DNA from: Tannerella sp.
GTDB taxonomy: Bacteria; Bacteroidota; Bacteroidia; Bacteroidales; Tannerellaceae
Length of the DNA: 64,000 nucleotides
Assembly: GCA_031276675.1 (NCBI GenBank)
Contig: JAISMO010000163.1
Coordinates: 1 to 64,000 of the forward strand
Direction of reading: 5' to 3'
Position numbers and translations under genes: made by a program. The notes beneath the pieces were generated by a model that was given only the letters and a program-made list of their open reading frames with translations, made no database searches and was not told the origin of the DNA. Below are positions 1 through 64,000 of this stretch, piece after piece. Position 1 is the stretch's first letter; every line of letters begins with the position of its first letter.

Positions 1-146
1 TTTTACGGATGAACCCAGATTTTTACCGCATAAATAATGCAACCATAAACAGGCATCGTGTGCATGACGAAATCTGCGCAAACCGGTCCGGTCTGCCCCA
101 TCCGCGTGCGTTGGATACAGCCCGGCTGCCTGTTTCCGGCAATCCA

Positions 147-188
147 CAGTTTGAAAACTGTAGTCGGCGGTTTGAAAACTACACTCTG
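147..188. repeat. Two-unit, 21-bp-period repeat (cagtttgaaaactgtagtcgg / cggtttgaaaactacactctg), possible decayed palindromic array
   Basis: TTTGAAAACT repeated 21 bp apart; first copy is a hairpin ACAGTTT-GA-AAACTGT. Confidence 0.4.
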
Positions 189-217
189 CAAACCGGACAC
201 CCTTGCAGGGTCCGGAT

Positions 218-1279
218 TCAGTGCCTGTAATTTTTCACCGTTTCAATCATGGCAAGTATGTTTTCTACCGGTGTGCCTGCCTGAACGTTGTGGCACGAGC
301 AGCAGATGTATCCCGCGCCGTCGCTGCCGAGCGTTTCCAGGCAGTTTCGCGTTTCGTCGACCACATCCTGCGCCGTGCCGCGGGGCAACACCTGCTGGTT
401 TTCGACGCCGCCGTGAAAGATCAGGTCCTTTCCGAACAGCTGTTTCAGCCGCGCCATGTCCATGCCCTGACATACGTGCTGGATGGGATTCAGGACGTCT
501 ACGCCGCACTCGATCAGTCCGGGAATGACGGGAAACGAAGCGCCGTCGGTGTGGTATAACACCTTTTTGCCGTACCTGTGAATCAGGTCGCACCAGCGTT
601 TCAGCCGCGGCTTGAAATGCGCTTCCCATGATTCGAGCGAGATAAGCAGGTTTTCCTGCATCCCCATGTCGTCGCTGATGAACACAAGGTCCAGTCTGTC
701 GCCCAGTTCCGAAAGCATCCGTTCGAGCATCTCCGTTTGAATCGCGTCGATGCGGTCGAGGGCCGCATCCAGAAATTCGGGATTGGCCAGGGTATCGATC
801 AGGGCATTTTCGAGACCGCGCAGCTGGCAGTAGATTTCGAAATGGGAAATCCAGGGTCCGATGGTTGCAAAATTCCACGACCGCGCTTCGTCGGCCAGCG
901 CCCCGGCGCCTTCGTAATCGAACTGCCCGGGAGCCGGCCAGGAAGGGTATGCCGCCAGTTGGGCGGGCGTTTCGAGGGCGGCCATCGGCGGATGGATGTA
1001 TTCCTGATAGGTGGCCGCTCCGGCCTTGACCTTTCGCGTGGGGACGCCCCACAGGGTGATTTCCCCGCTGTCGTTGGGGTCGAAATAGCGGCCGCCGTAA
1101 CCGGGAAAAATCCACACGATTTTGTCAAGGCCCAGCGCGTTGTATACGGCAAACTCGTCCTGCAGGGAAACATGCGCCCGCAGGGTGTCCAGCACTTCCG
1201 GCGTGCACCAGATATCCACCGGCAGGCGATCGACCGGCTGCCGGTTCAATACGGCATGAATACGTTCTTTTGGAGTCAT
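218..1279 (-). CDS. Uroporphyrinogen decarboxylase (URO-D/MtaA/CmuA-like) family protein
   Basis: 353 aa ORF; N-term MTPKERIHAVLNRQPVDRLPVDIW typical of the URO-D/methyltransferase family. Confidence 0.8.
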   Translation of the reverse strand: MTPKERIHAVLNRQPVDRLPVDIWCTPEVLDTLRAHVSLQDEFAVYNALGLDKIVWIFPGYGGRYFDPNDSGEITLWGVPTRKVKAGAATYQEYIHPPMAALETPAQLAAYPSWPAPGQFDYEGAGALADEARSWNFATIGPWISHFEIYCQLRGLENALIDTLANPEFLDAALDRIDAIQTEMLERMLSELGDRLDLVFISDDMGMQENLLISLESWEAHFKPRLKRWCDLIHRYGKKVLYHTDGASFPVIPGLIECGVDVLNPIQHVCQGMDMARLKQLFGKDLIFHGGVENQQVLPRGTAQDVVDETRNCLETLGSDGAGYICCSCHNVQAGTPVENILAMIETVKNYRH

Positions 1280-1396
1280 ACGAATGTAAAATTAAAAGGG
1301 TGAAGGGTGAACGGCGACTTGTCTGCTGCACGGAGGAAGCGGCCCGGACGGGCGTCGGCACAGGCTTTCGTATCCATCATGCAACCGGAGCGCCGT

Positions 1397-3184
1397 TCAA
1401 AAGTTGATATTGATCCCCGCCAGCGCATGAAAGCCCTGCATCGGATAGCCGTACCACAGTTCCTGCCGGCTGGAGAGGAGATTGTTCAGTTTGGCATACG
1501 CGCCGAATGTGTCGCTGAAGTTCCACGAGGCTCTCAGGTTCAGGTCGTGGAGGTTGCCCATGTCCACGGGTATGCCTCGAAGCAGGGTGCAGCGGCGGGC
1601 GCCCAGGTAATAGTCCAGCGCCAGCGCCAGGGGCCGGAGGGGTTTGACGGTGATGCCGGCATTGATTTCCACTTCCGGGAGGCCGAAGGGCTTCATTTCC
1701 TCCGGCCGGAGCCCGAAGGTCCGGGCCTCGTCGTCGCCCCTGCCGAAAGAGCAGTTGTGATAGACGCCCCTGAGCGAAACGTCCACCTGCTGACGGAATG
1801 CGTATTTCAGGGCCGCCCCTGCGTCAAAAACAGTGACGTCGGGCTGAAAGGCGGTACTGTAATTGCCGAATTGAGCCTGCGCATGGTAATAGGGCACAAA
1901 GAAAACGGCGTTTTCCACGATTTTGTACCCTGCAAAGACGGTCAGCCAGAAGTCGCGCGTGACGCTGCTCCGGATGCCTGCCGTTGCGTCCAGCCAGGTG
2001 CGGGAGGGCAGCGCCGCGCGGGAACAGTCCATGTAACGGTTCCGGCGCGACAGTCCGGCGGCATCGTTTGAACCGGTTTCGCCGCCTGCGCTTGCGTAGA
2101 AGACCGTCCGTCCGGCAATCTGCAACTCTCCGGACACGTTGGGCGAAACAAACGCCTGCATCGAGTCGCCGGAAAGCAGCATCACATTGGCGCCTAATTT
2201 CACATGCCACGTCTCGCCGTCGATCCGGTAGTAGGGTGTAAACGTTGCTTCCAGGCGGTTCCGGTAGCCGAGTGAATCGGTGCGGAGCGGAGAATCGGTG
2301 TAACTGAAATACTGGATGCCGGTAACGATGCCGACACGCCGGTTCTTTTCACCTAAACGGACATTCAGGTCGACCCGTCCCGCGAGCCGGTCTTCGCGGA
2401 GGCCTTCGAGATGCGTTACCGGTCCGTATTTCTGGGAGAAGTGCGTCCAGTCGAAGTCGATGGCGTAGCCGATCCCTGCCTCCCCGTTCGATCGGATACC
2501 CGCATAGCCGCGCAGGGTCTGGTTGGCCTGCTGGGTGTTACGGTCCGCCAGGCTGTCGGGATTCAGCCGCGCGGAAGACACAAGCTGCTCGGGGGCGAGC
2601 GGCCATCCGTAATAGTTGAATCCCGTATAGTTGTATTCCGCTCCGAGGTGCAGGGAGGCGCCGGAAAACTGATGCCGGAAGCCGAGACCGGCCAGGTTGT
2701 CGCTCAGTACGGCCTTTTGTTTGCCTTCCTGAAAAAAGAGAATGCCCCGGTCGAGGTAGGTGACGTTTCCGCCGGTGGAATGGTGGGAGACGTACAGGCG
2801 GAGCAGGTCTTTGTCCGTATCCAGGATATGATATCCCACATCGCCGTTCAGGTTCATAAACATCCCGCCACCGAAATGAAAATACCCGCGCCGCCGGTTA
2901 TAGGGGATTTCCGTCTGGATGGCTCCGGAGGGCAGTACGGTCAACTGTTTCTCCGGGTCGGCCGGGACGGTGAAGGGCGAATAATCTATCGGTCGTTTGG
3001 TTACTTCCGGATCTTTCACTTCGGGCAGCCGGTTCACTTTGTTTGCGTCCTGTACGGTCGGGTCGTATTCGCGTTCCAGCGTCATTTCCCTGTTCAGCCG
3101 GTTGTCCGGTTCCTGTGCTTCGACGGAAAGCGCCATGCCCGTCCACACGGCCAGCATCAAAATCTGTATCTTGTTAGCTTTCAT
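1397..3184 (-). CDS. Outer-membrane beta-barrel / TonB-dependent-receptor-like protein
   Basis: 595 aa with signal peptide, alternating aromatic strands and C-terminal GININF. Confidence 0.6.
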   Translation of the reverse strand: MKANKIQILMLAVWTGMALSVEAQEPDNRLNREMTLEREYDPTVQDANKVNRLPEVKDPEVTKRPIDYSPFTVPADPEKQLTVLPSGAIQTEIPYNRRRGYFHFGGGMFMNLNGDVGYHILDTDKDLLRLYVSHHSTGGNVTYLDRGILFFQEGKQKAVLSDNLAGLGFRHQFSGASLHLGAEYNYTGFNYYGWPLAPEQLVSSARLNPDSLADRNTQQANQTLRGYAGIRSNGEAGIGYAIDFDWTHFSQKYGPVTHLEGLREDRLAGRVDLNVRLGEKNRRVGIVTGIQYFSYTDSPLRTDSLGYRNRLEATFTPYYRIDGETWHVKLGANVMLLSGDSMQAFVSPNVSGELQIAGRTVFYASAGGETGSNDAAGLSRRNRYMDCSRAALPSRTWLDATAGIRSSVTRDFWLTVFAGYKIVENAVFFVPYYHAQAQFGNYSTAFQPDVTVFDAGAALKYAFRQQVDVSLRGVYHNCSFGRGDDEARTFGLRPEEMKPFGLPEVEINAGITVKPLRPLALALDYYLGARRCTLLRGIPVDMGNLHDLNLRASWNFSDTFGAYAKLNNLLSSRQELWYGYPMQGFHALAGININF

Positions 3185-3191
3185 TGTTCAT

Positions 3192-6191
3192 TTATTGATT
3201 TAGTTTCCCCAATCGCTGTTCTATCATGTCGGCAATGTCGTCCTTGCCTTTGTAGTTTTTCCGGAGGTTTGTCAGGTACTGGCGTGCCTGAAAATCATCC
3301 CCCTTGCGGATGTATACGTCCGCCTGCAGAATGAAGGCCCGCGCCAGCCAGTACTGATGGGGCGTTCCCTTGCCGATGAAGTCGGCAAGCTCCTTCGCGG
3401 CTCTGTCGATTTCGTTCCGGTCGAACCAGGACTGCGCCAGCAGATATTTGGCTTCCGCGCCGTAGACCGTCCGCGTGTTTTTGCTTAACACGGTCAAATC
3501 GGCTTCGGCCTTCTGCTTTTCATTCAGTGCGATATACGACTTGGCACGCAGGTAACGCGCCTCCGCTTCAATTTCGGGAGAGAGTTTGGCGCTTCTCAGC
3601 AGTTCGTCGGCGGCCTGCAGCGTTTCCGTCTGCCGGCCGGTCAGCTGTGCGCACCGCATCAGGCCGAGTTTCGCCGCTTCGCGGTTCTCAGCTGATTCGG
3701 CTATCTCGCGCAACTGCCTGAAACTTTCCATGGCCGCAACGTAGTTTTGCTCCAGATATTCGATTTCCGCTTTTCGCGCCAGCGCCTCTTCCCTGAACTT
3801 CGTCTCCCTGCCGGTCAGCACAGCGATATAGCGTTGCATAGCCTCCGAATATTCCTTCTGTGAGAAGGCGATCTGCGCCAGGTAATAATTGGCGTTTGCA
3901 CTGAAGGCGCCGTGCGGGAAGTCATGCAGGTAATGTTGCAGACTCCTGCGGGCGCCGGCACGGTCGTTCCGCATGAAGAGTTTTTCGGCCGCAAAATAGG
4001 TCAGCGAATCCTGTTCGCTCACTTCCAGCCGCACCTCGCCGCCCAGGGAATTGACATAGGCTGCATACGAAGCCACGTCATTGATGTCGACATAGACCGA
4101 TTTCAGGTCCTGCAGGGCGATTTTGGCTTCTTCGCTGCCCGGATAGCGCGAGATGACTTGTTTGTACTCCTCAATCGCCTTCTCGGGCCGGTTGCTGTTG
4201 AAATACAGCAAACCCAGCTGGAGGCCGGCTTTGCGTGCCGGCGTGCCCTGCGGATAATTCGCAATCAGTTGACGAAAGGCTTCCTCCGCCATCCCGGTGT
4301 TCTCCAGCAGGACGCAGGAATGCCCCTTTTCAAACAGCGCATCATCGGCGTAGGACGATTCCGGATATTCGCGGACCAGCCGGTCCATGACGGCGATTTT
4401 TCCCTGATAGTCTTTCTGCAGTCCGAGTACGAATCCACGCTGATAAAGCGCATAGTCGCCGGATGAGGGTTGCAGGGAAGCGGCTTTTGCATAGCTTTCT
4501 TCCGCTGCGGCAAACTGCCGGTTGTAGAAATGACAGTCGCCGATTCGATTGTAGGCGTCGGCATACGAAGCTGCGGAAATGTTCTTTTCCGCCTCCACGT
4601 ACTGCCGAAAGGCCGGGAGCGCCGCTTCATACCGCTGCTGCTTGAAGTAGCTGTATCCCAAATCGTAGCAGGCTATCGCATACATTTCGTCCGAACGGTC
4701 GCGCGCATGATTCAGGTAGGAGCGGAAGTCGGATACCGCTTTGTCAAACTCGCTCAGCCGGTAGTATGACTCACCCCGCCAGAAAAGGGAATGGCCGTAT
4801 GCGGTTGCATCCTGTTTATTCATGGCAAGCGCGCGGTTGAAACAGTCGATCGCCTGTTCGATATCCTGATCGGCATAGGCCTGCGCTCCCAACTGGAAGA
4901 GCACGTTTTGTCGGGCGGCCTGTATTTTTGCGCCCGGCTGTCGTATTTTATCCATGGAAGCCAGCGCCAGTTCATAGTTTTTTGTGGTCAGATACACCTC
5001 CACCAGATGGTCGTTGACCTTGTCCGCGTAGCGGGATTCGGGAAAATCGTTCAGAAAGTCTTCGAAAATCTTTACCGACTCGCCAAAGCCTGAAAACGAC
5101 GTTTCGTGAATCAGCAGGGCATAGTTGTACAGGGCCGTTTCCTGTATCTGTTTGTCATAGGTGGCCGTTGCCGCCCATTCAAAAGCCATCCGGGCATTGT
5201 TCTTGTCGTCCAGGTTCAGGTAACACTGTCCGAGGTACAGAAACGCACTCTGGGTCAGGGCATCCTGCTCCCTGACGGTTTCCGAGAACGCCTGCACGGC
5301 CTTTTTATAATTCTTCCGGTTATAGTGACACACGCCCAGCAAATAGAGGTCGCCCCGCATGGGTGTTTCGACCGCTTCCGCATAGTCGCTCAACAGGGTC
5401 AGCGCCCTGTCCTGATCGCCCTGACGGTAATAAGCATTTCCCAGAATCCGGCGGATTTCGGTGTTGTTGCTGCTGAAGGGATAGGTTTCCAGCAGTTCTT
5501 CACCGCTGCCAATCACTTTGGCATACTGATTTTGCAGGAATTGAATCTGGGTAATGTAATAAAGGCTCTGTTCGCGGTAGAACGGACGGTTTTTCAGTTC
5601 GGTAAATTCGCTCAGGGCCTCCTTATAGTTGCCTTCCACATAGTGGATGTAGGCCAGGTAATAGGAGGCAGCTTCGCGAAAGACGGTTCCGGTTTGCTGG
5701 AGAAGGAGGAAAAGCGGCTGTGCCTCCTTCGGACGGTTCATCTGCAGGAGCGAAAAGGCCATCCGGAAAAGGTACTCCTCGCGCTGTTCCGCTCGAAGGC
5801 GGTCCGGGTCCGACTCGTTCAGCCAGTAGATCGCCGTTTGATAAGCGGCTTCGGCAAAACGGGCGGAACCAAGCAGAAAACAGATTTCATCGCGGTGGCG
5901 CGTGTCCGGCCAGGTTTCCAGGTAGTCTTCCAGCACGTTGCCGGCGTCTTTGCGCCCCTGCTCAAAGGCGATGACCGCCAGCATATAGTCTGCTTCCTGT
6001 ATCAAATCCCTGTCGGCGGACTGTTGCCTGTAGGCCTCGAGCCTGTCGGCGCAGCCGGGGTAGTTCTTCAGGTCGAAAAATTCCTTTCCTTCCAGAAACA
6101 ACCGCTCGGGCGACTCAAACTGCCTGGACCGCTGCCCGAAGGCTCCGTGGCATCCCGCAGTCAGGCATATCAAAACAAGTATTTTCTTCAT
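3192..6191 (-). CDS. Tetratricopeptide-repeat protein, exported
   Basis: ORF 3192..6311; likely start MKKILVLICLTAGCHGAFG at 6191; many TPR motifs (GNAYYRQGDQDRAL, YLGQCYLNLDDKNNA). Confidence 0.75.
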   Translation of the reverse strand: MKKILVLICLTAGCHGAFGQRSRQFESPERLFLEGKEFFDLKNYPGCADRLEAYRQQSADRDLIQEADYMLAVIAFEQGRKDAGNVLEDYLETWPDTRHRDEICFLLGSARFAEAAYQTAIYWLNESDPDRLRAEQREEYLFRMAFSLLQMNRPKEAQPLFLLLQQTGTVFREAASYYLAYIHYVEGNYKEALSEFTELKNRPFYREQSLYYITQIQFLQNQYAKVIGSGEELLETYPFSSNNTEIRRILGNAYYRQGDQDRALTLLSDYAEAVETPMRGDLYLLGVCHYNRKNYKKAVQAFSETVREQDALTQSAFLYLGQCYLNLDDKNNARMAFEWAATATYDKQIQETALYNYALLIHETSFSGFGESVKIFEDFLNDFPESRYADKVNDHLVEVYLTTKNYELALASMDKIRQPGAKIQAARQNVLFQLGAQAYADQDIEQAIDCFNRALAMNKQDATAYGHSLFWRGESYYRLSEFDKAVSDFRSYLNHARDRSDEMYAIACYDLGYSYFKQQRYEAALPAFRQYVEAEKNISAASYADAYNRIGDCHFYNRQFAAAEESYAKAASLQPSSGDYALYQRGFVLGLQKDYQGKIAVMDRLVREYPESSYADDALFEKGHSCVLLENTGMAEEAFRQLIANYPQGTPARKAGLQLGLLYFNSNRPEKAIEEYKQVISRYPGSEEAKIALQDLKSVYVDINDVASYAAYVNSLGGEVRLEVSEQDSLTYFAAEKLFMRNDRAGARRSLQHYLHDFPHGAFSANANYYLAQIAFSQKEYSEAMQRYIAVLTGRETKFREEALARKAEIEYLEQNYVAAMESFRQLREIAESAENREAAKLGLMRCAQLTGRQTETLQAADELLRSAKLSPEIEAEARYLRAKSYIALNEKQKAEADLTVLSKNTRTVYGAEAKYLLAQSWFDRNEIDRAAKELADFIGKGTPHQYWLARAFILQADVYIRKGDDFQARQYLTNLRKNYKGKDDIADMIEQRLGKLNQ

Positions 6192-6205
6192 AATCACTGC
6201 CGGTT

Positions 6206-6244
6206 TTTCCCGGCCCTTCCTCCCCAGAGGAAGGAGCCGGGAAA
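6206..6244. other. Strong hairpin (17-bp stem with one bulged A) between ROK gene and TPR gene
   Basis: TTTCCCGGCCCTTCCTC-CCCA-GAGGAAGG(A)GCCGGGAAA; no U-tract. Confidence 0.6.
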
Positions 6245-6292
6245 GGGTTACTTTCCTTTCATCATTCAAACGCTCAATTACTTCGTTCCGGA

Positions 6293-7258
6293 TCACTCTT
6301 TGGTTTCCCATCCCAGGGCGCTGGCGCCCAGTACGGCGGCATCGCTTTCCTTCAACTGGGAGAACAGCAGTTTCGTCTTGCCGGCAAACACTTTCAGGAC
6401 GTTTTTCTCCATCGAACGCCGGACCGGATCCATGATCAGTTCACCGGCTTTCGTCAGGCCGCCAAACAGGATGATGGCTTCGGGACTGGAGAAGGCGATG
6501 AAGTCGGCAAAGGCTTCGCCCAGCAGTCGGCCTGTCTTTTCAAAAATCTCGACCGACAGGCAGTCTCCCTTGACGGCAGCCTCGTAGACGTCTTTCGAAG
6601 TAATCGTTTCCGGGTCCAGTTCGCGCAGCAGACTGTAGTCCGTGCGGGCAATCAGCAGTTCGCGCGCCGTGCGGGCAACGCCCGGAGCCGAGGCATAGGC
6701 TTCCAGACATCCCCGTCGACCGCATCCGCAGGGTCGTCCGTTTTCGGGGCGGATAATCGTATGCCCCAGTTCGCCGGCAAAACCGTCGTGTCCGTATACC
6801 AGATTGCCTCCGATGACGATGCCGCTGCCTACGCCGGTTCCCAGCGTGATTACGATAAAATCTTTCATGCCCCGGGCCGCGCCATAGGTCATTTCGCCCA
6901 CGGCGGCCGCGTTGGCGTCGTTCGTCAGCGTCACCGGTATCCCGATTCGGTCCATGATCAGCTGCGCCAGCGGAATCCGGCCTTTCCACGGCAGATTGGG
7001 CGCAAAGTCAATGTATCCCGTAAAATAGTTGCCGTTGGGAGCACCGATGCCGATGCCCCGGATCTGCTCCTTCCCGCCAGCCCTGTCAATCACTTCCTGC
7101 AAGGCGTCCACCAGTACGGTGACATAATCGTTTACGTCTTCATAGCGGCCGGTTTTGTCGACGCAACCGCTGTGCAGGATGGTTCCTCTTGCATCCACGA
7201 TTCCGAATTTGGTGCTCTGACCTCCCAGGTCTATCCCGATTACATACGGTTTCTCCAT
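6293..7258 (-). CDS. ROK family sugar kinase (glucokinase-like)
   Basis: IGIDLGGQSTKFGIVD; GHTIIRPENGRPCGCGRRGCLEAYAS zinc motif. Confidence 0.9.
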   Translation of the reverse strand: MEKPYVIGIDLGGQSTKFGIVDARGTILHSGCVDKTGRYEDVNDYVTVLVDALQEVIDRAGGKEQIRGIGIGAPNGNYFTGYIDFAPNLPWKGRIPLAQLIMDRIGIPVTLTNDANAAAVGEMTYGAARGMKDFIVITLGTGVGSGIVIGGNLVYGHDGFAGELGHTIIRPENGRPCGCGRRGCLEAYASAPGVARTARELLIARTDYSLLRELDPETITSKDVYEAAVKGDCLSVEIFEKTGRLLGEAFADFIAFSSPEAIILFGGLTKAGELIMDPVRRSMEKNVLKVFAGKTKLLFSQLKESDAAVLGASALGWETKE

Positions 7259-7478
7259 AACTGTTCTTTTAATATTAATATACGATAATTTTCAGGAACA
7301 AAGAAAACGTATTTCTGCTAATAATACAATATGGCCGTTCGACAAAACGGGAATTTGATCATGAATTATGAATTATTATGAAGCGGAAAAAGCGTAACAG
7401 TCTGAAATACAACCACCGCAAAACCTGTTTCTTCACCAGATAAAGTATGCTGTAAAGTCCCGGAGGGATGACTTTTTA

Positions 7479-7748
7479 TTATACATCGCGCGGTACGGGT
7501 TTGTGCATGGCACGGTTCGATAAAAGTCCCGGGAAGACTTGCAGCCTTACTTTCCCATCCGGACGGAATCCGGAGTGATTCTTGCCGGGTTCCGGCAAGT
7601 CGCAATCCGGGCAGATTCTAACTTTCCGGGTTCCGGCAAGTCACAGGAGTGATTCCGACTTTCCGGAACCCGGAAGGACGACATGCCGTCCCCGACGTTT
7701 TTTTTATCGGACTGAGCCATGCACAAAACCATGCCGCGCGATGTATAA
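7479..7748. repeat. Inverted-repeat-bounded palindrome cluster (MITE-like)
   Basis: Arms 7479-7525 and 7702-7748 are 47-nt inverted repeats with about 6 mismatches; interior has several CCGGGTTCCGG-type palindromes. Confidence 0.75.
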
Positions 7749-7898
7749 CTATAGAAGGTTGAATCCGTAACGGCGGAGTGACGGAGCGACAGTCACGCTT
7801 CACGGCCTGCGATCGACTTCCCGCCGCCTTTACTCCGTCAGTGAACGCATACCTCAAACAGCGCCCCGGGAAAAGATTCGACCGAAAATTTTAAATCC

Positions 7899-7928
7899 TT
7901 GTCTGAAGGATAAATAGTCGTACCTTTG
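7899..7928 (+). promoter_or_regulatory. Bacteroidetes-type promoter upstream of sugar isomerase
   Basis: TTG-N19-TACCTTTG. Confidence 0.6.
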
Positions 7929-7972
7929 TTGCAACGGATAACGACCGTGAACACATCATTTTAAACAGAAAC

Positions 7973-9400
7973 ATGGAAAGAAAAATTGAATTGAAAGTCG
8001 GCCTTGCCGGCGTGGGATTAGACACGTACTGGGGACAGTTTGAAGGGTTGTTGCCCCGGCTGACGGGCTATCAGAAGGCCATCGGCGAACGCATGAGATC
8101 GCTGGGCGCCTGCGTGGTGGACGCCGGCATGATAGACCGGCCGCAGAAAGCCGTTGCAGCGGCTGTGCAACTGAACAGCGAAGAGGTGGAACTGCTGTTT
8201 GTCTTTATTTCCACCTATGCGTTATCATCTACAGTCCTGCCGCTTGCGCAGCGGGTCAGGGCGCCCGTGATCCTGCTGAATATCCAGCCTGTTGCGGCCA
8301 TGGACTACGAATATCTCAACGGCATGGAGGACCGGGGAAAAATGACGGGCGAATGGCTGGCGCACTGCCAGGCCTGTTCAGCTCCGGAGTTTGCCTGCGT
8401 GTTTAACCGTGCGGGTATCCGTTACGACATGGTGACCGGATACATGCAGGAGACGTGCGTGTGGGACGGGATTGCAGAGTGGATTGATGCCGCCCGCGCG
8501 GTCAGGGGTATGCGTGACAACCGGCTGGGCATACTGGGACATTATTACTGCGGGATGCTGGACGTGTATACGGACACGACGTTGCAGTCGGCCGTTTTCG
8601 GAACCCACATCGAGTTGCTCGAAATGTGCGAGTTGAAGGCTTTTCGCGATGCGGTGACCGACAGCGAGCGGGCGGCCAAACTGCAGGAGTTTCGGACACG
8701 CTTCGACGTGGCTTCGATCTGTGAGGCATACGAGCTGGAACGCGCCGCGCAGACATCGGTGGCGCTGGATAAACTGGCGGAAGCGCATCGGCTGGGTTCC
8801 ATGGCCTACTATTACGAAGGCTATGCAGGGAATGAATACGAAAATATTGTCACGTCGGTGATTGCGGGCAATACGCTGCTGATGGGCAATCAGATTCCGG
8901 TAGCCGGAGAATGTGAGGTAAAGAACGTACAGGCGATGAAAATCATGTCGCTGCTGGGAGCGGGAGGTTCATTTTCCGAATTTTACGCGATGGATTTCAA
9001 CGACGACGTTGTGATGCTCGGACACGACGGTCCGGCACATTTCGCCATGGCCGAGGGGCGTGTCAGACTGGTGCCGCTGCCTCTCTATCACGGTAAACCG
9101 GGCAAAGGACTTTCCATTCAGATGAGTGTACGGCACGGCGATGTGACGCTGCTGTCGGTCTGCGAAGGAAAAGACGGGCTTTTTCTGCTGGTAGCCGAAG
9201 GCGAATCGGTGCCGGGACCTGTGCTGCAAATCGGGAACACCAACAGCCGTTACCGTTTTGCCTGCGGTGCGCGCGCGTTCATAGAGCGGTGGAGTAAAGC
9301 GGGACCTTCCCATCACTGCGCCATTGGCGTGGGGCACGTAGCCGGCAAACTGGAAAAAGTGGCCTTCCTGCTCCGTATTCCGATCGTGAGGGTGGAATGA
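7973..9400 (+). CDS. L-fucose/L-arabinose isomerase family protein
   Basis: 475 aa; family-like [16 protein letters not shown]-term and C-terminal [19 protein letters not shown]. Confidence 0.75.
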
Positions 9401-9483
9401 CAGTTGTTACGGCAGATGCGGCGCCATTCGGAATGCAAACTCCGCCCGATACCCAAACGGTTCTGCGCAAGGCATACCTGCCG

Positions 9484-10011
9484 CTATCCTTCTTCTTCCC
9501 GGTATTTTGCCGCCAGATAGGACAGGTATGTATTGATTTGTTTGATGGCCTCCAGCGTTTCCGGATGGACCTCCCTGTGTTGCAGACGCAGGAGCAGATA
9601 ACCGTAGAGTGCGGTAAAACAGGTTTCCAGTTCGGGCATCTCGATTCCGCCCGACTTTGTACGCAGGTGGATGATGTGCGGGAGCGTTTTGTAGTAGAGC
9701 GCGCCGTAAACCGTTTCCTTCGGGTCTTTCAGCAGACGCAGATGCAAATCCGTCAGGTTGATCAGTACATTTTTGTTCAATTGAATATGGCCGCTTTCCA
9801 TGACGCCTTCGCTACGCATCATCTCAATCAGTTCTTCATACCAGCGGGTGATTTCCTGCCTGACTTCTTCCGGCTGTTCGCAGGTGTCGATCAGCGTACG
9901 CCGTATCCGGTCGATGTCAAACCGGGCGGCCCGTATCAAGTCTTCTATCTGCCACATGTAGATCAGATATTCTGCGATATTCTCTTTTCGCTTCTTTCGT
10001 GCAACTATCAT
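9484..10011 (-). CDS. DUF4924-like hypothetical protein
   Basis: MIVARKKRKENIAEYLIYMWQIEDLIRA; start at 10011 preferred. Confidence 0.6.
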   Translation of the reverse strand: MIVARKKRKENIAEYLIYMWQIEDLIRAARFDIDRIRRTLIDTCEQPEEVRQEITRWYEELIEMMRSEGVMESGHIQLNKNVLINLTDLHLRLLKDPKETVYGALYYKTLPHIIHLRTKSGGIEMPELETCFTALYGYLLLRLQHREVHPETLEAIKQINTYLSYLAAKYREEEG

Positions 10012-10323
10012 GCCGCAAAAATACGATAAAATTCCCGTCCGTCGCAACCCTTCCGCGAGACTTGCTCCCATTCCGGCGGTCGCATTCTGTCGCCGGAGAC
10101 GTTAAGCGTTTTTCAATGCCGGCACATAAACTTTCCGTATCCTTTTCCCTGAATTTAATTTATGCCTAAACCGGCAATCCCTTATCCTTAATAATGAATG
10201 CATGTCAAACGGGAGCTTCCTTCAAACGAAAACGGATTGTGGATTCTCGGCAAAAAAAATTAACAGGAAAGAGATGTTTCCGCGTAAAAAAACCGTATTT
10301 TTGCCCGCACAAAAACGGATTGA

Positions 10324-11368
10324 TATGAAAGTTTCGATTTTAAAACCGGTTTGGGGATTCCTTCTGTCAATGACACTGGTATCCTGTGATTTTTTTTCGT
10401 CTTCATCAGGTTCGGTGCTCGTTCGCGCTACCGGCGTGGCTTATGAAGTAGTGGTTGTGGCCGACCATGCGCTGTGGAATGATGCGGTTGGAAATAAAAT
10501 AAAAAACGAACTGCTGATGTCCGTTCCGGGCCTTCCTCAGGCCGAACCGTCCATGACCGTCACACATGTGACTCCTGCCGATTTCAACGGCATGATGACC
10601 TATGTCCGCAATATCCTGATGGTAAGCATTGATCCGTCACGATATACCAAAGTTTCTTTCAATACCGAAAGAGACAGGTGGTCGAGCGGACAGATCGTGA
10701 TTCGCGTGACGTCGCCGGAGAAAAAGATGCTGCTTGATTACCTGGATCAGCATCCGGGACAGCTGGTTGATTATTATACGAAAATAGAAATGTCGCGGAT
10801 GGCGCAGGAGCTTCGGAAAACGCACAGCACGTGGGTCGAAAACAAACTGAAGGAGAAACTCGGCATTGTGCTGTATGTACCGGAAGACTTCGATTCCTAC
10901 AAGGATACGACCGATTTCTTCTGGTCGTCCAACAATGCCAGCACCGGACGGATGGATATCGTCGTGTATACCTTTCCCTATACGGACGTGCATACCTTTA
11001 CGAAAGATTATCTGATTGCCCGACGGGATTCGATCCTGGGTGCAAATATTCCGGGTGCATTTCCGGGTTCCCACATGGCAACGGATACAAGCAATGTATT
11101 CTATGAGGCTGCTACGCAAAGGGGCAAGTACTGCGGCGTGCTGCGCGGGCTGTGGCAGATGGAAGGCGACATGATGGGAGGCCCGTTTGTCAGTTACGCC
11201 CGTGTCGACGAGACTCGTAACCGGGTTGTCGTGGCGGAGGGATTTGTCTATTCGCCGGATACGGACAAACGCACTTACATCAGGCGTCTGGAAGGGTCAT
11301 TGCAGACCTTGGGGCTGCCCGGGGAATCCGATGCAGGAAGAACAGCAAAAACCGGAATGAATGAATAA
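10324..11368 (+). CDS. DUF4837-like lipoprotein
   Basis: MKVSILKPVWGFLLSMTLVSCDF lipobox; ORF 10202..11368 with internal start. Confidence 0.65.
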
Positions 11369-12488
11369 AGCAGCTATGGAAAGAAGACTGATCAGGACAG
11401 GTATCACGCATGGCGACCCTAACGGCGTCGGCTATGAGGTGTTATTAAAAACGTTTGCAGATGAACGGATGGTCGAATTGTGTACGCCGGTGGTTTACGG
11501 TTCTCTGAAAATCGCGCTGTTTCACCAGCGGACCATGAACCTGCCGCCCGTAAGTTTTGAAATCATCAACCGGGCGGAGGAAGCGGTAGACGGTAAAATC
11601 AACCTGATTAATTGTGTGGATGAAAACCTGAGAATCACGCCGGGACAGGCGTCGCCGGAAGCAGGCCTCGCGGCATACAGGTCGCTGGAAGCCGCCGTTG
11701 CCGACATCAAACGGGGCGCAATTGATACGCTGCTGACGGCTCCGATCAACAAACACTCGATCCGGAGCGAGGATTTTCACTTCCAGGGTCATACGGAGTA
11801 TCTGGAAGCGCGTTTCAGGGGAGAAGGCGACAGGTCGAGCAGGGCGCTGATGATCCTGATGCAGGATCAGTTGCGGATCGCGCCGGTTACGGGCCACATT
11901 CCGCTGGAAGAAGTGAAAGCGCAAATCACGAAGGAACGGATTGTCGAAAAACTGAACCTTTTCAACGTTTCGCTCAAGCAGGACTTTGCGATTGTCAGGC
12001 CGCGCATTGCGGTACTGTCACTCAATCCCCACGCCGGCGACGGGGGAGTGCTGGGTTCGGAAGAAGAAACGGTGATCCGTCCGGCAATAGCGGAAGCGGA
12101 CCAGTGCGGCCTGACGGTTTTCGGCCCCTATGCGGCGGACGGATTTTTCGGCTCGTCGGCCTACACCCGGTTTGACGGCATTTTAGCCATGTATCATGAT
12201 CAGGGGCTGATTCCGTTCAAAATACTGGCAATGGAACACGGCGTCAACTATACGGCCGGACTGCCCGTGGTACGTACTTCGCCGGCTCACGGAACGGCCT
12301 ACGACATTGCCGGGCGGAATCAGGCTTCGGAAGAATCGTTTCGCCGGGCGCTGTTCGTATCAATGGACATCTTCCGGAACCGGAAGATGCACCGCAGGAT
12401 AACGGCCAACCCGTTGCAGAAGCAATACGTGGACAGGGGCGGCGACAACGTCAAGCTCGACCTGACCGCAGAAGACCCGACCGAATAG
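11361..12488 (+). CDS. pdxA: 4-hydroxythreonine-4-phosphate dehydrogenase
   Basis: GITHGDPNGVGYEV; GHTEYLEARF; MYHDQGLIPFKIL; TSPAHGTAYDIAG. Confidence 0.92.
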   Translation: MNKAAMERRLIRTGITHGDPNGVGYEVLLKTFADERMVELCTPVVYGSLKIALFHQRTMNLPPVSFEIINRAEEAVDGKINLINCVDENLRITPGQASPEAGLAAYRSLEAAVADIKRGAIDTLLTAPINKHSIRSEDFHFQGHTEYLEARFRGEGDRSSRALMILMQDQLRIAPVTGHIPLEEVKAQITKERIVEKLNLFNVSLKQDFAIVRPRIAVLSLNPHAGDGGVLGSEEETVIRPAIAEADQCGLTVFGPYAADGFFGSSAYTRFDGILAMYHDQGLIPFKILAMEHGVNYTAGLPVVRTSPAHGTAYDIAGRNQASEESFRRALFVSMDIFRNRKMHRRITANPLQKQYVDRGGDNVKLDLTAEDPTE

Positions 12489-12494
12489 TTTCAA

Positions 12495-12977
12495 ATGCAA
12501 GATTCAAAACAGCGTATGTTTAAGGATAAGACTATTGTATATACATCGGGAACATTTGACATGTTCCATTACAATCATTTGCGAATGATTAATTACGCCC
12601 GCAGTCTGGCGGATATTCTGATTGTGGGCGTGAGCACGGATGAACTGGTGTCGTCGTACAAGACGCCTCCCATCATCCCCTTCAACGAACGTCTCCAAAT
12701 CATTGAAGCGCTGAAAACGCCCGACATCGTCGTGCCGCAACACACGCTTGACCATGCGGAGATTGTCAGGAAACTGAATATTGACGCCTTCGTGGTAGGA
12801 GATGACTGGTACGGCAAATACGACTACCTGAGAGATCTTAACGTGCAGGTTTTTTATTTCCCCTACGGAACCGGCGTGTCGTCGTCTTCCCTGAAAAAGA
12901 CGATTTACGACAGCTACGAAAAACATTTGCAGCAGCAGCGAAAAGCCAAACCGGAATCGGTAAAAATACCGCAGTAA
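12495..12977 (+). CDS. Cytidylyltransferase-fold nucleotidyltransferase (TagD-like)
   Basis: TSGTFDMFHYNHLRMINYARS; FVVGDDWYGKYDYL. Confidence 0.8.
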   Translation: MQDSKQRMFKDKTIVYTSGTFDMFHYNHLRMINYARSLADILIVGVSTDELVSSYKTPPIIPFNERLQIIEALKTPDIVVPQHTLDHAEIVRKLNIDAFVVGDDWYGKYDYLRDLNVQVFYFPYGTGVSSSSLKKTIYDSYEKHLQQQRKAKPESVKIPQ

Positions 12978-12992
12978 GACAAACGAACGAAC

Positions 12993-13721
12993 ATGGCGAA
13001 ACTGGCTTTTATCACGGGTGGCACCAAAGGCATCGGCAAAGCGGTTGCCTCCTGCCTGGCCGGGGCCGGATACAACCTGCTGCTGACATACGGTTCCGAC
13101 CATGCAGCAGCCGTTGCAACGGCCGGGGCCATCCGGGCGGCGCACGGCGTATCTGTGTCCGTGTTGCAGGCAAGCATTGAGGATGTGCGATCAATTGATG
13201 TAATCGACGCTTACCTGAAAGAGCGCATGATGATGCCGGATGCGGTCGTGCTCAATGCCGGACTGACCTGCCGGACGCCGTTTGAACGGATGACGCCGGC
13301 AGCATGGGAGCACGTATTTTTCGCAAACATACACTTCCCGGTCTTCCTGTTGCAGCGGATTGCCGGACGGATTCCGGCGGGAGGGAGCGTTACTTTCACC
13401 GGTTCGCTGATGGGAATCGTACCTCATGCCACTTCGCTGGCCTATGGCGTGAGCAAAGCCGCCGTCCATGCGCTGACCGGAAACCTGGTCAAGTTTTTGT
13501 CCCCCGTCGGGATTCGTGTGAACGCGGTAGCGCCCGGATTTGTGGACACCGAATGGCAGAAGGACAAACCTGCGGACATCCGCCGGAGCATTGAGGGGAA
13601 AGTGGCTTTGGGGCGCTTTTGCCGTCCGGACGAAGTGGCGGAAGTATATAAAATGCTGATTGAAAACACCTGTTTTAATGGAGAAGTCATCGTCGTCAGC
13701 GGCGGTTATTCATACAAATAA
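12993..13721 (+). CDS. Short-chain dehydrogenase/reductase
   Basis: FITGGTKGIGKAVA; YGVSKAAVHALT; NAVAPGFVDTEW. Confidence 0.85.
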   Translation: MAKLAFITGGTKGIGKAVASCLAGAGYNLLLTYGSDHAAAVATAGAIRAAHGVSVSVLQASIEDVRSIDVIDAYLKERMMMPDAVVLNAGLTCRTPFERMTPAAWEHVFFANIHFPVFLLQRIAGRIPAGGSVTFTGSLMGIVPHATSLAYGVSKAAVHALTGNLVKFLSPVGIRVNAVAPGFVDTEWQKDKPADIRRSIEGKVALGRFCRPDEVAEVYKMLIENTCFNGEVIVVSGGYSYK

Positions 13722-13727
13722 TAAAGC

Positions 13728-14651
13728 ATGAAGAAGGAAGAACTGCTGGAAAAGGAATTTGTCTTGTCGCTCAAATCCGTAGAAACGGAAAATACCCTGG
13801 ATTTGTATTTCTATCGCCCCGTCGGCTACCTGCTGGCGCGTGCGTTCCGCAATACAAGAGTCACGCCGAACATGGTGACGGTCGTCTCCATTTTCATCGG
13901 CGCCGGCAGCGGACACCTGTTTTATTTTAACAAATGGAGTTACAGTCTGACGGGCATTCTGCTGCTGGTGCTGGCCAACCTGCTGGACTGTGTAGACGGC
14001 CAGCTGGCACGTTTGACGGGGCGAAAATCGGAAATCGGCCGTATCCTGGACGGCGTGGCCGGCGACATCTGGTTTATCCTGATATACACAGCCTTTGCGC
14101 TGCAACTGACCCATACCTTCGGAACAGCATGGTTTTTTCTTCCGGCGATTTTTTCCGGCCTTTCTCACCTGGTGCAGGCCAATATCACGGACTATTACAA
14201 AACGCTGCATCTCTATTTCGTAAGCAAGGAGAAAGGATGCGAGTTTCGGAGCCGGGAGCAGGTCAGGGCGCAGCAACAACGCACGAAAAAAGGCCTGTAC
14301 CGTTTCTTTTATTTCCTGTATGAGGCTTATACCTGCCTGCAGGAACACCTGACGCCGGCGTTGCAGCAACTGATGAAAACCCTTCATGAACGATACGGCG
14401 ACGACCTGCCGGAAATGCTCCGGCAGGATTTCCGCAGGCAAAGCCGCCGGCTGATGAAACGCTACATAGACTTGCTGACCTTCAATGGCCGCACCCTCGT
14501 TTTGTTTGCCGTGGTATTGAGCGGACATGTATGGGTCTATTTTATTTATGAAGGGCTTGTGCTCAACCTGGTCCTGTGGAAATCAATACGGAAGCATGAA
14601 AGAATGTGTCGCCGGATCAGCGAAAAAGTCGCAAACCACGCATTTGGCTAA
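13728..14651 (+). CDS. CDP-alcohol phosphatidyltransferase family protein
   Basis: LLDCVDGQLARLTGRKSEIGRILDGVAGD motif region. Confidence 0.8.
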   Translation: MKKEELLEKEFVLSLKSVETENTLDLYFYRPVGYLLARAFRNTRVTPNMVTVVSIFIGAGSGHLFYFNKWSYSLTGILLLVLANLLDCVDGQLARLTGRKSEIGRILDGVAGDIWFILIYTAFALQLTHTFGTAWFFLPAIFSGLSHLVQANITDYYKTLHLYFVSKEKGCEFRSREQVRAQQQRTKKGLYRFFYFLYEAYTCLQEHLTPALQQLMKTLHERYGDDLPEMLRQDFRRQSRRLMKRYIDLLTFNGRTLVLFAVVLSGHVWVYFIYEGLVLNLVLWKSIRKHERMCRRISEKVANHAFG

Positions 14652-14672
14652 AAGGAATGTTTGGACGGAAGA

Positions 14673-15500
14673 ATGAAAAAGACGGTAATCGACATACATG
14701 ATTTGCAGGAAATGGCCCCTGTTTTCAAAGGCAGACTGGGGACTTTTCTGGGGAAAAAGCTGCTGAAGTGGATCGGGATGGACAAGGTCAATCGGATTCA
14801 TGCCAACCACTGCCACTTGCATGGTTCGGCGTTCACTTCGGCCCTGCTGTCCGACCCGCTGATGGATGTGAAGTACGAGATACACGGCGCCGAACGGCTC
14901 GACTCGCTGCCTCCCGGCGCATTTGTCACCGTATCGAACCACCCGGTCGGTTCGCTGGACGGCATCATCCTGATTGATATTTTTGCTTCGCGGCGCGACG
15001 ATTTTTGCGTAATGGTCAACGGCATCCTGACGAGAATCGGCGCCATGAAAGACCATTTCATTTCCGTCGTTCCCCGGACAGATCCCGAAGCCGGCGCCGA
15101 CCCGGCCAACGTCAACGGCATCCGGGCCGCGCTCGGACACCTGAAAGACGGACACCCGGCAGGTTTTTTCCCGGCCGGCGCCATGTCCTTTCTCAACGGC
15201 AGGAAACAGATACGGGATTTGCCCTGGACACACAGTGTCATCCGACTGATTCGCAAGATCAACGTACCGGTTTATCCCGTTTACTTCGACTGTCGCAATT
15301 CGTACTTTTTCTACCTGCTGGGGAGAATCAACTGGAAACTGCGCGTTCTGCGCGTGCCCTCCGAAGCGTTCAACAAACGCGGCGAAACACTGCATGTCCA
15401 TATCCGGGAACCGCTTGCGCCCGAAGTCCTCCGTCAATGCAAGGATGATGACGAACTGGCAGACTTCCTCTACCGTACCACCTATGGCGACGGTTGTTAA
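14673..15500 (+). CDS. Lysophospholipid / glycerol-3-phosphate-type acyltransferase
   Basis: FVTVSNHPVGSLDGIILID (HX4D-like) and GFFPAGAMSF. Confidence 0.8.
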   Translation: MKKTVIDIHDLQEMAPVFKGRLGTFLGKKLLKWIGMDKVNRIHANHCHLHGSAFTSALLSDPLMDVKYEIHGAERLDSLPPGAFVTVSNHPVGSLDGIILIDIFASRRDDFCVMVNGILTRIGAMKDHFISVVPRTDPEAGADPANVNGIRAALGHLKDGHPAGFFPAGAMSFLNGRKQIRDLPWTHSVIRLIRKINVPVYPVYFDCRNSYFFYLLGRINWKLRVLRVPSEAFNKRGETLHVHIREPLAPEVLRQCKDDDELADFLYRTTYGDGC

Positions 15501-15599
15501 CGTAACAGGCTTCCGTGTTCATCTGTAAAATCCGTGTTGTCCGCGTGCCGAAAACGTTGGAGACATCCTCCCTTTTTTACTGCAATAACGGCGGATTGC

Positions 15600-16262
15600 T
15601 CACGGCACGACGGCGCTTCCAATTTCACTCCACGGCCCGCGTTGGCCCTTCACGTTCTGCCAGCAGAGGGCGACGTAAACCGTTTTCCCGCGTTCATCTT
15701 CGGTGAACTCAAGCATGTACGGGGTGCGGGTTGCCAGCACGTTGCGGGTAAGCGCCTCGGGGGAAGCGGGCGGAGCGTCGAGCACGGCATAGGCGACGAC
15801 GGCGCCGTTCACGCCGCCGGGTTTCGCCCTGCTCCGGCTGCCCATGTCGCGAAACAGGAGTTTCAGGCGACGAAAATCAACCACCTCAATCTCAAGTTCC
15901 GGACGGGTGTGCGGCACGGTGGTAGCCGTGTACGTCGAGGTGCGCACGTGAAGTCCCAGCGCAACGCGCTGCGCATCGGTAATGACGGGGTTCTTCAGGC
16001 GGAATCCGGCCAGCGTGCGGATGATATTCACAAGCGTCCTGCGGGCAGCGTTCTTTTCCGCCACAATGACGGAGGTTTTCGCCGGACTGTCGGCCTTCGC
16101 CTGAAGCGCGGCAAACGACTCCCCTGCCTTTTGCAGGCCGGAAATCTCGCCGGACGGAATACCCCATGCCGAAGCATTTGCAGTTACCTGCGCGGTGAAA
16201 TTGGCACTCCAGGGCACCAGTTCCGAATCTTTTTTGGGAATGTAGTCTGATCTTACGCTCAT
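15600..16262 (-). CDS. Hypothetical protein with Fn3-like C-terminus
   Basis: 220 aa; C-term GKTVYVALCWQNVKGQRGPWSEIGSAVVP. Confidence 0.6.
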   Translation of the reverse strand: MSVRSDYIPKKDSELVPWSANFTAQVTANASAWGIPSGEISGLQKAGESFAALQAKADSPAKTSVIVAEKNAARRTLVNIIRTLAGFRLKNPVITDAQRVALGLHVRTSTYTATTVPHTRPELEIEVVDFRRLKLLFRDMGSRSRAKPGGVNGAVVAYAVLDAPPASPEALTRNVLATRTPYMLEFTEDERGKTVYVALCWQNVKGQRGPWSEIGSAVVP

Positions 16263-16348
16263 TGCTTTCTATTTTACAACATAAATAACTGCCGTTTCAC
16301 TGTGCAAAGATAGCGTTTTTTTTTTGTACAATATCCTGCCTATCCTGT

Positions 16349-16645
16349 TTTTATATTTTCCGATTACTCGGAAATATTTTTCTGTTATCCGGAAATATTT
16401 TTGAATAATGCAGAAAGATTTCTACATAATATGGAAATATTTTCGAGTGATGCGGAAATATTTTTTGACAATCCGAAAATATTTCTGAGTAGTGTAGAAA
16501 TATTTCTGAGTAGCATAGAAATATTTTCGTGTAATTTGAAAATATTTCCGGGCAGTGAGAAAATATTTTTTTGTAACGTGAAACAGTTTCTGAATAAGGT
16601 ATATACATTTTCGGATAATAAAAAAATGATTCCGTAAAACGAAAA
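16349..16645. repeat. Palindromic tandem array A, period 21 bp, ~13-14 units, core gAAATATTTc
   Basis: Consecutive 21-mers: ggaaatatttttctgttatcc, ggaaatatttttgaataatgc, agaaagatttctacataatat, ggaaatattttcgagtgatgc, etc. Confidence 0.9.
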
Positions 16646-17019
16646 AATGATTATCCGGGCGGCGACAGGCCGTGTTTTTTCTGTAAAATCAGGCTGATTT
16701 GTGTTTACCGCCGACCCGGCGATGCGGTACGGCTCCTCCATGGCCCCGGCCAGCGCAGGAAGGAAAGAAAGACAGGCAACACCCGTTCCGCCCAAATGAT
16801 CGGAAGCTTAGCCGGCGGATACCGAAAGTGATCTGCCGTGTTTCCCGACAGGGCGCCCGCGGTAATCCCCCATCCCGCCTGCTTTGCGGCAGTAGAAACG
16901 ATCGCACGGTTCATTCTTTGAAATCATTTTATATCCGCCGGTTTCGGTTCACCCGTAAAATGTTTTTGCACTTCCCGAAGATGAATCGCGTGCAGTAAAA
17001 ACTGTTTCCAGGGGGTATG

Positions 17020-18111
17020 CTATTCCGTTTGCAGGAAAAGGTCAATCAGCTGCCTGGCAGCGACGAAAGAACTGAGTTCGCTGTTCAGTACTTTCCGCTC
17101 CATCAGGGGCAGTAAGCGCTCAATCTTCGGATGATGATAGAAGGCATTGTGCAGCATGTCCCGGATGCTCTCATACATCCAGTAGCGGGACTGTTCGTTC
17201 CGTCTGTGCTCAAAATATCCGTTGGCTTTCGTAAAGGCAATGCAGGCGTCGATCATGTCCCAGATTTCTTTTATGCCCGTATTATAATAGCCTGAATAGG
17301 TGAGTACCTGCGGTGTCCAGCCGGACGCTGCGGGTGGGAAGAGGTGCAGGGCATTCCGGAAATGCGATGCGGCCAGTCCGGCACGGTGGATGTTGTCGCC
17401 ATCGGCTTTGTTGATGACAATGCCGTCGGCCATCTCCATGATACCGCGTTTTATGCCCTGCAATTCGTCTCCCGTACCGGCCAGCTGAATCAGCAAAAAA
17501 AAGTCGACCATGGAATGGACGGCTGTCTCACTCTGTCCGACGCCGACCGTTTCCACAAAAACGGTATCGAAACCGGCCGCCTCACACAGGATAATGGTTT
17601 CACGTGTCTTGCGGGCAACTCCACCCAGCGAACCGGCCGTTGGGGAAGGGCGTATGAATGCGTTTTTTTCACGAGCGAGCGCTTCCATGCGTGTTTTATC
17701 GCCCAGGATACTGCCCCTGGAACGTTCACTGCTGGGGTCGATGGCCAGTACGGCCAGTGTGTGGCCTTTTTTCAACATGTACATTCCGAAAGCGTCAATG
17801 GAAGTGCTTTTGCCGGCTCCCGGCACGCCCGTGATCCCGATCCTTACGGAGCGGCCGCTCCGAGGGAGGCATCGCTCAATGATTTCCTGTGCTTGCCGGT
17901 GATGTTCGTCCCTGACGCTTTCGACCAGTGTGACGGCCTGGCTGAGGACGGCTATGTCGCCGCGGAAGATACCTTCCGTAAACTCGGAGGTGGTATACAT
18001 TCTGGGGCGCGTGAACCTTTTGAAATAAGGGTTGACGGACGGGGCATCCGTCACTCCCTCATTTACTTTCAGTCCCTTGTATTGCGCCTCATTTTCGGGA
18101 TGTTCCATCAT
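17020..18111 (-). CDS. meaB: Methylmalonyl-CoA mutase-associated GTPase MeaB
   Basis: RIGITGVPGAGKSTSIDAFG; SPTAGSLGGVARKTRETIILCEAAGFDTVFVETVGVGQSE. Confidence 0.92.
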   Translation of the reverse strand: MMEHPENEAQYKGLKVNEGVTDAPSVNPYFKRFTRPRMYTTSEFTEGIFRGDIAVLSQAVTLVESVRDEHHRQAQEIIERCLPRSGRSVRIGITGVPGAGKSTSIDAFGMYMLKKGHTLAVLAIDPSSERSRGSILGDKTRMEALAREKNAFIRPSPTAGSLGGVARKTRETIILCEAAGFDTVFVETVGVGQSETAVHSMVDFFLLIQLAGTGDELQGIKRGIMEMADGIVINKADGDNIHRAGLAASHFRNALHLFPPAASGWTPQVLTYSGYYNTGIKEIWDMIDACIAFTKANGYFEHRRNEQSRYWMYESIRDMLHNAFYHHPKIERLLPLMERKVLNSELSSFVAARQLIDLFLQTE

Positions 18112-19250
18112 CTGTATCCTTCGGCAACGACTCGGATATTGCGTACCGGCCCCTGGGGATCATTACATACGAGATACACCTCCGCAGCCAACTGGCCTTC
18201 CAGCGTTTTGGGGGAAAGAATCACGTTCATGGCAATGCTCTCTCCGGCACGCAACGTCTTCTTGGCCATTGTAATTCGAACGCGCTCATCGTCGCTGCCG
18301 ACGCTGTGAAACGTCAAATCCGACTTTCCTTCGTTGGTGATCATAATCTGCTGTGATACGGATTTGTTTCCCCAACCGAAGAATCCGCTTTTCTTCAACT
18401 TGCCGAAATCCATCGAGGTATTCGAAAACCGAATGGCCGGGGCATTTGCTTTTTCTTCCGCCGTCAGATTTGAAAAATCGTCAACGAAATTCATGGACAG
18501 CGGAAGCGTCTGTTTGACCGTAGCGCCCGATGCACTCACGGCTTTCCACGTGATATGGTCCAGCATGTGCCCCCGTTTGTCCGTCAGTTTGGATGCATCA
18601 AGCGTCATTCTGAACCGCTCGGCTTTTCCGCTTTTCAGTACCGGCGGCGCTTCCAACCGGATATATTCCGGGATGTCATCAAGCGAAAGCGTCACATCTT
18701 CGTTCGAGAAATTGCGTATCCATATCTCCTGTTTGATCTCCGCTCCGGGACGGACGGTGTAGAACAGAAACGCCTTGCGCTCCATCTGAACGGTTCCGAT
18801 CGTGTCATGAAAGGCACGTTGCAGCACGGCACGCCTGGGTACCACATCACCCTGGATGGTCACCCGCAGGCGCGGCCTTCCGTCATTGGTGAAAATGGTC
18901 ACATTTTTCCGGAACGGACCGGGACGGTTCACCGGATCAAACGTAATTGCCACATTGCCGGTTTTTCCCGGCGCAATCGGCTCTCTTGTCCATTGCGGCT
19001 CCGTACAGCCACAGGAGGACTGGACGTGTGTAATGAGCAACGGCGCGTTTCCCGTATTTTTGACCTGAAACACGTGAGAGGCAAAACCGGCTTCCTCCTC
19101 GATCAGTCCGAAATCGTACACGCTCTCCGGCAGCGTAGCCACAGGCGCTCCTTCCGTTTCCGTCTTCCCGTCCTGAGAACCAGCCGGCTGACACAGCAAG
19201 AATAACCCGAAAAGAATACGGGCAACTACTTGTGCTGTCTTCATCAACAT
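18108..19250 (-). CDS. DUF1573 domain protein
   Basis: YDFGLIEEEAGFASHVFQVKNTGNAPLLITHVQSSCGCTEPQW. Confidence 0.8.
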   Translation of the reverse strand: MLMKTAQVVARILFGLFLLCQPAGSQDGKTETEGAPVATLPESVYDFGLIEEEAGFASHVFQVKNTGNAPLLITHVQSSCGCTEPQWTREPIAPGKTGNVAITFDPVNRPGPFRKNVTIFTNDGRPRLRVTIQGDVVPRRAVLQRAFHDTIGTVQMERKAFLFYTVRPGAEIKQEIWIRNFSNEDVTLSLDDIPEYIRLEAPPVLKSGKAERFRMTLDASKLTDKRGHMLDHITWKAVSASGATVKQTLPLSMNFVDDFSNLTAEEKANAPAIRFSNTSMDFGKLKKSGFFGWGNKSVSQQIMITNEGKSDLTFHSVGSDDERVRITMAKKTLRAGESIAMNVILSPKTLEGQLAAEVYLVCNDPQGPVRNIRVVAEGYR

Positions 19251-19263
19251 TCCTGTTTCCGCT

Positions 19264-19659
19264 TTATGATTGCTTGGGAATTACATTCCCTCTGATCGTC
19301 AGCGTATAGCTGCCGGTACTCCCGTTACTGTAGATACTGACCGTTTTGTTGAACTTGTTCGGACGTCCTTTCGGATCGTAGATCACTTTCACTTCACCGG
19401 TTTTACCCGGAGCAATCGGTTCCTTCGTCCATTCGGGAGTCGTACAGCCACACGCAGCCTGCACTCTTGAAATGACCAGAGGCAATTCACCATTATTGAG
19501 AATGGTAAAGATGTGAGATACCGGGCCGTCCGCTTCGTTGATATCTCCAAAGTCATACGATGTGCTGTCTACTACTGTAATAGACGCTTCCTTTTGTTGT
19601 GCATGGAGCATTCCCGAAGTCAGTAAAACAGCCATTAATACAAATAAAACACGTTTCAT
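19264..19659 (-). CDS. DUF1573 domain protein (short)
   Basis: YDFGDINEADGPVSHIFTILNNGELPLVISRVQAACGCTTPEW; start MKRVLF at 19659. Confidence 0.8.
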   Translation of the reverse strand: MKRVLFVLMAVLLTSGMLHAQQKEASITVVDSTSYDFGDINEADGPVSHIFTILNNGELPLVISRVQAACGCTTPEWTKEPIAPGKTGEVKVIYDPKGRPNKFNKTVSIYSNGSTGSYTLTIRGNVIPKQS

Positions 19660-19731
19660 ATTATTCTTTTTTATAGTTAAAAACTGAGGCAAAGTTAGTG
19701 CTAATTCTTTATCGTTGTATCCGAATATCCA

Positions 19732-20229
19732 TTATTTTTTTCTTTCCAGGGTGCAAAAGGTGTGGGCATACGGGTTTTTGTCGTCCGGCGGAAAATCCTG
19801 ACGGGCTGTTTCCAGCCATTCCGCATCCGTGAACGGCGGGAAAAAAGCGTCTGCTTCCGCAAATGTATGATGTACTCTGGTCAGGTACATTTTCCCGGCC
19901 GCCGCCATTGCCTGCCGGTATACGCTGGCGCCGCCGATGATAAACACTTCTTCTTCCCGTTCACAGGCTGCCAGCGCCTCCTGCAGCGAATGACAGAGAT
20001 CGCAATGTTCGTAATGCCTGTCAGAGTCGGCGCTGAGGACGATATTTTTCCGGTCCGGCAAGGCTCCGTGAGGCAAGGATTCATACGTTTTCCGTCCCAT
20101 AATCACCGTATGACCGGCTGTGATTTCCTTAAAACGTTTCAGGTCGTGAGGCAGATGCCACAGCAGTTGCCGGCCTTTACCGATGGCTCCCTGTTCATCC
20201 GTGGCTGCAATTATGGAAATCATACTCAT
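19732..20229 (-). CDS. folA: Dihydrofolate reductase
   Basis: ISIIAATDEQGAIGKGRQLLWHLPHDLKRFKEIT; VIMGRKTYESLP. Confidence 0.93.
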   Translation of the reverse strand: MSMISIIAATDEQGAIGKGRQLLWHLPHDLKRFKEITAGHTVIMGRKTYESLPHGALPDRKNIVLSADSDRHYEHCDLCHSLQEALAACEREEEVFIIGGASVYRQAMAAAGKMYLTRVHHTFAEADAFFPPFTDAEWLETARQDFPPDDKNPYAHTFCTLERKK

Positions 20230-20253
20230 GAGAAATCCTTGAATGATTAAATT

Positions 20254-21048
20254 TCACACCGATACTTCGCCCCTGATATGCGGCCAGGGGTCGTAATTGA
20301 CCGGTTCGAAGTCTTCGTAGCGGAAGTCGAAAATACTTTTTACGTCGGGATTGATTTTCATCTGCGGGAGCGGACGCGGCGTTCGAGTCAACTGCACCTG
20401 CACCTGTTCGAGGTGGTTGTTGTAGATATGCGCATCGCCCAGCGTATGGATGAAATCGCCCGCTTCCAGGCCGGTCACCTGCGCCGTCATCTGCAACAGC
20501 AGGGCATAGGAAGCGATATTGAACGGCACGCCCAGAAAAATATCGGCGCTCCGCTGGTACAGTTGCATACTCAGCCGTCCGCCGGCCACGTAGAACTGGA
20601 AAAACACGTGGCAGGGCGGGAGGTTCATGTTGGCAAGGTCGCCCACGTTCCAGGCGCTCACGATGATGCGTCGCGAATCGGGGTGATGCTTAATGGCATG
20701 AACGGCATCGCTGATCTGATCAATGCAGCCGCCTTTATAATCCGGCCAGGAACGCCACTGGTAGCCATAGATGTGTCCCAGGTCGCCGGATTCGTCTGCC
20801 CATTCGTTCCAGATGCGCACGCCGTGTTCCTGCAGGTAACGCACGTTCGTATCACCCTGCAAAAACCACAGCAGTTCGTAGATGATCGACTTCAGGTGCA
20901 GTTTCTTGGTGGTAAGCAGCGGGAATCCTTCGCGCAGGTCAAAGCGCATCTGATACCCGAAAATACTCCGTGTTCCCGTGCCTGTCCGGTCCTGTTTTTC
21001 CACCCCTTGCCGGAGCACGTCTTCAAGCAAGTTTATGTATTGTCTCAT
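20254..21048 (-). CDS. thyA: Thymidylate synthase
   Basis: 264 aa from [47 protein letters not shown]. Confidence 0.95.
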
Positions 21049-21056
21049 AACGCACG

Positions 21057-21087
21057 CAAAAGTAAGCAATAAAACATTCGGGACAAA
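21057..21087 (-). promoter_or_regulatory. Bacteroidetes-type promoter of thyA
   Basis: Minus strand TTTG-N19-TACTTTTG directly upstream of thyA start. Confidence 0.65.
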
Positions 21088-21227
21088 AAAAGACGGTCGC
21101 ATCCTGATGCCTGCGCAGCCGGTTCGCCCCTTCGGCAGTGACACACTTCTTTTTCGTCCGGTTATCCGGACTTTTGTCGTATCTTTGCGCCGTGTGCTTG
21201 TTGAACCACGTTAAAAACAAGATAAGA

Positions 21228-21911
21228 ATGAAATATCCGGATGCTGCGCTTGTCTGCTTTTCCGGCGGACAGGACTCTACAACTTGCCTGTTTTGGGCAA
21301 AAAAACAGTTTGCAAAGGTGGAAGCCCTTTGTTTTACCTACGGGCAGAAACATGTGCTCGAAGCCGAAGTGGCGCGAAAAATCGCGCAGGCGGCGGGGAC
21401 ACGCTTCCATCTGATGGACCTCTCCCTGCTTGCTCATCTGTCTTCCAGTTCGCTCACGGATGCCTCCGTCGAGATGGATATGGAAATGCCTGCCGGCGGC
21501 TATCCCAATACGTTTGTGCCGGGACGCAACCTGGTTTTTCTCGCCTTTGCCGCGATTCTGGCGCGGCAAAGGCATATTTTTCACCTGGTGACGGGCGTTT
21601 CGGAAGCCGATTTCAGCGGCTATCCCGACTGTCGCGATACCTTTGTCCGGTCGCTGAATGTGACGCTGAACCTCGCCATGGACGAGCAGTTCGTCATCCA
21701 TACGCCCCTGATGAACCGCGACAAGGCCGAAGTGTGGCAGCTGGCCGACGAACTGGGTGTGTTTGAACAGGTGCGTACACAGACGCTCACCTGCTACAAC
21801 GGGATTCCGGCGGAGGGCTGCGGCCACTGTCCGGCCTGCAAACTGCGCCGCGAAGGACTGGAGAAATACCTCCGCATGAGCGGCAGGAATCTTGAACAGA
21901 AAATGGAATAA
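21228..21911 (+). CDS. queC: 7-cyano-7-deazaguanine synthase
   Basis: [19 protein letters not shown]-terminal [15 protein letters not shown]. Confidence 0.93.
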
Positions 21912-21915
21912 GCAT

Positions 21916-22383
21916 ATGGAACGTTCACAAGAAGGATTGACGGCACTGGGCCGCAAGACGGAGTATCCGACAGGCTATGCTCCGCAGATACTGGAAACAT
22001 TTGCAAACCGGCATCCGGAGCATGACTACCGGGTGCGTTTTCGCTGTCCCGAATTTACGAGCCTGTGCCCGATTACCGGACAGCCTGACTTTGCTACCAT
22101 ACAAATCGACTACCTCCCCGACTGCCGGATGGTCGAAAGCAAAAGCCTGAAGCTGTATCTGTCCGGCTTTCGCAATCACGGCGCTTTTCATGAAGACTGC
22201 GTCAACCTGATTATGAAAGACCTGATACGGCTGATGGATCCCAAATACATCGAAGTGACCGGGCGCTTCACGCCGCGCGGCGGCATCAGTATCCATCCGT
22301 TTTGCGCTTACGGACGTCCCGGCACCAAATACGAATCCTGGGCCGAACAGCGTCTGGGCCGTTATCCCGCACGCCATGAGTAG
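21916..22383 (+). CDS. queF: NADPH-dependent 7-cyano-7-deazaguanine reductase
   Basis: [46 protein letters not shown]. Confidence 0.93.
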
Positions 22384-24052
22384 ATACGGAGCAAACACGG
22401 CAGGGCCTGACTTCCTTTTCGAAAGCAGCTGGGAGGTATGCAACAAGGTCGGAGGCATCTACACGGTACTTTCCACCAAGGCGCGGACGCTGCATCAGCG
22501 CTATGGCGACCGCGCAATTTTCATCGGCCCCGACCTCGGACAGCCCGCTCCCGATTTCATCGCCGATCCGTCGCTTTTCCCCGAATGGGCTGTGCACGTC
22601 CACGCGCATGAAACGCTGCGCATCAAGGTGGGACGATGGAACATCTGCGGGATGCCGCCCGTCGTGCTGGTTGACTTCAAACCCTTTTTTTCCGAACGGA
22701 ACACGCTGTTTTTCGAGATATGGGAAACTTTCGGCGTCGATTCGTCCGTTGCCTACGGCGACTATGACGAATCGTGCATTTTCGCGTATGCCGCGGCGCA
22801 AACCATCCGGAGTTTTTACCGCTTCCATCATCTGGAAGAGCAGCGGGTAATCGCCCACTTTGACGAATGGATGCTGGGGATGGGACTGCTCTTTCTCCGG
22901 AAACACCTGCCCGCCGTGGCCACCGTGTTCACAACCCATGCCACGACCGTTGGACGCGCCATTGCCGGCAACGGCAAACCGCTCTACGGATATATGCAGG
23001 GATATGACGGCGACCAGATGGCGCGCGAACTGCATGTCGAAGCCAAACATGCCCTGGAGAAACAGGCGGCACACCGGGCCGACAGCTTCACAACCGTCAG
23101 CCGCATCACGGCCATGGAGTGTGCCCGCCTGCTGGACAAGGCGCCGGATACGGTCACGCCGAACGGGTTCGAACCTGATCTGGTGCCCGCCGGCGAAGCC
23201 TATGAGATCCGGCGCGGCAAAGCGCGGGAGACCCTGCTGCGCGCAGCAGGAAAACTGCTGGGCGCGCCGGTCGATCCGGAGGCCTTTCTGATTGCCACCG
23301 GAGGGCGCTATGAGTACCGCAACAAAGGCCTCGACGTATTTATCGACGCCATGAACCGTCTCCGCCTGTCGGACGAACTGAAGCGCGAAACGCTGGCTTT
23401 CATCCTGGTGCCCGCCTGGGTCTATGCGCCCCGAGCAGACCTGAAAGCGGCCCTTGAACAGGATTTTCCGCAGACGGTACCGATGCAGACGCCTTTGCTG
23501 ACTCACTGGCTCCACCGGATGGCGGATGACCCCGTGATGAACTTTCTTTTCCATGCCGGCTTCTCCAATCGCCCGTCCGACAGGCTGAAAATCATCTTTG
23601 TCCCCTGCTACATGGACGGCTGTGACGGCATTTTCAACCTCACCTACTACGACCTGCTGATCGGAATGGATGCAACCGTTTTCCCCTCCTATTACGAGCC
23701 GTGGGGATATACGCCGCTGGAAAGCATCGCCTTCGGCGTCCCGACGGTGACGACCGACCTGGCCGGCTTCGGCGCGTGGGCAAAAAGCACCGTGCCCGCA
23801 GAGACCCTGGACGACGGCGTGGCCGCAGTCCACCGAACGGACGACAATTACGGCGAGGTGACGGAAACCGTGGCCGGACTGCTGCTCGCCCTGAGCCGGA
23901 AGCCGGAAGCCGAACGGAAAGCCCTTCGCAAGACCTGTTTCGACCTGGCCTCCAAAGCCGAATGGCAACACTTCATTGCCCATTATGAAACGGCTTACGG
24001 GCAGGCGCTCGCAAAGGCGGCAGCAAGAATAAAACAACGCGCGGATAAATAA
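22376..24052 (+). CDS. Glycogen synthase, GT3-type
   Basis: [64 protein letters not shown]. Confidence 0.88.
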
Positions 24053-24058
24053 CACAGA

Positions 24059-25177
24059 ATGGATTTCAAGGAATTATTCAGGCCGGACTTCACCGTGAAA
24101 GACGAAGAGGTGACGGCATCGCTCCGGCGCTCGCCCTGTCCCGTGATCCTGTACGGCGCGGCAGAAGACGTGGGAGACCGGATCGTCAACAAACTGTCGG
24201 CCTGCGGCCTGCACCTTGCCGGCGTGGTCGTGGACGAAGACTGTCCGGCCGCCGTCGATACGCCCGCGCTGTCGGGCACGGATGTATACACGCCAGCCGG
24301 TGCGGACAAACGCTTTGCGGCCTACCACGTCCTCATCGGCTTTGTCGGGGGGTATGCCCGGACCGGCCACATCGCGCGGAAATTCCGCAACGCCCGGTCG
24401 GTCGACTATCTCTCCGAACTGTTCGACATGGAAATCATTACGCCCTCCTTCGTCGCAGCGCACCGCGAACCGCTCGAAGCCCTTTACCGCAGCCTTGGCG
24501 ACCCGCTCTCGCAAGACTCCTTCGTCGCCTACCTGCTGGCCAAAACCCGACAGGACATGCGCTACATCCCGCCCTTTTTCGACAGGGCACAGTACTTCCC
24601 CGCCGGACTCTTCAGGCTGACGGACCACGAATCCTATTTCGACTGCGGCGCCTTCACCGGCGACACCGTCGCCGATTTCCTGCACGCTACCGGCGGACGC
24701 TACCGCCACATCTGGGCAGCCGAACCCGACCCGTCCAACTTCCGCCGGCTGACGCGCTTCATCGCCGACCGCCGGCTGACCGGCATTGAGGCCGTGAACC
24801 GGGGAATCTACAGCTTCGCCGGCCGCCTGCCCTTTCAGGCGGAAGGAAACATGCTCTCGATGATTGCCGCAGAGGCCGCGCAGAGCATTGAGGTGGATAC
24901 CGTCGACCGCATCGCGGCCGGCCGGCCGGTCACCTACCTCAAAATGGACGTGGAAGGCGCCGAACTGATGGCGCTCCGCGGCGCCGAACAAACCCTCCGC
25001 ACACACCGGCCGCTGCTGGGAATCAGCATCTATCACCGGCAACGCGACCTGATCGACATCCCCGCCTTCATCCACTCCCTTGTACCCGAATACCGCTTTC
25101 ATTTCAGGGTGCACAAGAAACTGGCCATCGACACCGTACTGTATGCCGTGGCGCCCCACTCCGGATCATCCTCCTGA
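24059..25177 (+). CDS. FkbM family methyltransferase
   Basis: YFDCGAFTGDTVADFL; IEVDTVDRIAAGRPVTYLKMDVEGAELMALRGAEQTL. Confidence 0.8.
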   Translation: MDFKELFRPDFTVKDEEVTASLRRSPCPVILYGAAEDVGDRIVNKLSACGLHLAGVVVDEDCPAAVDTPALSGTDVYTPAGADKRFAAYHVLIGFVGGYARTGHIARKFRNARSVDYLSELFDMEIITPSFVAAHREPLEALYRSLGDPLSQDSFVAYLLAKTRQDMRYIPPFFDRAQYFPAGLFRLTDHESYFDCGAFTGDTVADFLHATGGRYRHIWAAEPDPSNFRRLTRFIADRRLTGIEAVNRGIYSFAGRLPFQAEGNMLSMIAAEAAQSIEVDTVDRIAAGRPVTYLKMDVEGAELMALRGAEQTLRTHRPLLGISIYHRQRDLIDIPAFIHSLVPEYRFHFRVHKKLAIDTVLYAVAPHSGSSS

Positions 25178-25230
25178 AGCAGCTGAACGGCCGCTGCGGC
25201 TGTTTGGCCGTTCGGATGCTGTTGCCCGTT

Positions 25231-25337
25231 TATGCTGCGACGCAGCATAGCGTTATGCTGTGACACGGCATAGCCTTATGCTGCGACACGGCATAGCCTT
25301 ATGCTGTGACACAGCATAACGTTATGCTGTGATGCAG
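25231..25337. repeat. Palindromic tandem array B, period 23 bp, 4.5 units, core TATGCTGYGACRCRGCATA
   Basis: Units tatgctgcgacgcagcatagcgt / tatgctgtgacacggcatagcct / tatgctgcgacacggcatagcct / tatgctgtgacacagcataacgt / tatgctgtgatgcag. Confidence 0.92.
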
Positions 25338-25478
25338 AACGGAGCCGCCACGGAAAGACGACTCACGGTATGCCGATAATCTGCTCATTCATTTTGATTT
25401 AGCCTTTTGACCGGAAACAGGTCTGCGGAGAAAAGCGCCGCCGTCACCGGTCACCGGGTCAGGCCGCCGGGTCGGTAC

Positions 25479-26171
25479 TTATTCGATCAGTTTGTATTTT
25501 GTCTGTGCGGTACGGCTGGAGCAGGCGTTGAAATGCCACCACTCGCTGGTGATGGCGGTGAAGCCGGCCCGGCGCATGACGCGGCGCAGCAACCGGCGGT
25601 TATCACAGTCTTCGCGGCTGATCCGGCCTGCCTGCAACAGCGCCTCTTCCCGGTTCGTGTTCGCCTCTTCGCCGAAATAGTCGAAGAGCGTACCCATCGG
25701 GAGCGGCCGTCCGGTATCGTCCACAATCGTGACGTCCACCGCCATGCCGTAGTTGTGGCGTCCGTTTTTCTTTCGCGGATTGGAGACGTAATACGCCCGG
25801 GGCGTGCCGCGCACCTGCTCCCACATCAGCCGCTGGACGGCCATCGGGCGCGCCGCGTCATAGACAAGCAGACTGTAGCCCGGATGCAGCTCCCGCAGAT
25901 ACCGCTGCGCCCGGACCAGCATCCCGGCCGCATCGGGATGCAGCCAGGCCCCCGTCGCGCCCTGATACACGGCCCTGCTCATGAAATTGACCGGCGTGGC
26001 ATAGGCCAGACGCACCTGAATGGTCGAATCGAGCGTCCGGACATCCACCATGCCGCTTTCCCGCATCCGCCGGTCCCAGTCTTCCGACTGAGCGTTCAGG
26101 GAAAGGAAAAAGCACAGGCACAGGCTCACAAGCCAGCAGGTCCACAAACTGCGATTGCGTATCATATTCAA
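25479..26171 (-). CDS. D-alanyl-D-alanine dipeptidase (M15 family, VanX/DdpX-like)
   Basis: YDAARPMAVQRLMWE; GRHNYGMAVDVTIVD; ITSEWWHFNA. Confidence 0.85.
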   Translation of the reverse strand: MNMIRNRSLWTCWLVSLCLCFFLSLNAQSEDWDRRMRESGMVDVRTLDSTIQVRLAYATPVNFMSRAVYQGATGAWLHPDAAGMLVRAQRYLRELHPGYSLLVYDAARPMAVQRLMWEQVRGTPRAYYVSNPRKKNGRHNYGMAVDVTIVDDTGRPLPMGTLFDYFGEEANTNREEALLQAGRISREDCDNRRLLRRVMRRAGFTAITSEWWHFNACSSRTAQTKYKLIE

Positions 26172-26189
26172 TTTACCTTACGATGCTTT

Positions 26190-27029
26190 CTAACTGATTA
26201 CGGCCTGAGTCACTGCCGTGACCGGCCGTTTGAGGAACAGAGAGGCCATTTCCGAAAATTTGGTCACGGATTCGGTCGTCAGAAAACGGCAGCGTCCCTT
26301 CTTCGTCAGCTGTCCGTCTATCTCCGGATGACGGAGCAGGTAATCCTTCAGTCGATCGGCCACCTGTTCTCCCTGCGGAAAAAGCGTAATGCCCCCGGGC
26401 AGGAACTGTTTGATTTTCTCCGTCAGGAGCGGATAATGTGTACATCCCAGCAGAATCGTGTCGATCCGCGCATCCCGCGCCAGCAGCCGGTCGACGTGCT
26501 GTTTCACAAAATAGTCGGCGCCGGGGGAATTGCATTCATTGTTTTCGACCAGGGGTACCCACATCGGACAGGCTTCACTCACAAGCGTGACATGCGGAAA
26601 TAACTTGGCGATTTCCAGTGCATACGACCGGGAAACGATGGTGCCCGGCGTTCCGAAAATGCCGATGTGTTTGGTTTGGCTGAGCCGGTCCACGATTTCG
26701 ACCGTGGGGCGTATGATTCCCAGCACCCGCCGTGTGGGATCCATGCGGGGCAGGTCGCGTTGCTGGATAGTTCGCAGCGCCTTGGCCGAAGCCGTATTGC
26801 AGGCCAGAATCACCAGCGGGCAGCCGGCGTTGAACAGATACTGCACAGACTGGCGCGTAAAGCGGTAAACCACTTCAAACGACCGTACCCCGTAGGGCGC
26901 CCGGGCATTGTCGCCCAGATACAGGTAATCGTATTGCGGCAACCATTCGCGTATCTTTTCAAGAATGGTCAACCCGCCGTAGCCTGAGTCAAAAATCCCG
27001 ACGGGTATGCTTTTATCATCTGCTTTCAT
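26190..27029 (-). CDS. murI: Glutamate racemase
   Basis: PVGIFDSGYGGLTI; LVILACNTASAKAL; DTILLGCTHYPLL. Confidence 0.94.
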   Translation of the reverse strand: MKADDKSIPVGIFDSGYGGLTILEKIREWLPQYDYLYLGDNARAPYGVRSFEVVYRFTRQSVQYLFNAGCPLVILACNTASAKALRTIQQRDLPRMDPTRRVLGIIRPTVEIVDRLSQTKHIGIFGTPGTIVSRSYALEIAKLFPHVTLVSEACPMWVPLVENNECNSPGADYFVKQHVDRLLARDARIDTILLGCTHYPLLTEKIKQFLPGGITLFPQGEQVADRLKDYLLRHPEIDGQLTKKGRCRFLTTESVTKFSEMASLFLKRPVTAVTQAVIS

Positions 27030-27067
27030 AAAAAAAAAGATGTCTTCTCCCCTGCGGGAAAGACATC
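27030..27067 (-). terminator. Rho-independent terminator downstream of ompH/skp
   Basis: Minus strand GATGTCTT...AAGACATC stem followed by ~9 T. Confidence 0.75.
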
Positions 27068-27137
27068 CCTTTCGTTCTGAAAAAGTTTCAAGTTTCGAGT
27101 TAAATGCCGGACCTTCAATGTCCGGGTGGCGTTCCTG

Positions 27138-27647
27138 TTATTTCAGTCCCAGTTTGGCTTTTACAAAGGGGGTGGCGTCAACGGCCGTACTTCCGACATA
27201 AAGCAGCGCCTGCGGATTGATGATGACGGCATATCCCTTTTCATCACCTACCGCCTTGATGGCGTTCTGTATTTTTTCCCGAAGAGGAGCATACAGTTCT
27301 TCCGCCTGCTTTTCCATGTCCTGACGGGCGCTGGGTACATAGTTCTGAATCCGGGTTTCCAGGTCCTGTATTTCCTGCTGGCGGCGCAGTTTGATATTTT
27401 CCGTCAGCGAATCCTGCTGGGCCATATAATCTGCATACTTCTTCTGATGTTCATCCGTCATAACCTTCAAATCCTTCTCATACTGCTCGTTTAATGTAGC
27501 CAATTTGGTTTCTATATCCGAGACTTCCGGCATCACGTTGAAAATTTCCGCCTGATTTACAATTGCAATTTTCACCTCCTGTGCACCAATCCCCAACGGG
27601 AACAGCACAAAGCATAGCACTATCAATTTTCTCATTTTAACTGTCAT
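27138..27647 (-). CDS. OmpH/Skp family periplasmic chaperone
   Basis: 169 aa with signal peptide, KIAIVNQAEIFNVMPE and coiled-coil. Confidence 0.8.
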   Translation of the reverse strand: MTVKMRKLIVLCFVLFPLGIGAQEVKIAIVNQAEIFNVMPEVSDIETKLATLNEQYEKDLKVMTDEHQKKYADYMAQQDSLTENIKLRRQQEIQDLETRIQNYVPSARQDMEKQAEELYAPLREKIQNAIKAVGDEKGYAVIINPQALLYVGSTAVDATPFVKAKLGLK

Positions 27648-27716
27648 ATTTAATAATTAGTTGTTTATCTGATTACTTTCATGTTTCCCAAAGGAATTGC
27701 GTGCAAATGTACGCAA

Positions 27717-28235
27717 TTATTTTGAATATCCTAATTTCACAAGCACTTCATTGCTGATGTCTATTTTCGGCGAGGCAAAAATCAGGCTCATGGCCGATGC
27801 GCGGTCAACAACGGCCTGGTAGCCCTTGTCTTCGGCAATTTCCTTCACGGCGCTGTAGATCTCGTCCTGAATCGGCTTCATCAAGCTGTTCCGCTTCTGA
27901 TACAGTTCGCCTTCCGCTCCGAAGTATTTGCGTTTCAAATCCTGCGCGGCCTGTTCTTTCTTGACAATTTCTTCCTCGCGTTTGGTTTTCATTTCTGCCG
28001 AGAGAAACACCAGATCGCTCTGATAGCTCTTATACAGGTTTTGAGCTTCCTGTTGAAGCGCTTCCACTTCGTTTTGCCACTTCTTGGAGAGTTGCGACAG
28101 TTGCTCGTTTGTCATTTCGTATGCCGGAATATTCTTCAAAATATATTCCATATCAATCAGCGCAAATTTTTGCGCCATGGTTGCCAGCGAACACAGCACC
28201 AGCATGGATGTTAATAAAATACTTTTCCGTTTCAT
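27717..28235 (-). CDS. OmpH/Skp family periplasmic chaperone
   Basis: 172 aa; QKFALIDMEYILKNIPAYEMTNEQLSQLSKKW. Confidence 0.85.
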   Translation of the reverse strand: MKRKSILLTSMLVLCSLATMAQKFALIDMEYILKNIPAYEMTNEQLSQLSKKWQNEVEALQQEAQNLYKSYQSDLVFLSAEMKTKREEEIVKKEQAAQDLKRKYFGAEGELYQKRNSLMKPIQDEIYSAVKEIAEDKGYQAVVDRASAMSLIFASPKIDISNEVLVKLGYSK

Positions 28236-28329
28236 AAATCATTCTTTTTTATGGGTTCATATCCTGAAGTGCAAAGATAGACAAGAGTTTCGTCGGTCAC
28301 GCCGAATTACGTTAAATTAACGGGACCCC

Positions 28330-28745
28330 GGCATCATGTCAATACTCATATGCGGCCTTTCATTATTGTAGAAGTCTGCCGCCACTGTTACAGCGGCTTT
28401 TACTTCATCCATGCCCGGAAGACAATTCCTTTCAGCAGTTCATTCTTCATCGTGCCGTTGATGCGCTCCGCCTGTGCCGGGATTCTGCAAGCGGACAGCC
28501 TCCGCCTGCAGGGCTTTCACGTCATGGCCCCGGATAGCGCCGCCGGGCGCCGAACCTGTTTGCTGTTTTTTCATCGGAACGGTTTTTCCCGCGTTTTCCG
28601 CCGCAAAGACAGCTATCCATCCTGACACCGCAGAATGCCCTGCCGGTATAATTCGGGATATGCGATCTTCTCCGCAGCCATACTCACAATGTAATCTGAT
28701 GACTTCTTCAAAATACAGTCGCTGTTTCTCTGTTCGCAATTTCAT
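28330..28745 (-). pseudogene. IS3-family transposase remnant (OrfA N-terminus joined to OrfB C-terminus)
   Basis: OrfA-like MKLRTEKQRLYFEEVIRLHCEYGCGEDRISRIIPAGHSAVSGWI; shifted frames encode AERINGTMKNELLKG and DEVKAAVTVAADFYNNERPHMSIDMM. Confidence 0.75.
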
Positions 28746-28853
28746 CGTTAACTCTTTGGGATGTCAACTTTTTCTGGCGAAAGACAGTTTTGATATATCC
28801 GTAAAAAGTTGTTCTTTTGTAGCCTGCAAAAAAAACTGTAAAGGAAAAGACTA

Positions 28854-30620
28854 ATGTATATGCGTACGACAGCGCTTCAATATCTATATTTGCAAAAACC
28901 GGTAAGTACAATGCTGCTGGTTGCTCTGTTGTCGGTCCTGCCGTGGATAGCCACGGGAGAGTTTTCGACCAAGGGCGAACCGCGCGAGGCGGCTGTTGCC
29001 GTTTCGATGCTGGAATCGGGAAACTGGATGTTGCCCGTAGCCTATGCCGACGAGTTTGCCTACAAACCGCCGATGACGCACTGGCTGATGGCGCTCTTTT
29101 CTCTGCCGCAGGGACACGTCTCACCCTTCACCGCCCGCCTCCCGTCAGCGCTGGCTTATGCGGCGCTGCTGGCCGTTTCGCTCCTCTTTTTCGGCAGGAA
29201 AGTCCGCTTTCAGGAAGCCTTTATTGCAACGCTGCTGCTGCTGACCTGCGTGGAAATCCATCGCGCAGGCATGACGGCGCGCGTTGACATGCTGCTGACC
29301 TTCTTTACCGTCGCCGGACTGATGCGGCTGTTCCGGTGGGAGGATGAAGGCGAACTCAAAGGATTGCCTGTTGTGATTCCCCTCCTGCTGAGCGGCGCCG
29401 TCCTGACCAAGGGGCCGGTGGGTTTGATTCTGCCGCTGTTTGTGTTTGGCGTCTACCTGTTGCTGGTGCGTAAATACACTCTTTTCAAGATAGGTAAATC
29501 GCTGCTTTATATCGGTATTGCCTCGCTCTTTCTTCCTTCCATCTGGTACATTGAGGCCTGGCGGATGGGGGGAGATGATTTCCTGAACGTGGTGCTGGCC
29601 GAAAACTTCGGACGGTTTTTCCATCTCAATCCGGAAAACATTCACTACGATTTGGGACATGAGAACGGGACAGGGTATCTTCTCGTCACGCTGGCAGCCG
29701 GCTTTCTCCCCTGGACGCTGTTACTTTTCTTCTCTCTCTTCGGACTGAAAACCGGTAAGCCCGGCGTTCCGTTGAAAGAATGGCCGAAGCGACTGTGGCT
29801 GCATCTCCGGACGATGGACTCCGTCAGACTGTTTAGCCTGACGGCTTCCGTCTGTATTGTGTTTTTCTACTCCTTTCCAAGCAGCAAGCGAAGCGTTTAC
29901 CTGATGCCGGCGTATCCTTTCATCGCCCTGTTTATCGCCCGGCATTGCCTGTATCTGGCGGAATATCGTTCCAAAGTGATTCGTCTGTATGCCGGCGTGC
30001 TTGCCTCGCTTGTGGCGGTTGCGGCGGTTGTGGCGGCGCTTCAAATGACCGGACTGATTGACATTCGCAGCCTGGCCGGTCGATATGTTTCCGGCAGTTT
30101 CGCGTCCGCCACGCTGGATGCGGTTGCCCGTTCGTTCTCGCCCGGTATCACGATAGCGCTGACAGGCATGTTGCTGTCGGTTTCGCTGATCACCGTCGTC
30201 TACCTGATGAGAAAGAAAATCAATATCAAAATACTGTATGCGACATTTTTCCTGGTTTTCTGTACTCACCTGTTTATTGATGGCGTAGTGATGAGAAGCG
30301 TTCGCCGGGAAAGTTCGGCGCGCCCTTTTGCCGAAGAAATAAGACAGACGTACGGTCTGGACAAAACGAACGTATATGTGATGAACGACCTGCATACCTA
30401 CTATAACATGTACGGGCTGAACTTCTATCTGGGCAACTGTTTCCGGAATTTCGAGACCGAGCAGCCGCAAACGGGTTTTTTCCTGGCCGCCGAAAGAGAT
30501 TTTCCGACCCTCATGCAACGCTACGGAGCGGAATATGACTTTCGGACGCTGTGTGTTTCGGACAGAATCATCGGCGACGTGCGGGGACGGATTGTCCTGA
30601 GCCGCTTTACACGCAAATAA
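28854..30620 (+). CDS. ArnT/PMT-like membrane glycosyltransferase
   Basis: TKGEPREAAVAVSMLESGNWMLPVAYADEFAYKPPMTHW; multiple TM segments. Confidence 0.8.
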   Translation: MYMRTTALQYLYLQKPVSTMLLVALLSVLPWIATGEFSTKGEPREAAVAVSMLESGNWMLPVAYADEFAYKPPMTHWLMALFSLPQGHVSPFTARLPSALAYAALLAVSLLFFGRKVRFQEAFIATLLLLTCVEIHRAGMTARVDMLLTFFTVAGLMRLFRWEDEGELKGLPVVIPLLLSGAVLTKGPVGLILPLFVFGVYLLLVRKYTLFKIGKSLLYIGIASLFLPSIWYIEAWRMGGDDFLNVVLAENFGRFFHLNPENIHYDLGHENGTGYLLVTLAAGFLPWTLLLFFSLFGLKTGKPGVPLKEWPKRLWLHLRTMDSVRLFSLTASVCIVFFYSFPSSKRSVYLMPAYPFIALFIARHCLYLAEYRSKVIRLYAGVLASLVAVAAVVAALQMTGLIDIRSLAGRYVSGSFASATLDAVARSFSPGITIALTGMLLSVSLITVVYLMRKKINIKILYATFFLVFCTHLFIDGVVMRSVRRESSARPFAEEIRQTYGLDKTNVYVMNDLHTYYNMYGLNFYLGNCFRNFETEQPQTGFFLAAERDFPTLMQRYGAEYDFRTLCVSDRIIGDVRGRIVLSRFTRK

Positions 30621-30651
30621 GATTTAGGTTAATTATCAAATAACGAAAACA

Positions 30652-33600
30652 ATGAAGAAGTATTTCTTTTTATTATTCCTGCTGGGCAGCCCGGTAACGT
30701 TTGCCCAGACTCATTTCTGGGAAGATCCCCGGATTGTGGACGAAGGGAAAGAGCCTGCCAGAGCGTATTTTATTCCCTATGCCGACGCAGCGCAGGTGGA
30801 ACGTGACGACAAGTTTGAGTCGCCTTATGTGAAATCGCTGAACGGCACGTGGAAGTTCCACTTTGCGGAAAATGTCGGCCGGCAACCGACCAATTTCCAT
30901 GAAGAACATTTGGACGACGCCTCATGGAAAGACATTCAGGTGCCCGGAAGCTGGGAAACACAAGGCTTCGGTATACCCGTGTATACGAACATCAAGTACA
31001 TTTTCCCCGTCAACCCGCCATACGTAGACAACGACGATCTGCCCATCGGCACGTATCGCACCTGGTTTGAAGTCCCGGCCGCCTTCGAGGGCAGGGAAAT
31101 CTTCCTGCACTTCGGCTCCATCTCCGGCGCGGCAACGATCTGCGTAAACGGCCGGAAAATCGGCTATACCAAAGCCGCCAAAACGCCGGCGGAGTTCAAC
31201 CTCACGCCCTGTCTGAAAGCCGGCAGAAACCTGCTGGCAATACAGGTCTTCAAATGGAGCGACGCCTCCTATCTCGAAGACCAGGACTTCTGGCGCCTGG
31301 CCGGCATCGAACGCGACGTCCTGCTGATGGCCCGGCCAAAGGTATCCATCGAAGATTTCTTCATCGTCGGCGACCTGGACGAAGACTACCGGAACGGACT
31401 CTTTCGCGCGGATGTCACGCTCCGCAACTTCACCCCGGACAGGGCGAAAACTCACAAGGTCAAACTCTCCCTGATTGACGAAACCGGCAAACGAATCGTT
31501 TCCAAAGACCGGAATGTCAGTGGCATCCCGGCACAGGGCAGCAAGTCGGTCACTTTCTCGGCGACCGTACCCGAACCGGCCAAATGGAGTGCGGAATCTC
31601 CCACGCTCTATTCCGTCGTCATCGAACTGCAGGACGCAAACGGCCAAACGGCGGAATGGGCAGGCTGCAAAACCGGTTTCAAAAAAGTGGAAATCAGGGA
31701 CAGCCGCTTGCTTTTCAACGGTCAGCCGGTGATTATTCGCGGAGTGAACCTTCACGAACATCATGAACACTATGGGCATTACGTGGACCAGGCGACGCGC
31801 ATCAAAGATCTCGAACTGATGAAGCGACACAACATCAACGCCATCCGTACCAGCCATTACCCGCAGGCCCCTGAGTTTTACCGGCTCTGCGACCGCTACG
31901 GATTCTACGTAGTCGACGAGGTCAACCTCGAAGCCCACGGCATGGACGGGTTCGACCGCAGCCGTCACCCCTCTTTCATCGAAGACTGGAAAGGCCAGCA
32001 TCTGGACCGTACGGTCCGCGTCTTTGAGCGTGACAAGAATTTCCCCTGTGTCATCAACTGGTCGCTGGGCAACGAAAGTGACTTCGGCCCCAACTACGAA
32101 CTGACCTTCCGGTGGCTCAAGGAGCACGACAGGGCCAAACGTCCCGTCCAGTGCAACCGCGCCGGAGAAAATCCTTTCACGGACATCGTCTGCCCGATGT
32201 ACGACAAGATTCCCGACATGATCCGGTATGCCGTCAAACCCGGTATCTACCGTCCCTATATCCAGTGTGAATATGCCCATTCCATGGGCAACAGCACCGG
32301 CGATTTTCAGGATTACTGGGATGTTTTCATGCAATACCCCGTCCTGCAGGGCGGATTCATTTGGGACTGGGTAGACCAGGGGCTTGCAGTCCGCGACAAT
32401 CTGGGACGCAAATACTGGGCCTACGGCGGCGATCTGGGCGGACACCGCTGGACACACGACGAGAACTTCTGTGCCAACGGCCTGATTGCCGCCGACCGCA
32501 CGCCGCATCCCGCGCTGAACGAGGTGAAGAAAGTATACCAGTCCATCCGGATGGAAGAAGACTTCACCACCGTTCCGGGACAAATCCGTATGCAGAATCA
32601 TTTCCTGTTTACCGACCTGAACAGTTTCGACTACGCGTGGGAACTGTATGCCGACGGCGAACGTGTGGATGCCGGGCAGTGGCAAGTGGAAGGTAAGCCG
32701 GGCGCTACGCTGCAGACGGTGGTACCCTGTAATGCCTCGCGTGTCGGGACGGACAGGGAGTATTTCCTGGTCGTGAAAGCGCTGACCCGTCGGGCCACGG
32801 AGCCGGTACCCGCCGGCCACGTCATTGCCGAGGAGCAGTTCCTGCTCTGTGCGCCGGCAAAGCAGCGCGCTGCGAACCCCGGCGGAAGCGTCCGGCTCCG
32901 GCACACGGACCGGGAGGTCGCCTTCACCAGCGCCGACGGGCTGGTGAGTGGAAAGATTTCCAAACAGAACGGACGCCTGTCCGAATATACCTGTGACGGG
33001 AAGCCATTGCTCACGCAGGAGCCTGTTCCCCATTTCTGGCGTGCACCCACGGACAACGACTTTGGCCGTCAACTCCAGCGTACCTCCAACCTCTGGCGGA
33101 ACGCCGGCGAAAGCCTGACGCCGGCTGAACTTACCGTTTCCATACTTGACGGCGATGTGGTCGTTCGTGCCGAACAGAAAATCAACTATCTGGACATTCC
33201 CTACATCACGCAGTACTGCATCCGTCCCGACGGCTCCATCGAAGTGTCGGGCACAATGAACCTGACCGGCAAAAACCTGCCCGAACCGGTACGTTTCGGC
33301 ATGAAAATGCAACTTCCGGCGCACTTTGACCGGGTTACCTATTACGGGCGCGGTCCGTGGGAGAACTATAGCGACCGCCATACGTCTGCCTTTGTGAAGA
33401 AATACAGTTGCACGGTCGACGAGTTGAACTACGACTACATCCGTCCGCAGGAAAACGGTTACCGGACAGACGTGCGCTACGTTGCATTTACCGACGCCTC
33501 CGGTTTCGGCCTTCGATTTGAGGAAAGCGTTGCCAACCGCATCTGTTTCAACGCCCGTCACAACCCGGACGAAGATCTTGACCCCGGATTCGGAAAAAAG

Positions 33601-33777
33601 CAAATGCACCCCACGAACGTATATCCCCGTAACAGTCTGTTCGTCAACATCGACCTTGCGCAGACGGGCGTCGGCGGAGATGACAGCTGGGGCGCCAAAC
33701 CGCTGGATAAATACCGCCTGCTGGAGGAGACGTATTCCTATACCTTCCTTATCAGGCCGGTCGTAAACGGAAGGTGA
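30652..33777 (+). CDS. lacZ: Beta-galactosidase, GH2
   Basis: 1041 aa; NAIRTSHYPQAPEFYRLCDRYGFYVVDEVNLEAHG; CVINWSLGNESDFG; YIQCEYAHSMGNSTG. Confidence 0.93.
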   Translation: MKKYFFLLFLLGSPVTFAQTHFWEDPRIVDEGKEPARAYFIPYADAAQVERDDKFESPYVKSLNGTWKFHFAENVGRQPTNFHEEHLDDASWKDIQVPGSWETQGFGIPVYTNIKYIFPVNPPYVDNDDLPIGTYRTWFEVPAAFEGREIFLHFGSISGAATICVNGRKIGYTKAAKTPAEFNLTPCLKAGRNLLAIQVFKWSDASYLEDQDFWRLAGIERDVLLMARPKVSIEDFFIVGDLDEDYRNGLFRADVTLRNFTPDRAKTHKVKLSLIDETGKRIVSKDRNVSGIPAQGSKSVTFSATVPEPAKWSAESPTLYSVVIELQDANGQTAEWAGCKTGFKKVEIRDSRLLFNGQPVIIRGVNLHEHHEHYGHYVDQATRIKDLELMKRHNINAIRTSHYPQAPEFYRLCDRYGFYVVDEVNLEAHGMDGFDRSRHPSFIEDWKGQHLDRTVRVFERDKNFPCVINWSLGNESDFGPNYELTFRWLKEHDRAKRPVQCNRAGENPFTDIVCPMYDKIPDMIRYAVKPGIYRPYIQCEYAHSMGNSTGDFQDYWDVFMQYPVLQGGFIWDWVDQGLAVRDNLGRKYWAYGGDLGGHRWTHDENFCANGLIAADRTPHPALNEVKKVYQSIRMEEDFTTVPGQIRMQNHFLFTDLNSFDYAWELYADGERVDAGQWQVEGKPGATLQTVVPCNASRVGTDREYFLVVKALTRRATEPVPAGHVIAEEQFLLCAPAKQRAANPGGSVRLRHTDREVAFTSADGLVSGKISKQNGRLSEYTCDGKPLLTQEPVPHFWRAPTDNDFGRQLQRTSNLWRNAGESLTPAELTVSILDGDVVVRAEQKINYLDIPYITQYCIRPDGSIEVSGTMNLTGKNLPEPVRFGMKMQLPAHFDRVTYYGRGPWENYSDRHTSAFVKKYSCTVDELNYDYIRPQENGYRTDVRYVAFTDASGFGLRFEESVANRICFNARHNPDEDLDPGFGKKQMHPTNVYPRNSLFVNIDLAQTGVGGDDSWGAKPLDKYRLLEETYSYTFLIRPVVNGR

Positions 33778-33874
33778 AGAAGCCTCTTTCCGCTGCAAAA
33801 AAGTGGAGCGCTGAGCATGAACGGCGGAGTTGCAAATACAGAAAACAGGTATTGCAACCTTTCGCAGGTCATTC

Positions 33875-33916
33875 TCCCCATGTCATCCGTTTTTGCTTCA
33901 CTTGATGACATGGGGA
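33875..33916. other. Hairpin with 13-bp perfect stem
   Basis: TCCCCATGTCATC...GATGACATGGGGA, 16-nt loop. Confidence 0.7.
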
Positions 33917-33977
33917 TACCCACCGTCGAATCAAGCAGATGTTGCAGCATGGACCGGGCGAACATGGACCATAGGGG

Positions 33978-34005
33978 CCACCCTGAAGCTACAGTTTCAG
34001 GGTGG
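33978..34005. other. Hairpin with 10-bp perfect stem
   Basis: CCACCCTGAA-gctacagt-TTCAGGGTGG. Confidence 0.65.
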
Positions 34006-34262
34006 TTGAAGCAAACTTAAGGTTCATAAAGTGTCCTCCCTGCGGGAGGGTCTGTTACACGCCACTCCTTTCGCATCCCTAAAACGGAACGGGCCGAACG
34101 GTATGGCAAAATTCTTCACCAGACGTTTTTCGATGAAGAAGAATATCATTACTTTTGCACCGCAATTTAATATGGCATAATGTGAAGAAAATAACTTTTT
34201 TGTTGCGCATTAGCGCATATCCTTACGGAGGAAATGATCCCGAAAGCCTTGTGGAAATCGCC

Positions 34263-34451
34263 GATTCCCCATGGGAAATTACCGATTCCCCATGGGGAAT
34301 TGTCGATTCCTCATGGGGAATTGCCGATTCCTCAACGGGAATTGTCGATTCCCCAACGGGAATTGTTGATTCCCCATGGGGAATTGTTGATTCCCCATGG
34401 GGAATTATCGGTTTCCCAACGGGAATTGCCGGTTCCCCGGTGGAAATTAGC
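34263..34451. repeat. Palindromic tandem array C, period 21 bp, 9 units, core ATTCCCCATGGGGAAT
   Basis: Units gattccccatgggaaattacc, gattccccatggggaattgtc, gattcctcatggggaattgcc, gattcctcaacgggaattgtc, etc. Confidence 0.93.
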
Positions 34452-34510
34452 ACTGCACAAACATATTTTTCTCCTCAAAAACAAGCCATTTAAAGAAAAT
34501 AGCGGGATCA

Positions 34511-35605
34511 TTGAAAACAGAAAACCATACTCTTCTGTCCGGATTAAACAGCCTGGCCGGCCGTTTTGAGGAAGTCTCGACGCTGATTACCGATCCGGCG
34601 GTCATCGCCGACCGGAAACGCTTTACCCGTCTTTCCAGGGAATACAGGGAGCTGGACAGCCTGATGAACGTAAGGGCAACCTATTTGCAGACGCTTAGGG
34701 GCATTGAGGAAGCCAGGACGGTTTTGTCCGGCGACACGGATGCAGACATGCGGGAAATCGCTCGCGAGGAACTGGACGCCTGTCAGACGCAACTGCCCGG
34801 ACTGGAGGAAAATATCAAACTGCTGCTGCTTCCGGCCGACCCGCAGGACGGGAAAAACGCCATCGTTGAAATCCGGGGCGGAACCGGCGGCGATGAAGCG
34901 GCCATTTTTGCAGGAGACCTGTTCAGGATGTATGCAAAATACTGCGAATCGAAAGGCTGGAAAGTGCAGGTCACGCATTACAGCGAAGGCGTGACCGGGG
35001 GTTACAGGGAGATTGTTTTTACAGTAACGGGCGAAGGCGTATACGGCATTCTGAAATACGAATCGGGCGTGCATCGCGTACAGCGGGTGCCGCAGACCGA
35101 AGCGCAGGGACGCATACATACTTCGGCGGCCACGGTGGCCGTGCTGCCGGAAGCCGACGAATTTGATGTGGAAATCAACGAGAAACGGGATATCCGGCGC
35201 GATGAATTTTGTTCGTCCGGCGCCGGAGGACAGTCTGTGAACACGACGTATTCGGCCATCCGCCTGACGCATATCCCGTCCGGTATTGTGGTACAGTGCC
35301 AGGACGAACGTTCCAAACTGAAGAATTACGACAAGGCGCTGGCCGAACTGCGAACCAGGTTATACAACCTTGAATACCGGAAATACCTGGACGAGATTGC
35401 CTCCAAACGTAAAACCATGGTTTCTACCGGCGATCGGTCGGCCAAAATCCGTACCTACAATTATCCGCAGGGACGCATCACCGATCATCGCATCAACTAT
35501 ACGGCATATAACCTGTCCGCCTTTATGGACGGGAACATACAGGACTGTATCGACCACCTGACCGTGGCCGAAAATACGGAACGGCTTAAAGCAGGCAAAT
35601 TATAA
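34511..35605 (+). CDS. prfA: Peptide chain release factor 1 (TTG start)
   Basis: [57 protein letters not shown]; first codon is TTG. Confidence 0.93.
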
Positions 35606-35630
35606 TTATCAATCTAATGTACCGAGCAAA

Positions 35631-36455
35631 ATGACCAAACAGACGCTTATTGAAAACATATGGAGAAAACAGTCATTCCTGTGCGTGGGTCTGGATACGG
35701 ATATCCGGAAAATCCCCACGCATCTGCTGAACGGCGACGACCCGGTGTTTGAGTTCAACAGGGCGATTATCGATGCCACGGCTGCATACAGCGTGGCATA
35801 CAAACCCAACCTGGCCTTTTACGAAAGCCTCGGCGCGAAAGGCTACACGGCTTTTGAACGGACGGTAGCCTACCTGCGTGAACACCATCCCGACCAGTTC
35901 ATTATTGCCGATGCCAAACGCGGCGACATCGGGAACACTTCCGGGCTGTATGCCCGTTTCTTTTTTGAACACGCGGACGTCGACGCCGTGACGGTTACGC
36001 CGTATATGGGCGAGGACAGCGTAAAGCCGTTCCTGACGGAAGGGCGGTGGGTGATTTTGCTGGCGCTGACCTCCAACAGGGGGGCGCAGGATTTTCAATT
36101 CACACGGGATGCCAGGGGGGAACGCCTGTTTGAAAAGGTGCTGAAGAGGTCGCAGGAATGGGCGGACGATGAACAGATGATGTATGTTGCCGGCGCTACG
36201 CAGGGATGTATGCTTGCGGAAATCCGCAAACATGCGCCCAGTCATTTTTTGCTGGTACCGGGCGTCGGCGCTCAGGGCGGATCGCTGGCGGAAGTCTGTA
36301 AATACGGAATGAACAGTGCGTGCGGACTGCTGGTAAATTCATCGCGTGCAATTATTTACGCCGATTCGACCGAAGCATTTGCCGCGGCAGCCCGCCGCGA
36401 AGCGCGGAAAATACAGCGGGAGATGGCCGGATACCTGTCCAGGATAGCAAAATAA
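35631..36455 (+). CDS. pyrF: Orotidine-5'-phosphate decarboxylase
   Basis: [48 protein letters not shown]. Confidence 0.92.
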
Positions 36456-36601
36456 TCCTAAATGATAGGCTTGTCCGAAAATTATTGCCACCTTTGTGAA
36501 CTTTTTTTCAACGGTATGAAAAAGGAGATCAAAGGAACAGAATTGCAATCAATCTGATTTGTACAGATAGCAGGTGTATAACGAAGCACACTAAAATAGA
36601 C

Positions 36602-37642
36602 ATGGAGTTTTCAGCTCAACAAATAGCAAGTTTCCTGAACGGAACAGTTGAAGGGAATCCGGAAGTAAAGGTGAACCGTTTTTCAAAGATTGAAGAAGGT
36701 CATTCCGGCTCTCTGACATTTTTGGCCAATCCGAAATACGAAAGTTACATTTACCGCACGAAGGCAAGTATCGTACTGGTAAATAACGATTTTACCCCAT
36801 CGGCAGCCGTCCCGGCCACCCTGGTGAAGGTACCCAATGCCTATGCTTCCCTGGCCCTGCTGATGAATCTGGCAGAACAGACCAAACCCAAAAAGACGGG
36901 CGTCGCCCCGAGCGCCTGCATTGCCGCCTCGGCCACAGTCGGTGAAGACTGTTACGTCGGCGAGATGGCATACATCGGCGAACAGTCCGTCATCGGGAAA
37001 GGTTGCCTGATTTATCCACATGCCTGCATCGGCGACCGCGTGACGGTCGGCGACGGCACGATTATCTATCCCCATGTGACAATTTACGCCGACTCCGTCA
37101 TCGGTCGGAACTGCATCCTGCAGGCCGGCTCCGTCATCGGTTCGGATGGCTTCGGATTTGCGCCGGAAGGCGATACGTACCTGAAAATTCCACAGATCGG
37201 AAATGTCATCCTCGAAGACGACGTGGAAATTGGAGCCAATACGACCATTGACCGTGCCGCGATGGGGTCGACTCTCATTCGCCGCGGCGTGAAACTGGAC
37301 AATTTGATTCAAATCGCTCACAACGTGGAAATAGGAAAAGATACGGTCGTGGCGGCGCAAACAGGCATTGCCGGTTCGACGAAAGTCGGCGAACGCTGCA
37401 TGTTTGGCGGACAGGTCGGGCTGGTCGGTCACATTCGGATTGCCGACCAAGTGCAAATCGGCGCCCAGTCCGGCATTGCGCGGAGCATTACCCGGGCCGG
37501 TTCGGTGATGGGCAGTCCGGGCATACCCGCCAGGGATTTTTTTCGCTCAAGAGTCGTGTTCAACAAGCTGCCGGAACTGTACCGTACGCTGAACCGGCTG
37601 GAAAAAGAGGTGGAAGCATTGAAAGAAAACAATCATAAATAG
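36602..37642 (+). CDS. lpxD: UDP-3-O-(3-hydroxyacyl)glucosamine N-acyltransferase
   Basis: Left-handed beta-helix hexapeptides; [27 protein letters not shown]. Confidence 0.92.
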
Positions 37643-37652
37643 AACGATCGAA

Positions 37653-39038
37653 ATGCAGAAACAGAAAACGCTTGCGACCAGCTTTTCATTGCAGGGCAAG
37701 GGATTGCATACCGGACTGGACATTCATATCACATTTCATCCTGCACCGGAAAATCATGGATACAAAATAAAGCGCATCGACCTTGAAGGGCAACCCGTGA
37801 TAGATGCCCTGGCAGAAAATGTGGTGAATACGCAACGCGGCACGGTCGTCTCCAAAAACGGAGTGCAGGTCAGTACGATTGAACATGCAATGGCTGCATT
37901 ATACGCATGGGAAATAGACAACTGTCTGATCGAAGTGGATGCAATGGAATTTCCGATTCTTGACGGCAGCGCCCGTTTCTTCTCGGAAGCAATCGAGCAG
38001 GCCGGATGGGTGGAACAAAATGCACCGAAAGATTTTTATATCGTTCGTCACAAAATAGAAGTGACGGACCCGCAGACCGGCTCGTCGCTCGTTATCCTTC
38101 CCGACGAAAAATTCAGTGTCAACGTCCTGATTTCTTATGATTCGTCCGTACTCTTCAACCAGTATGCCGTATTGAACGACCTGAGCGAATTTGCCTCCGA
38201 ACTGGCCGCTTCGCGCACGTTTGTTTTTGTCCGCGAAGTAAAAATGCTGCTGGAAAACAATCTCATCAAGGGCGGTGATCTGGATAACGCCATCGTCATC
38301 TACGACGAGCGGATGTCGCAGGAAGAACTGGACCGGCTGGCCGACCGGGTGGGACTGCCGCACAAGAACATGAAAGAGCTGGGCTATGTCAACGACAAAC
38401 CGCTCGTATACGTGAACGAACCGGCACGGCATAAACTGATGGATGTGATCGGCGACATCGCGTTGATCGGAAAGCCTGTCCGCGGACACATCATCGCTAC
38501 CCGGCCGGGACACAAAATCAACAACCAGCTGGCTCGAATGATTCGCAAAGATATAAAGCTGAATGACGTACAGGCGCCCATCTATCAACCCGAACGGCCG
38601 CCCGCCATGGACATCAGCCGGATTCGCGAGCTGCTTCCGCACCGCTATCCTTTCCTGCTGGTTGACAAAATCATCGAAATCGAAGGCAATTACATTGTCG
38701 GTATCAAGAATGTAACGGTCAATGAACCCTTTTTTCAGGGACATTTTCCGCAGGAACCGGTCATGCCGGGCGTTTTGCTGGTTGAGGCAATGGCGCAGAC
38801 AGGCGGATTGCTGGTGCTCAATTCGGTCAGTGAACCGGAACGGTATTCCACCTATTTCATGAAAATCGACAACGTCAAGTTTCGTCAGAAAGTCGTTCCC
38901 GGCGACACGCTGATTTTTCGCCTGGAATTGCTGGCTCCCATCCGCAGAGGCATTTCCACCATGAAAGGGCATGTGTTTATCGGCGAAAAGGTAGCCTGCG
39001 AAGCAGAATTTATGGCACAAATTATTAAAAACAAATAG
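37653..39038 (+). CDS. lpxC/fabZ: Bifunctional LpxC deacetylase / FabZ dehydratase
   Basis: SFSLQGKGLHTGLDIHITFHPAPENHGYKIKRID; C-term LPHRYPFLLVDKI and GHFPQEPVMPGVLLVEAMAQTGG. Confidence 0.95.
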   Translation: MQKQKTLATSFSLQGKGLHTGLDIHITFHPAPENHGYKIKRIDLEGQPVIDALAENVVNTQRGTVVSKNGVQVSTIEHAMAALYAWEIDNCLIEVDAMEFPILDGSARFFSEAIEQAGWVEQNAPKDFYIVRHKIEVTDPQTGSSLVILPDEKFSVNVLISYDSSVLFNQYAVLNDLSEFASELAASRTFVFVREVKMLLENNLIKGGDLDNAIVIYDERMSQEELDRLADRVGLPHKNMKELGYVNDKPLVYVNEPARHKLMDVIGDIALIGKPVRGHIIATRPGHKINNQLARMIRKDIKLNDVQAPIYQPERPPAMDISRIRELLPHRYPFLLVDKIIEIEGNYIVGIKNVTVNEPFFQGHFPQEPVMPGVLLVEAMAQTGGLLVLNSVSEPERYSTYFMKIDNVKFRQKVVPGDTLIFRLELLAPIRRGISTMKGHVFIGEKVACEAEFMAQIIKNK

Positions 39039-39040
39039 CA

Positions 39041-39826
39041 ATGATGCATTCCCCTTTAGCTGTCATTCATCCCGAAGCAAAAATCGGCAACAACGTGATT
39101 ATCGACCCGTTTGTGGTCATTGAGAAAGATGTTGTTATCGGAGATAACTGTCGCCTTTTCCCTCACGCCGTCATTCTTGACGGGACCTCTGTCGGAAACA
39201 GTTGCCAGGTGTTTTCGGGAGCCGTGCTGGGTGGAACTCCGCAAGACCTGAAGTTTGCCGGCGAAAAGACTACCGTCGAAATCGGAGACTGCACGACCAT
39301 CCGTGAATGTGTCACCATCAACCGGGGTACTGCCGCCAGAGGAAAAACCGTCATCGGGAACCATTGCCTGATTATGGCCTACTCGCACGTTGCCCATGAC
39401 TGCGTGGTGAAAGACCGCGTGATTGTCGGCAACGCGGCCCAGATCGCCGGCGAAGTCGAAATCGACGACTATGCCATCGTTAGCGGAGGTACGCTGATTC
39501 ATCAGTTTACCCGTATTTCCAAACACGTCATGATCCAGGGCGGATCGCGTGTGGGGAAAGACATCCCTCCCTACACGCTAATCGGACGCGAACCGATTGT
39601 CTATTGCGGCATCAACATCGTCGGCTTACGCCGCCGCGGATTCACCAACGAACAGGTCTACCTCATTCAGGATATTTACCGTACGCTCTACACTCGCGGA
39701 CTCAATAACACGGAAGCCGTTCAGTGTATTGAAACGGAATATGAACCGAGCGTCGAACGCAACCTGATTCTGGATTTCATCAAAAGTTCGAAGCGGGGGA
39801 TTGTCCGGGGTTCGATTGACGAATAA
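39041..39826 (+). CDS. lpxA: Acyl-ACP--UDP-N-acetylglucosamine O-acyltransferase
   Basis: VIHPEAKIGNNVIIDPFVVIEKDVVIGDNC; LIMAYSHVAHDCVV. Confidence 0.93.
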   Translation: MMHSPLAVIHPEAKIGNNVIIDPFVVIEKDVVIGDNCRLFPHAVILDGTSVGNSCQVFSGAVLGGTPQDLKFAGEKTTVEIGDCTTIRECVTINRGTAARGKTVIGNHCLIMAYSHVAHDCVVKDRVIVGNAAQIAGEVEIDDYAIVSGGTLIHQFTRISKHVMIQGGSRVGKDIPPYTLIGREPIVYCGINIVGLRRRGFTNEQVYLIQDIYRTLYTRGLNNTEAVQCIETEYEPSVERNLILDFIKSSKRGIVRGSIDE

Positions 39827-39901
39827 AAAAAACGGCGCAACGGGTGCATGATGGACTGTAAGTGTTTTATTTTTGACCCGGTAAACAAATGTAATTAAAG
39901 T

Positions 39902-40462
39902 ATGATATATCAATTTCTGATTCTTTCTGATGAAGTGGACCATTTCAGGCGTGAAATACAAATCAGTCCCGCCGCCACTTTTCTTGACCTGCACCATGCC
40001 ATTCTGGAAGCCAGCGGATACAAGCACGACGAGATGTGCTCCTTTTTTATCTGCGATGAAGACTGGAGTAAAAAGACCGAAATTACGCTGATTGACATGG
40101 ACGCATCCTCCGAAGTAGACACCTATCTGATGGAGAACACCACGCTGGAAGAATTGCTGGAAGACGAACATCAAAAAATGCTGTACGTCTTCGATTTCCT
40201 GATGGAACGCTCGTTCTTCATCGAACTGAATAAAATCATCACGGGTCAAAATATCGACGGACCCGTCTGTTCGCTGGCTGTCGGCGATCCGCCGCCGCAG
40301 TCCGTTTCGATCGACGAAATGGAAAAACGTCTCGACCAGCACGTCGAACTGGGCGAAAATTTCTACGGCGACATGGAATATAACGACGATGAACTCAATA
40401 CGATTTCAGGCGATTACGACGACGACAGCATCGGCAGCTACTACGACGACGAGCGTTATTGA
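39902..40462 (+). CDS. pRiA4b ORF-3-like family protein
   Basis: FRREIQISPAATFLDLHHAILEASGYKHDEMCSFFI; acidic C-terminal tail. Confidence 0.65.
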   Translation: MIYQFLILSDEVDHFRREIQISPAATFLDLHHAILEASGYKHDEMCSFFICDEDWSKKTEITLIDMDASSEVDTYLMENTTLEELLEDEHQKMLYVFDFLMERSFFIELNKIITGQNIDGPVCSLAVGDPPPQSVSIDEMEKRLDQHVELGENFYGDMEYNDDELNTISGDYDDDSIGSYYDDERY

Positions 40463-41370
40463 TGAACGCACTGCTTGTGTTGATCGGCCCCACCGGTACG
40501 GGAAAGACGGAACTGAGCCTGCAACTGGCCGAAAGATTCGGCGCCCCCGTTATTTCGGCCGATTCGCGCCAGCTCTACAAAGACCTGCCCGTCGGAACGG
40601 CGGCTCCTTCACCCGAACAGCAGGCGCGCATCAGACATTACATGGTCGGCACGCTGGCGCTGGATGATTATTACAGCGCCAGCCGGTTTGAAGAAGAAGT
40701 CCTTGTCCTTTTAAAAGAACTGTTTGTCCTACACCCCGCAGTCCTGATGGTCGGCGGGTCAATGCTGTATATCGACGCCATATGCAAGGGGCTGGACGAA
40801 ATTCCCGCCGTCACGCCCGAGGTACGGAAAACGCTTTGGAAACAATATGAACGGGAGGGAATAGCCGTCCTTCTGGAAGAACTGAAGGAGGCCGATCCCG
40901 TCCATTATCAAAAAGTCGACCGGAGGAACCACAGACGGGTTATTCATGCGCTTGAAATCTGCCGGATGACCGGCAGGCCGTATTCGTCCTTCTGTACCCG
41001 CGCCGTCCGGGAACGACCCTTCCGCATCATTCAAATCGGCCTCATCCGCCCGCGCGAAGAACTCTACGAACGCATCAACCGGCGGGTCGACCGGATGATG
41101 GCGAACGGACTGGTTGACGAGGCTCGCCGCGTCTATCCATTCCGTCATCTCAACGCGCTGAACACGGTGGGATACAAGGAACTGTTTCGCTTTTTCAATG
41201 GAGAATGGCCGTTAGACACGGCTGTCGAACAAATCAAACGCAACACGCGCATCTATGCCCGCAAGCAAATGACCTGGTTCAAGCGGGACAAAAGCATAGA
41301 CTGGTTTCATCCGGACGATATAACCGCCATCCGGGCGCATGTCGATCAAGCCCTGAACAGCCAGAAATAA
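40459..41370 (+). CDS. miaA: tRNA dimethylallyltransferase
   Basis: LIGPTGTGKTELSLQLAERFGAPVISADSRQLYKDLPVGTAAP. Confidence 0.93.
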   Translation: MMNALLVLIGPTGTGKTELSLQLAERFGAPVISADSRQLYKDLPVGTAAPSPEQQARIRHYMVGTLALDDYYSASRFEEEVLVLLKELFVLHPAVLMVGGSMLYIDAICKGLDEIPAVTPEVRKTLWKQYEREGIAVLLEELKEADPVHYQKVDRRNHRRVIHALEICRMTGRPYSSFCTRAVRERPFRIIQIGLIRPREELYERINRRVDRMMANGLVDEARRVYPFRHLNALNTVGYKELFRFFNGEWPLDTAVEQIKRNTRIYARKQMTWFKRDKSIDWFHPDDITAIRAHVDQALNSQK

Positions 41371-41431
41371 AGGTCTGCCATACCGTTTCGGCACGCTTCC
41401 ATAAAGTACACTGAATATTTGACGCCCGCCG

Positions 41432-41682
41432 TTCGTAACGCTACGAAGAAACGCTTCGTGACGCTGTTACGCGACACGTCCTAAAACGCTGTTACGACGT
41501 AGAATAACACTGTTCTACGACATAGAATAACGCTGTTATACGGCGTAGAATAACACTGTTCTACGGCATAGAATAACGCTGTTCTATGGCGTAGAATAAC
41601 GCTGTTCTATGGCGTAGAATAACGCTGTTCTACGACGTAGAATAACGCTGTTCTACGGCGTAGAATAACGCTGTTACTTGAC
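41432..41682. repeat. Palindromic tandem array D, period 23 bp, 8 clear plus ~2-3 degenerate units, core GTAGAATAACGCTGTTCTAC
   Basis: gtagaataacactgttctacgac / atagaataacgctgttatacggc / gtagaataacactgttctacggc / atagaataacgctgttctatggc, etc. Confidence 0.93.
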
Positions 41683-41888
41683 AGGTAATAATGGTTTTCC
41701 TGTATCTTCCTGATGCAGAGTGGGGAAGCGTCTCTGTTCAACGCCTGAGAAAAGACAGGCGCAACCGTGAAGGAACACAGGTTTTTCGTTTGTATGGAAA
41801 AAATGCCGGGCTAACTTTATTATGCGGAGAACATGCGATTAATCCCTATCGAGATTACAGTACGGGAGTTCCGAAACTCCGAATCCGT

Positions 41889-42497
41889 TTATTCATCGAC
41901 AAAGGTCATTCGCTTGCTGATGTATTTCCCGATAATGTCAAATTCCAGGTTTACGACGGTTCCCGCCCTGATCCGGTCAAAATTGGTATGATCGTGCGTA
42001 TAAGGGATGATCGCCACCTCGAAACGGTCTTTCCGGGAGTTGCACACCGTCAGGCTCACCCCGTTCACGCAGACCGATCCCTTTTCAACGGTCATGTATC
42101 CCTGCAATGCCTCTTCGCGATCAAAGTCATAGGCAAAGGAATAATACCAGCTGCCGTCTGCCTCCCGCACGTTTGTACAGACGGCCGTCCGGTCCACATG
42201 TCCCTGCACGATATGTCCGTCCAGGCGACCGTTCATCAACATGCTGCGTTCCAGATTCACCCGGTCGCCCGCCTGCAGCAGGCCGAGGTTGGAACGTTCC
42301 AGCGTTTCCCTGACCGCCGTCACCGTGTAGGTATCCGGACCTTTTCCCACAACGGTCAGACATACGCCGTTGTGGGAAATACTCTGGTCAATTTTCAACT
42401 CGTCCGCAAACGAACAGTGCAATGTCAGATGAACATTTCCCCTGTCCGGTTCAACGGCTACCACGGTAGCAGCTTCTTCTACAATTCCGGAAAACAT
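41889..42497 (-). CDS. ribE: Riboflavin synthase
   Basis: MFSGIVEEAATVVAVE; SHNGVCLTVVG; GHVDRTAVC; start at 42497. Confidence 0.93.
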   Translation of the reverse strand: MFSGIVEEAATVVAVEPDRGNVHLTLHCSFADELKIDQSISHNGVCLTVVGKGPDTYTVTAVRETLERSNLGLLQAGDRVNLERSMLMNGRLDGHIVQGHVDRTAVCTNVREADGSWYYSFAYDFDREEALQGYMTVEKGSVCVNGVSLTVCNSRKDRFEVAIIPYTHDHTNFDRIRAGTVVNLEFDIIGKYISKRMTFVDE

Positions 42498-42505
42498 GTG
42501 CGCCT

Positions 42506-44158
42506 TTATTTTTGCTGTTCCAGTTGCAAGGTGATGGTCGGCGCGTCGCAGACCTCCGGCGGACCGAAATACTGGATCGGGCCTGGATAGACGTAGTCCG
42601 TCGTGCAGGCCCACAGGTCGCGGGCGGCGGCAAAGGCCTTGAACGGAGCGCCGTCCAGCTTCACCAGCGCTTTCTGTATGACAGGCTTGTCCTCTCCCCT
42701 GCGCTTTTCCATGTTCATCATCATCGTAATCGGAATACCGCCTGCAATCCACTGGTCGGCCGGCGCCGTGGTATTGCGCACGGAAGCCATATAGCCCGTT
42801 TCTCCCGTCCGGATCAGACATGCAGCCGTGTATCCGAGCGAGTAGCAGTAATCGGCATCATAGTTTGACGGAGCGGCGCAGCGGCCTTCATAGCCGAAGA
42901 AATGCGTCTGAGGCAGGAAGGTGCCCGTATATTTGCCGGTCTTCTTCCATTTTTCCAGCCGGCGACCGACTAATTCCGCCAGCAGTTTTTCCGTTTCTAT
43001 CAGCGAAACCTGCACATTTCCGTGCGCATCGCGATCCAGTGTCAACTGACAGGCCACGTTTTCCGGCAGGTCGGAATACAAAGCCCTGCTTCCTTCCGTC
43101 AGTCTCCCGATAACATACGTCCGCTGTTTGTTACGGGGCATCTGTTTGAATCTCATTTCCTCCTGCCGGCTGGCCAGCAGGTCGTTCAGTTCGTTGATCA
43201 GCCGCTTCATGGCCGGGATAAATTCGATCAGTCCTTCGGGGATCAGTACCGTTCCGAAGTTCATTTGGTCGGCGGCGCGTTGGGCGATGACGGTTGCAAT
43301 CCGGTCGACAATGTTGTCCAGCGTCTCGTTTTTGGCTTCCACCTCTTCCGAAATGATACAGATGTTCGGATGCGTTTGCAAGGCGCATTCCAGCGCAATA
43401 TGCGAGGCCGAACGCCCCATCAGCTTGATGAAATGCCAGTATTTGCGTGCCGAGTTACAGTCGCGCTGAATATTGCCGATCAGTTCCGAATAGACTTTGC
43501 TGGCCGTGTCGAAGCCGAACGAGGTCTCAATCTGTTCGTTTTTCAGGTCGCCGTCAATGGTTTTCGGGCAGCCAATCACCTGCACGCGATAATCCGTCGT
43601 CCTGTAATATTCGGCCAGTACGCAGGCATTGGTGTTGGAATCGTCGCCGCCGATGATCACCAACGCGCGAATCCCGCGTTTTTTGAGAAACTCCAGTCCC
43701 CGTTTAAACTGTTCTTCCGTTTCCAGTTTCGTACGGTCGGAGCCGATGATATCGAACCCGCCCGTGTTGCGGTACTCCTTAATGAGTCCGGTCGTCAGTC
43801 GCTTGCATTTGTGATTAAGCAGCCCGCCGGGTCCAAGAATAAACCCGAACAGGCGGGAGCCTTTGTTGGCGGCTTTCAGACCGTCATACAGCCCGGCAAT
43901 CACGTTATGTCCGCCCGGTGCCTGTCCCCCCGACAGGATTACGCCCACGTTAATCGGCTGTGAAGAAACGGATTCGTCGCTTTTTTCAAATGTAATGACC
44001 GGCATCCCGTACGTACCCGGAAATTGGGCTTTGATTTCATACTGATGGGCTGCCGACTGGGTTTCTTCGCCTCTGACTGCCCTCACGGGACCTTTCAATG
44101 CTGCAGGCAACTTCGGACGATAGCGTGCCCGTGCAATCTGTAATGCACTCTTTGTCAT
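42506..44158 (-). CDS. Pyrophosphate--fructose-6-phosphate 1-phosphotransferase
   Basis: VGVILSGGQAPGGHNVIAGLYDGL; LVIIGGDDSNTNACVLAEYY; GCPKTIDGDLKNEQIETSFGFDTA. Confidence 0.92.
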   Translation of the reverse strand: MTKSALQIARARYRPKLPAALKGPVRAVRGEETQSAAHQYEIKAQFPGTYGMPVITFEKSDESVSSQPINVGVILSGGQAPGGHNVIAGLYDGLKAANKGSRLFGFILGPGGLLNHKCKRLTTGLIKEYRNTGGFDIIGSDRTKLETEEQFKRGLEFLKKRGIRALVIIGGDDSNTNACVLAEYYRTTDYRVQVIGCPKTIDGDLKNEQIETSFGFDTASKVYSELIGNIQRDCNSARKYWHFIKLMGRSASHIALECALQTHPNICIISEEVEAKNETLDNIVDRIATVIAQRAADQMNFGTVLIPEGLIEFIPAMKRLINELNDLLASRQEEMRFKQMPRNKQRTYVIGRLTEGSRALYSDLPENVACQLTLDRDAHGNVQVSLIETEKLLAELVGRRLEKWKKTGKYTGTFLPQTHFFGYEGRCAAPSNYDADYCYSLGYTAACLIRTGETGYMASVRNTTAPADQWIAGGIPITMMMNMEKRRGEDKPVIQKALVKLDGAPFKAFAAARDLWACTTDYVYPGPIQYFGPPEVCDAPTITLQLEQQK

Positions 44159-44438
44159 TTTCTTTCTGTTTTAATGATGATCATTTGACAGGTTCTTTAA
44201 AAACCGGTGCAAATATCGGATTTTTTTTCGAAAAGACCGTATTCCGGATGTCATTTTCAGAGCAAACGCCTCTTCTGTCGGACACGGCATTTTCTGTACA
44301 CCGGTTATAAAGAAAACGCCTTCCGCATCAGGATGCGACCCTCTGAAATGCACCCAAAAACGGAGGCGCAGAATGGTTTTCGCTCAAAAATCCGTACCTT
44401 TGCCGCTCGAGAAATCATTTAGCCGATTATTACGTAAT

Positions 44439-44774
44439 ATGGAAGCAACAAGATTGAACAGGATAGGCCGACTGCTCCAGAAGGAGCTGGGCGACCTTTT
44501 CCTGAAACAGACCAAAAACATGCGCGGTACGCTGGTATCGGTCAGCGCGGTCCGCGTCAGCGCCGACCTGAGTGTGGCAAAAGTATACCTCAGCATCTTC
44601 CCTCCCGAAAAAGGCCGGGAACTGATGGACGCCATCGAACACAACCACCGGACCATCCGTTACGATCTGGGACAGCGCGTGCGCATGCAGTTGCGTAAAA
44701 TCCCGGAACTGAGTTTCTTCCTCGATGACTCGCTGGACTACGCGGAGCATATCGACCAACTCTTAAAAAAATAA
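44439..44774 (+). CDS. rbfA: Ribosome-binding factor A
   Basis: MEATRLNRIGRLLQKELGDLFL; VSAVRVSADLSVAKVYLSIF. Confidence 0.88.
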   Translation: MEATRLNRIGRLLQKELGDLFLKQTKNMRGTLVSVSAVRVSADLSVAKVYLSIFPPEKGRELMDAIEHNHRTIRYDLGQRVRMQLRKIPELSFFLDDSLDYAEHIDQLLKK

Positions 44775-44780
44775 CGCTGC

Positions 44781-46877
44781 TTGAATCTGCCGTTTTATAT
44801 TGCCCGCCGCTATCTCTTCGCCAAAAAATCGCACAATGCCATCAATATCATTTCGATGATATCGGTCTGCGGCGTGATGGTTGCCACGATGGCGCTGGTG
44901 TGCGTGATGTCGGTCTTCAACGGATTCGAAGTGCTGGTAAGCGCCATGTTCGGCAATTTTGATCCGGAACTGAAAATCACACCCGTCAGGGCAAAAGTGT
45001 TCGACCCGCAGGCCGGCGCCCTGCAACAGGTGCGCGAGATGCCTGAAGTGGCTGTCTGTACGGAGGTCTTGCAGGACCACGTGCTGGTGCGCTACGGCGG
45101 GCGGCAGGTCATTGCCGTGGCCAAGGGTGTAAGCCCTTCGTTCCGGGAGATGGTGCGGATTGATACGCTGCTGGTAGACGGGAAATTCACGTTGCAGGAG
45201 GGTGACACGTTCTGTTCCGTACTGGGAATCGGCCTGGCCTCCACGCTGGGCGTGAACGCCGGGTTTGTCGCCCCGCTGGAAATCTACGCGCCCGTTCGCG
45301 ACCGGCCGGTCGACCTGGCCGCTCCGCTACATTCCTACCGCATGGAATATGCCTTCATCGCAGGCGTCTTCTGCATCAACCAGCCGGAATATGACGAAAG
45401 CTGCATGATCCTGCCTCTTGCACTGGCGCGTACCCTGCTGCACTACGAAACGGAAGTCTCGGCGCTGGAACTGAGCCTGAAACCCGGAGCCGGCATCAAG
45501 TCGGTTCAAAAGCGCATCCGCACGCTGCTGGGTGAGGATTTCCGGGTACAGAACCGGTATGAACAGCAGGAGGCTTCCTATAAAATGATGCAGGCCGAGA
45601 AATGGATGACGTTCCTCATCCTGGCTTTTGTGCTGGCGATCGCGCTGTTCAACGTCGTGGGTTCACTTTCCATGCTGATGATCGAGAAACAGGACGACGT
45701 GAGGATGCTGCGCAGCATGGGCGCCGACGACCGGCTCGTCCGCCGGATATTCCTGCTCGAGGGATGCATGATCTCGATGCTGGGCGCACTGAGCGGCATG
45801 GCGCTGGGCGTGATCCTGTGCCTCGTCCAGCAGGAGTACGGCCTGATCAGGCTCGGCAGCTCCATGGGCCTGTTCATGAGCGACAATTACCCGGTGAAAC
45901 TGGCCGCCACGGATCTGCTGGCAATCATCGCCACGGTATTACTGATCGGCCTGCTGGCCTCCTGGTATTCGGTGCGCCACCTGGGGAAGAAATGGCTGTC
46001 AAAAGCACGGCTGGCGCTGTATCTGCTGCTGCCGTGCCTGCTGTCGGCGGGATGCGGCGGTGTGCAGCAGGCGCGACAGGAAAGTGTGGCGGTGACCGTT
46101 GAACCGCAACGCTATTTTGCAGAAAAGATCGCCGGCGGTCGCTTTGCCGTTCATACGGTGGTACCTGTCGGCCAAAGCCCGGAAACGTATGACCCCGCAC
46201 CCCACGAAATGGTACGCATTGCCCGAAGCAGGGCCTATCTGCGCATCGGCTGCATCGGATTCGAGCAGGTATGGATGCAGACCATTCGGGAGAATAATCC
46301 GCACCTGGCGTTTTTCGATCTGTCCGAAGGGATTCTCCGGACAGGGAATGAGGCAATGCACGCAAACGACACGGCACAGGCCTGTGTTCATCACGCCCAC
46401 GACAGGCAAGACCCGCATATCTGGAATACGACGGCAGGCGCCCGCATCATCGCCCGCAATACGTTGCAGGCATTCGTGAGCCTCGACCCGGCGAATGAAA
46501 CGGTCTATCAAGCCAATTACCGGCAGCTGCTCCGGGAAATCGACGAAACGGAACACGTGCTGCACGAACTGCTGGATACGCTGACGTGCAGAACGTTTGT
46601 CATCTATCATCCGGCACTGACTTACTTTGCCGACGAGTTTCACCTCACGCAGCTGGCCATCGAATCGGAAGGCCGGGAGCCTTCGGCCGCTTCCATGAAA
46701 ACGCTGGTAGACCGCGCGAAGGCAGCGCAGGTACGGATAGTGTTCGTACAGCAGGAATTTGACCGCAAACATGCCGAACAGGTAGCGAAGGAAATCGGCG
46801 CCCGGATAGTGACGATCAACCCGCTGGACGTGCACTGGCACGAACAGATGATTTTGATTGCGCGAAGCCTGCTGTGA
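44781..46877 (+). CDS. In-frame fusion of LolC/E-type FtsX permease and ZnuA-like metal-binding lipoprotein
   Basis: N-term FYIARRYLFAKKSHNAINIISMISVCGVMVATMAL; junction KKWLSKARLALYLLLPCLLSAGCGG (Cys425); C-term ZnuA-like with HANDTAQACVHHAHDRQDPHIW. Confidence 0.85.
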   Translation: MNLPFYIARRYLFAKKSHNAINIISMISVCGVMVATMALVCVMSVFNGFEVLVSAMFGNFDPELKITPVRAKVFDPQAGALQQVREMPEVAVCTEVLQDHVLVRYGGRQVIAVAKGVSPSFREMVRIDTLLVDGKFTLQEGDTFCSVLGIGLASTLGVNAGFVAPLEIYAPVRDRPVDLAAPLHSYRMEYAFIAGVFCINQPEYDESCMILPLALARTLLHYETEVSALELSLKPGAGIKSVQKRIRTLLGEDFRVQNRYEQQEASYKMMQAEKWMTFLILAFVLAIALFNVVGSLSMLMIEKQDDVRMLRSMGADDRLVRRIFLLEGCMISMLGALSGMALGVILCLVQQEYGLIRLGSSMGLFMSDNYPVKLAATDLLAIIATVLLIGLLASWYSVRHLGKKWLSKARLALYLLLPCLLSAGCGGVQQARQESVAVTVEPQRYFAEKIAGGRFAVHTVVPVGQSPETYDPAPHEMVRIARSRAYLRIGCIGFEQVWMQTIRENNPHLAFFDLSEGILRTGNEAMHANDTAQACVHHAHDRQDPHIWNTTAGARIIARNTLQAFVSLDPANETVYQANYRQLLREIDETEHVLHELLDTLTCRTFVIYHPALTYFADEFHLTQLAIESEGREPSAASMKTLVDRAKAAQVRIVFVQQEFDRKHAEQVAKEIGARIVTINPLDVHWHEQMILIARSLL

Positions 46878-47581
46878 AATCCCGAACGGAAACGATGGAA
46901 AAACGAATGGAAATAACGCATATCACGGCGGCCTACAATGCGAAAATCGTCCTGCATGACGTGTCGATGACAGTTCACGAGCATGATTTCCTGGGAATCA
47001 CCGGCCCGAACGGAGGCGGAAAAACTACGCTGCTCAAGGTGATGCTGGGACTGCTGAAACCGTCGGAAGGGCACGTAAGTTTTTACCGTGACGGCCGACC
47101 TGTTTCCGCTCTCAGGATCGGTTATTTGCCGCAAGTCAACCGCATAGACAAACGTTTTCCCATTTCCGTGCGCGAAGTGGTAGCGTCGGGCCTGATGGCC
47201 GGGAAACGACTGTTGCAGCGCTTCTCTGCCGAAGACGGGCAGCGGATTGATGAAGTCATTGCACAGATGGGGCTGGCACAGTTTGCCAAACGGGCCGTCG
47301 GCGAGCTTTCCGGAGGCGAATTGCAGCGCGTACTGCTGGGGCGTGCCATCGTGTCGCAGCCGGAAGCGCTGGTACTCGACGAACCGGATACCTACGTCGA
47401 CAGGCATTTCGAAGAACGGCTGTATGAACTGCTGGACGATTTCAGCCGGAGGGCATCCGTGATTCTCGTTTCGCACAACTGGGCAGCCATGCAATCGCGG
47501 GTGAAGCACGTCGCGCATGTAAACAGGACGATGCAGTATTATCCGGCAGAAAAATACCCATGGAAGAAGGAAAACGGTTGA
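46874..47581 (+). CDS. ZnuC-like metal ABC transporter ATP-binding protein
   Basis: GPNGGGKTTLLKVMLGLL; GYLPQVNRIDKRFPISVREVVASGL; ELSGGELQRVLLGRAI; LVLDEPDTYVD. Confidence 0.88.
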   Translation: MKSRTETMEKRMEITHITAAYNAKIVLHDVSMTVHEHDFLGITGPNGGGKTTLLKVMLGLLKPSEGHVSFYRDGRPVSALRIGYLPQVNRIDKRFPISVREVVASGLMAGKRLLQRFSAEDGQRIDEVIAQMGLAQFAKRAVGELSGGELQRVLLGRAIVSQPEALVLDEPDTYVDRHFEERLYELLDDFSRRASVILVSHNWAAMQSRVKHVAHVNRTMQYYPAEKYPWKKENG

Positions 47582-47602
47582 ATTGAAAATCCCGGAAAAA
47601 AT

Positions 47603-49090
47603 ATGGAATCATACGATGCAGTCATCATAGGCAGCGGTTTGGGCGGTCTGGAATGTGGTTATATCCTGGCCGGACACGGCATGAAGGTGTGTGTGCTGGA
47701 ACGCCATGCGCAGCCGGGAGGATGCCTCCAGACGTTTCAGCGCGGTCATATCCGGTTCGACACCGGCTTTCATTACGTCGGCGGACTGGGGGAAGGCCAG
47801 CCGTTGCACCGGCTGTTCCGTTATTTCGGATTGCTGGATTTGCCCTGGTATCCGCTGGACGAAGCCTGCTTCGACGAAGTGGCCGTGGAGGGAAAGACGT
47901 ATGCCTTTGCTAACGGATACGAACGTTTCGCCGACACGCTGGCACAGCGTTTTCCCGCCCAGCGCGGCGAACTGGCAGCTTATGCCGCTTTTCTAAAGCA
48001 CGTCGGCGAACACCTGTTCGATGCTTTCAGGCCCGGAAGACATGCAGACGAACTGTATACCACCTCCCTGTTTGCGCAGTCGGCGTATGATTTCCTGCAA
48101 GAAACGACGGACAATCCGTTGCTTCGCAAAGTCCTTTCGGGTACGTCGCTGAAGATGGAATTACGCGCCGGCACGCTGCCGCTCTACGTATTTGCACAGA
48201 TCAACAGCGCTTTTATTCAAAGCGCATGGCGGCTGCGCGGCGGTGGATCGCAAATAGCCGAACGACTGGCGCAGCATCTCCGGAGGATGGGCGGCGAAGT
48301 GCGGACGCAGGCGGAAGTAACACGCCTGACAGAGGCGGGTGGGCGGCTGGCGACGGTTGAGGTGAACGGCGAGGAGCGACTGTCGGCACGCTGGGTGATC
48401 TCGGACGTGCATCCGGCATATACGCTCTCGCTGATTGACGAGACGAAACTGCTGCGGAACATCTACCGAAAACGGATTGCTTCGCTGCCGAACACGTTCG
48501 GGATGTTTACGCTGCACCTCCGGCTGAAACCCGATAGCGTGCCATACCTGAACCGGAATGTGTTCGTGCACGACAACCGCTCGGACAGCTGGCACGACCG
48601 TCCGGAAGACGGCCCGAAGTGTGTGATGATCAGTTATTATCCGCCGGAGACAAACTCCTCCTGTGCGTCGGCGCTGGATATTCTTACACCGATGTCCTGG
48701 AGCGAGGTGATGCCCTGGAAAGACCTGCAATCCGGCAGGCGGGGCGAATCGTATGCGCAGTTGAAAGCCGACAGGGCGGAAGCCTGCATCCGGCTGGCCT
48801 CCGAACAGATTCCCGGATTGCGCGACGCTGTGGAAAAAATGTATGCGAGTACGCCGCTTTCCTATGCGTCCTACACCCATGCGTTTGAGGGTTCGGCCTA
48901 CGGCATCCGCAAGGACTGTACCCGGCCGATGTATACCGTGCTCACGCCGCGAACGCCCATCCCCAATCTCTTACTGACAGGGCAGAACCTGAACCTGCAC
49001 GGCATACTGGGCGTCTCGGTGACTTCCTTTTTCACCTGCGCCGAAATACTCGGCCGGGAAACGGCCATGAAAGGGCTGGAACTGAATTGA
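47603..49090 (+). CDS. FAD-dependent oxidoreductase (phytoene desaturase/retinol saturase-like)
   Basis: DAVIIGSGLGGLECGYILAGHGMKVCVLERHAQPGGCLQTF. Confidence 0.85.
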   Translation: MESYDAVIIGSGLGGLECGYILAGHGMKVCVLERHAQPGGCLQTFQRGHIRFDTGFHYVGGLGEGQPLHRLFRYFGLLDLPWYPLDEACFDEVAVEGKTYAFANGYERFADTLAQRFPAQRGELAAYAAFLKHVGEHLFDAFRPGRHADELYTTSLFAQSAYDFLQETTDNPLLRKVLSGTSLKMELRAGTLPLYVFAQINSAFIQSAWRLRGGGSQIAERLAQHLRRMGGEVRTQAEVTRLTEAGGRLATVEVNGEERLSARWVISDVHPAYTLSLIDETKLLRNIYRKRIASLPNTFGMFTLHLRLKPDSVPYLNRNVFVHDNRSDSWHDRPEDGPKCVMISYYPPETNSSCASALDILTPMSWSEVMPWKDLQSGRRGESYAQLKADRAEACIRLASEQIPGLRDAVEKMYASTPLSYASYTHAFEGSAYGIRKDCTRPMYTVLTPRTPIPNLLLTGQNLNLHGILGVSVTSFFTCAEILGRETAMKGLELN

Positions 49091-49123
49091 CGCAAACGCT
49101 TTTCTCCGCCGCCGTACACCAAC

Positions 49124-50347
49124 TCATGTCAAAACACAGCAGGCTCTGTAATGTGTTTCGGGCGTAACGGGACAGAGCGAAAAGTATCCCGACCTGATTT
49201 TCCCGTTTTCCAGTTGCAAAGGATATGTTTTTTCCATCCGGAGATGCGAGGCACAGGCCGCTCCCCGGGTAGATTCGCAGACAACAGTCAGCCGTCCTCC
49301 GGCCGAAGGATGTATCCACCGGCGGCTCAACTGCAAGGCTACCAGTCCCATCGTATAGCGCAGATTCAGTTCAATCAACGGATGAATCGCAAACGCACCG
49401 TTCCTCCGGCGAAAGATCAGCATGTCGACCCCCAGACACCCCCGGTAAACGGCGCCCAGCCTCTCCGTCAGCACAGCGGTAACGGCGTCGCACAGGTCTC
49501 GCAATGACTTTTCCGGCACACAGGCCAATAACCTGTTTCGCAAGGATTCTTCGCTGCCCAGCAGACAACTGCAGAAACTACCCTTCGGCAACGTCTCAAA
49601 GACTGACAATCCCCTGTAGGTGACTTGCCCTTTTCCATCGGATTCAAATTCCATGGCAAAATCACAGACTTTATCCACTACCGGTTCAATACTGACCTGT
49701 CCCTGTTTTTTCAAAGCGCCGGCTATCCACTGAAGCGTCGGAGTTTCCAGGCGGTCCGTCCGTATCCAGTGCAATCCGCGTCCGGAGCAGGAATACGGCA
49801 TTTTCAGGAGACAGGGAGGCGGGTATATGGACATAAACTGCCGGATTTCTTCCGGCGATGTACAAAAACGGGGACATGCAATGGATGAAGTTTCCGGCAA
49901 AAGCGCCTGTACTTTCCGCAAACATTCGGCGGCTGTTTGCCGGCCCGTCAGACGGGTATACGCTTCTTTCCACGGAGAAACGACAAGCGGTACGCCCCGC
50001 TTGCGAAGCGACTCAAAGAAACAGATGCTTTGCGGTGAAAGTCCCCACGGCGCCGCTTCGAGCGGTTTTGTTGCCGTCGCATGACCTCCTGCCTGTGACA
50101 GCGGCAGGACGGCAGGACGTAATGCAGGCGGTACGGAAGACAGAAAACGCGACGTTTGCGCCGCGCTGTCCACCCATACATAATCGCCTGCCGCGCCATA
50201 CCACAACGGCAGAAGTTCCAGGTCTTCCATCATCTTGCGCACCGGCGCCGCAGGGGTGTAATGAGTTTTTCCCGGGCAGACGGATGCTTCATGTCCCGGA
50301 TTGAAATAATGCAGTTTGCTATTCGATATTTTCATCCATTGCATCAA
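49124..50347 (-). CDS. Uncharacterised ATP-grasp-like protein
   Basis: LLKMPYSCSGRGLHWI; SIEPVVDKVCDFAMEFE; GVDMLIF...HPLIELNLRYTMG. Confidence 0.55.
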   Translation of the reverse strand: MMQWMKISNSKLHYFNPGHEASVCPGKTHYTPAAPVRKMMEDLELLPLWYGAAGDYVWVDSAAQTSRFLSSVPPALRPAVLPLSQAGGHATATKPLEAAPWGLSPQSICFFESLRKRGVPLVVSPWKEAYTRLTGRQTAAECLRKVQALLPETSSIACPRFCTSPEEIRQFMSIYPPPCLLKMPYSCSGRGLHWIRTDRLETPTLQWIAGALKKQGQVSIEPVVDKVCDFAMEFESDGKGQVTYRGLSVFETLPKGSFCSCLLGSEESLRNRLLACVPEKSLRDLCDAVTAVLTERLGAVYRGCLGVDMLIFRRRNGAFAIHPLIELNLRYTMGLVALQLSRRWIHPSAGGRLTVVCESTRGAACASHLRMEKTYPLQLENGKIRSGYFSLCPVTPETHYRACCVLT

Positions 50348-52493
50348 TCTTTTTCGCGATCAATGCCATTTCCTCTCTCAGCTGTTGAATCTTGCGCTCC
50401 GTCTCTTTCCGCAGGGTATTGCCTCCCCTGGAAGAGGTATTGAAAAATCCGATATTGTTTTCATACGTCTGCAATTCATTTTTCATGCGTTCGTAGGTTC
50501 GCATCAGTCTGTCGCGTTCGCTGTACGACTTTCCCTTTTCGTGTCCGCTTTCGGCAAAGGCCGGACGGTAGAGATGCTGCCGGCGGTCGGACTGGGTGAC
50601 GTTCAACCGTTCGTACTGCCCGTCCACGGCCGCCCGGAAAGCCTTGTAGAGACTGTCTTTTTCCTTGAAAGGCACGTGTCCGACCGTGTTCCATTCGGCT
50701 ATCAGCAGTTTCAGCTTGCTCAACGTTTCTTCTGCCGGCAAGTCCCGATCAATTTCGTTGATTTTTTTAATCAGCAACTGCTTGGTAGCAAGATTGGTCG
50801 ATTCTTCCGTCTTGTGCGAGTAGAACAGTTTGTTCTTTTGTTCAAAGAAATAATCGGAGGCTTCACTGAACTGTTTCCAGAGGCTGTCGGAATGTTTACG
50901 TGCAACGGGGCCGATTCTTTTCCATTCGTTCTGGAGTTCGATGATGGCTTTGGTGGCTTCTTTCCAGTCCGTACGGTGTTTCTGTTCTTCCATCCGGGCA
51001 ACCAGTTCCCGTTTAAGCTGGAAGTTTTTCTCAAATTCCTTCTTGACGGATTTGTAAAAGGCGCTCTTCTTTTCGAAATAACGGCTGCACGCCGTCCGGA
51101 AGCGTTCGTATATTTTGTTGTTCTGTTTCCTGGATGCAAAACCGAGGGAGTGCCATTTTTTCTGCAATTCAACGACTTCCCGGGTTTTCTTTTCCCAATC
51201 CCTGAATGTCTTCAGCGATTCACAGTCTATGTTTTCAACTGTTTCACAAATGGCCGTTTTCTGTATCAGGTTTTTTTCTTCATTGGCTTTCATCTTTTCG
51301 AAATGCGCATGATGATTCCTGTTGATCACGTTCGAAGCTTCCTTGAAACGCGCCCACAAAGATTCGCGAAATTCCCGCGCTACCGGCCCGATGTCACGCC
51401 ACTGCTGAAACAGTTTTTGCAGCTGATGATAGGCGGAGATGGCATCCGGTTCGCTCACCAGTTTTTCGGCTGCTTCGCAAAGCGCAGTCTTCAATTCCAT
51501 GTTTTTCTTGAAGTCATAGTCGCGGAACTGGTTGTTGATCTTGATCAGGTCGTAGAACCGTTCGCACTGGGCCTGATAGTTTCGCCATAATTCCCGCGCC
51601 TGTCCCTGCGGAACGGGATCGAGTTTTTTCCACTTTTGCTGGATGTCCTTAAACTCGTTGTATCGCTTGTGGAAATCATCCTGGCTTTCGACCAGCGCCT
51701 GCAGGCGGTCGATCAGCTGGAGTTTTTTCGCGCAGTTTCCTTCCTTGAGCTGTTCTTCCTGCTCCTGATACAATGCCTTTTTTTTCCTGTATTCGGAGAT
51801 CAATTCTTTTAACTGCGATGCCGTTTCGTCTTCCGGGGTTTTAAAATCGGCTTCATTGCCGCCGTTTTCAACAAAGACTCGCCTCAGTTCGTCCGTTTCC
51901 GCCTTGTCCAGCCGGTAATAAGCCTGCTTCAGTTCGTCCACCTGCTCGCGGGTAGTGTTTTCAGCATGGGCGACCCGTTCTTTCAGTTCGTCCAGGATTT
52001 CCCGCTTGTCGAGCATTCCGATGGCTCCTACTTCGATGGCTTCCTGCAACTCGCCGCAGTAATTGTCGGGCGTTGTCGGGAGTTCTTTCAGTTCGGGTTC
52101 TCCCGCCGCTTCCCGGCCGTCAGGCGCCTGCCATTCGGATTCACCGGCCGGTTCTTCTTCACTCTTGGGTTCGGCCGGTTCGGATTGGTCTGCCGGTTCG
52201 CCGTCAAATGCCAATGCGGCCGGCTGTTCCGGCAAGACATCCGCTGCTTCCCCAGACGGCTCTGCTGTCTCCGGCTCCGGCTCCGCATCCTCTTTGTTCG
52301 AAACGGCGTCGTCTGCTTTTGAAGCCATATCCGGCTGTTCAATCACTGTCTGTTGAGTACCTGTTTCTTCAACTTCTTCATTTGTTAATTCTTCCGGACG
52401 TATCTCTTCCGAAGGTTGAATTTTTTCCGACTGGATGACCGGTCTCGTTTCACCGCATCCATCCGCCTGTAGCATTGTTTCTTGCGTGTCCAT
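50319..52493 (-). CDS. DUF349 domain protein
   Basis: Repeated W-rich helical units (FKDIQQKWKKLDPVPQGQARELWRNYQAQCERFYD). Confidence 0.8.
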   Translation of the reverse strand: MDTQETMLQADGCGETRPVIQSEKIQPSEEIRPEELTNEEVEETGTQQTVIEQPDMASKADDAVSNKEDAEPEPETAEPSGEAADVLPEQPAALAFDGEPADQSEPAEPKSEEEPAGESEWQAPDGREAAGEPELKELPTTPDNYCGELQEAIEVGAIGMLDKREILDELKERVAHAENTTREQVDELKQAYYRLDKAETDELRRVFVENGGNEADFKTPEDETASQLKELISEYRKKKALYQEQEEQLKEGNCAKKLQLIDRLQALVESQDDFHKRYNEFKDIQQKWKKLDPVPQGQARELWRNYQAQCERFYDLIKINNQFRDYDFKKNMELKTALCEAAEKLVSEPDAISAYHQLQKLFQQWRDIGPVAREFRESLWARFKEASNVINRNHHAHFEKMKANEEKNLIQKTAICETVENIDCESLKTFRDWEKKTREVVELQKKWHSLGFASRKQNNKIYERFRTACSRYFEKKSAFYKSVKKEFEKNFQLKRELVARMEEQKHRTDWKEATKAIIELQNEWKRIGPVARKHSDSLWKQFSEASDYFFEQKNKLFYSHKTEESTNLATKQLLIKKINEIDRDLPAEETLSKLKLLIAEWNTVGHVPFKEKDSLYKAFRAAVDGQYERLNVTQSDRRQHLYRPAFAESGHEKGKSYSERDRLMRTYERMKNELQTYENNIGFFNTSSRGGNTLRKETERKIQQLREEMALIAKKIDAMDENIE

Positions 52494-52872
52494 CTTTCAA
52501 TCAATCACATTAACCGGAGGCACTGTTTCCTCACGACGGGGCAAAGTAAACACTTTTTTTTGGATTTGCTAAATTTTTCACTGGAAAAAAATACGGATTT
52601 CCGGTTTTTTAAAAAAAACAGGTGATTATCAGGAAGATCGGATCGTCTAAAAAAGGGGATATGCAGGGCGGGTTTCCGTAAAGAAGCAAAAACCGACGGG
52701 CGGCGATGGCGGCAATTGCCGGCATCGTCCTGCTTCCTGCATCATGCCGTGCATCCGGCTGTCAAACCTTAGCCGGCGGAGGCTGTCGCATGTCCCTTTT
52801 CAACCGCATTTGCCGCTGAAACAGGTTTCCGGCAAGCGTCAAAATGGCACAGCAATATAAATCGAAAAAATC

Positions 52873-52998
52873 CGGGTGGTTACTCTGAAAATTCGGGTAA
52901 TTACCCGGAAATTCGGAGTAATTACCCGGAAACCTGGAGTAATTACCCGGAAACTTCGGGTAGTTACTCGAAAATTTGGAGTAATTACTCCGAAAGGG
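52873..52998. repeat. Palindromic tandem array E, period 21 bp, 6 units, cores CGGGTAATTACCCG and GGAGTAATTACTCC
   Basis: cgggtggttactctgaaaatt / cgggtaattacccggaaattc / ggagtaattacccggaaacct / ggagtaattacccggaaactt / cgggtagttactcgaaaattt / ggagtaattactccgaaaggg. Confidence 0.92.
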
Positions 52999-53026
52999 CG
53001 TGCGGATAGTTGAACTGTGCCGGGTC

Positions 53027-53518
53027 TTATTTCAGCCGGTTGACGCGGGCGACTTTCGTCAGGTCTACGCTGACCATGCTTCCCAGTGCTTCGATGTAGA
53101 GTATCAGGTATTTTTTCCTGATCTTCTTTATCTTTCCGGAAACGTGCTTGAACGAGCCGGTGAGAATCTCGACTTCTTCGCCTTCGCAGAGGGGGTGTTC
53201 GGCGGCCTGCTCCAGGAATTGCCGGATGGCGTCGATTTCTCGGGGAGGGATGATGGCCGGCTTTCCGCAGTAATAGACAATGCGCATCACTCCATAGACC
53301 GCCCGCAGGATCAGTTGCAGCTCCGCTTCGCGGCAGTGTACGAAAATATAGGAGGGAAAGAGCGGTTTGTCAATGATTTTTATCCGGTCCGACCATACGC
53401 GGGGTGAGCGGTGCAGGGGCAGATAGGTTTCCTTGCCCATTTCTTCCAGGCGCTCTTTTATTTTCTTTTCCGCCCGGGGGAAGGTGTATAGGGCATACCA
53501 GTTTGTTTCGTGCATCAA
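53027..53518 (-). CDS. UpxY-family NusG-like transcription antiterminator
   Basis: NWYALYTFPRAEKKIKERLEEMGKETYLPLHR; GEEVEILTGSFKHVSGKIKKIRKKYLILYIEALGSMVSVDL. Confidence 0.85.
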   Translation of the reverse strand: MMHETNWYALYTFPRAEKKIKERLEEMGKETYLPLHRSPRVWSDRIKIIDKPLFPSYIFVHCREAELQLILRAVYGVMRIVYYCGKPAIIPPREIDAIRQFLEQAAEHPLCEGEEVEILTGSFKHVSGKIKKIRKKYLILYIEALGSMVSVDLTKVARVNRLK

Positions 53519-53537
53519 AAGGGCTGTTTACGGTTGT

Positions 53538-55022
53538 TTATTTCTCAAAGGCTGAGAGATAATAATAGGTTTCGTAGGAGGGTCGGCTTTCTATCCGGTA
53601 CCGGTTGGAGGCGGTTACGCAAAACAGGTAGCCTTTTTCGGTGTCGATGTTTACCGGCAGACAAATTTCCCGGCCGCGGATGCCGGTTGCCAGGATGGAG
53701 CGTGCCTGATCGGTGTCGAGTGTGTCGGCCAGCGAATAGTATACCGTATAGGTATTTTCGCCCGGAGGGGATGCGTCTTCCCAGGCGAGGCGCAGGTAAT
53801 CGTCTTCGCGCGTGACGGTCATTTCCGGGGGCGCTTCCGGCGGCAGGGTATCGGCCAGCCAGGTCAGGGGCGGAAGTTGCGCCGGAAAGCGGAAGAGGTG
53901 ATTTTTCAATTCACGGTAGAGTCCCTTTTCGTCTCCGGTCACGAATCTGGCGCGGAAAAAGGCGCAACCGTCTCCGCCCTGCCTGCGCACATAATTGATC
54001 TGGTCGACCATTTCCGCGAGGCTCCAGTCGCCTTCTTCGCGGTTCAGGCGGTAGGCTCCCAGACCGGCTACCATGTTTCGCTGCTCGACCTGTTCGAGCC
54101 AGATGTTTACGAAGGGATAAAAATCGTTTTCCCGGTAATACATCATGGGCACAATCATGTCCTGTTTGCCTGCCTGCAGCCATGCTTTGGGGTCCTGGTA
54201 GACGTCGTCGAAGGCGGTCCATCCTGCGTCCGGCATCTGCATGTCCCGGCGGTATTTGCCCAGCGGAGAACTGCTTACCTGTACCCAGGGTTTGGTTTGT
54301 CTTACCCAGTCATAGACGCGCTCCATCAGCCGGTTGATATTCCCGCGCCGCCAGTCTGCCAGGTTTTTGCCGTCTCCGTAGAGTGCAAAGGTTTGCCGGT
54401 CGGGAAAGAACTGCGCGTTCTCCGGATAGCGGACGTAATCGAACTGGATGCCGTCTACGTCGTAGTGTTCGACAATTTCCCCGACCAGGGCCAGGATGTA
54501 ATCGCACGTTCCGGGACGCCCGGGGTCCATATACCAGTTGCCGTTGTGTTGCAGGCAAAGTTCGGGATGCTTCCTTACGACGGACTGCGCGCCCTGTTCC
54601 CTGACTACCTTGGGGGAACCTACCGGAAAGGTGACCAGAAAGGCATGACATTCCAGCCCGCGCCTGTGGCATTCGTCAATCACGAAGGCCAGCGGGTCGT
54701 ATCCCGGCAACACGCCGTATTGGCCCGAAAAGACGTTGGATGCCGGTTCGATGGCGGAATGATAGATTACATCGCCGCGCAATCGTGTCTGCACGAATAC
54801 CGTGTTGAAATTGGCCGCCTTCAGACGGTCGAGCAACAGGCACAGTTCTTCCTGCTGACGGATGCGTCCGGCTTCATCGGTTGCCGGCCGGGTTGGCCAG
54901 TCCAGTCCGTATATAGTGGTCAGCCAGACAGCCCGTATTTCGCGTTTCGGCATGTCGGCGCCGGTCGCATACACTGCGCCCGCCAGCCAGAGTCCCGTGA
55001 TGATTTTCCCGAAAACGTTCAT
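53538..55022 (-). CDS. Family 10-like glycosyl hydrolase (GHL10/YngK-like)
   Basis: REIRAVWLTTIYGLDWPTRPATD; VDGIQFDYVRYPE. Confidence 0.82.
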   Translation of the reverse strand: MNVFGKIITGLWLAGAVYATGADMPKREIRAVWLTTIYGLDWPTRPATDEAGRIRQQEELCLLLDRLKAANFNTVFVQTRLRGDVIYHSAIEPASNVFSGQYGVLPGYDPLAFVIDECHRRGLECHAFLVTFPVGSPKVVREQGAQSVVRKHPELCLQHNGNWYMDPGRPGTCDYILALVGEIVEHYDVDGIQFDYVRYPENAQFFPDRQTFALYGDGKNLADWRRGNINRLMERVYDWVRQTKPWVQVSSSPLGKYRRDMQMPDAGWTAFDDVYQDPKAWLQAGKQDMIVPMMYYRENDFYPFVNIWLEQVEQRNMVAGLGAYRLNREEGDWSLAEMVDQINYVRRQGGDGCAFFRARFVTGDEKGLYRELKNHLFRFPAQLPPLTWLADTLPPEAPPEMTVTREDDYLRLAWEDASPPGENTYTVYYSLADTLDTDQARSILATGIRGREICLPVNIDTEKGYLFCVTASNRYRIESRPSYETYYYLSAFEK

Positions 55023-55795
55023 TTGCTGTCATAAGTTGTTGTTATCCACTTCAAGGCGTCGTTCGGGATGTCGGTAGTGATAAAGTCCGCGCCGGCGTCA
55101 GTCATCTCGCCCATGAGCGCCGTATCGTTTACCGTCCATACATTGATTCCCAGACCCAGTACCCTGGCTTCCTTAAACCATTGCGGATTTCTGCGCATCA
55201 CGTCATAGTGATAGTCCAGTCCCGCAAATCCCAGTTCTTTCAGTTCCTTCGGCGACAGCTCGCCGTTCAGGTAATATACATCCGCTTCCGGGGCCAGGCG
55301 GATCAGTTCTTTGCCCGCATCCAGATTGAAGGTGATGAAGTCTGTTCGCGGCAACAGTTTCTTTTCCTTTACCAGTTCGACCGAAAGGCGCGCCGCTTCC
55401 CGGTTTCGTTCGGGCGTTGCATGAGGTTTCAACTCAAAAACCAGCCGTAGCTGCGTGCGCCGCGCCGCTTCCATGTATTCGCGCGCTGTCGGAATTTTCT
55501 CGCCGTTCGAAAGGGTCAGGTCTTTGATGGCGGCATAGGAGCCTTTTTGTATTTCAACTCCTTCAATGTCGTTGTCATGATGTACCACCAGTATGTCGTC
55601 GGCCGTGAGGTGCACGTCGAACTCCGCCGCGTAAGCATGGATTTCGTCGGCCCGTATCAGCGCCGCAATTGAATTTTGCGCCGAACCGCGCGACTGCCAG
55701 TAGCCGCGGTGCGCAATTACCAGGGGCTTGTCCTGCGCTGCCAGAGGCATGGCCGCCAGGGCTGCCCATATGGCGCATACATATCTTTTTTTCAT
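55019..55795 (-). CDS. Glycerophosphodiester phosphodiesterase family protein
   Basis: VIAHRGYWQSRGSAQNSIAAL; AAEFDVHLTADDILVVHHD. Confidence 0.88.
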   Translation of the reverse strand: MKKRYVCAIWAALAAMPLAAQDKPLVIAHRGYWQSRGSAQNSIAALIRADEIHAYAAEFDVHLTADDILVVHHDNDIEGVEIQKGSYAAIKDLTLSNGEKIPTAREYMEAARRTQLRLVFELKPHATPERNREAARLSVELVKEKKLLPRTDFITFNLDAGKELIRLAPEADVYYLNGELSPKELKELGFAGLDYHYDVMRRNPQWFKEARVLGLGINVWTVNDTALMGEMTDAGADFITTDIPNDALKWITTTYDSK

Positions 55796-55819
55796 TTTGT
55801 TTCCGGTTATGTCTGCAAA

Positions 55820-56764
55820 TTATTTTCCTTTCTCCTTCAGGTAGCGTTCCGCTTCGATGGCCGCCCTGCAGCCGCTGGCCGCCGCCGTAACCGCCTGTCG
55901 GTAGACCGGATCGGCCACGTCGCCGGCGGCAAACACACCCGGCAATTTTGTACAGGGCGTGCCCGGACGGGTGAGGATATAGCCGTTCTCATCCGTTTCG
56001 AGCCAGGGCCTGAAGAGGCCGGACTCAGGCGTGTGGCCGATGGCGAGGAAGAAGCCGTCGATGGCAATATCCACCTTTTCTTCGTCCGGTTCGCCTCTGC
56101 GTTTTACCAGATGGGCGCCCTGAATGCCGTTCTCGCCAAACAGTCCGACGGTGTTGTGTTCAAACAGGATTCGGATGTTCGGCGTTTGCAACACGCGCTC
56201 CTGCATCACTTTCGATGCGCGCAGGAAGGGTTTGCGCACAATCAGAAAGACCTGCGCGGCCAGCCCGGAGAGATAGAGCGCATCCTCGCAGGCGGTGTCG
56301 CCTCCGCCAACGACGGCCACGTTTTTTTTACGGTAGAAAAAACCGTCGCACGTGGCGCAGGCCGAGACGCCCATCCCGGCGTATTTCTGTTCGTCGGGCA
56401 GGCCGAGGTATTTTGCCGATGCGCCGGTGGCGATAATCAATGCATCCGTTTCAATCACCTGCTGCCCGTCAACCGTTATTTTGCAGGGCGCGGCCGACAA
56501 ATCCGCTTCCGTGACAATGCCGGTGCGGACATCCGTCCCGAAGCGCAGGGCCTGCCGCTTCATGTCGTCCATCATATCCATTCCGGAAATGCCCTGCGGA
56601 TAGCCGGGGAAATTCTCTACATCTGTGGTGCCCGTCAACTGTCCGCCCGGTTGAATGCCTTCGTACAGCACAGGGGAGATGCCGGCGCGCGAGGCATAAA
56701 TAGCCGCCGTATAGCCGGCCGGCCCCGATCCGATAATCAAACATCGTACTTTTTCCATATTCAT
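55820..56764 (-). CDS. trxB: Thioredoxin-disulfide reductase
   Basis: LIIGSGPAGYTAAIYASRAG; SACATCDGFFYRKKNVAVVGGGDTA. Confidence 0.93.
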   Translation of the reverse strand: MNMEKVRCLIIGSGPAGYTAAIYASRAGISPVLYEGIQPGGQLTGTTDVENFPGYPQGISGMDMMDDMKRQALRFGTDVRTGIVTEADLSAAPCKITVDGQQVIETDALIIATGASAKYLGLPDEQKYAGMGVSACATCDGFFYRKKNVAVVGGGDTACEDALYLSGLAAQVFLIVRKPFLRASKVMQERVLQTPNIRILFEHNTVGLFGENGIQGAHLVKRRGEPDEEKVDIAIDGFFLAIGHTPESGLFRPWLETDENGYILTRPGTPCTKLPGVFAAGDVADPVYRQAVTAAASGCRAAIEAERYLKEKGK

Positions 56765-56852
56765 ATCTTTTCAAAAAATCAATTATTCAACCATGCAAGG
56801 GCGCTTCACCCTTTCTTGTATCTGTTATCCGTCCTTCTCTCTTCACCTTCCG

Positions 56853-57500
56853 TTACCTCAAATCCACGATTTCCACATCCGGATAGTCGGCCGAAGGAAA
56901 GGTAAACAGGTCGTCCGACAGGTCAAGGCCCGTCTGTATCCGGCTAATCCGGATCACGTTTTGAAATTTGTTTCTCATCGTCACGGTCATCCTTACCGGC
57001 AAGGAGGTTGCCCGGTCAAGCTGCAACTCGACCGTTTCCACCTCCTGACGGCCTTTGGCTGTCAGCGAGACGTCGTCGGCCATTTTCCCGTCGCCGGTGG
57101 TGCTTTCGCCGATCCGGGACGGCTTGAAGTCTTTTTTATAGCTGCGCAGCAACATCATCGGGTTGGTGTATTGCAGTTCTTCGCCTGAGGGACGGGTGAG
57201 GTTTACTTCTTTCGTGCGCACCACACAGGTCCACTGCGTCGAGCCGTCATACCACGTATGCACATCGGGCGTGATCAGCACGAACTTGTCGCCCTTCATC
57301 CGAATGGAGCCTTCAAAACTTTCCCCGGTTTGCTGACTTTCATCGCGAAGGGTCACGGAAAACTGCGCTGAAATTCCTCCGGATTGCACGCAGGCGGCTG
57401 CGGCTTTCTCCAGCAGCGCCTCTGCTTTCTGAGCCGAAGCGAGGCCCGTTGCCGCCAGGCAGCAACATACGATTGACAGGCATGTTTGTTTCATTATCAT
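56853..57500 (-). CDS. LolA-like outer-membrane lipoprotein carrier
   Basis: SAQFSVTLRDESQQTGESFEGSIRMKGDKFVLITPDVHTWYDGSTQW. Confidence 0.75.
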   Translation of the reverse strand: MIMKQTCLSIVCCCLAATGLASAQKAEALLEKAAAACVQSGGISAQFSVTLRDESQQTGESFEGSIRMKGDKFVLITPDVHTWYDGSTQWTCVVRTKEVNLTRPSGEELQYTNPMMLLRSYKKDFKPSRIGESTTGDGKMADDVSLTAKGRQEVETVELQLDRATSLPVRMTVTMRNKFQNVIRISRIQTGLDLSDDLFTFPSADYPDVEIVDLR

Positions 57501-57506
57501 TTCATT

Positions 57507-59990
57507 TTAATGTCGGTTTTTCTTTAACAGCAGGTCCAGCGTATATTCGTCCGGGATCAGCACCTGCCGTGCCTTGCTGCCGTCGGCCGGGCCAACGATG
57601 CCGGCGCGTTCCTGCTGATCCATCAGGCGTCCGGCCCGGTTGTATCCGATGGAAAACTTGCGCTGAAGCATTGAGGTGGAAGCCTGCTGCTGAATGACGA
57701 TCAGGCGCGCCGCCTCTTCAAACAGCGGGTCGCGACCGGAGGCGTCGATTTCGTCCGCCTTCCGGTCGTCGCCTCCCGCGCCGTTTTCCGTCACGTATTC
57801 CGGCAGTTCGTAGGCGCTTATGTATCCCGGCTGCTGGCCGATGAACGACGCGATGTTTTCCACCTCCGGCGTGTCAACAAAGGCGCACTGCACGCGCGTC
57901 ATGTCGATGCTTCCGCCGGAGAAGAGCAGGTCGCCGCGCCCGATCAGTTTGTTGGCGCCCGGCTGGTCGAGAATCGTACGCGAATCGACCATCTGGGATA
58001 CGCGGAAGGCGATGCGGGTGGGGAAGTTGGCCTTGATGTTTCCGGTGATGATGCTGGTGGAGGGGCGCTGGGTGGCGATGATCATGTGGATGCCGATGGC
58101 TCTGGCCTTTTGCGCGATCCGTGCAATGGGCATTTCGATTTCCTTGCCTGCCTGCATGATCAGGTCGCCAAATTCGTCGATGACCACTACGATGTAGGGC
58201 ATGTAGCGGTGTCCCTTTTCGGGATTCAGGCGGCGGTTGATGAACTTTTCGTTGTATTCCTTAATGTTGCGCACGTGGGCTTTGGTCAGCAGTTCGTAGC
58301 GGTCGTCCATCTCTTTGCAGAGCGAGTTAAGAGTGTTGATCACCCGGGTGCAGTCGGTGATGATGGCTTTTTCTTCGTCCGGCAGTTTGGCCAGGTAGTG
58401 ACGTTCGATTTTGCTGTAGATACTGAATTCGACCATCTTGGGGTCGATGAGCACCAGTTTCATTTCCGTCGGATGCTTCTTGTAGAGCAGCGAGGTAATG
58501 ATGGCGTTCAGGCCTACCGACTTGCCCTGTCCCGTAGCGCCGGCCATCAGCAGGTGAGGCGCCTTGCAGAGGTCGAACATGAAAACGTCGTTCGTAATGG
58601 TGCGTCCCAGCGCGACGGGCAGGTCGAATTTGCTTTCGTTGAACTTACGCGAGGCCAGCAGCGGATGCATGGATACAATCTGCGCCTCCCTGTTGGGCAC
58701 TTCGATTCCGATGGTGCCCTTGCCGGGTATGGGGGCAATGATGCGAATCCCCAGGGCCGAAAGCCGCAGGGCTATATCGTCTTCCAGATTTCTGATTTTC
58801 CGGATGGGTACCCCGACGGCCGGCACGACTTCATAGAGCGTCAGGGTCGGCCCCACGGTTGCGTTGATGGATACGATGTGGATGCCAAATTCTTCCAGCG
58901 TCTGCTTGATGCGTTTCTTGTTTTCGTTCTGCTCGTCGGTATTGAAGACCTGCGTCTGCTGGTCATATATTTTCAGCAGTTCCAGTTTCGGGAAATGATA
59001 GTTTGACAGTTCCAGACGCGGATTGTATTCGCCCAGCGACGATTCGTCATACGGATCGCCGTCGTCGTCTGCCGGCGAGGGATGCGGGTGGAGGAACGGG
59101 CGGGCGTCGCCGGGCGGCTCCTCATACGGTTCTCCGTCGCCGGCAGGTACGGTGACGGCAAACAGAATCCCGTCGTCCGCAGCGGCCGCGGCGCCGGTCG
59201 ATCCTGCCGCCCGCGCCGGCGGAGTTCCTTTGATTATTTCTTCCTCTTCCTCTTCTTCTTCCTCCTCCCCGTCGTCGTCTTCTTCTTCCGTTTCCTCCGT
59301 TTCCGGTTCGGTGAATCTGCGTGTTTTCGGCTGCGGCCGGTCCCTCCGCCCGCGTTCAAGCCAAACCAGCGAAAAGAGGTTCTGCAGGGCGGGGATGACT
59401 TTCGCGCTCAGACTGATGGCGATGATCAGCAAACCGACGGCTAACAGGAGAACCACACCCGGTTTGCCGATGTTCCTGACCAGCATTTCCGAGAGATAAA
59501 ATCCCTGCCGCCCGCCCAGGAACAGGAAGGAGTCTTCATAATTCTTCATAAAGACAAAGGACAGAAACAGGGAACTCCACAGCAGCATGGCCGTGGAGAG
59601 CAGGAAACGCCTGAGCAGGGAAATCCGGCCGATATTCATCCACTTCACCCCCAGCGAACCCAGGTAAAACAGCATGAAAAAGGAGGGGATGCCGAACCAG
59701 CGATTCATCAGCAGATCGGCTATCCAGGCGCCGCGGATGCCGCCCCAGTTACTTACCGGCCGGCTGCCGGTGAGCAACTCCCGGATCGGGATGTTTTCTA
59801 TCGCGCTCTGGTCGGCGCCGCCCGTAAAGAAAAACGACAGTGATACAATCCCCATGTAGATGACCAGTGCACAGAGAATCAAACCTGTTAAAAAACGCAC
59901 GCGCTCATTCGTAAAGAACGGATCTATCCATTCCCGCAGGGTTCCCATACCCTTTCCGGCACGTTTCTTTTTCGTTGATTTCTTGACCAT
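57507..59990 (-). CDS. ftsK: DNA translocase FtsK/SpoIIIE
   Basis: MAGATGQGKSVGLNAIITSLL; IVVVIDEFGDLIM; IIATQRPSTSIITG; start MVKKSTKKK at 59990. Confidence 0.94.
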   Translation of the reverse strand: MVKKSTKKKRAGKGMGTLREWIDPFFTNERVRFLTGLILCALVIYMGIVSLSFFFTGGADQSAIENIPIRELLTGSRPVSNWGGIRGAWIADLLMNRWFGIPSFFMLFYLGSLGVKWMNIGRISLLRRFLLSTAMLLWSSLFLSFVFMKNYEDSFLFLGGRQGFYLSEMLVRNIGKPGVVLLLAVGLLIIAISLSAKVIPALQNLFSLVWLERGRRDRPQPKTRRFTEPETEETEEEDDDGEEEEEEEEEEIIKGTPPARAAGSTGAAAAADDGILFAVTVPAGDGEPYEEPPGDARPFLHPHPSPADDDGDPYDESSLGEYNPRLELSNYHFPKLELLKIYDQQTQVFNTDEQNENKKRIKQTLEEFGIHIVSINATVGPTLTLYEVVPAVGVPIRKIRNLEDDIALRLSALGIRIIAPIPGKGTIGIEVPNREAQIVSMHPLLASRKFNESKFDLPVALGRTITNDVFMFDLCKAPHLLMAGATGQGKSVGLNAIITSLLYKKHPTEMKLVLIDPKMVEFSIYSKIERHYLAKLPDEEKAIITDCTRVINTLNSLCKEMDDRYELLTKAHVRNIKEYNEKFINRRLNPEKGHRYMPYIVVVIDEFGDLIMQAGKEIEMPIARIAQKARAIGIHMIIATQRPSTSIITGNIKANFPTRIAFRVSQMVDSRTILDQPGANKLIGRGDLLFSGGSIDMTRVQCAFVDTPEVENIASFIGQQPGYISAYELPEYVTENGAGGDDRKADEIDASGRDPLFEEAARLIVIQQQASTSMLQRKFSIGYNRAGRLMDQQERAGIVGPADGSKARQVLIPDEYTLDLLLKKNRH

Positions 59991-60021
59991 ATCTGTTTTT
60001 TTCGGAACTTCAAACTGTGTG

Positions 60022-60052
60022 CAAAGGTAAAGATTATAATCCGATAAATCAA
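60022..60052 (-). promoter_or_regulatory. Putative Bacteroidetes-type promoter of ftsK
   Basis: Minus strand TTG-N20-TACCTTTG. Confidence 0.5.
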
Positions 60053-60257
60053 TAAACAAGGATGCCGGGGCGCCGTTCAACCGGCGGCTCTCACGGTGCA
60101 TCTCCGCCGGGCGGTTTCCACAATTCCGTGCGCCATGTCCGCAAGACGGCATCTCCCCTTTACGTCATTCGTTTTTCCTTTGCCTGTGCTCTTTCGGGCT
60201 TTCTCTTCCGTTACCGCAAGCCGGATTCCGGGCATAAAGGCAGTCAAAAAAAACCGG

Positions 60258-60386
60258 CCTGTGCGTCAGCGCCGCACTAACCTGTGCGTTAGTACCACAC
60301 TAACCCATGCGTTAGTACCGCTCTTACCTGTGCGTAAGAACCACTCTTACCTATGCGTAAGAGCCGCTCTTACCCATGCGTAAGAA
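60258..60386. repeat. Palindromic tandem array F, period 23 bp, ~6 units, arms ACTAAC/GTTAGT switching to TCTTAC/GTAAGA
   Basis: cctgtgcgtcagcgccgcactaa / cctgtgcgttagtaccacactaa / cccatgcgttagtaccgctctta / cctgtgcgtaagaaccactctta / cctatgcgtaagagccgctctta / cccatgcgtaagaa. Confidence 0.92.
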
Positions 60387-60598
60387 AACAGGAGCACCCC
60401 CGCGCAGATGAAGGTATCGGCGCCGGGATTCGCGCCGGCCCCGTCCGCAAGGTTACAGCCCGCAGGCGACGGAAATTCCGGGAAAAACGCCGCAGGTATA
60501 TCCATAATTGACTATTTTTGCAGCGCACCGCCTGATTCCCGGATACGGCCGGAATCGGGATTGCAGATTTCACCGAAACATTTAATTGGAAACGCTAT

Positions 60599-61660
60599 AT
60601 GTCGGAAAAAGTTTTTTATGGAAATTCGCTGGAGGATTGGGGCATCTCCCTGCTGATTATTGTCGGAGGCCTTCTCCTGAACCAGCTCCTTCTGCTGATC
60701 AGCCGGATGGTTGTTCGGCCGCTCACGGGAAAGAGTAAAACACGCTATGATGATATTTTCTTCGAGGCGCTGAAGAAACCGGTGCTCTCCGGAGTGATGC
60801 TGGCGGCCATACGGGTGGCCTGCGAACGGCTGGCGCCGGACGCAGGGGCGCATGACTTCATCGTCCGTTCCTTCCATATCCTGATGATACTGAACGTGAC
60901 GTGGTTCGTGGCGCGTCTGGCCGTGGCCTCCGTCGAAGAATCCCTTTTCCGTGAAAAGGGGACGCGAAAAAAGGATGCGCGCCTCAACCGGCATCTGTTT
61001 CCCGTTGTCAAGCGCGGTCTGCTGGCGCTTGTCTGGCTGACGGGCGGCGTGACCGCGCTCGGCGAGGCCGGCGTCGAGGCCGGGTCGCTCTGGGGAACGC
61101 TGGGTATTGGAGGACTCGCCTTTGCGCTGGCCTCGCAGGAGTCGGTCAAGAACATGCTGGGAGGCATTACGATCTTCGTAGACCGGCCGTTTCGCCTCGG
61201 CGACATCATCCGCTTCGACTCGATCGAGGGTACGGTGGAAGACATCGGCTTTCGAAGCACGCGCGTCCGGACGTATGACCGGCGCCTGGTCATCATCCCG
61301 AACTGCAAGCTGACGGACGTGTCGGTGACCAACATCACGTCGGAACCGGAGCGCCGGGTCGTGGTCACGCTGGGACTGACCTACGACACGCGCTACGAAC
61401 AGATGAAATACGCCCTGGCGCTGCTGAAACGCATCCCCCAGGCCATTCCCGAAGTGAACGGGCAGGAGCTGACGGCTACCTTCTCGGACTACGGCGATTC
61501 GGCGCTGCTTGTTACCTTTATTTATTTTATCCGGAAACCGGCCGATATCCGCGAAACGGTTTCAAAGGTGAACTTCGAAATCCTCCGCACATTCAACGAA
61601 GCGGGACTGAACTTCGCCTTCCCGACGCAAACGGTCTATCTGGAAGGAAGGAAGGCGTAA
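60599..61660 (+). CDS. MscS-family mechanosensitive ion channel
   Basis: LGIGGLAFALASQESVKNMLGGITIFVDRPFRLGDIIRFDSIEGTVEDIGFRSTRVRT. Confidence 0.9.
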   Translation: MSEKVFYGNSLEDWGISLLIIVGGLLLNQLLLLISRMVVRPLTGKSKTRYDDIFFEALKKPVLSGVMLAAIRVACERLAPDAGAHDFIVRSFHILMILNVTWFVARLAVASVEESLFREKGTRKKDARLNRHLFPVVKRGLLALVWLTGGVTALGEAGVEAGSLWGTLGIGGLAFALASQESVKNMLGGITIFVDRPFRLGDIIRFDSIEGTVEDIGFRSTRVRTYDRRLVIIPNCKLTDVSVTNITSEPERRVVVTLGLTYDTRYEQMKYALALLKRIPQAIPEVNGQELTATFSDYGDSALLVTFIYFIRKPADIRETVSKVNFEILRTFNEAGLNFAFPTQTVYLEGRKA

Positions 61661-61693
61661 GCCAGCACCCGGCAGGCCCGTGCGCCGGGGCTG

Positions 61694-63019
61694 CTACTCG
61701 AACAGGAACGGTTTGGTGACATGCAGCCTGTGCGGATGTTCTTCAAAGAAAAACCTGCTGTCGAAGGCCGGCTTCAACTGACCGAACCACGTCGCCTTCG
61801 GATCATACGCGGCAAAGAACGGGATGTCAACCCACTTGGGATTGCGCCCCTGAATAAACCTCAGCACAAAGACCTTTTCGCCGCGCACCTCCTGTATACC
61901 CAGAATCTGAATCTTCCCGGCATGATCGCTCATGCTCGGCCCCCTGACCGTGCGGCAAAGTCCGCTCACCTGCCGGTAGGCCCGGCGGAAGATGTTCCAG
62001 CATTTTTCCAGCGGCAATTCGAAAAAGCGCTTGGCGCCGGTGTCACGCGCCACAAACATGTAATAGGGAATGCAGCCCAGATCGACCTGCTTCCGCCACA
62101 TCCGGCTCCACAGCTCCGGACGGTCGTTGATATGGCGCAGGAGGGGAGACTGAGTCCGTATCTGAGCGCCGGTGGCCCGTATCCGGGCAATAGCCCGGCC
62201 GACAGCCCCGGTCGACAGTTCCACCGGATGGTTGAAATGTGCCTGAATGGAGAGGCTCTTGCCGGCCGTCGCAACGGCTTCGAACAGGCGGATCATGTCA
62301 TCGCTGTCCTTATCCGTCAGGTAGCGGTAGGGCCAGTAGGCAAGCGACTTGGTGCCGATGCGGATCGTGTGGATATGGCTGTACTCTGGCCCCAGCAGCG
62401 GAAGCAGGTAGGCGCCGAGCATGGCGGCGCTCATCACCATCGGATCGCCGCCGGTAAAGAGAATGTCGGTGACTTCCCTGTGCAGGCCGAGGTATTTGAG
62501 GAACAAATCCGTCTCCTTCATGGCGAATTTCAGTTCGCTCATCCCGGAAAACTGCGGCCAGCGGAAACAGAACGTGCAGTAGGCATGGCACGTTTGCCCC
62601 TGACTGGGGAAAAACAGCACGGTTTCGGGATATTTATGCTGAATGCCCTTGAGTTTGATTTCGCCCAGCGACGGGACATTCTGCTCCTGTCCGGCCGGAT
62701 TGGGATTCAAGGACAGACGTATCTGCTGTACCATACGGGCAATGACTTCGTCATTCGCCTGTCCGTCGACCAGCTTCTCCACAGCGCCGTAATGCCTTTT
62801 ATCCAGCATCTCGCAGCGGGGAAAATTCAGCGTAAACATCGGATCGGTATCGACATTGGCCCAGTCGATCAGTTCGTCAACCACATAGTTGTTTGTCTTA
62901 AAAGGAAATACACGCGAGGTTATATCTATTTCATGAACCGTCCGGTCAGATACGGACGCCATTTGAGGAATCGTCCGGAAATTATGCCGCGTGTATGATT
63001 TAATTGTCTTGTCCATCAC
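61694..63019 (-). CDS. KamA-family radical SAM protein (lysine 2,3-aminomutase-like)
   Basis: GQTCHAYCTFCFRWPQF (Cx3Cx2C); DILFTGGDPMVM. Confidence 0.85.
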   Translation of the reverse strand: MMDKTIKSYTRHNFRTIPQMASVSDRTVHEIDITSRVFPFKTNNYVVDELIDWANVDTDPMFTLNFPRCEMLDKRHYGAVEKLVDGQANDEVIARMVQQIRLSLNPNPAGQEQNVPSLGEIKLKGIQHKYPETVLFFPSQGQTCHAYCTFCFRWPQFSGMSELKFAMKETDLFLKYLGLHREVTDILFTGGDPMVMSAAMLGAYLLPLLGPEYSHIHTIRIGTKSLAYWPYRYLTDKDSDDMIRLFEAVATAGKSLSIQAHFNHPVELSTGAVGRAIARIRATGAQIRTQSPLLRHINDRPELWSRMWRKQVDLGCIPYYMFVARDTGAKRFFELPLEKCWNIFRRAYRQVSGLCRTVRGPSMSDHAGKIQILGIQEVRGEKVFVLRFIQGRNPKWVDIPFFAAYDPKATWFGQLKPAFDSRFFFEEHPHRLHVTKPFLFE

Positions 63020-63397
63020 TCTGGTCTTTGTTTAAACGTAAAATAACAAGCAAATATCCGCCGGTTGACGGAGAAAGATCCCGTATCCTCGCCATCATGC
63101 GTCATTTCCCCTGTATAACAAGGAAAGCAGGAGAAGTGTTCCGGCCGGCCTCAACTGAAAAAACAGCGGCAAGTTATGAAAAAATCCGCAGTACTCAAAA
63201 AAAGCGCCGGAAAGCGAAAACTTACTTTCCGCCGACCGTTTGCATACGGCAAAGCCGCATGTTGCAGGCAGGAACAGCAGGTGAAACCGGATGCCGGCCG
63301 TTCGCATAAACATCAGGCGCTTTTAGGGGTTTTGCCGGGTATTCCGTTTTCCCTTCAGTTACAGAAACAGATAATCAATAAAAAATCAGTAGACAAA

Positions 63398-64000
63398 ATG
63401 AAGAAATTAGCAATCATTGCATTTTGTGCAGTGTGTATTGCCTGCGAACAGCAGGACAAGTATCCCAAGGGAATCGAACATGTGGTCGTCATAGGTCTTG
63501 ACGGCTTGAGCAGCACCGGCCTCCGGGCTTCGACAACGCCTTTTATGGACAGCCTGCTGCATCACGGCGCATACAGTTATACCGTTCGCTGCATCTTGCC
63601 CACGGTAAGTACGCCGAACTGGAATGCAATGCTGTGCGGCGCAGGGCCGGAAATAACCGGCGCCATCAATAACAGCTGGAAAGCCAACGATTTCAACTTT
63701 CCCTATCCGGTAATGAGTAAAGACCGTTCGTTCCCCAACATTTTCAGGATCATCCGCGAACAGAAGCCCGACGTCGAACTGGGAGCGATCTATCACTGGG
63801 GCGACTTTCGATTCATGCTGGAAGATGCGTTGCTGAACAAGTCGGAGACATATCCCACACAACTGGAAACGGCTCAGAAATCGGCCGAGTATATTCTTGA
63901 CAAAAAGCCGTATTTCCTGTTTATCCAGCTGGACGGGGTAGACGGTGCGGGGCATGGGGACGGACACATGTCGCCCGGATACCTGAAGTATATCGAAGAA
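63398..64000 (+). CDS. Alkaline phosphatase / nucleotide pyrophosphatase superfamily lipoprotein (truncated by window end)
   Basis: My translation MKKLAIIAFCAVCIACEQQDKYPKGIEHVVVIGLDGLSSTGLRASTTPFMDSLL...TVSTPNWNAMLCG; not in ORF track because no stop in window. Confidence 0.8.
   Translation, partial: MKKLAIIAFCAVCIACEQQDKYPKGIEHVVVIGLDGLSSTGLRASTTPFMDSLLHHGAYSYTVRCILPTVSTPNWNAMLCGAGPEITGAINNSWKANDFNFPYPVMSKDRSFPNIFRIIREQKPDVELGAIYHWGDFRFMLEDALLNKSETYPTQLETAQKSAEYILDKKPYFLFIQLDGVDGAGHGDGHMSPGYLKYIEE

Follow-up and report, generated by a model that had tools for sequence, protein, structure and literature searches.

Palindromic tandem repeats with jointly differing arms in intergenic regions of a Tannerella genome

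The array between ftsK and mscS

The window analysed here is a stretch of 64,000 nucleotides of contig C110, part of a 2.9-Mb draft genome of Tannerella sp. (G000) that is 94% complete; among named relatives, the nearest are MAGs of Tannerella. Array F (60258-60386, no strand assigned) lies between the ftsK gene on the minus strand, which codes for a DNA translocase (57507-59990; start set at MVKKST, orthologues with 71-82% amino acid identity), and an open reading frame on the plus strand for a putative MscS-type mechanosensitive channel (60599-61660), for which relatives were found. The open reading frame map agrees with the divergent placement given in the original prediction. Bacteroidetes promoters have the -7 box consensus TAnnTTTG. 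A predicted ftsK -7 box TACCTTTG on the minus strand (60022-60029) is situated between array F and ftsK, and a box resembling it is also present upstream of ftsK in the related genome G033. A predicted mscS promoter TTGACTATTTTTGC on the plus strand (60508-60521) is situated between the array and mscS, with its motif recurring upstream of mscS in two contigs of relatives (L004 and L005). Because each predicted promoter lies between array F and its gene, and because the motifs recur in relatives, array F is probably outside both transcripts. In L004 a different gene is found upstream of mscS and no array is present there; the ftsK upstream region carries an unrelated 23-bp palindromic array in the relative G026 and no array in G033.

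Tandem Repeats Finder (TRF) describes array F by a period of 23, about 5.6 copies and 82% match, and its unit combines a 6-bp dyad with a 6-nt loop (CYRTGC). Five complete 23-bp units span 60272-60386, with starts at 60272 (u2, CCGCACTAACCTGTGCGTTAGTA), 60295 (u3), 60318 (u4, CCGCTCTTACCTGTGCGTAAGAA), 60341 (u5) and 60364 (u6), while the left-edge unit (about 60258-60271) is degenerate and belongs to neither of the two arm types. Reading these five units confirms the predicted arm pairing: units 2-3 (60272-60317) combine ACTAAC with GTTAGT (type A), and units 4-6 (60318-60386) combine TCTTAC with GTAAGA (type B). The sole differences between u2 and u4 fall at unit positions 5, 8, 19 and 22, which form two complementary pairs; for four random substitutions the chance of this pattern is about 2.6e-4, a figure worked out post hoc. 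Taken alone, array F presents a single change-over, and shuffled sets of two A and three B units reach perfect concordance in 1/10 of cases. When folded as RNA, the minus strand of the array gives -67.7 kcal/mol (z -9.9) and the plus strand -43.4 (z -5.4), a strand difference among the largest of the arrays.

Array F joins two existing subfamilies

We searched this genome and G026 with a degenerate pattern of the F dyad and recovered, in addition to array F, loci on contigs C69, C22, C34, C116 and C151 of this genome, as well as arrays in G026. All exact matches in these two genomes pair A with A or B with B, with no exact mixed form among them. Both arm types are present at several loci, some of which are single copies (C34, C116 and C157 of G026), and the paralogue at C69 has the same A-to-B boundary as array F. 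Two F-family units are hybrid or broken (C23 unit 1 and C69 unit 2). Across 34 distinct units of the family, 17 stem cells have both members of a pair changed, as against 7.0 in shuffled controls, and this coupling comes mostly from one pair (A-T in 12, T-A in 17). Since each arm type is also found elsewhere in this genome and in G026, array F is best read, on these sequence comparisons, as a mosaic in which one block each of two pre-existing, related subfamilies stand side by side. The suggestion that the arm change was born inside array F is thus not supported. No match to the flanks of array F was found among other elements of the sampled DNA, for which reason it cannot be counted among the demonstrably element-borne arrays.

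Palindromic minisatellites between genes

Arrays of the same general build as F, with short palindromes repeated in tandem between genes, form a large group of minisatellites in this Tannerella lineage, and some of them reside in MITE-like elements. In 800 kb of this genome, tandem periods show sharp peaks at 21 (27 arrays) and 23 bp (28 arrays), with few arrays at 20, 22 and 24. Stems of at least five pairs are found in 80% of the 21/23-bp arrays versus 13.5% of random genomic 23-mers. Under a stricter score, the density of arrays with periods of 19-25 bp in the sampled part of this genome is 8.3 per 100 kb, or by extrapolation roughly two hundred in the whole genome; the corresponding figure for 20 genomes from other families of Bacteroidales is 0.5 per 100 kb. 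The complete genome G003, from the same genus, has periods of mainly 41 and 42 bp, and 300 kb of it (L116-L130) hold 33 such arrays, many with dyads. With the arrays masked before gene calling, they prove to be intergenic, in co-directional, convergent and divergent gaps alike. Without masking, many 21-bp arrays are miscalled as coding sequence, since a period of 21 is divisible by three.

Further unstranded members in the window are array A (16353-16547; 21-bp units with a GAAATATTTC-like dyad), array B (25230-25332; 23-bp units, TATGCTGTGACACAGCATA), array C (34256-34438; 21-bp units, ATTCCCCATGGGGAAT) and array E (52867-52995; 21-bp units with a CGGAGTAATTACCCG-like dyad). The family of array C is also present in G026, G012, G033 and G037 and is thereby common to five species of the genus (L198-L207); its loops are CCATGG, CGTTGG and CAACGG, the last two of which look like mutual reverse complements. 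Outside arrays, single-copy seeds of other units gave no signal (3 versus 2 for shuffled units). Window segments 28572-28791 and about 33916-34012 match several contigs of G026 or G033 and are probably more dispersed repeats, and two short stretches of L081 (14790-15520 and 3546-3622) are repeated across many G033 contigs.

Element alpha and coupling between unit types

Similarity is frequent between the flanks of different arrays, and following it up led to dispersed elements. Several 23-bp arrays sit in such MITE-like elements, including array D (41485-41675; 23-bp units TTCTACG-C-CGTAGAA), which is held by a copy of element alpha on the minus strand (41389-41760). About 20 copies of alpha occur in this genome, and four relatives have none. 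The copies that we read, a subset of these 20 or so on which all comparisons of alpha unit types rest, carry arrays of differing unit types within one frame, and array D itself places three stem types side by side, its own together with units of two others. Between alpha unit types the frame is 87% identical and the arms 41%. Over the five central pairs, both-changed cells number 49 versus 15.9 after shuffling, and the covariation score is 0.874 versus 0.277 for shuffled and 0.358 for the best slid version. Families beta and gamma were recognised by flank similarity between copies, and gamma displays an alpha-like coupling at smaller scale (11 both-changed cells versus 5.9). As the shuffle controls leave the relatedness of units in place, these counts are evidence of coupling and do not give the number of independent events. 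The proposal that dyads are kept while their sequence changes is supported in the F family, alpha and gamma (17 versus 7.0, 49 versus 15.9 and 11 versus 5.9).

In two alpha copies the ends of homology coincide with an imperfect inverted repeat (15/20) seen in L056, and GACAGGAG, a possible target-site duplication, is readable on either side of this one copy. One alpha unit, TTACGAAGCGCCTC-TTCGTAGCG, reads as the first 14 bases of the element's tail and, after them, its own arm in reverse complement. It may represent what a fold-back copy would leave behind; the tail may instead begin with a truncated old unit.

Coupling inside single arrays

A different picture is obtained inside single arrays, with right arms exchanged at random between the units of each array as the control. 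In 41 arrays with 286 units, both-changed and still-paired stem cells number 21 versus 23.4 +- 3.9 in the shuffled sets, and interior units alone give 11 versus 13.0; arms match their own partner no better than they match the arms of neighbouring units. Likewise, no pair-by-pair compensation was found in the array C family, with the G033 copies being out of register in that test. Stem columns are about half as variable as those of loop and spacer (0.086 versus 0.163), a difference absent from permuted-column controls. Hence the stems are constrained or favoured, yet single changes in them go uncompensated on the time scale of a single array. Since compensation within arrays does not exceed the chance level, the dyad of a unit type appears to be laid down at its founding or amplification and not to be mended one base at a time.

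The original prediction had named independent arm changes as the observation that would speak against it, and had offered selection on the dyad or a copying mechanism that preserves dyads as the explanation. Arms do change independently within arrays; between related unit types they do not. Maintenance of the dyad is accordingly the part of that explanation that stands, and neither an origin inside array F nor a selective or repair process acting pair by pair within arrays is upheld.

Turnover relative to G026

Of the array-adjacent gene ends of this genome, 17 were located in G026, and 16 of them have G026 DNA reaching far enough for comparison. The same array is absent from all 16; at three of these ends, and at the ftsK locus, G026 has an unrelated array. 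The alignment to G026 never resumes past an array, with about 10 loci having far-side DNA in both genomes. In the window, synteny with G026 is kept in 6 of 9 array-free gaps and in 0 of 5 array-bearing gaps. Arrays also coincide with the ends of synteny blocks in L181-L197 and in the window gaps, where contig ends confound the comparison. Given that gene order is broadly broken and that contig ends are a confounding factor, a link between arrays and synteny breakpoints is only suggestive.

Relationship to known repeats

The closest known kind of element is the BrickBuilt MITE of Porphyromonas gingivalis (PMC4596501), a member of the same bacterial order, whose build, a 23-nt minisatellite inside a MITE, is already known. 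It shares with the present arrays intergenic 23-nt tandem repeats that are imperfect, have predicted stem-loops and lie in an element equipped with a leader and a tail, and its source also reports 22- and 41-nt repeats (PMC4596501). Spacerless intergenic tandem repeats of 23 nt are one of the two main period classes here, and a shared leader and tail are found in alpha and, by flank similarity, in beta and gamma, but not in array F in the sampled DNA. The IS5-like terminal inverted repeat of BrickBuilt, GAGACCTTTGCA, has 3 matches in the neighbourhood of 41 arrays when up to 2 mismatches are allowed, roughly as many as expected from background, and the imperfect 15/20 end repeat of alpha in L056 differs from it. 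Unlike BrickBuilt, the Tannerella arrays comprise many unit families, paired but different arms within one element family, and periods that include 21 and 42.

REP/BIME elements with their RAYT transposase (PMC2817692) are likewise short, dispersed, species-specific intergenic palindromes in arrays; the present arrays differ from them in the strict 21/23-bp periods, in their dozens of families, and in that we found neither a RAYT nor clear enrichment of GTAG or CGTC. Bacterial satellites (PMC6749651) are comparable as tandem non-coding repeats of prokaryotes, but according to that survey most bacteria contain few satellites, and transposed satellite families are rare, in contrast to the density seen here (approximately 8 per 100 kb for arrays of 19-25 bp). 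Our literature search, mostly outside subscription journals, retrieved no case of paired arm replacement in one element family and none of such scale or set of periods.

Origin of the paired arms

Several processes might produce units whose arms differ jointly. Selection might maintain a DNA hairpin, cruciform or dyad, with one pair exchanged at a time via tolerated mismatches, so that coupling becomes visible only over longer times. The lower variability of stems relative to loops fits such selection, as do compensated single-pair steps (A-T replaced by G-C in the leader unit of alpha) and the stems of the array C family that differ between species (C-G to T-A in G033). We nevertheless regard it as a somewhat unlikely account, given that compensated cells are not in excess within arrays, that whole arrays persist despite a broken pair (pair 2 of C38 in G026), and that alpha types differ from each other in five neighbouring pairs simultaneously. 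The dyad symmetry, the periods of 21, 23 and 41-42 bp, and the conservation of stems without compensation inside arrays would also suit half-sites for dimeric DNA-binding proteins, placed about two helical turns apart as in iterons or operators, with arms changing along with a putative cognate protein; array F moreover lies between two divergent predicted promoters. The presence of dozens of mutually unrelated units in a single genome, the failure to see the same array at any gene end traced in G026, and the non-regulatory nature of the neighbours ftsK and mscS make such sites improbable, though they and gradual compensation under selection are still serious competitors of the account preferred below.

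The arrays could alternatively act as RNA hairpins, namely predicted terminators, stabilisers or small RNAs, in line with array F folding better than its shuffles, at z -5.4 for the plus and -9.9 for the minus strand, and with the known promoter activity of BrickBuilt (PMC4596501). For array F itself this is disfavoured because it is upstream of both predicted promoters and because there is no wobble bias: on the sense strand G-U does not exceed A-C (52 versus 61, and 11 versus 14). Sense and antisense folding energies are equal across 20 co-directional arrays, the window has no Rfam match, and arrays occur in gaps of every orientation, so we consider an RNA role very unlikely. Mobilisation by a RAYT transposase, as in REP/BIME-type elements, would account for dispersed intergenic palindromes in tandem arrays; this 94% complete genome has no Y1 transposase (PF01797), and the palindrome-foot tags GTAG and CGTC occur in 5/41 and 9/41 units versus 5.6 and 6.5 in shuffled ones, leaving such a mechanism with hardly any likelihood.

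The account that we tentatively prefer, as one with a little under an even chance of being correct, is that unit types are founded by joint rewriting of both arms. Each unit would be a short dyad set within a constant frame of loop and spacer, and a new type would arise when both arms are rewritten together. The likeliest route would be fold-back template switching in the course of DNA replication, in which one arm serves as the template for its complementary partner. Slippage or unequal exchange would then multiply the new unit, with amplification favouring units with an intact dyad, and between founding steps the arms would mutate independently. Template switching that creates or repairs stems has been described (PMC8794818), and it predicts multi-base compensatory changes and perfect stems founded in one event; it was described for RNA genes, and the present proposal extends it to DNA palindromes repeated in tandem and borne by elements. 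Against joint founding, no such event has been observed between closely related strains, certain steps from one type to another involve just one pair and would also follow from gradual compensation (L105 u1 versus L112 u1), and slippage alone does not explain the sharp periods of 21, 23 and 41-42 bp. More speculatively, and with perhaps a modest chance of being right, there might exist a mobile-element family with a 23-bp tandem unit in which the stem is an exchangeable cassette in a constant frame, its arms being co-rewritten by replication-coupled copying to yield many palindromic satellites per genome.

Implications

How the two sides of a stem come to change jointly is a long-standing question in the evolution of RNA and DNA. 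Because many units in one Tannerella genome share frame and flanks and differ in their paired arms, selection on pairing and copying in one step could be told apart in this system with a series of strains. The observations also suggest that palindromic satellites, some of them borne by elements, make up a large share of the intergenic DNA in the genus.
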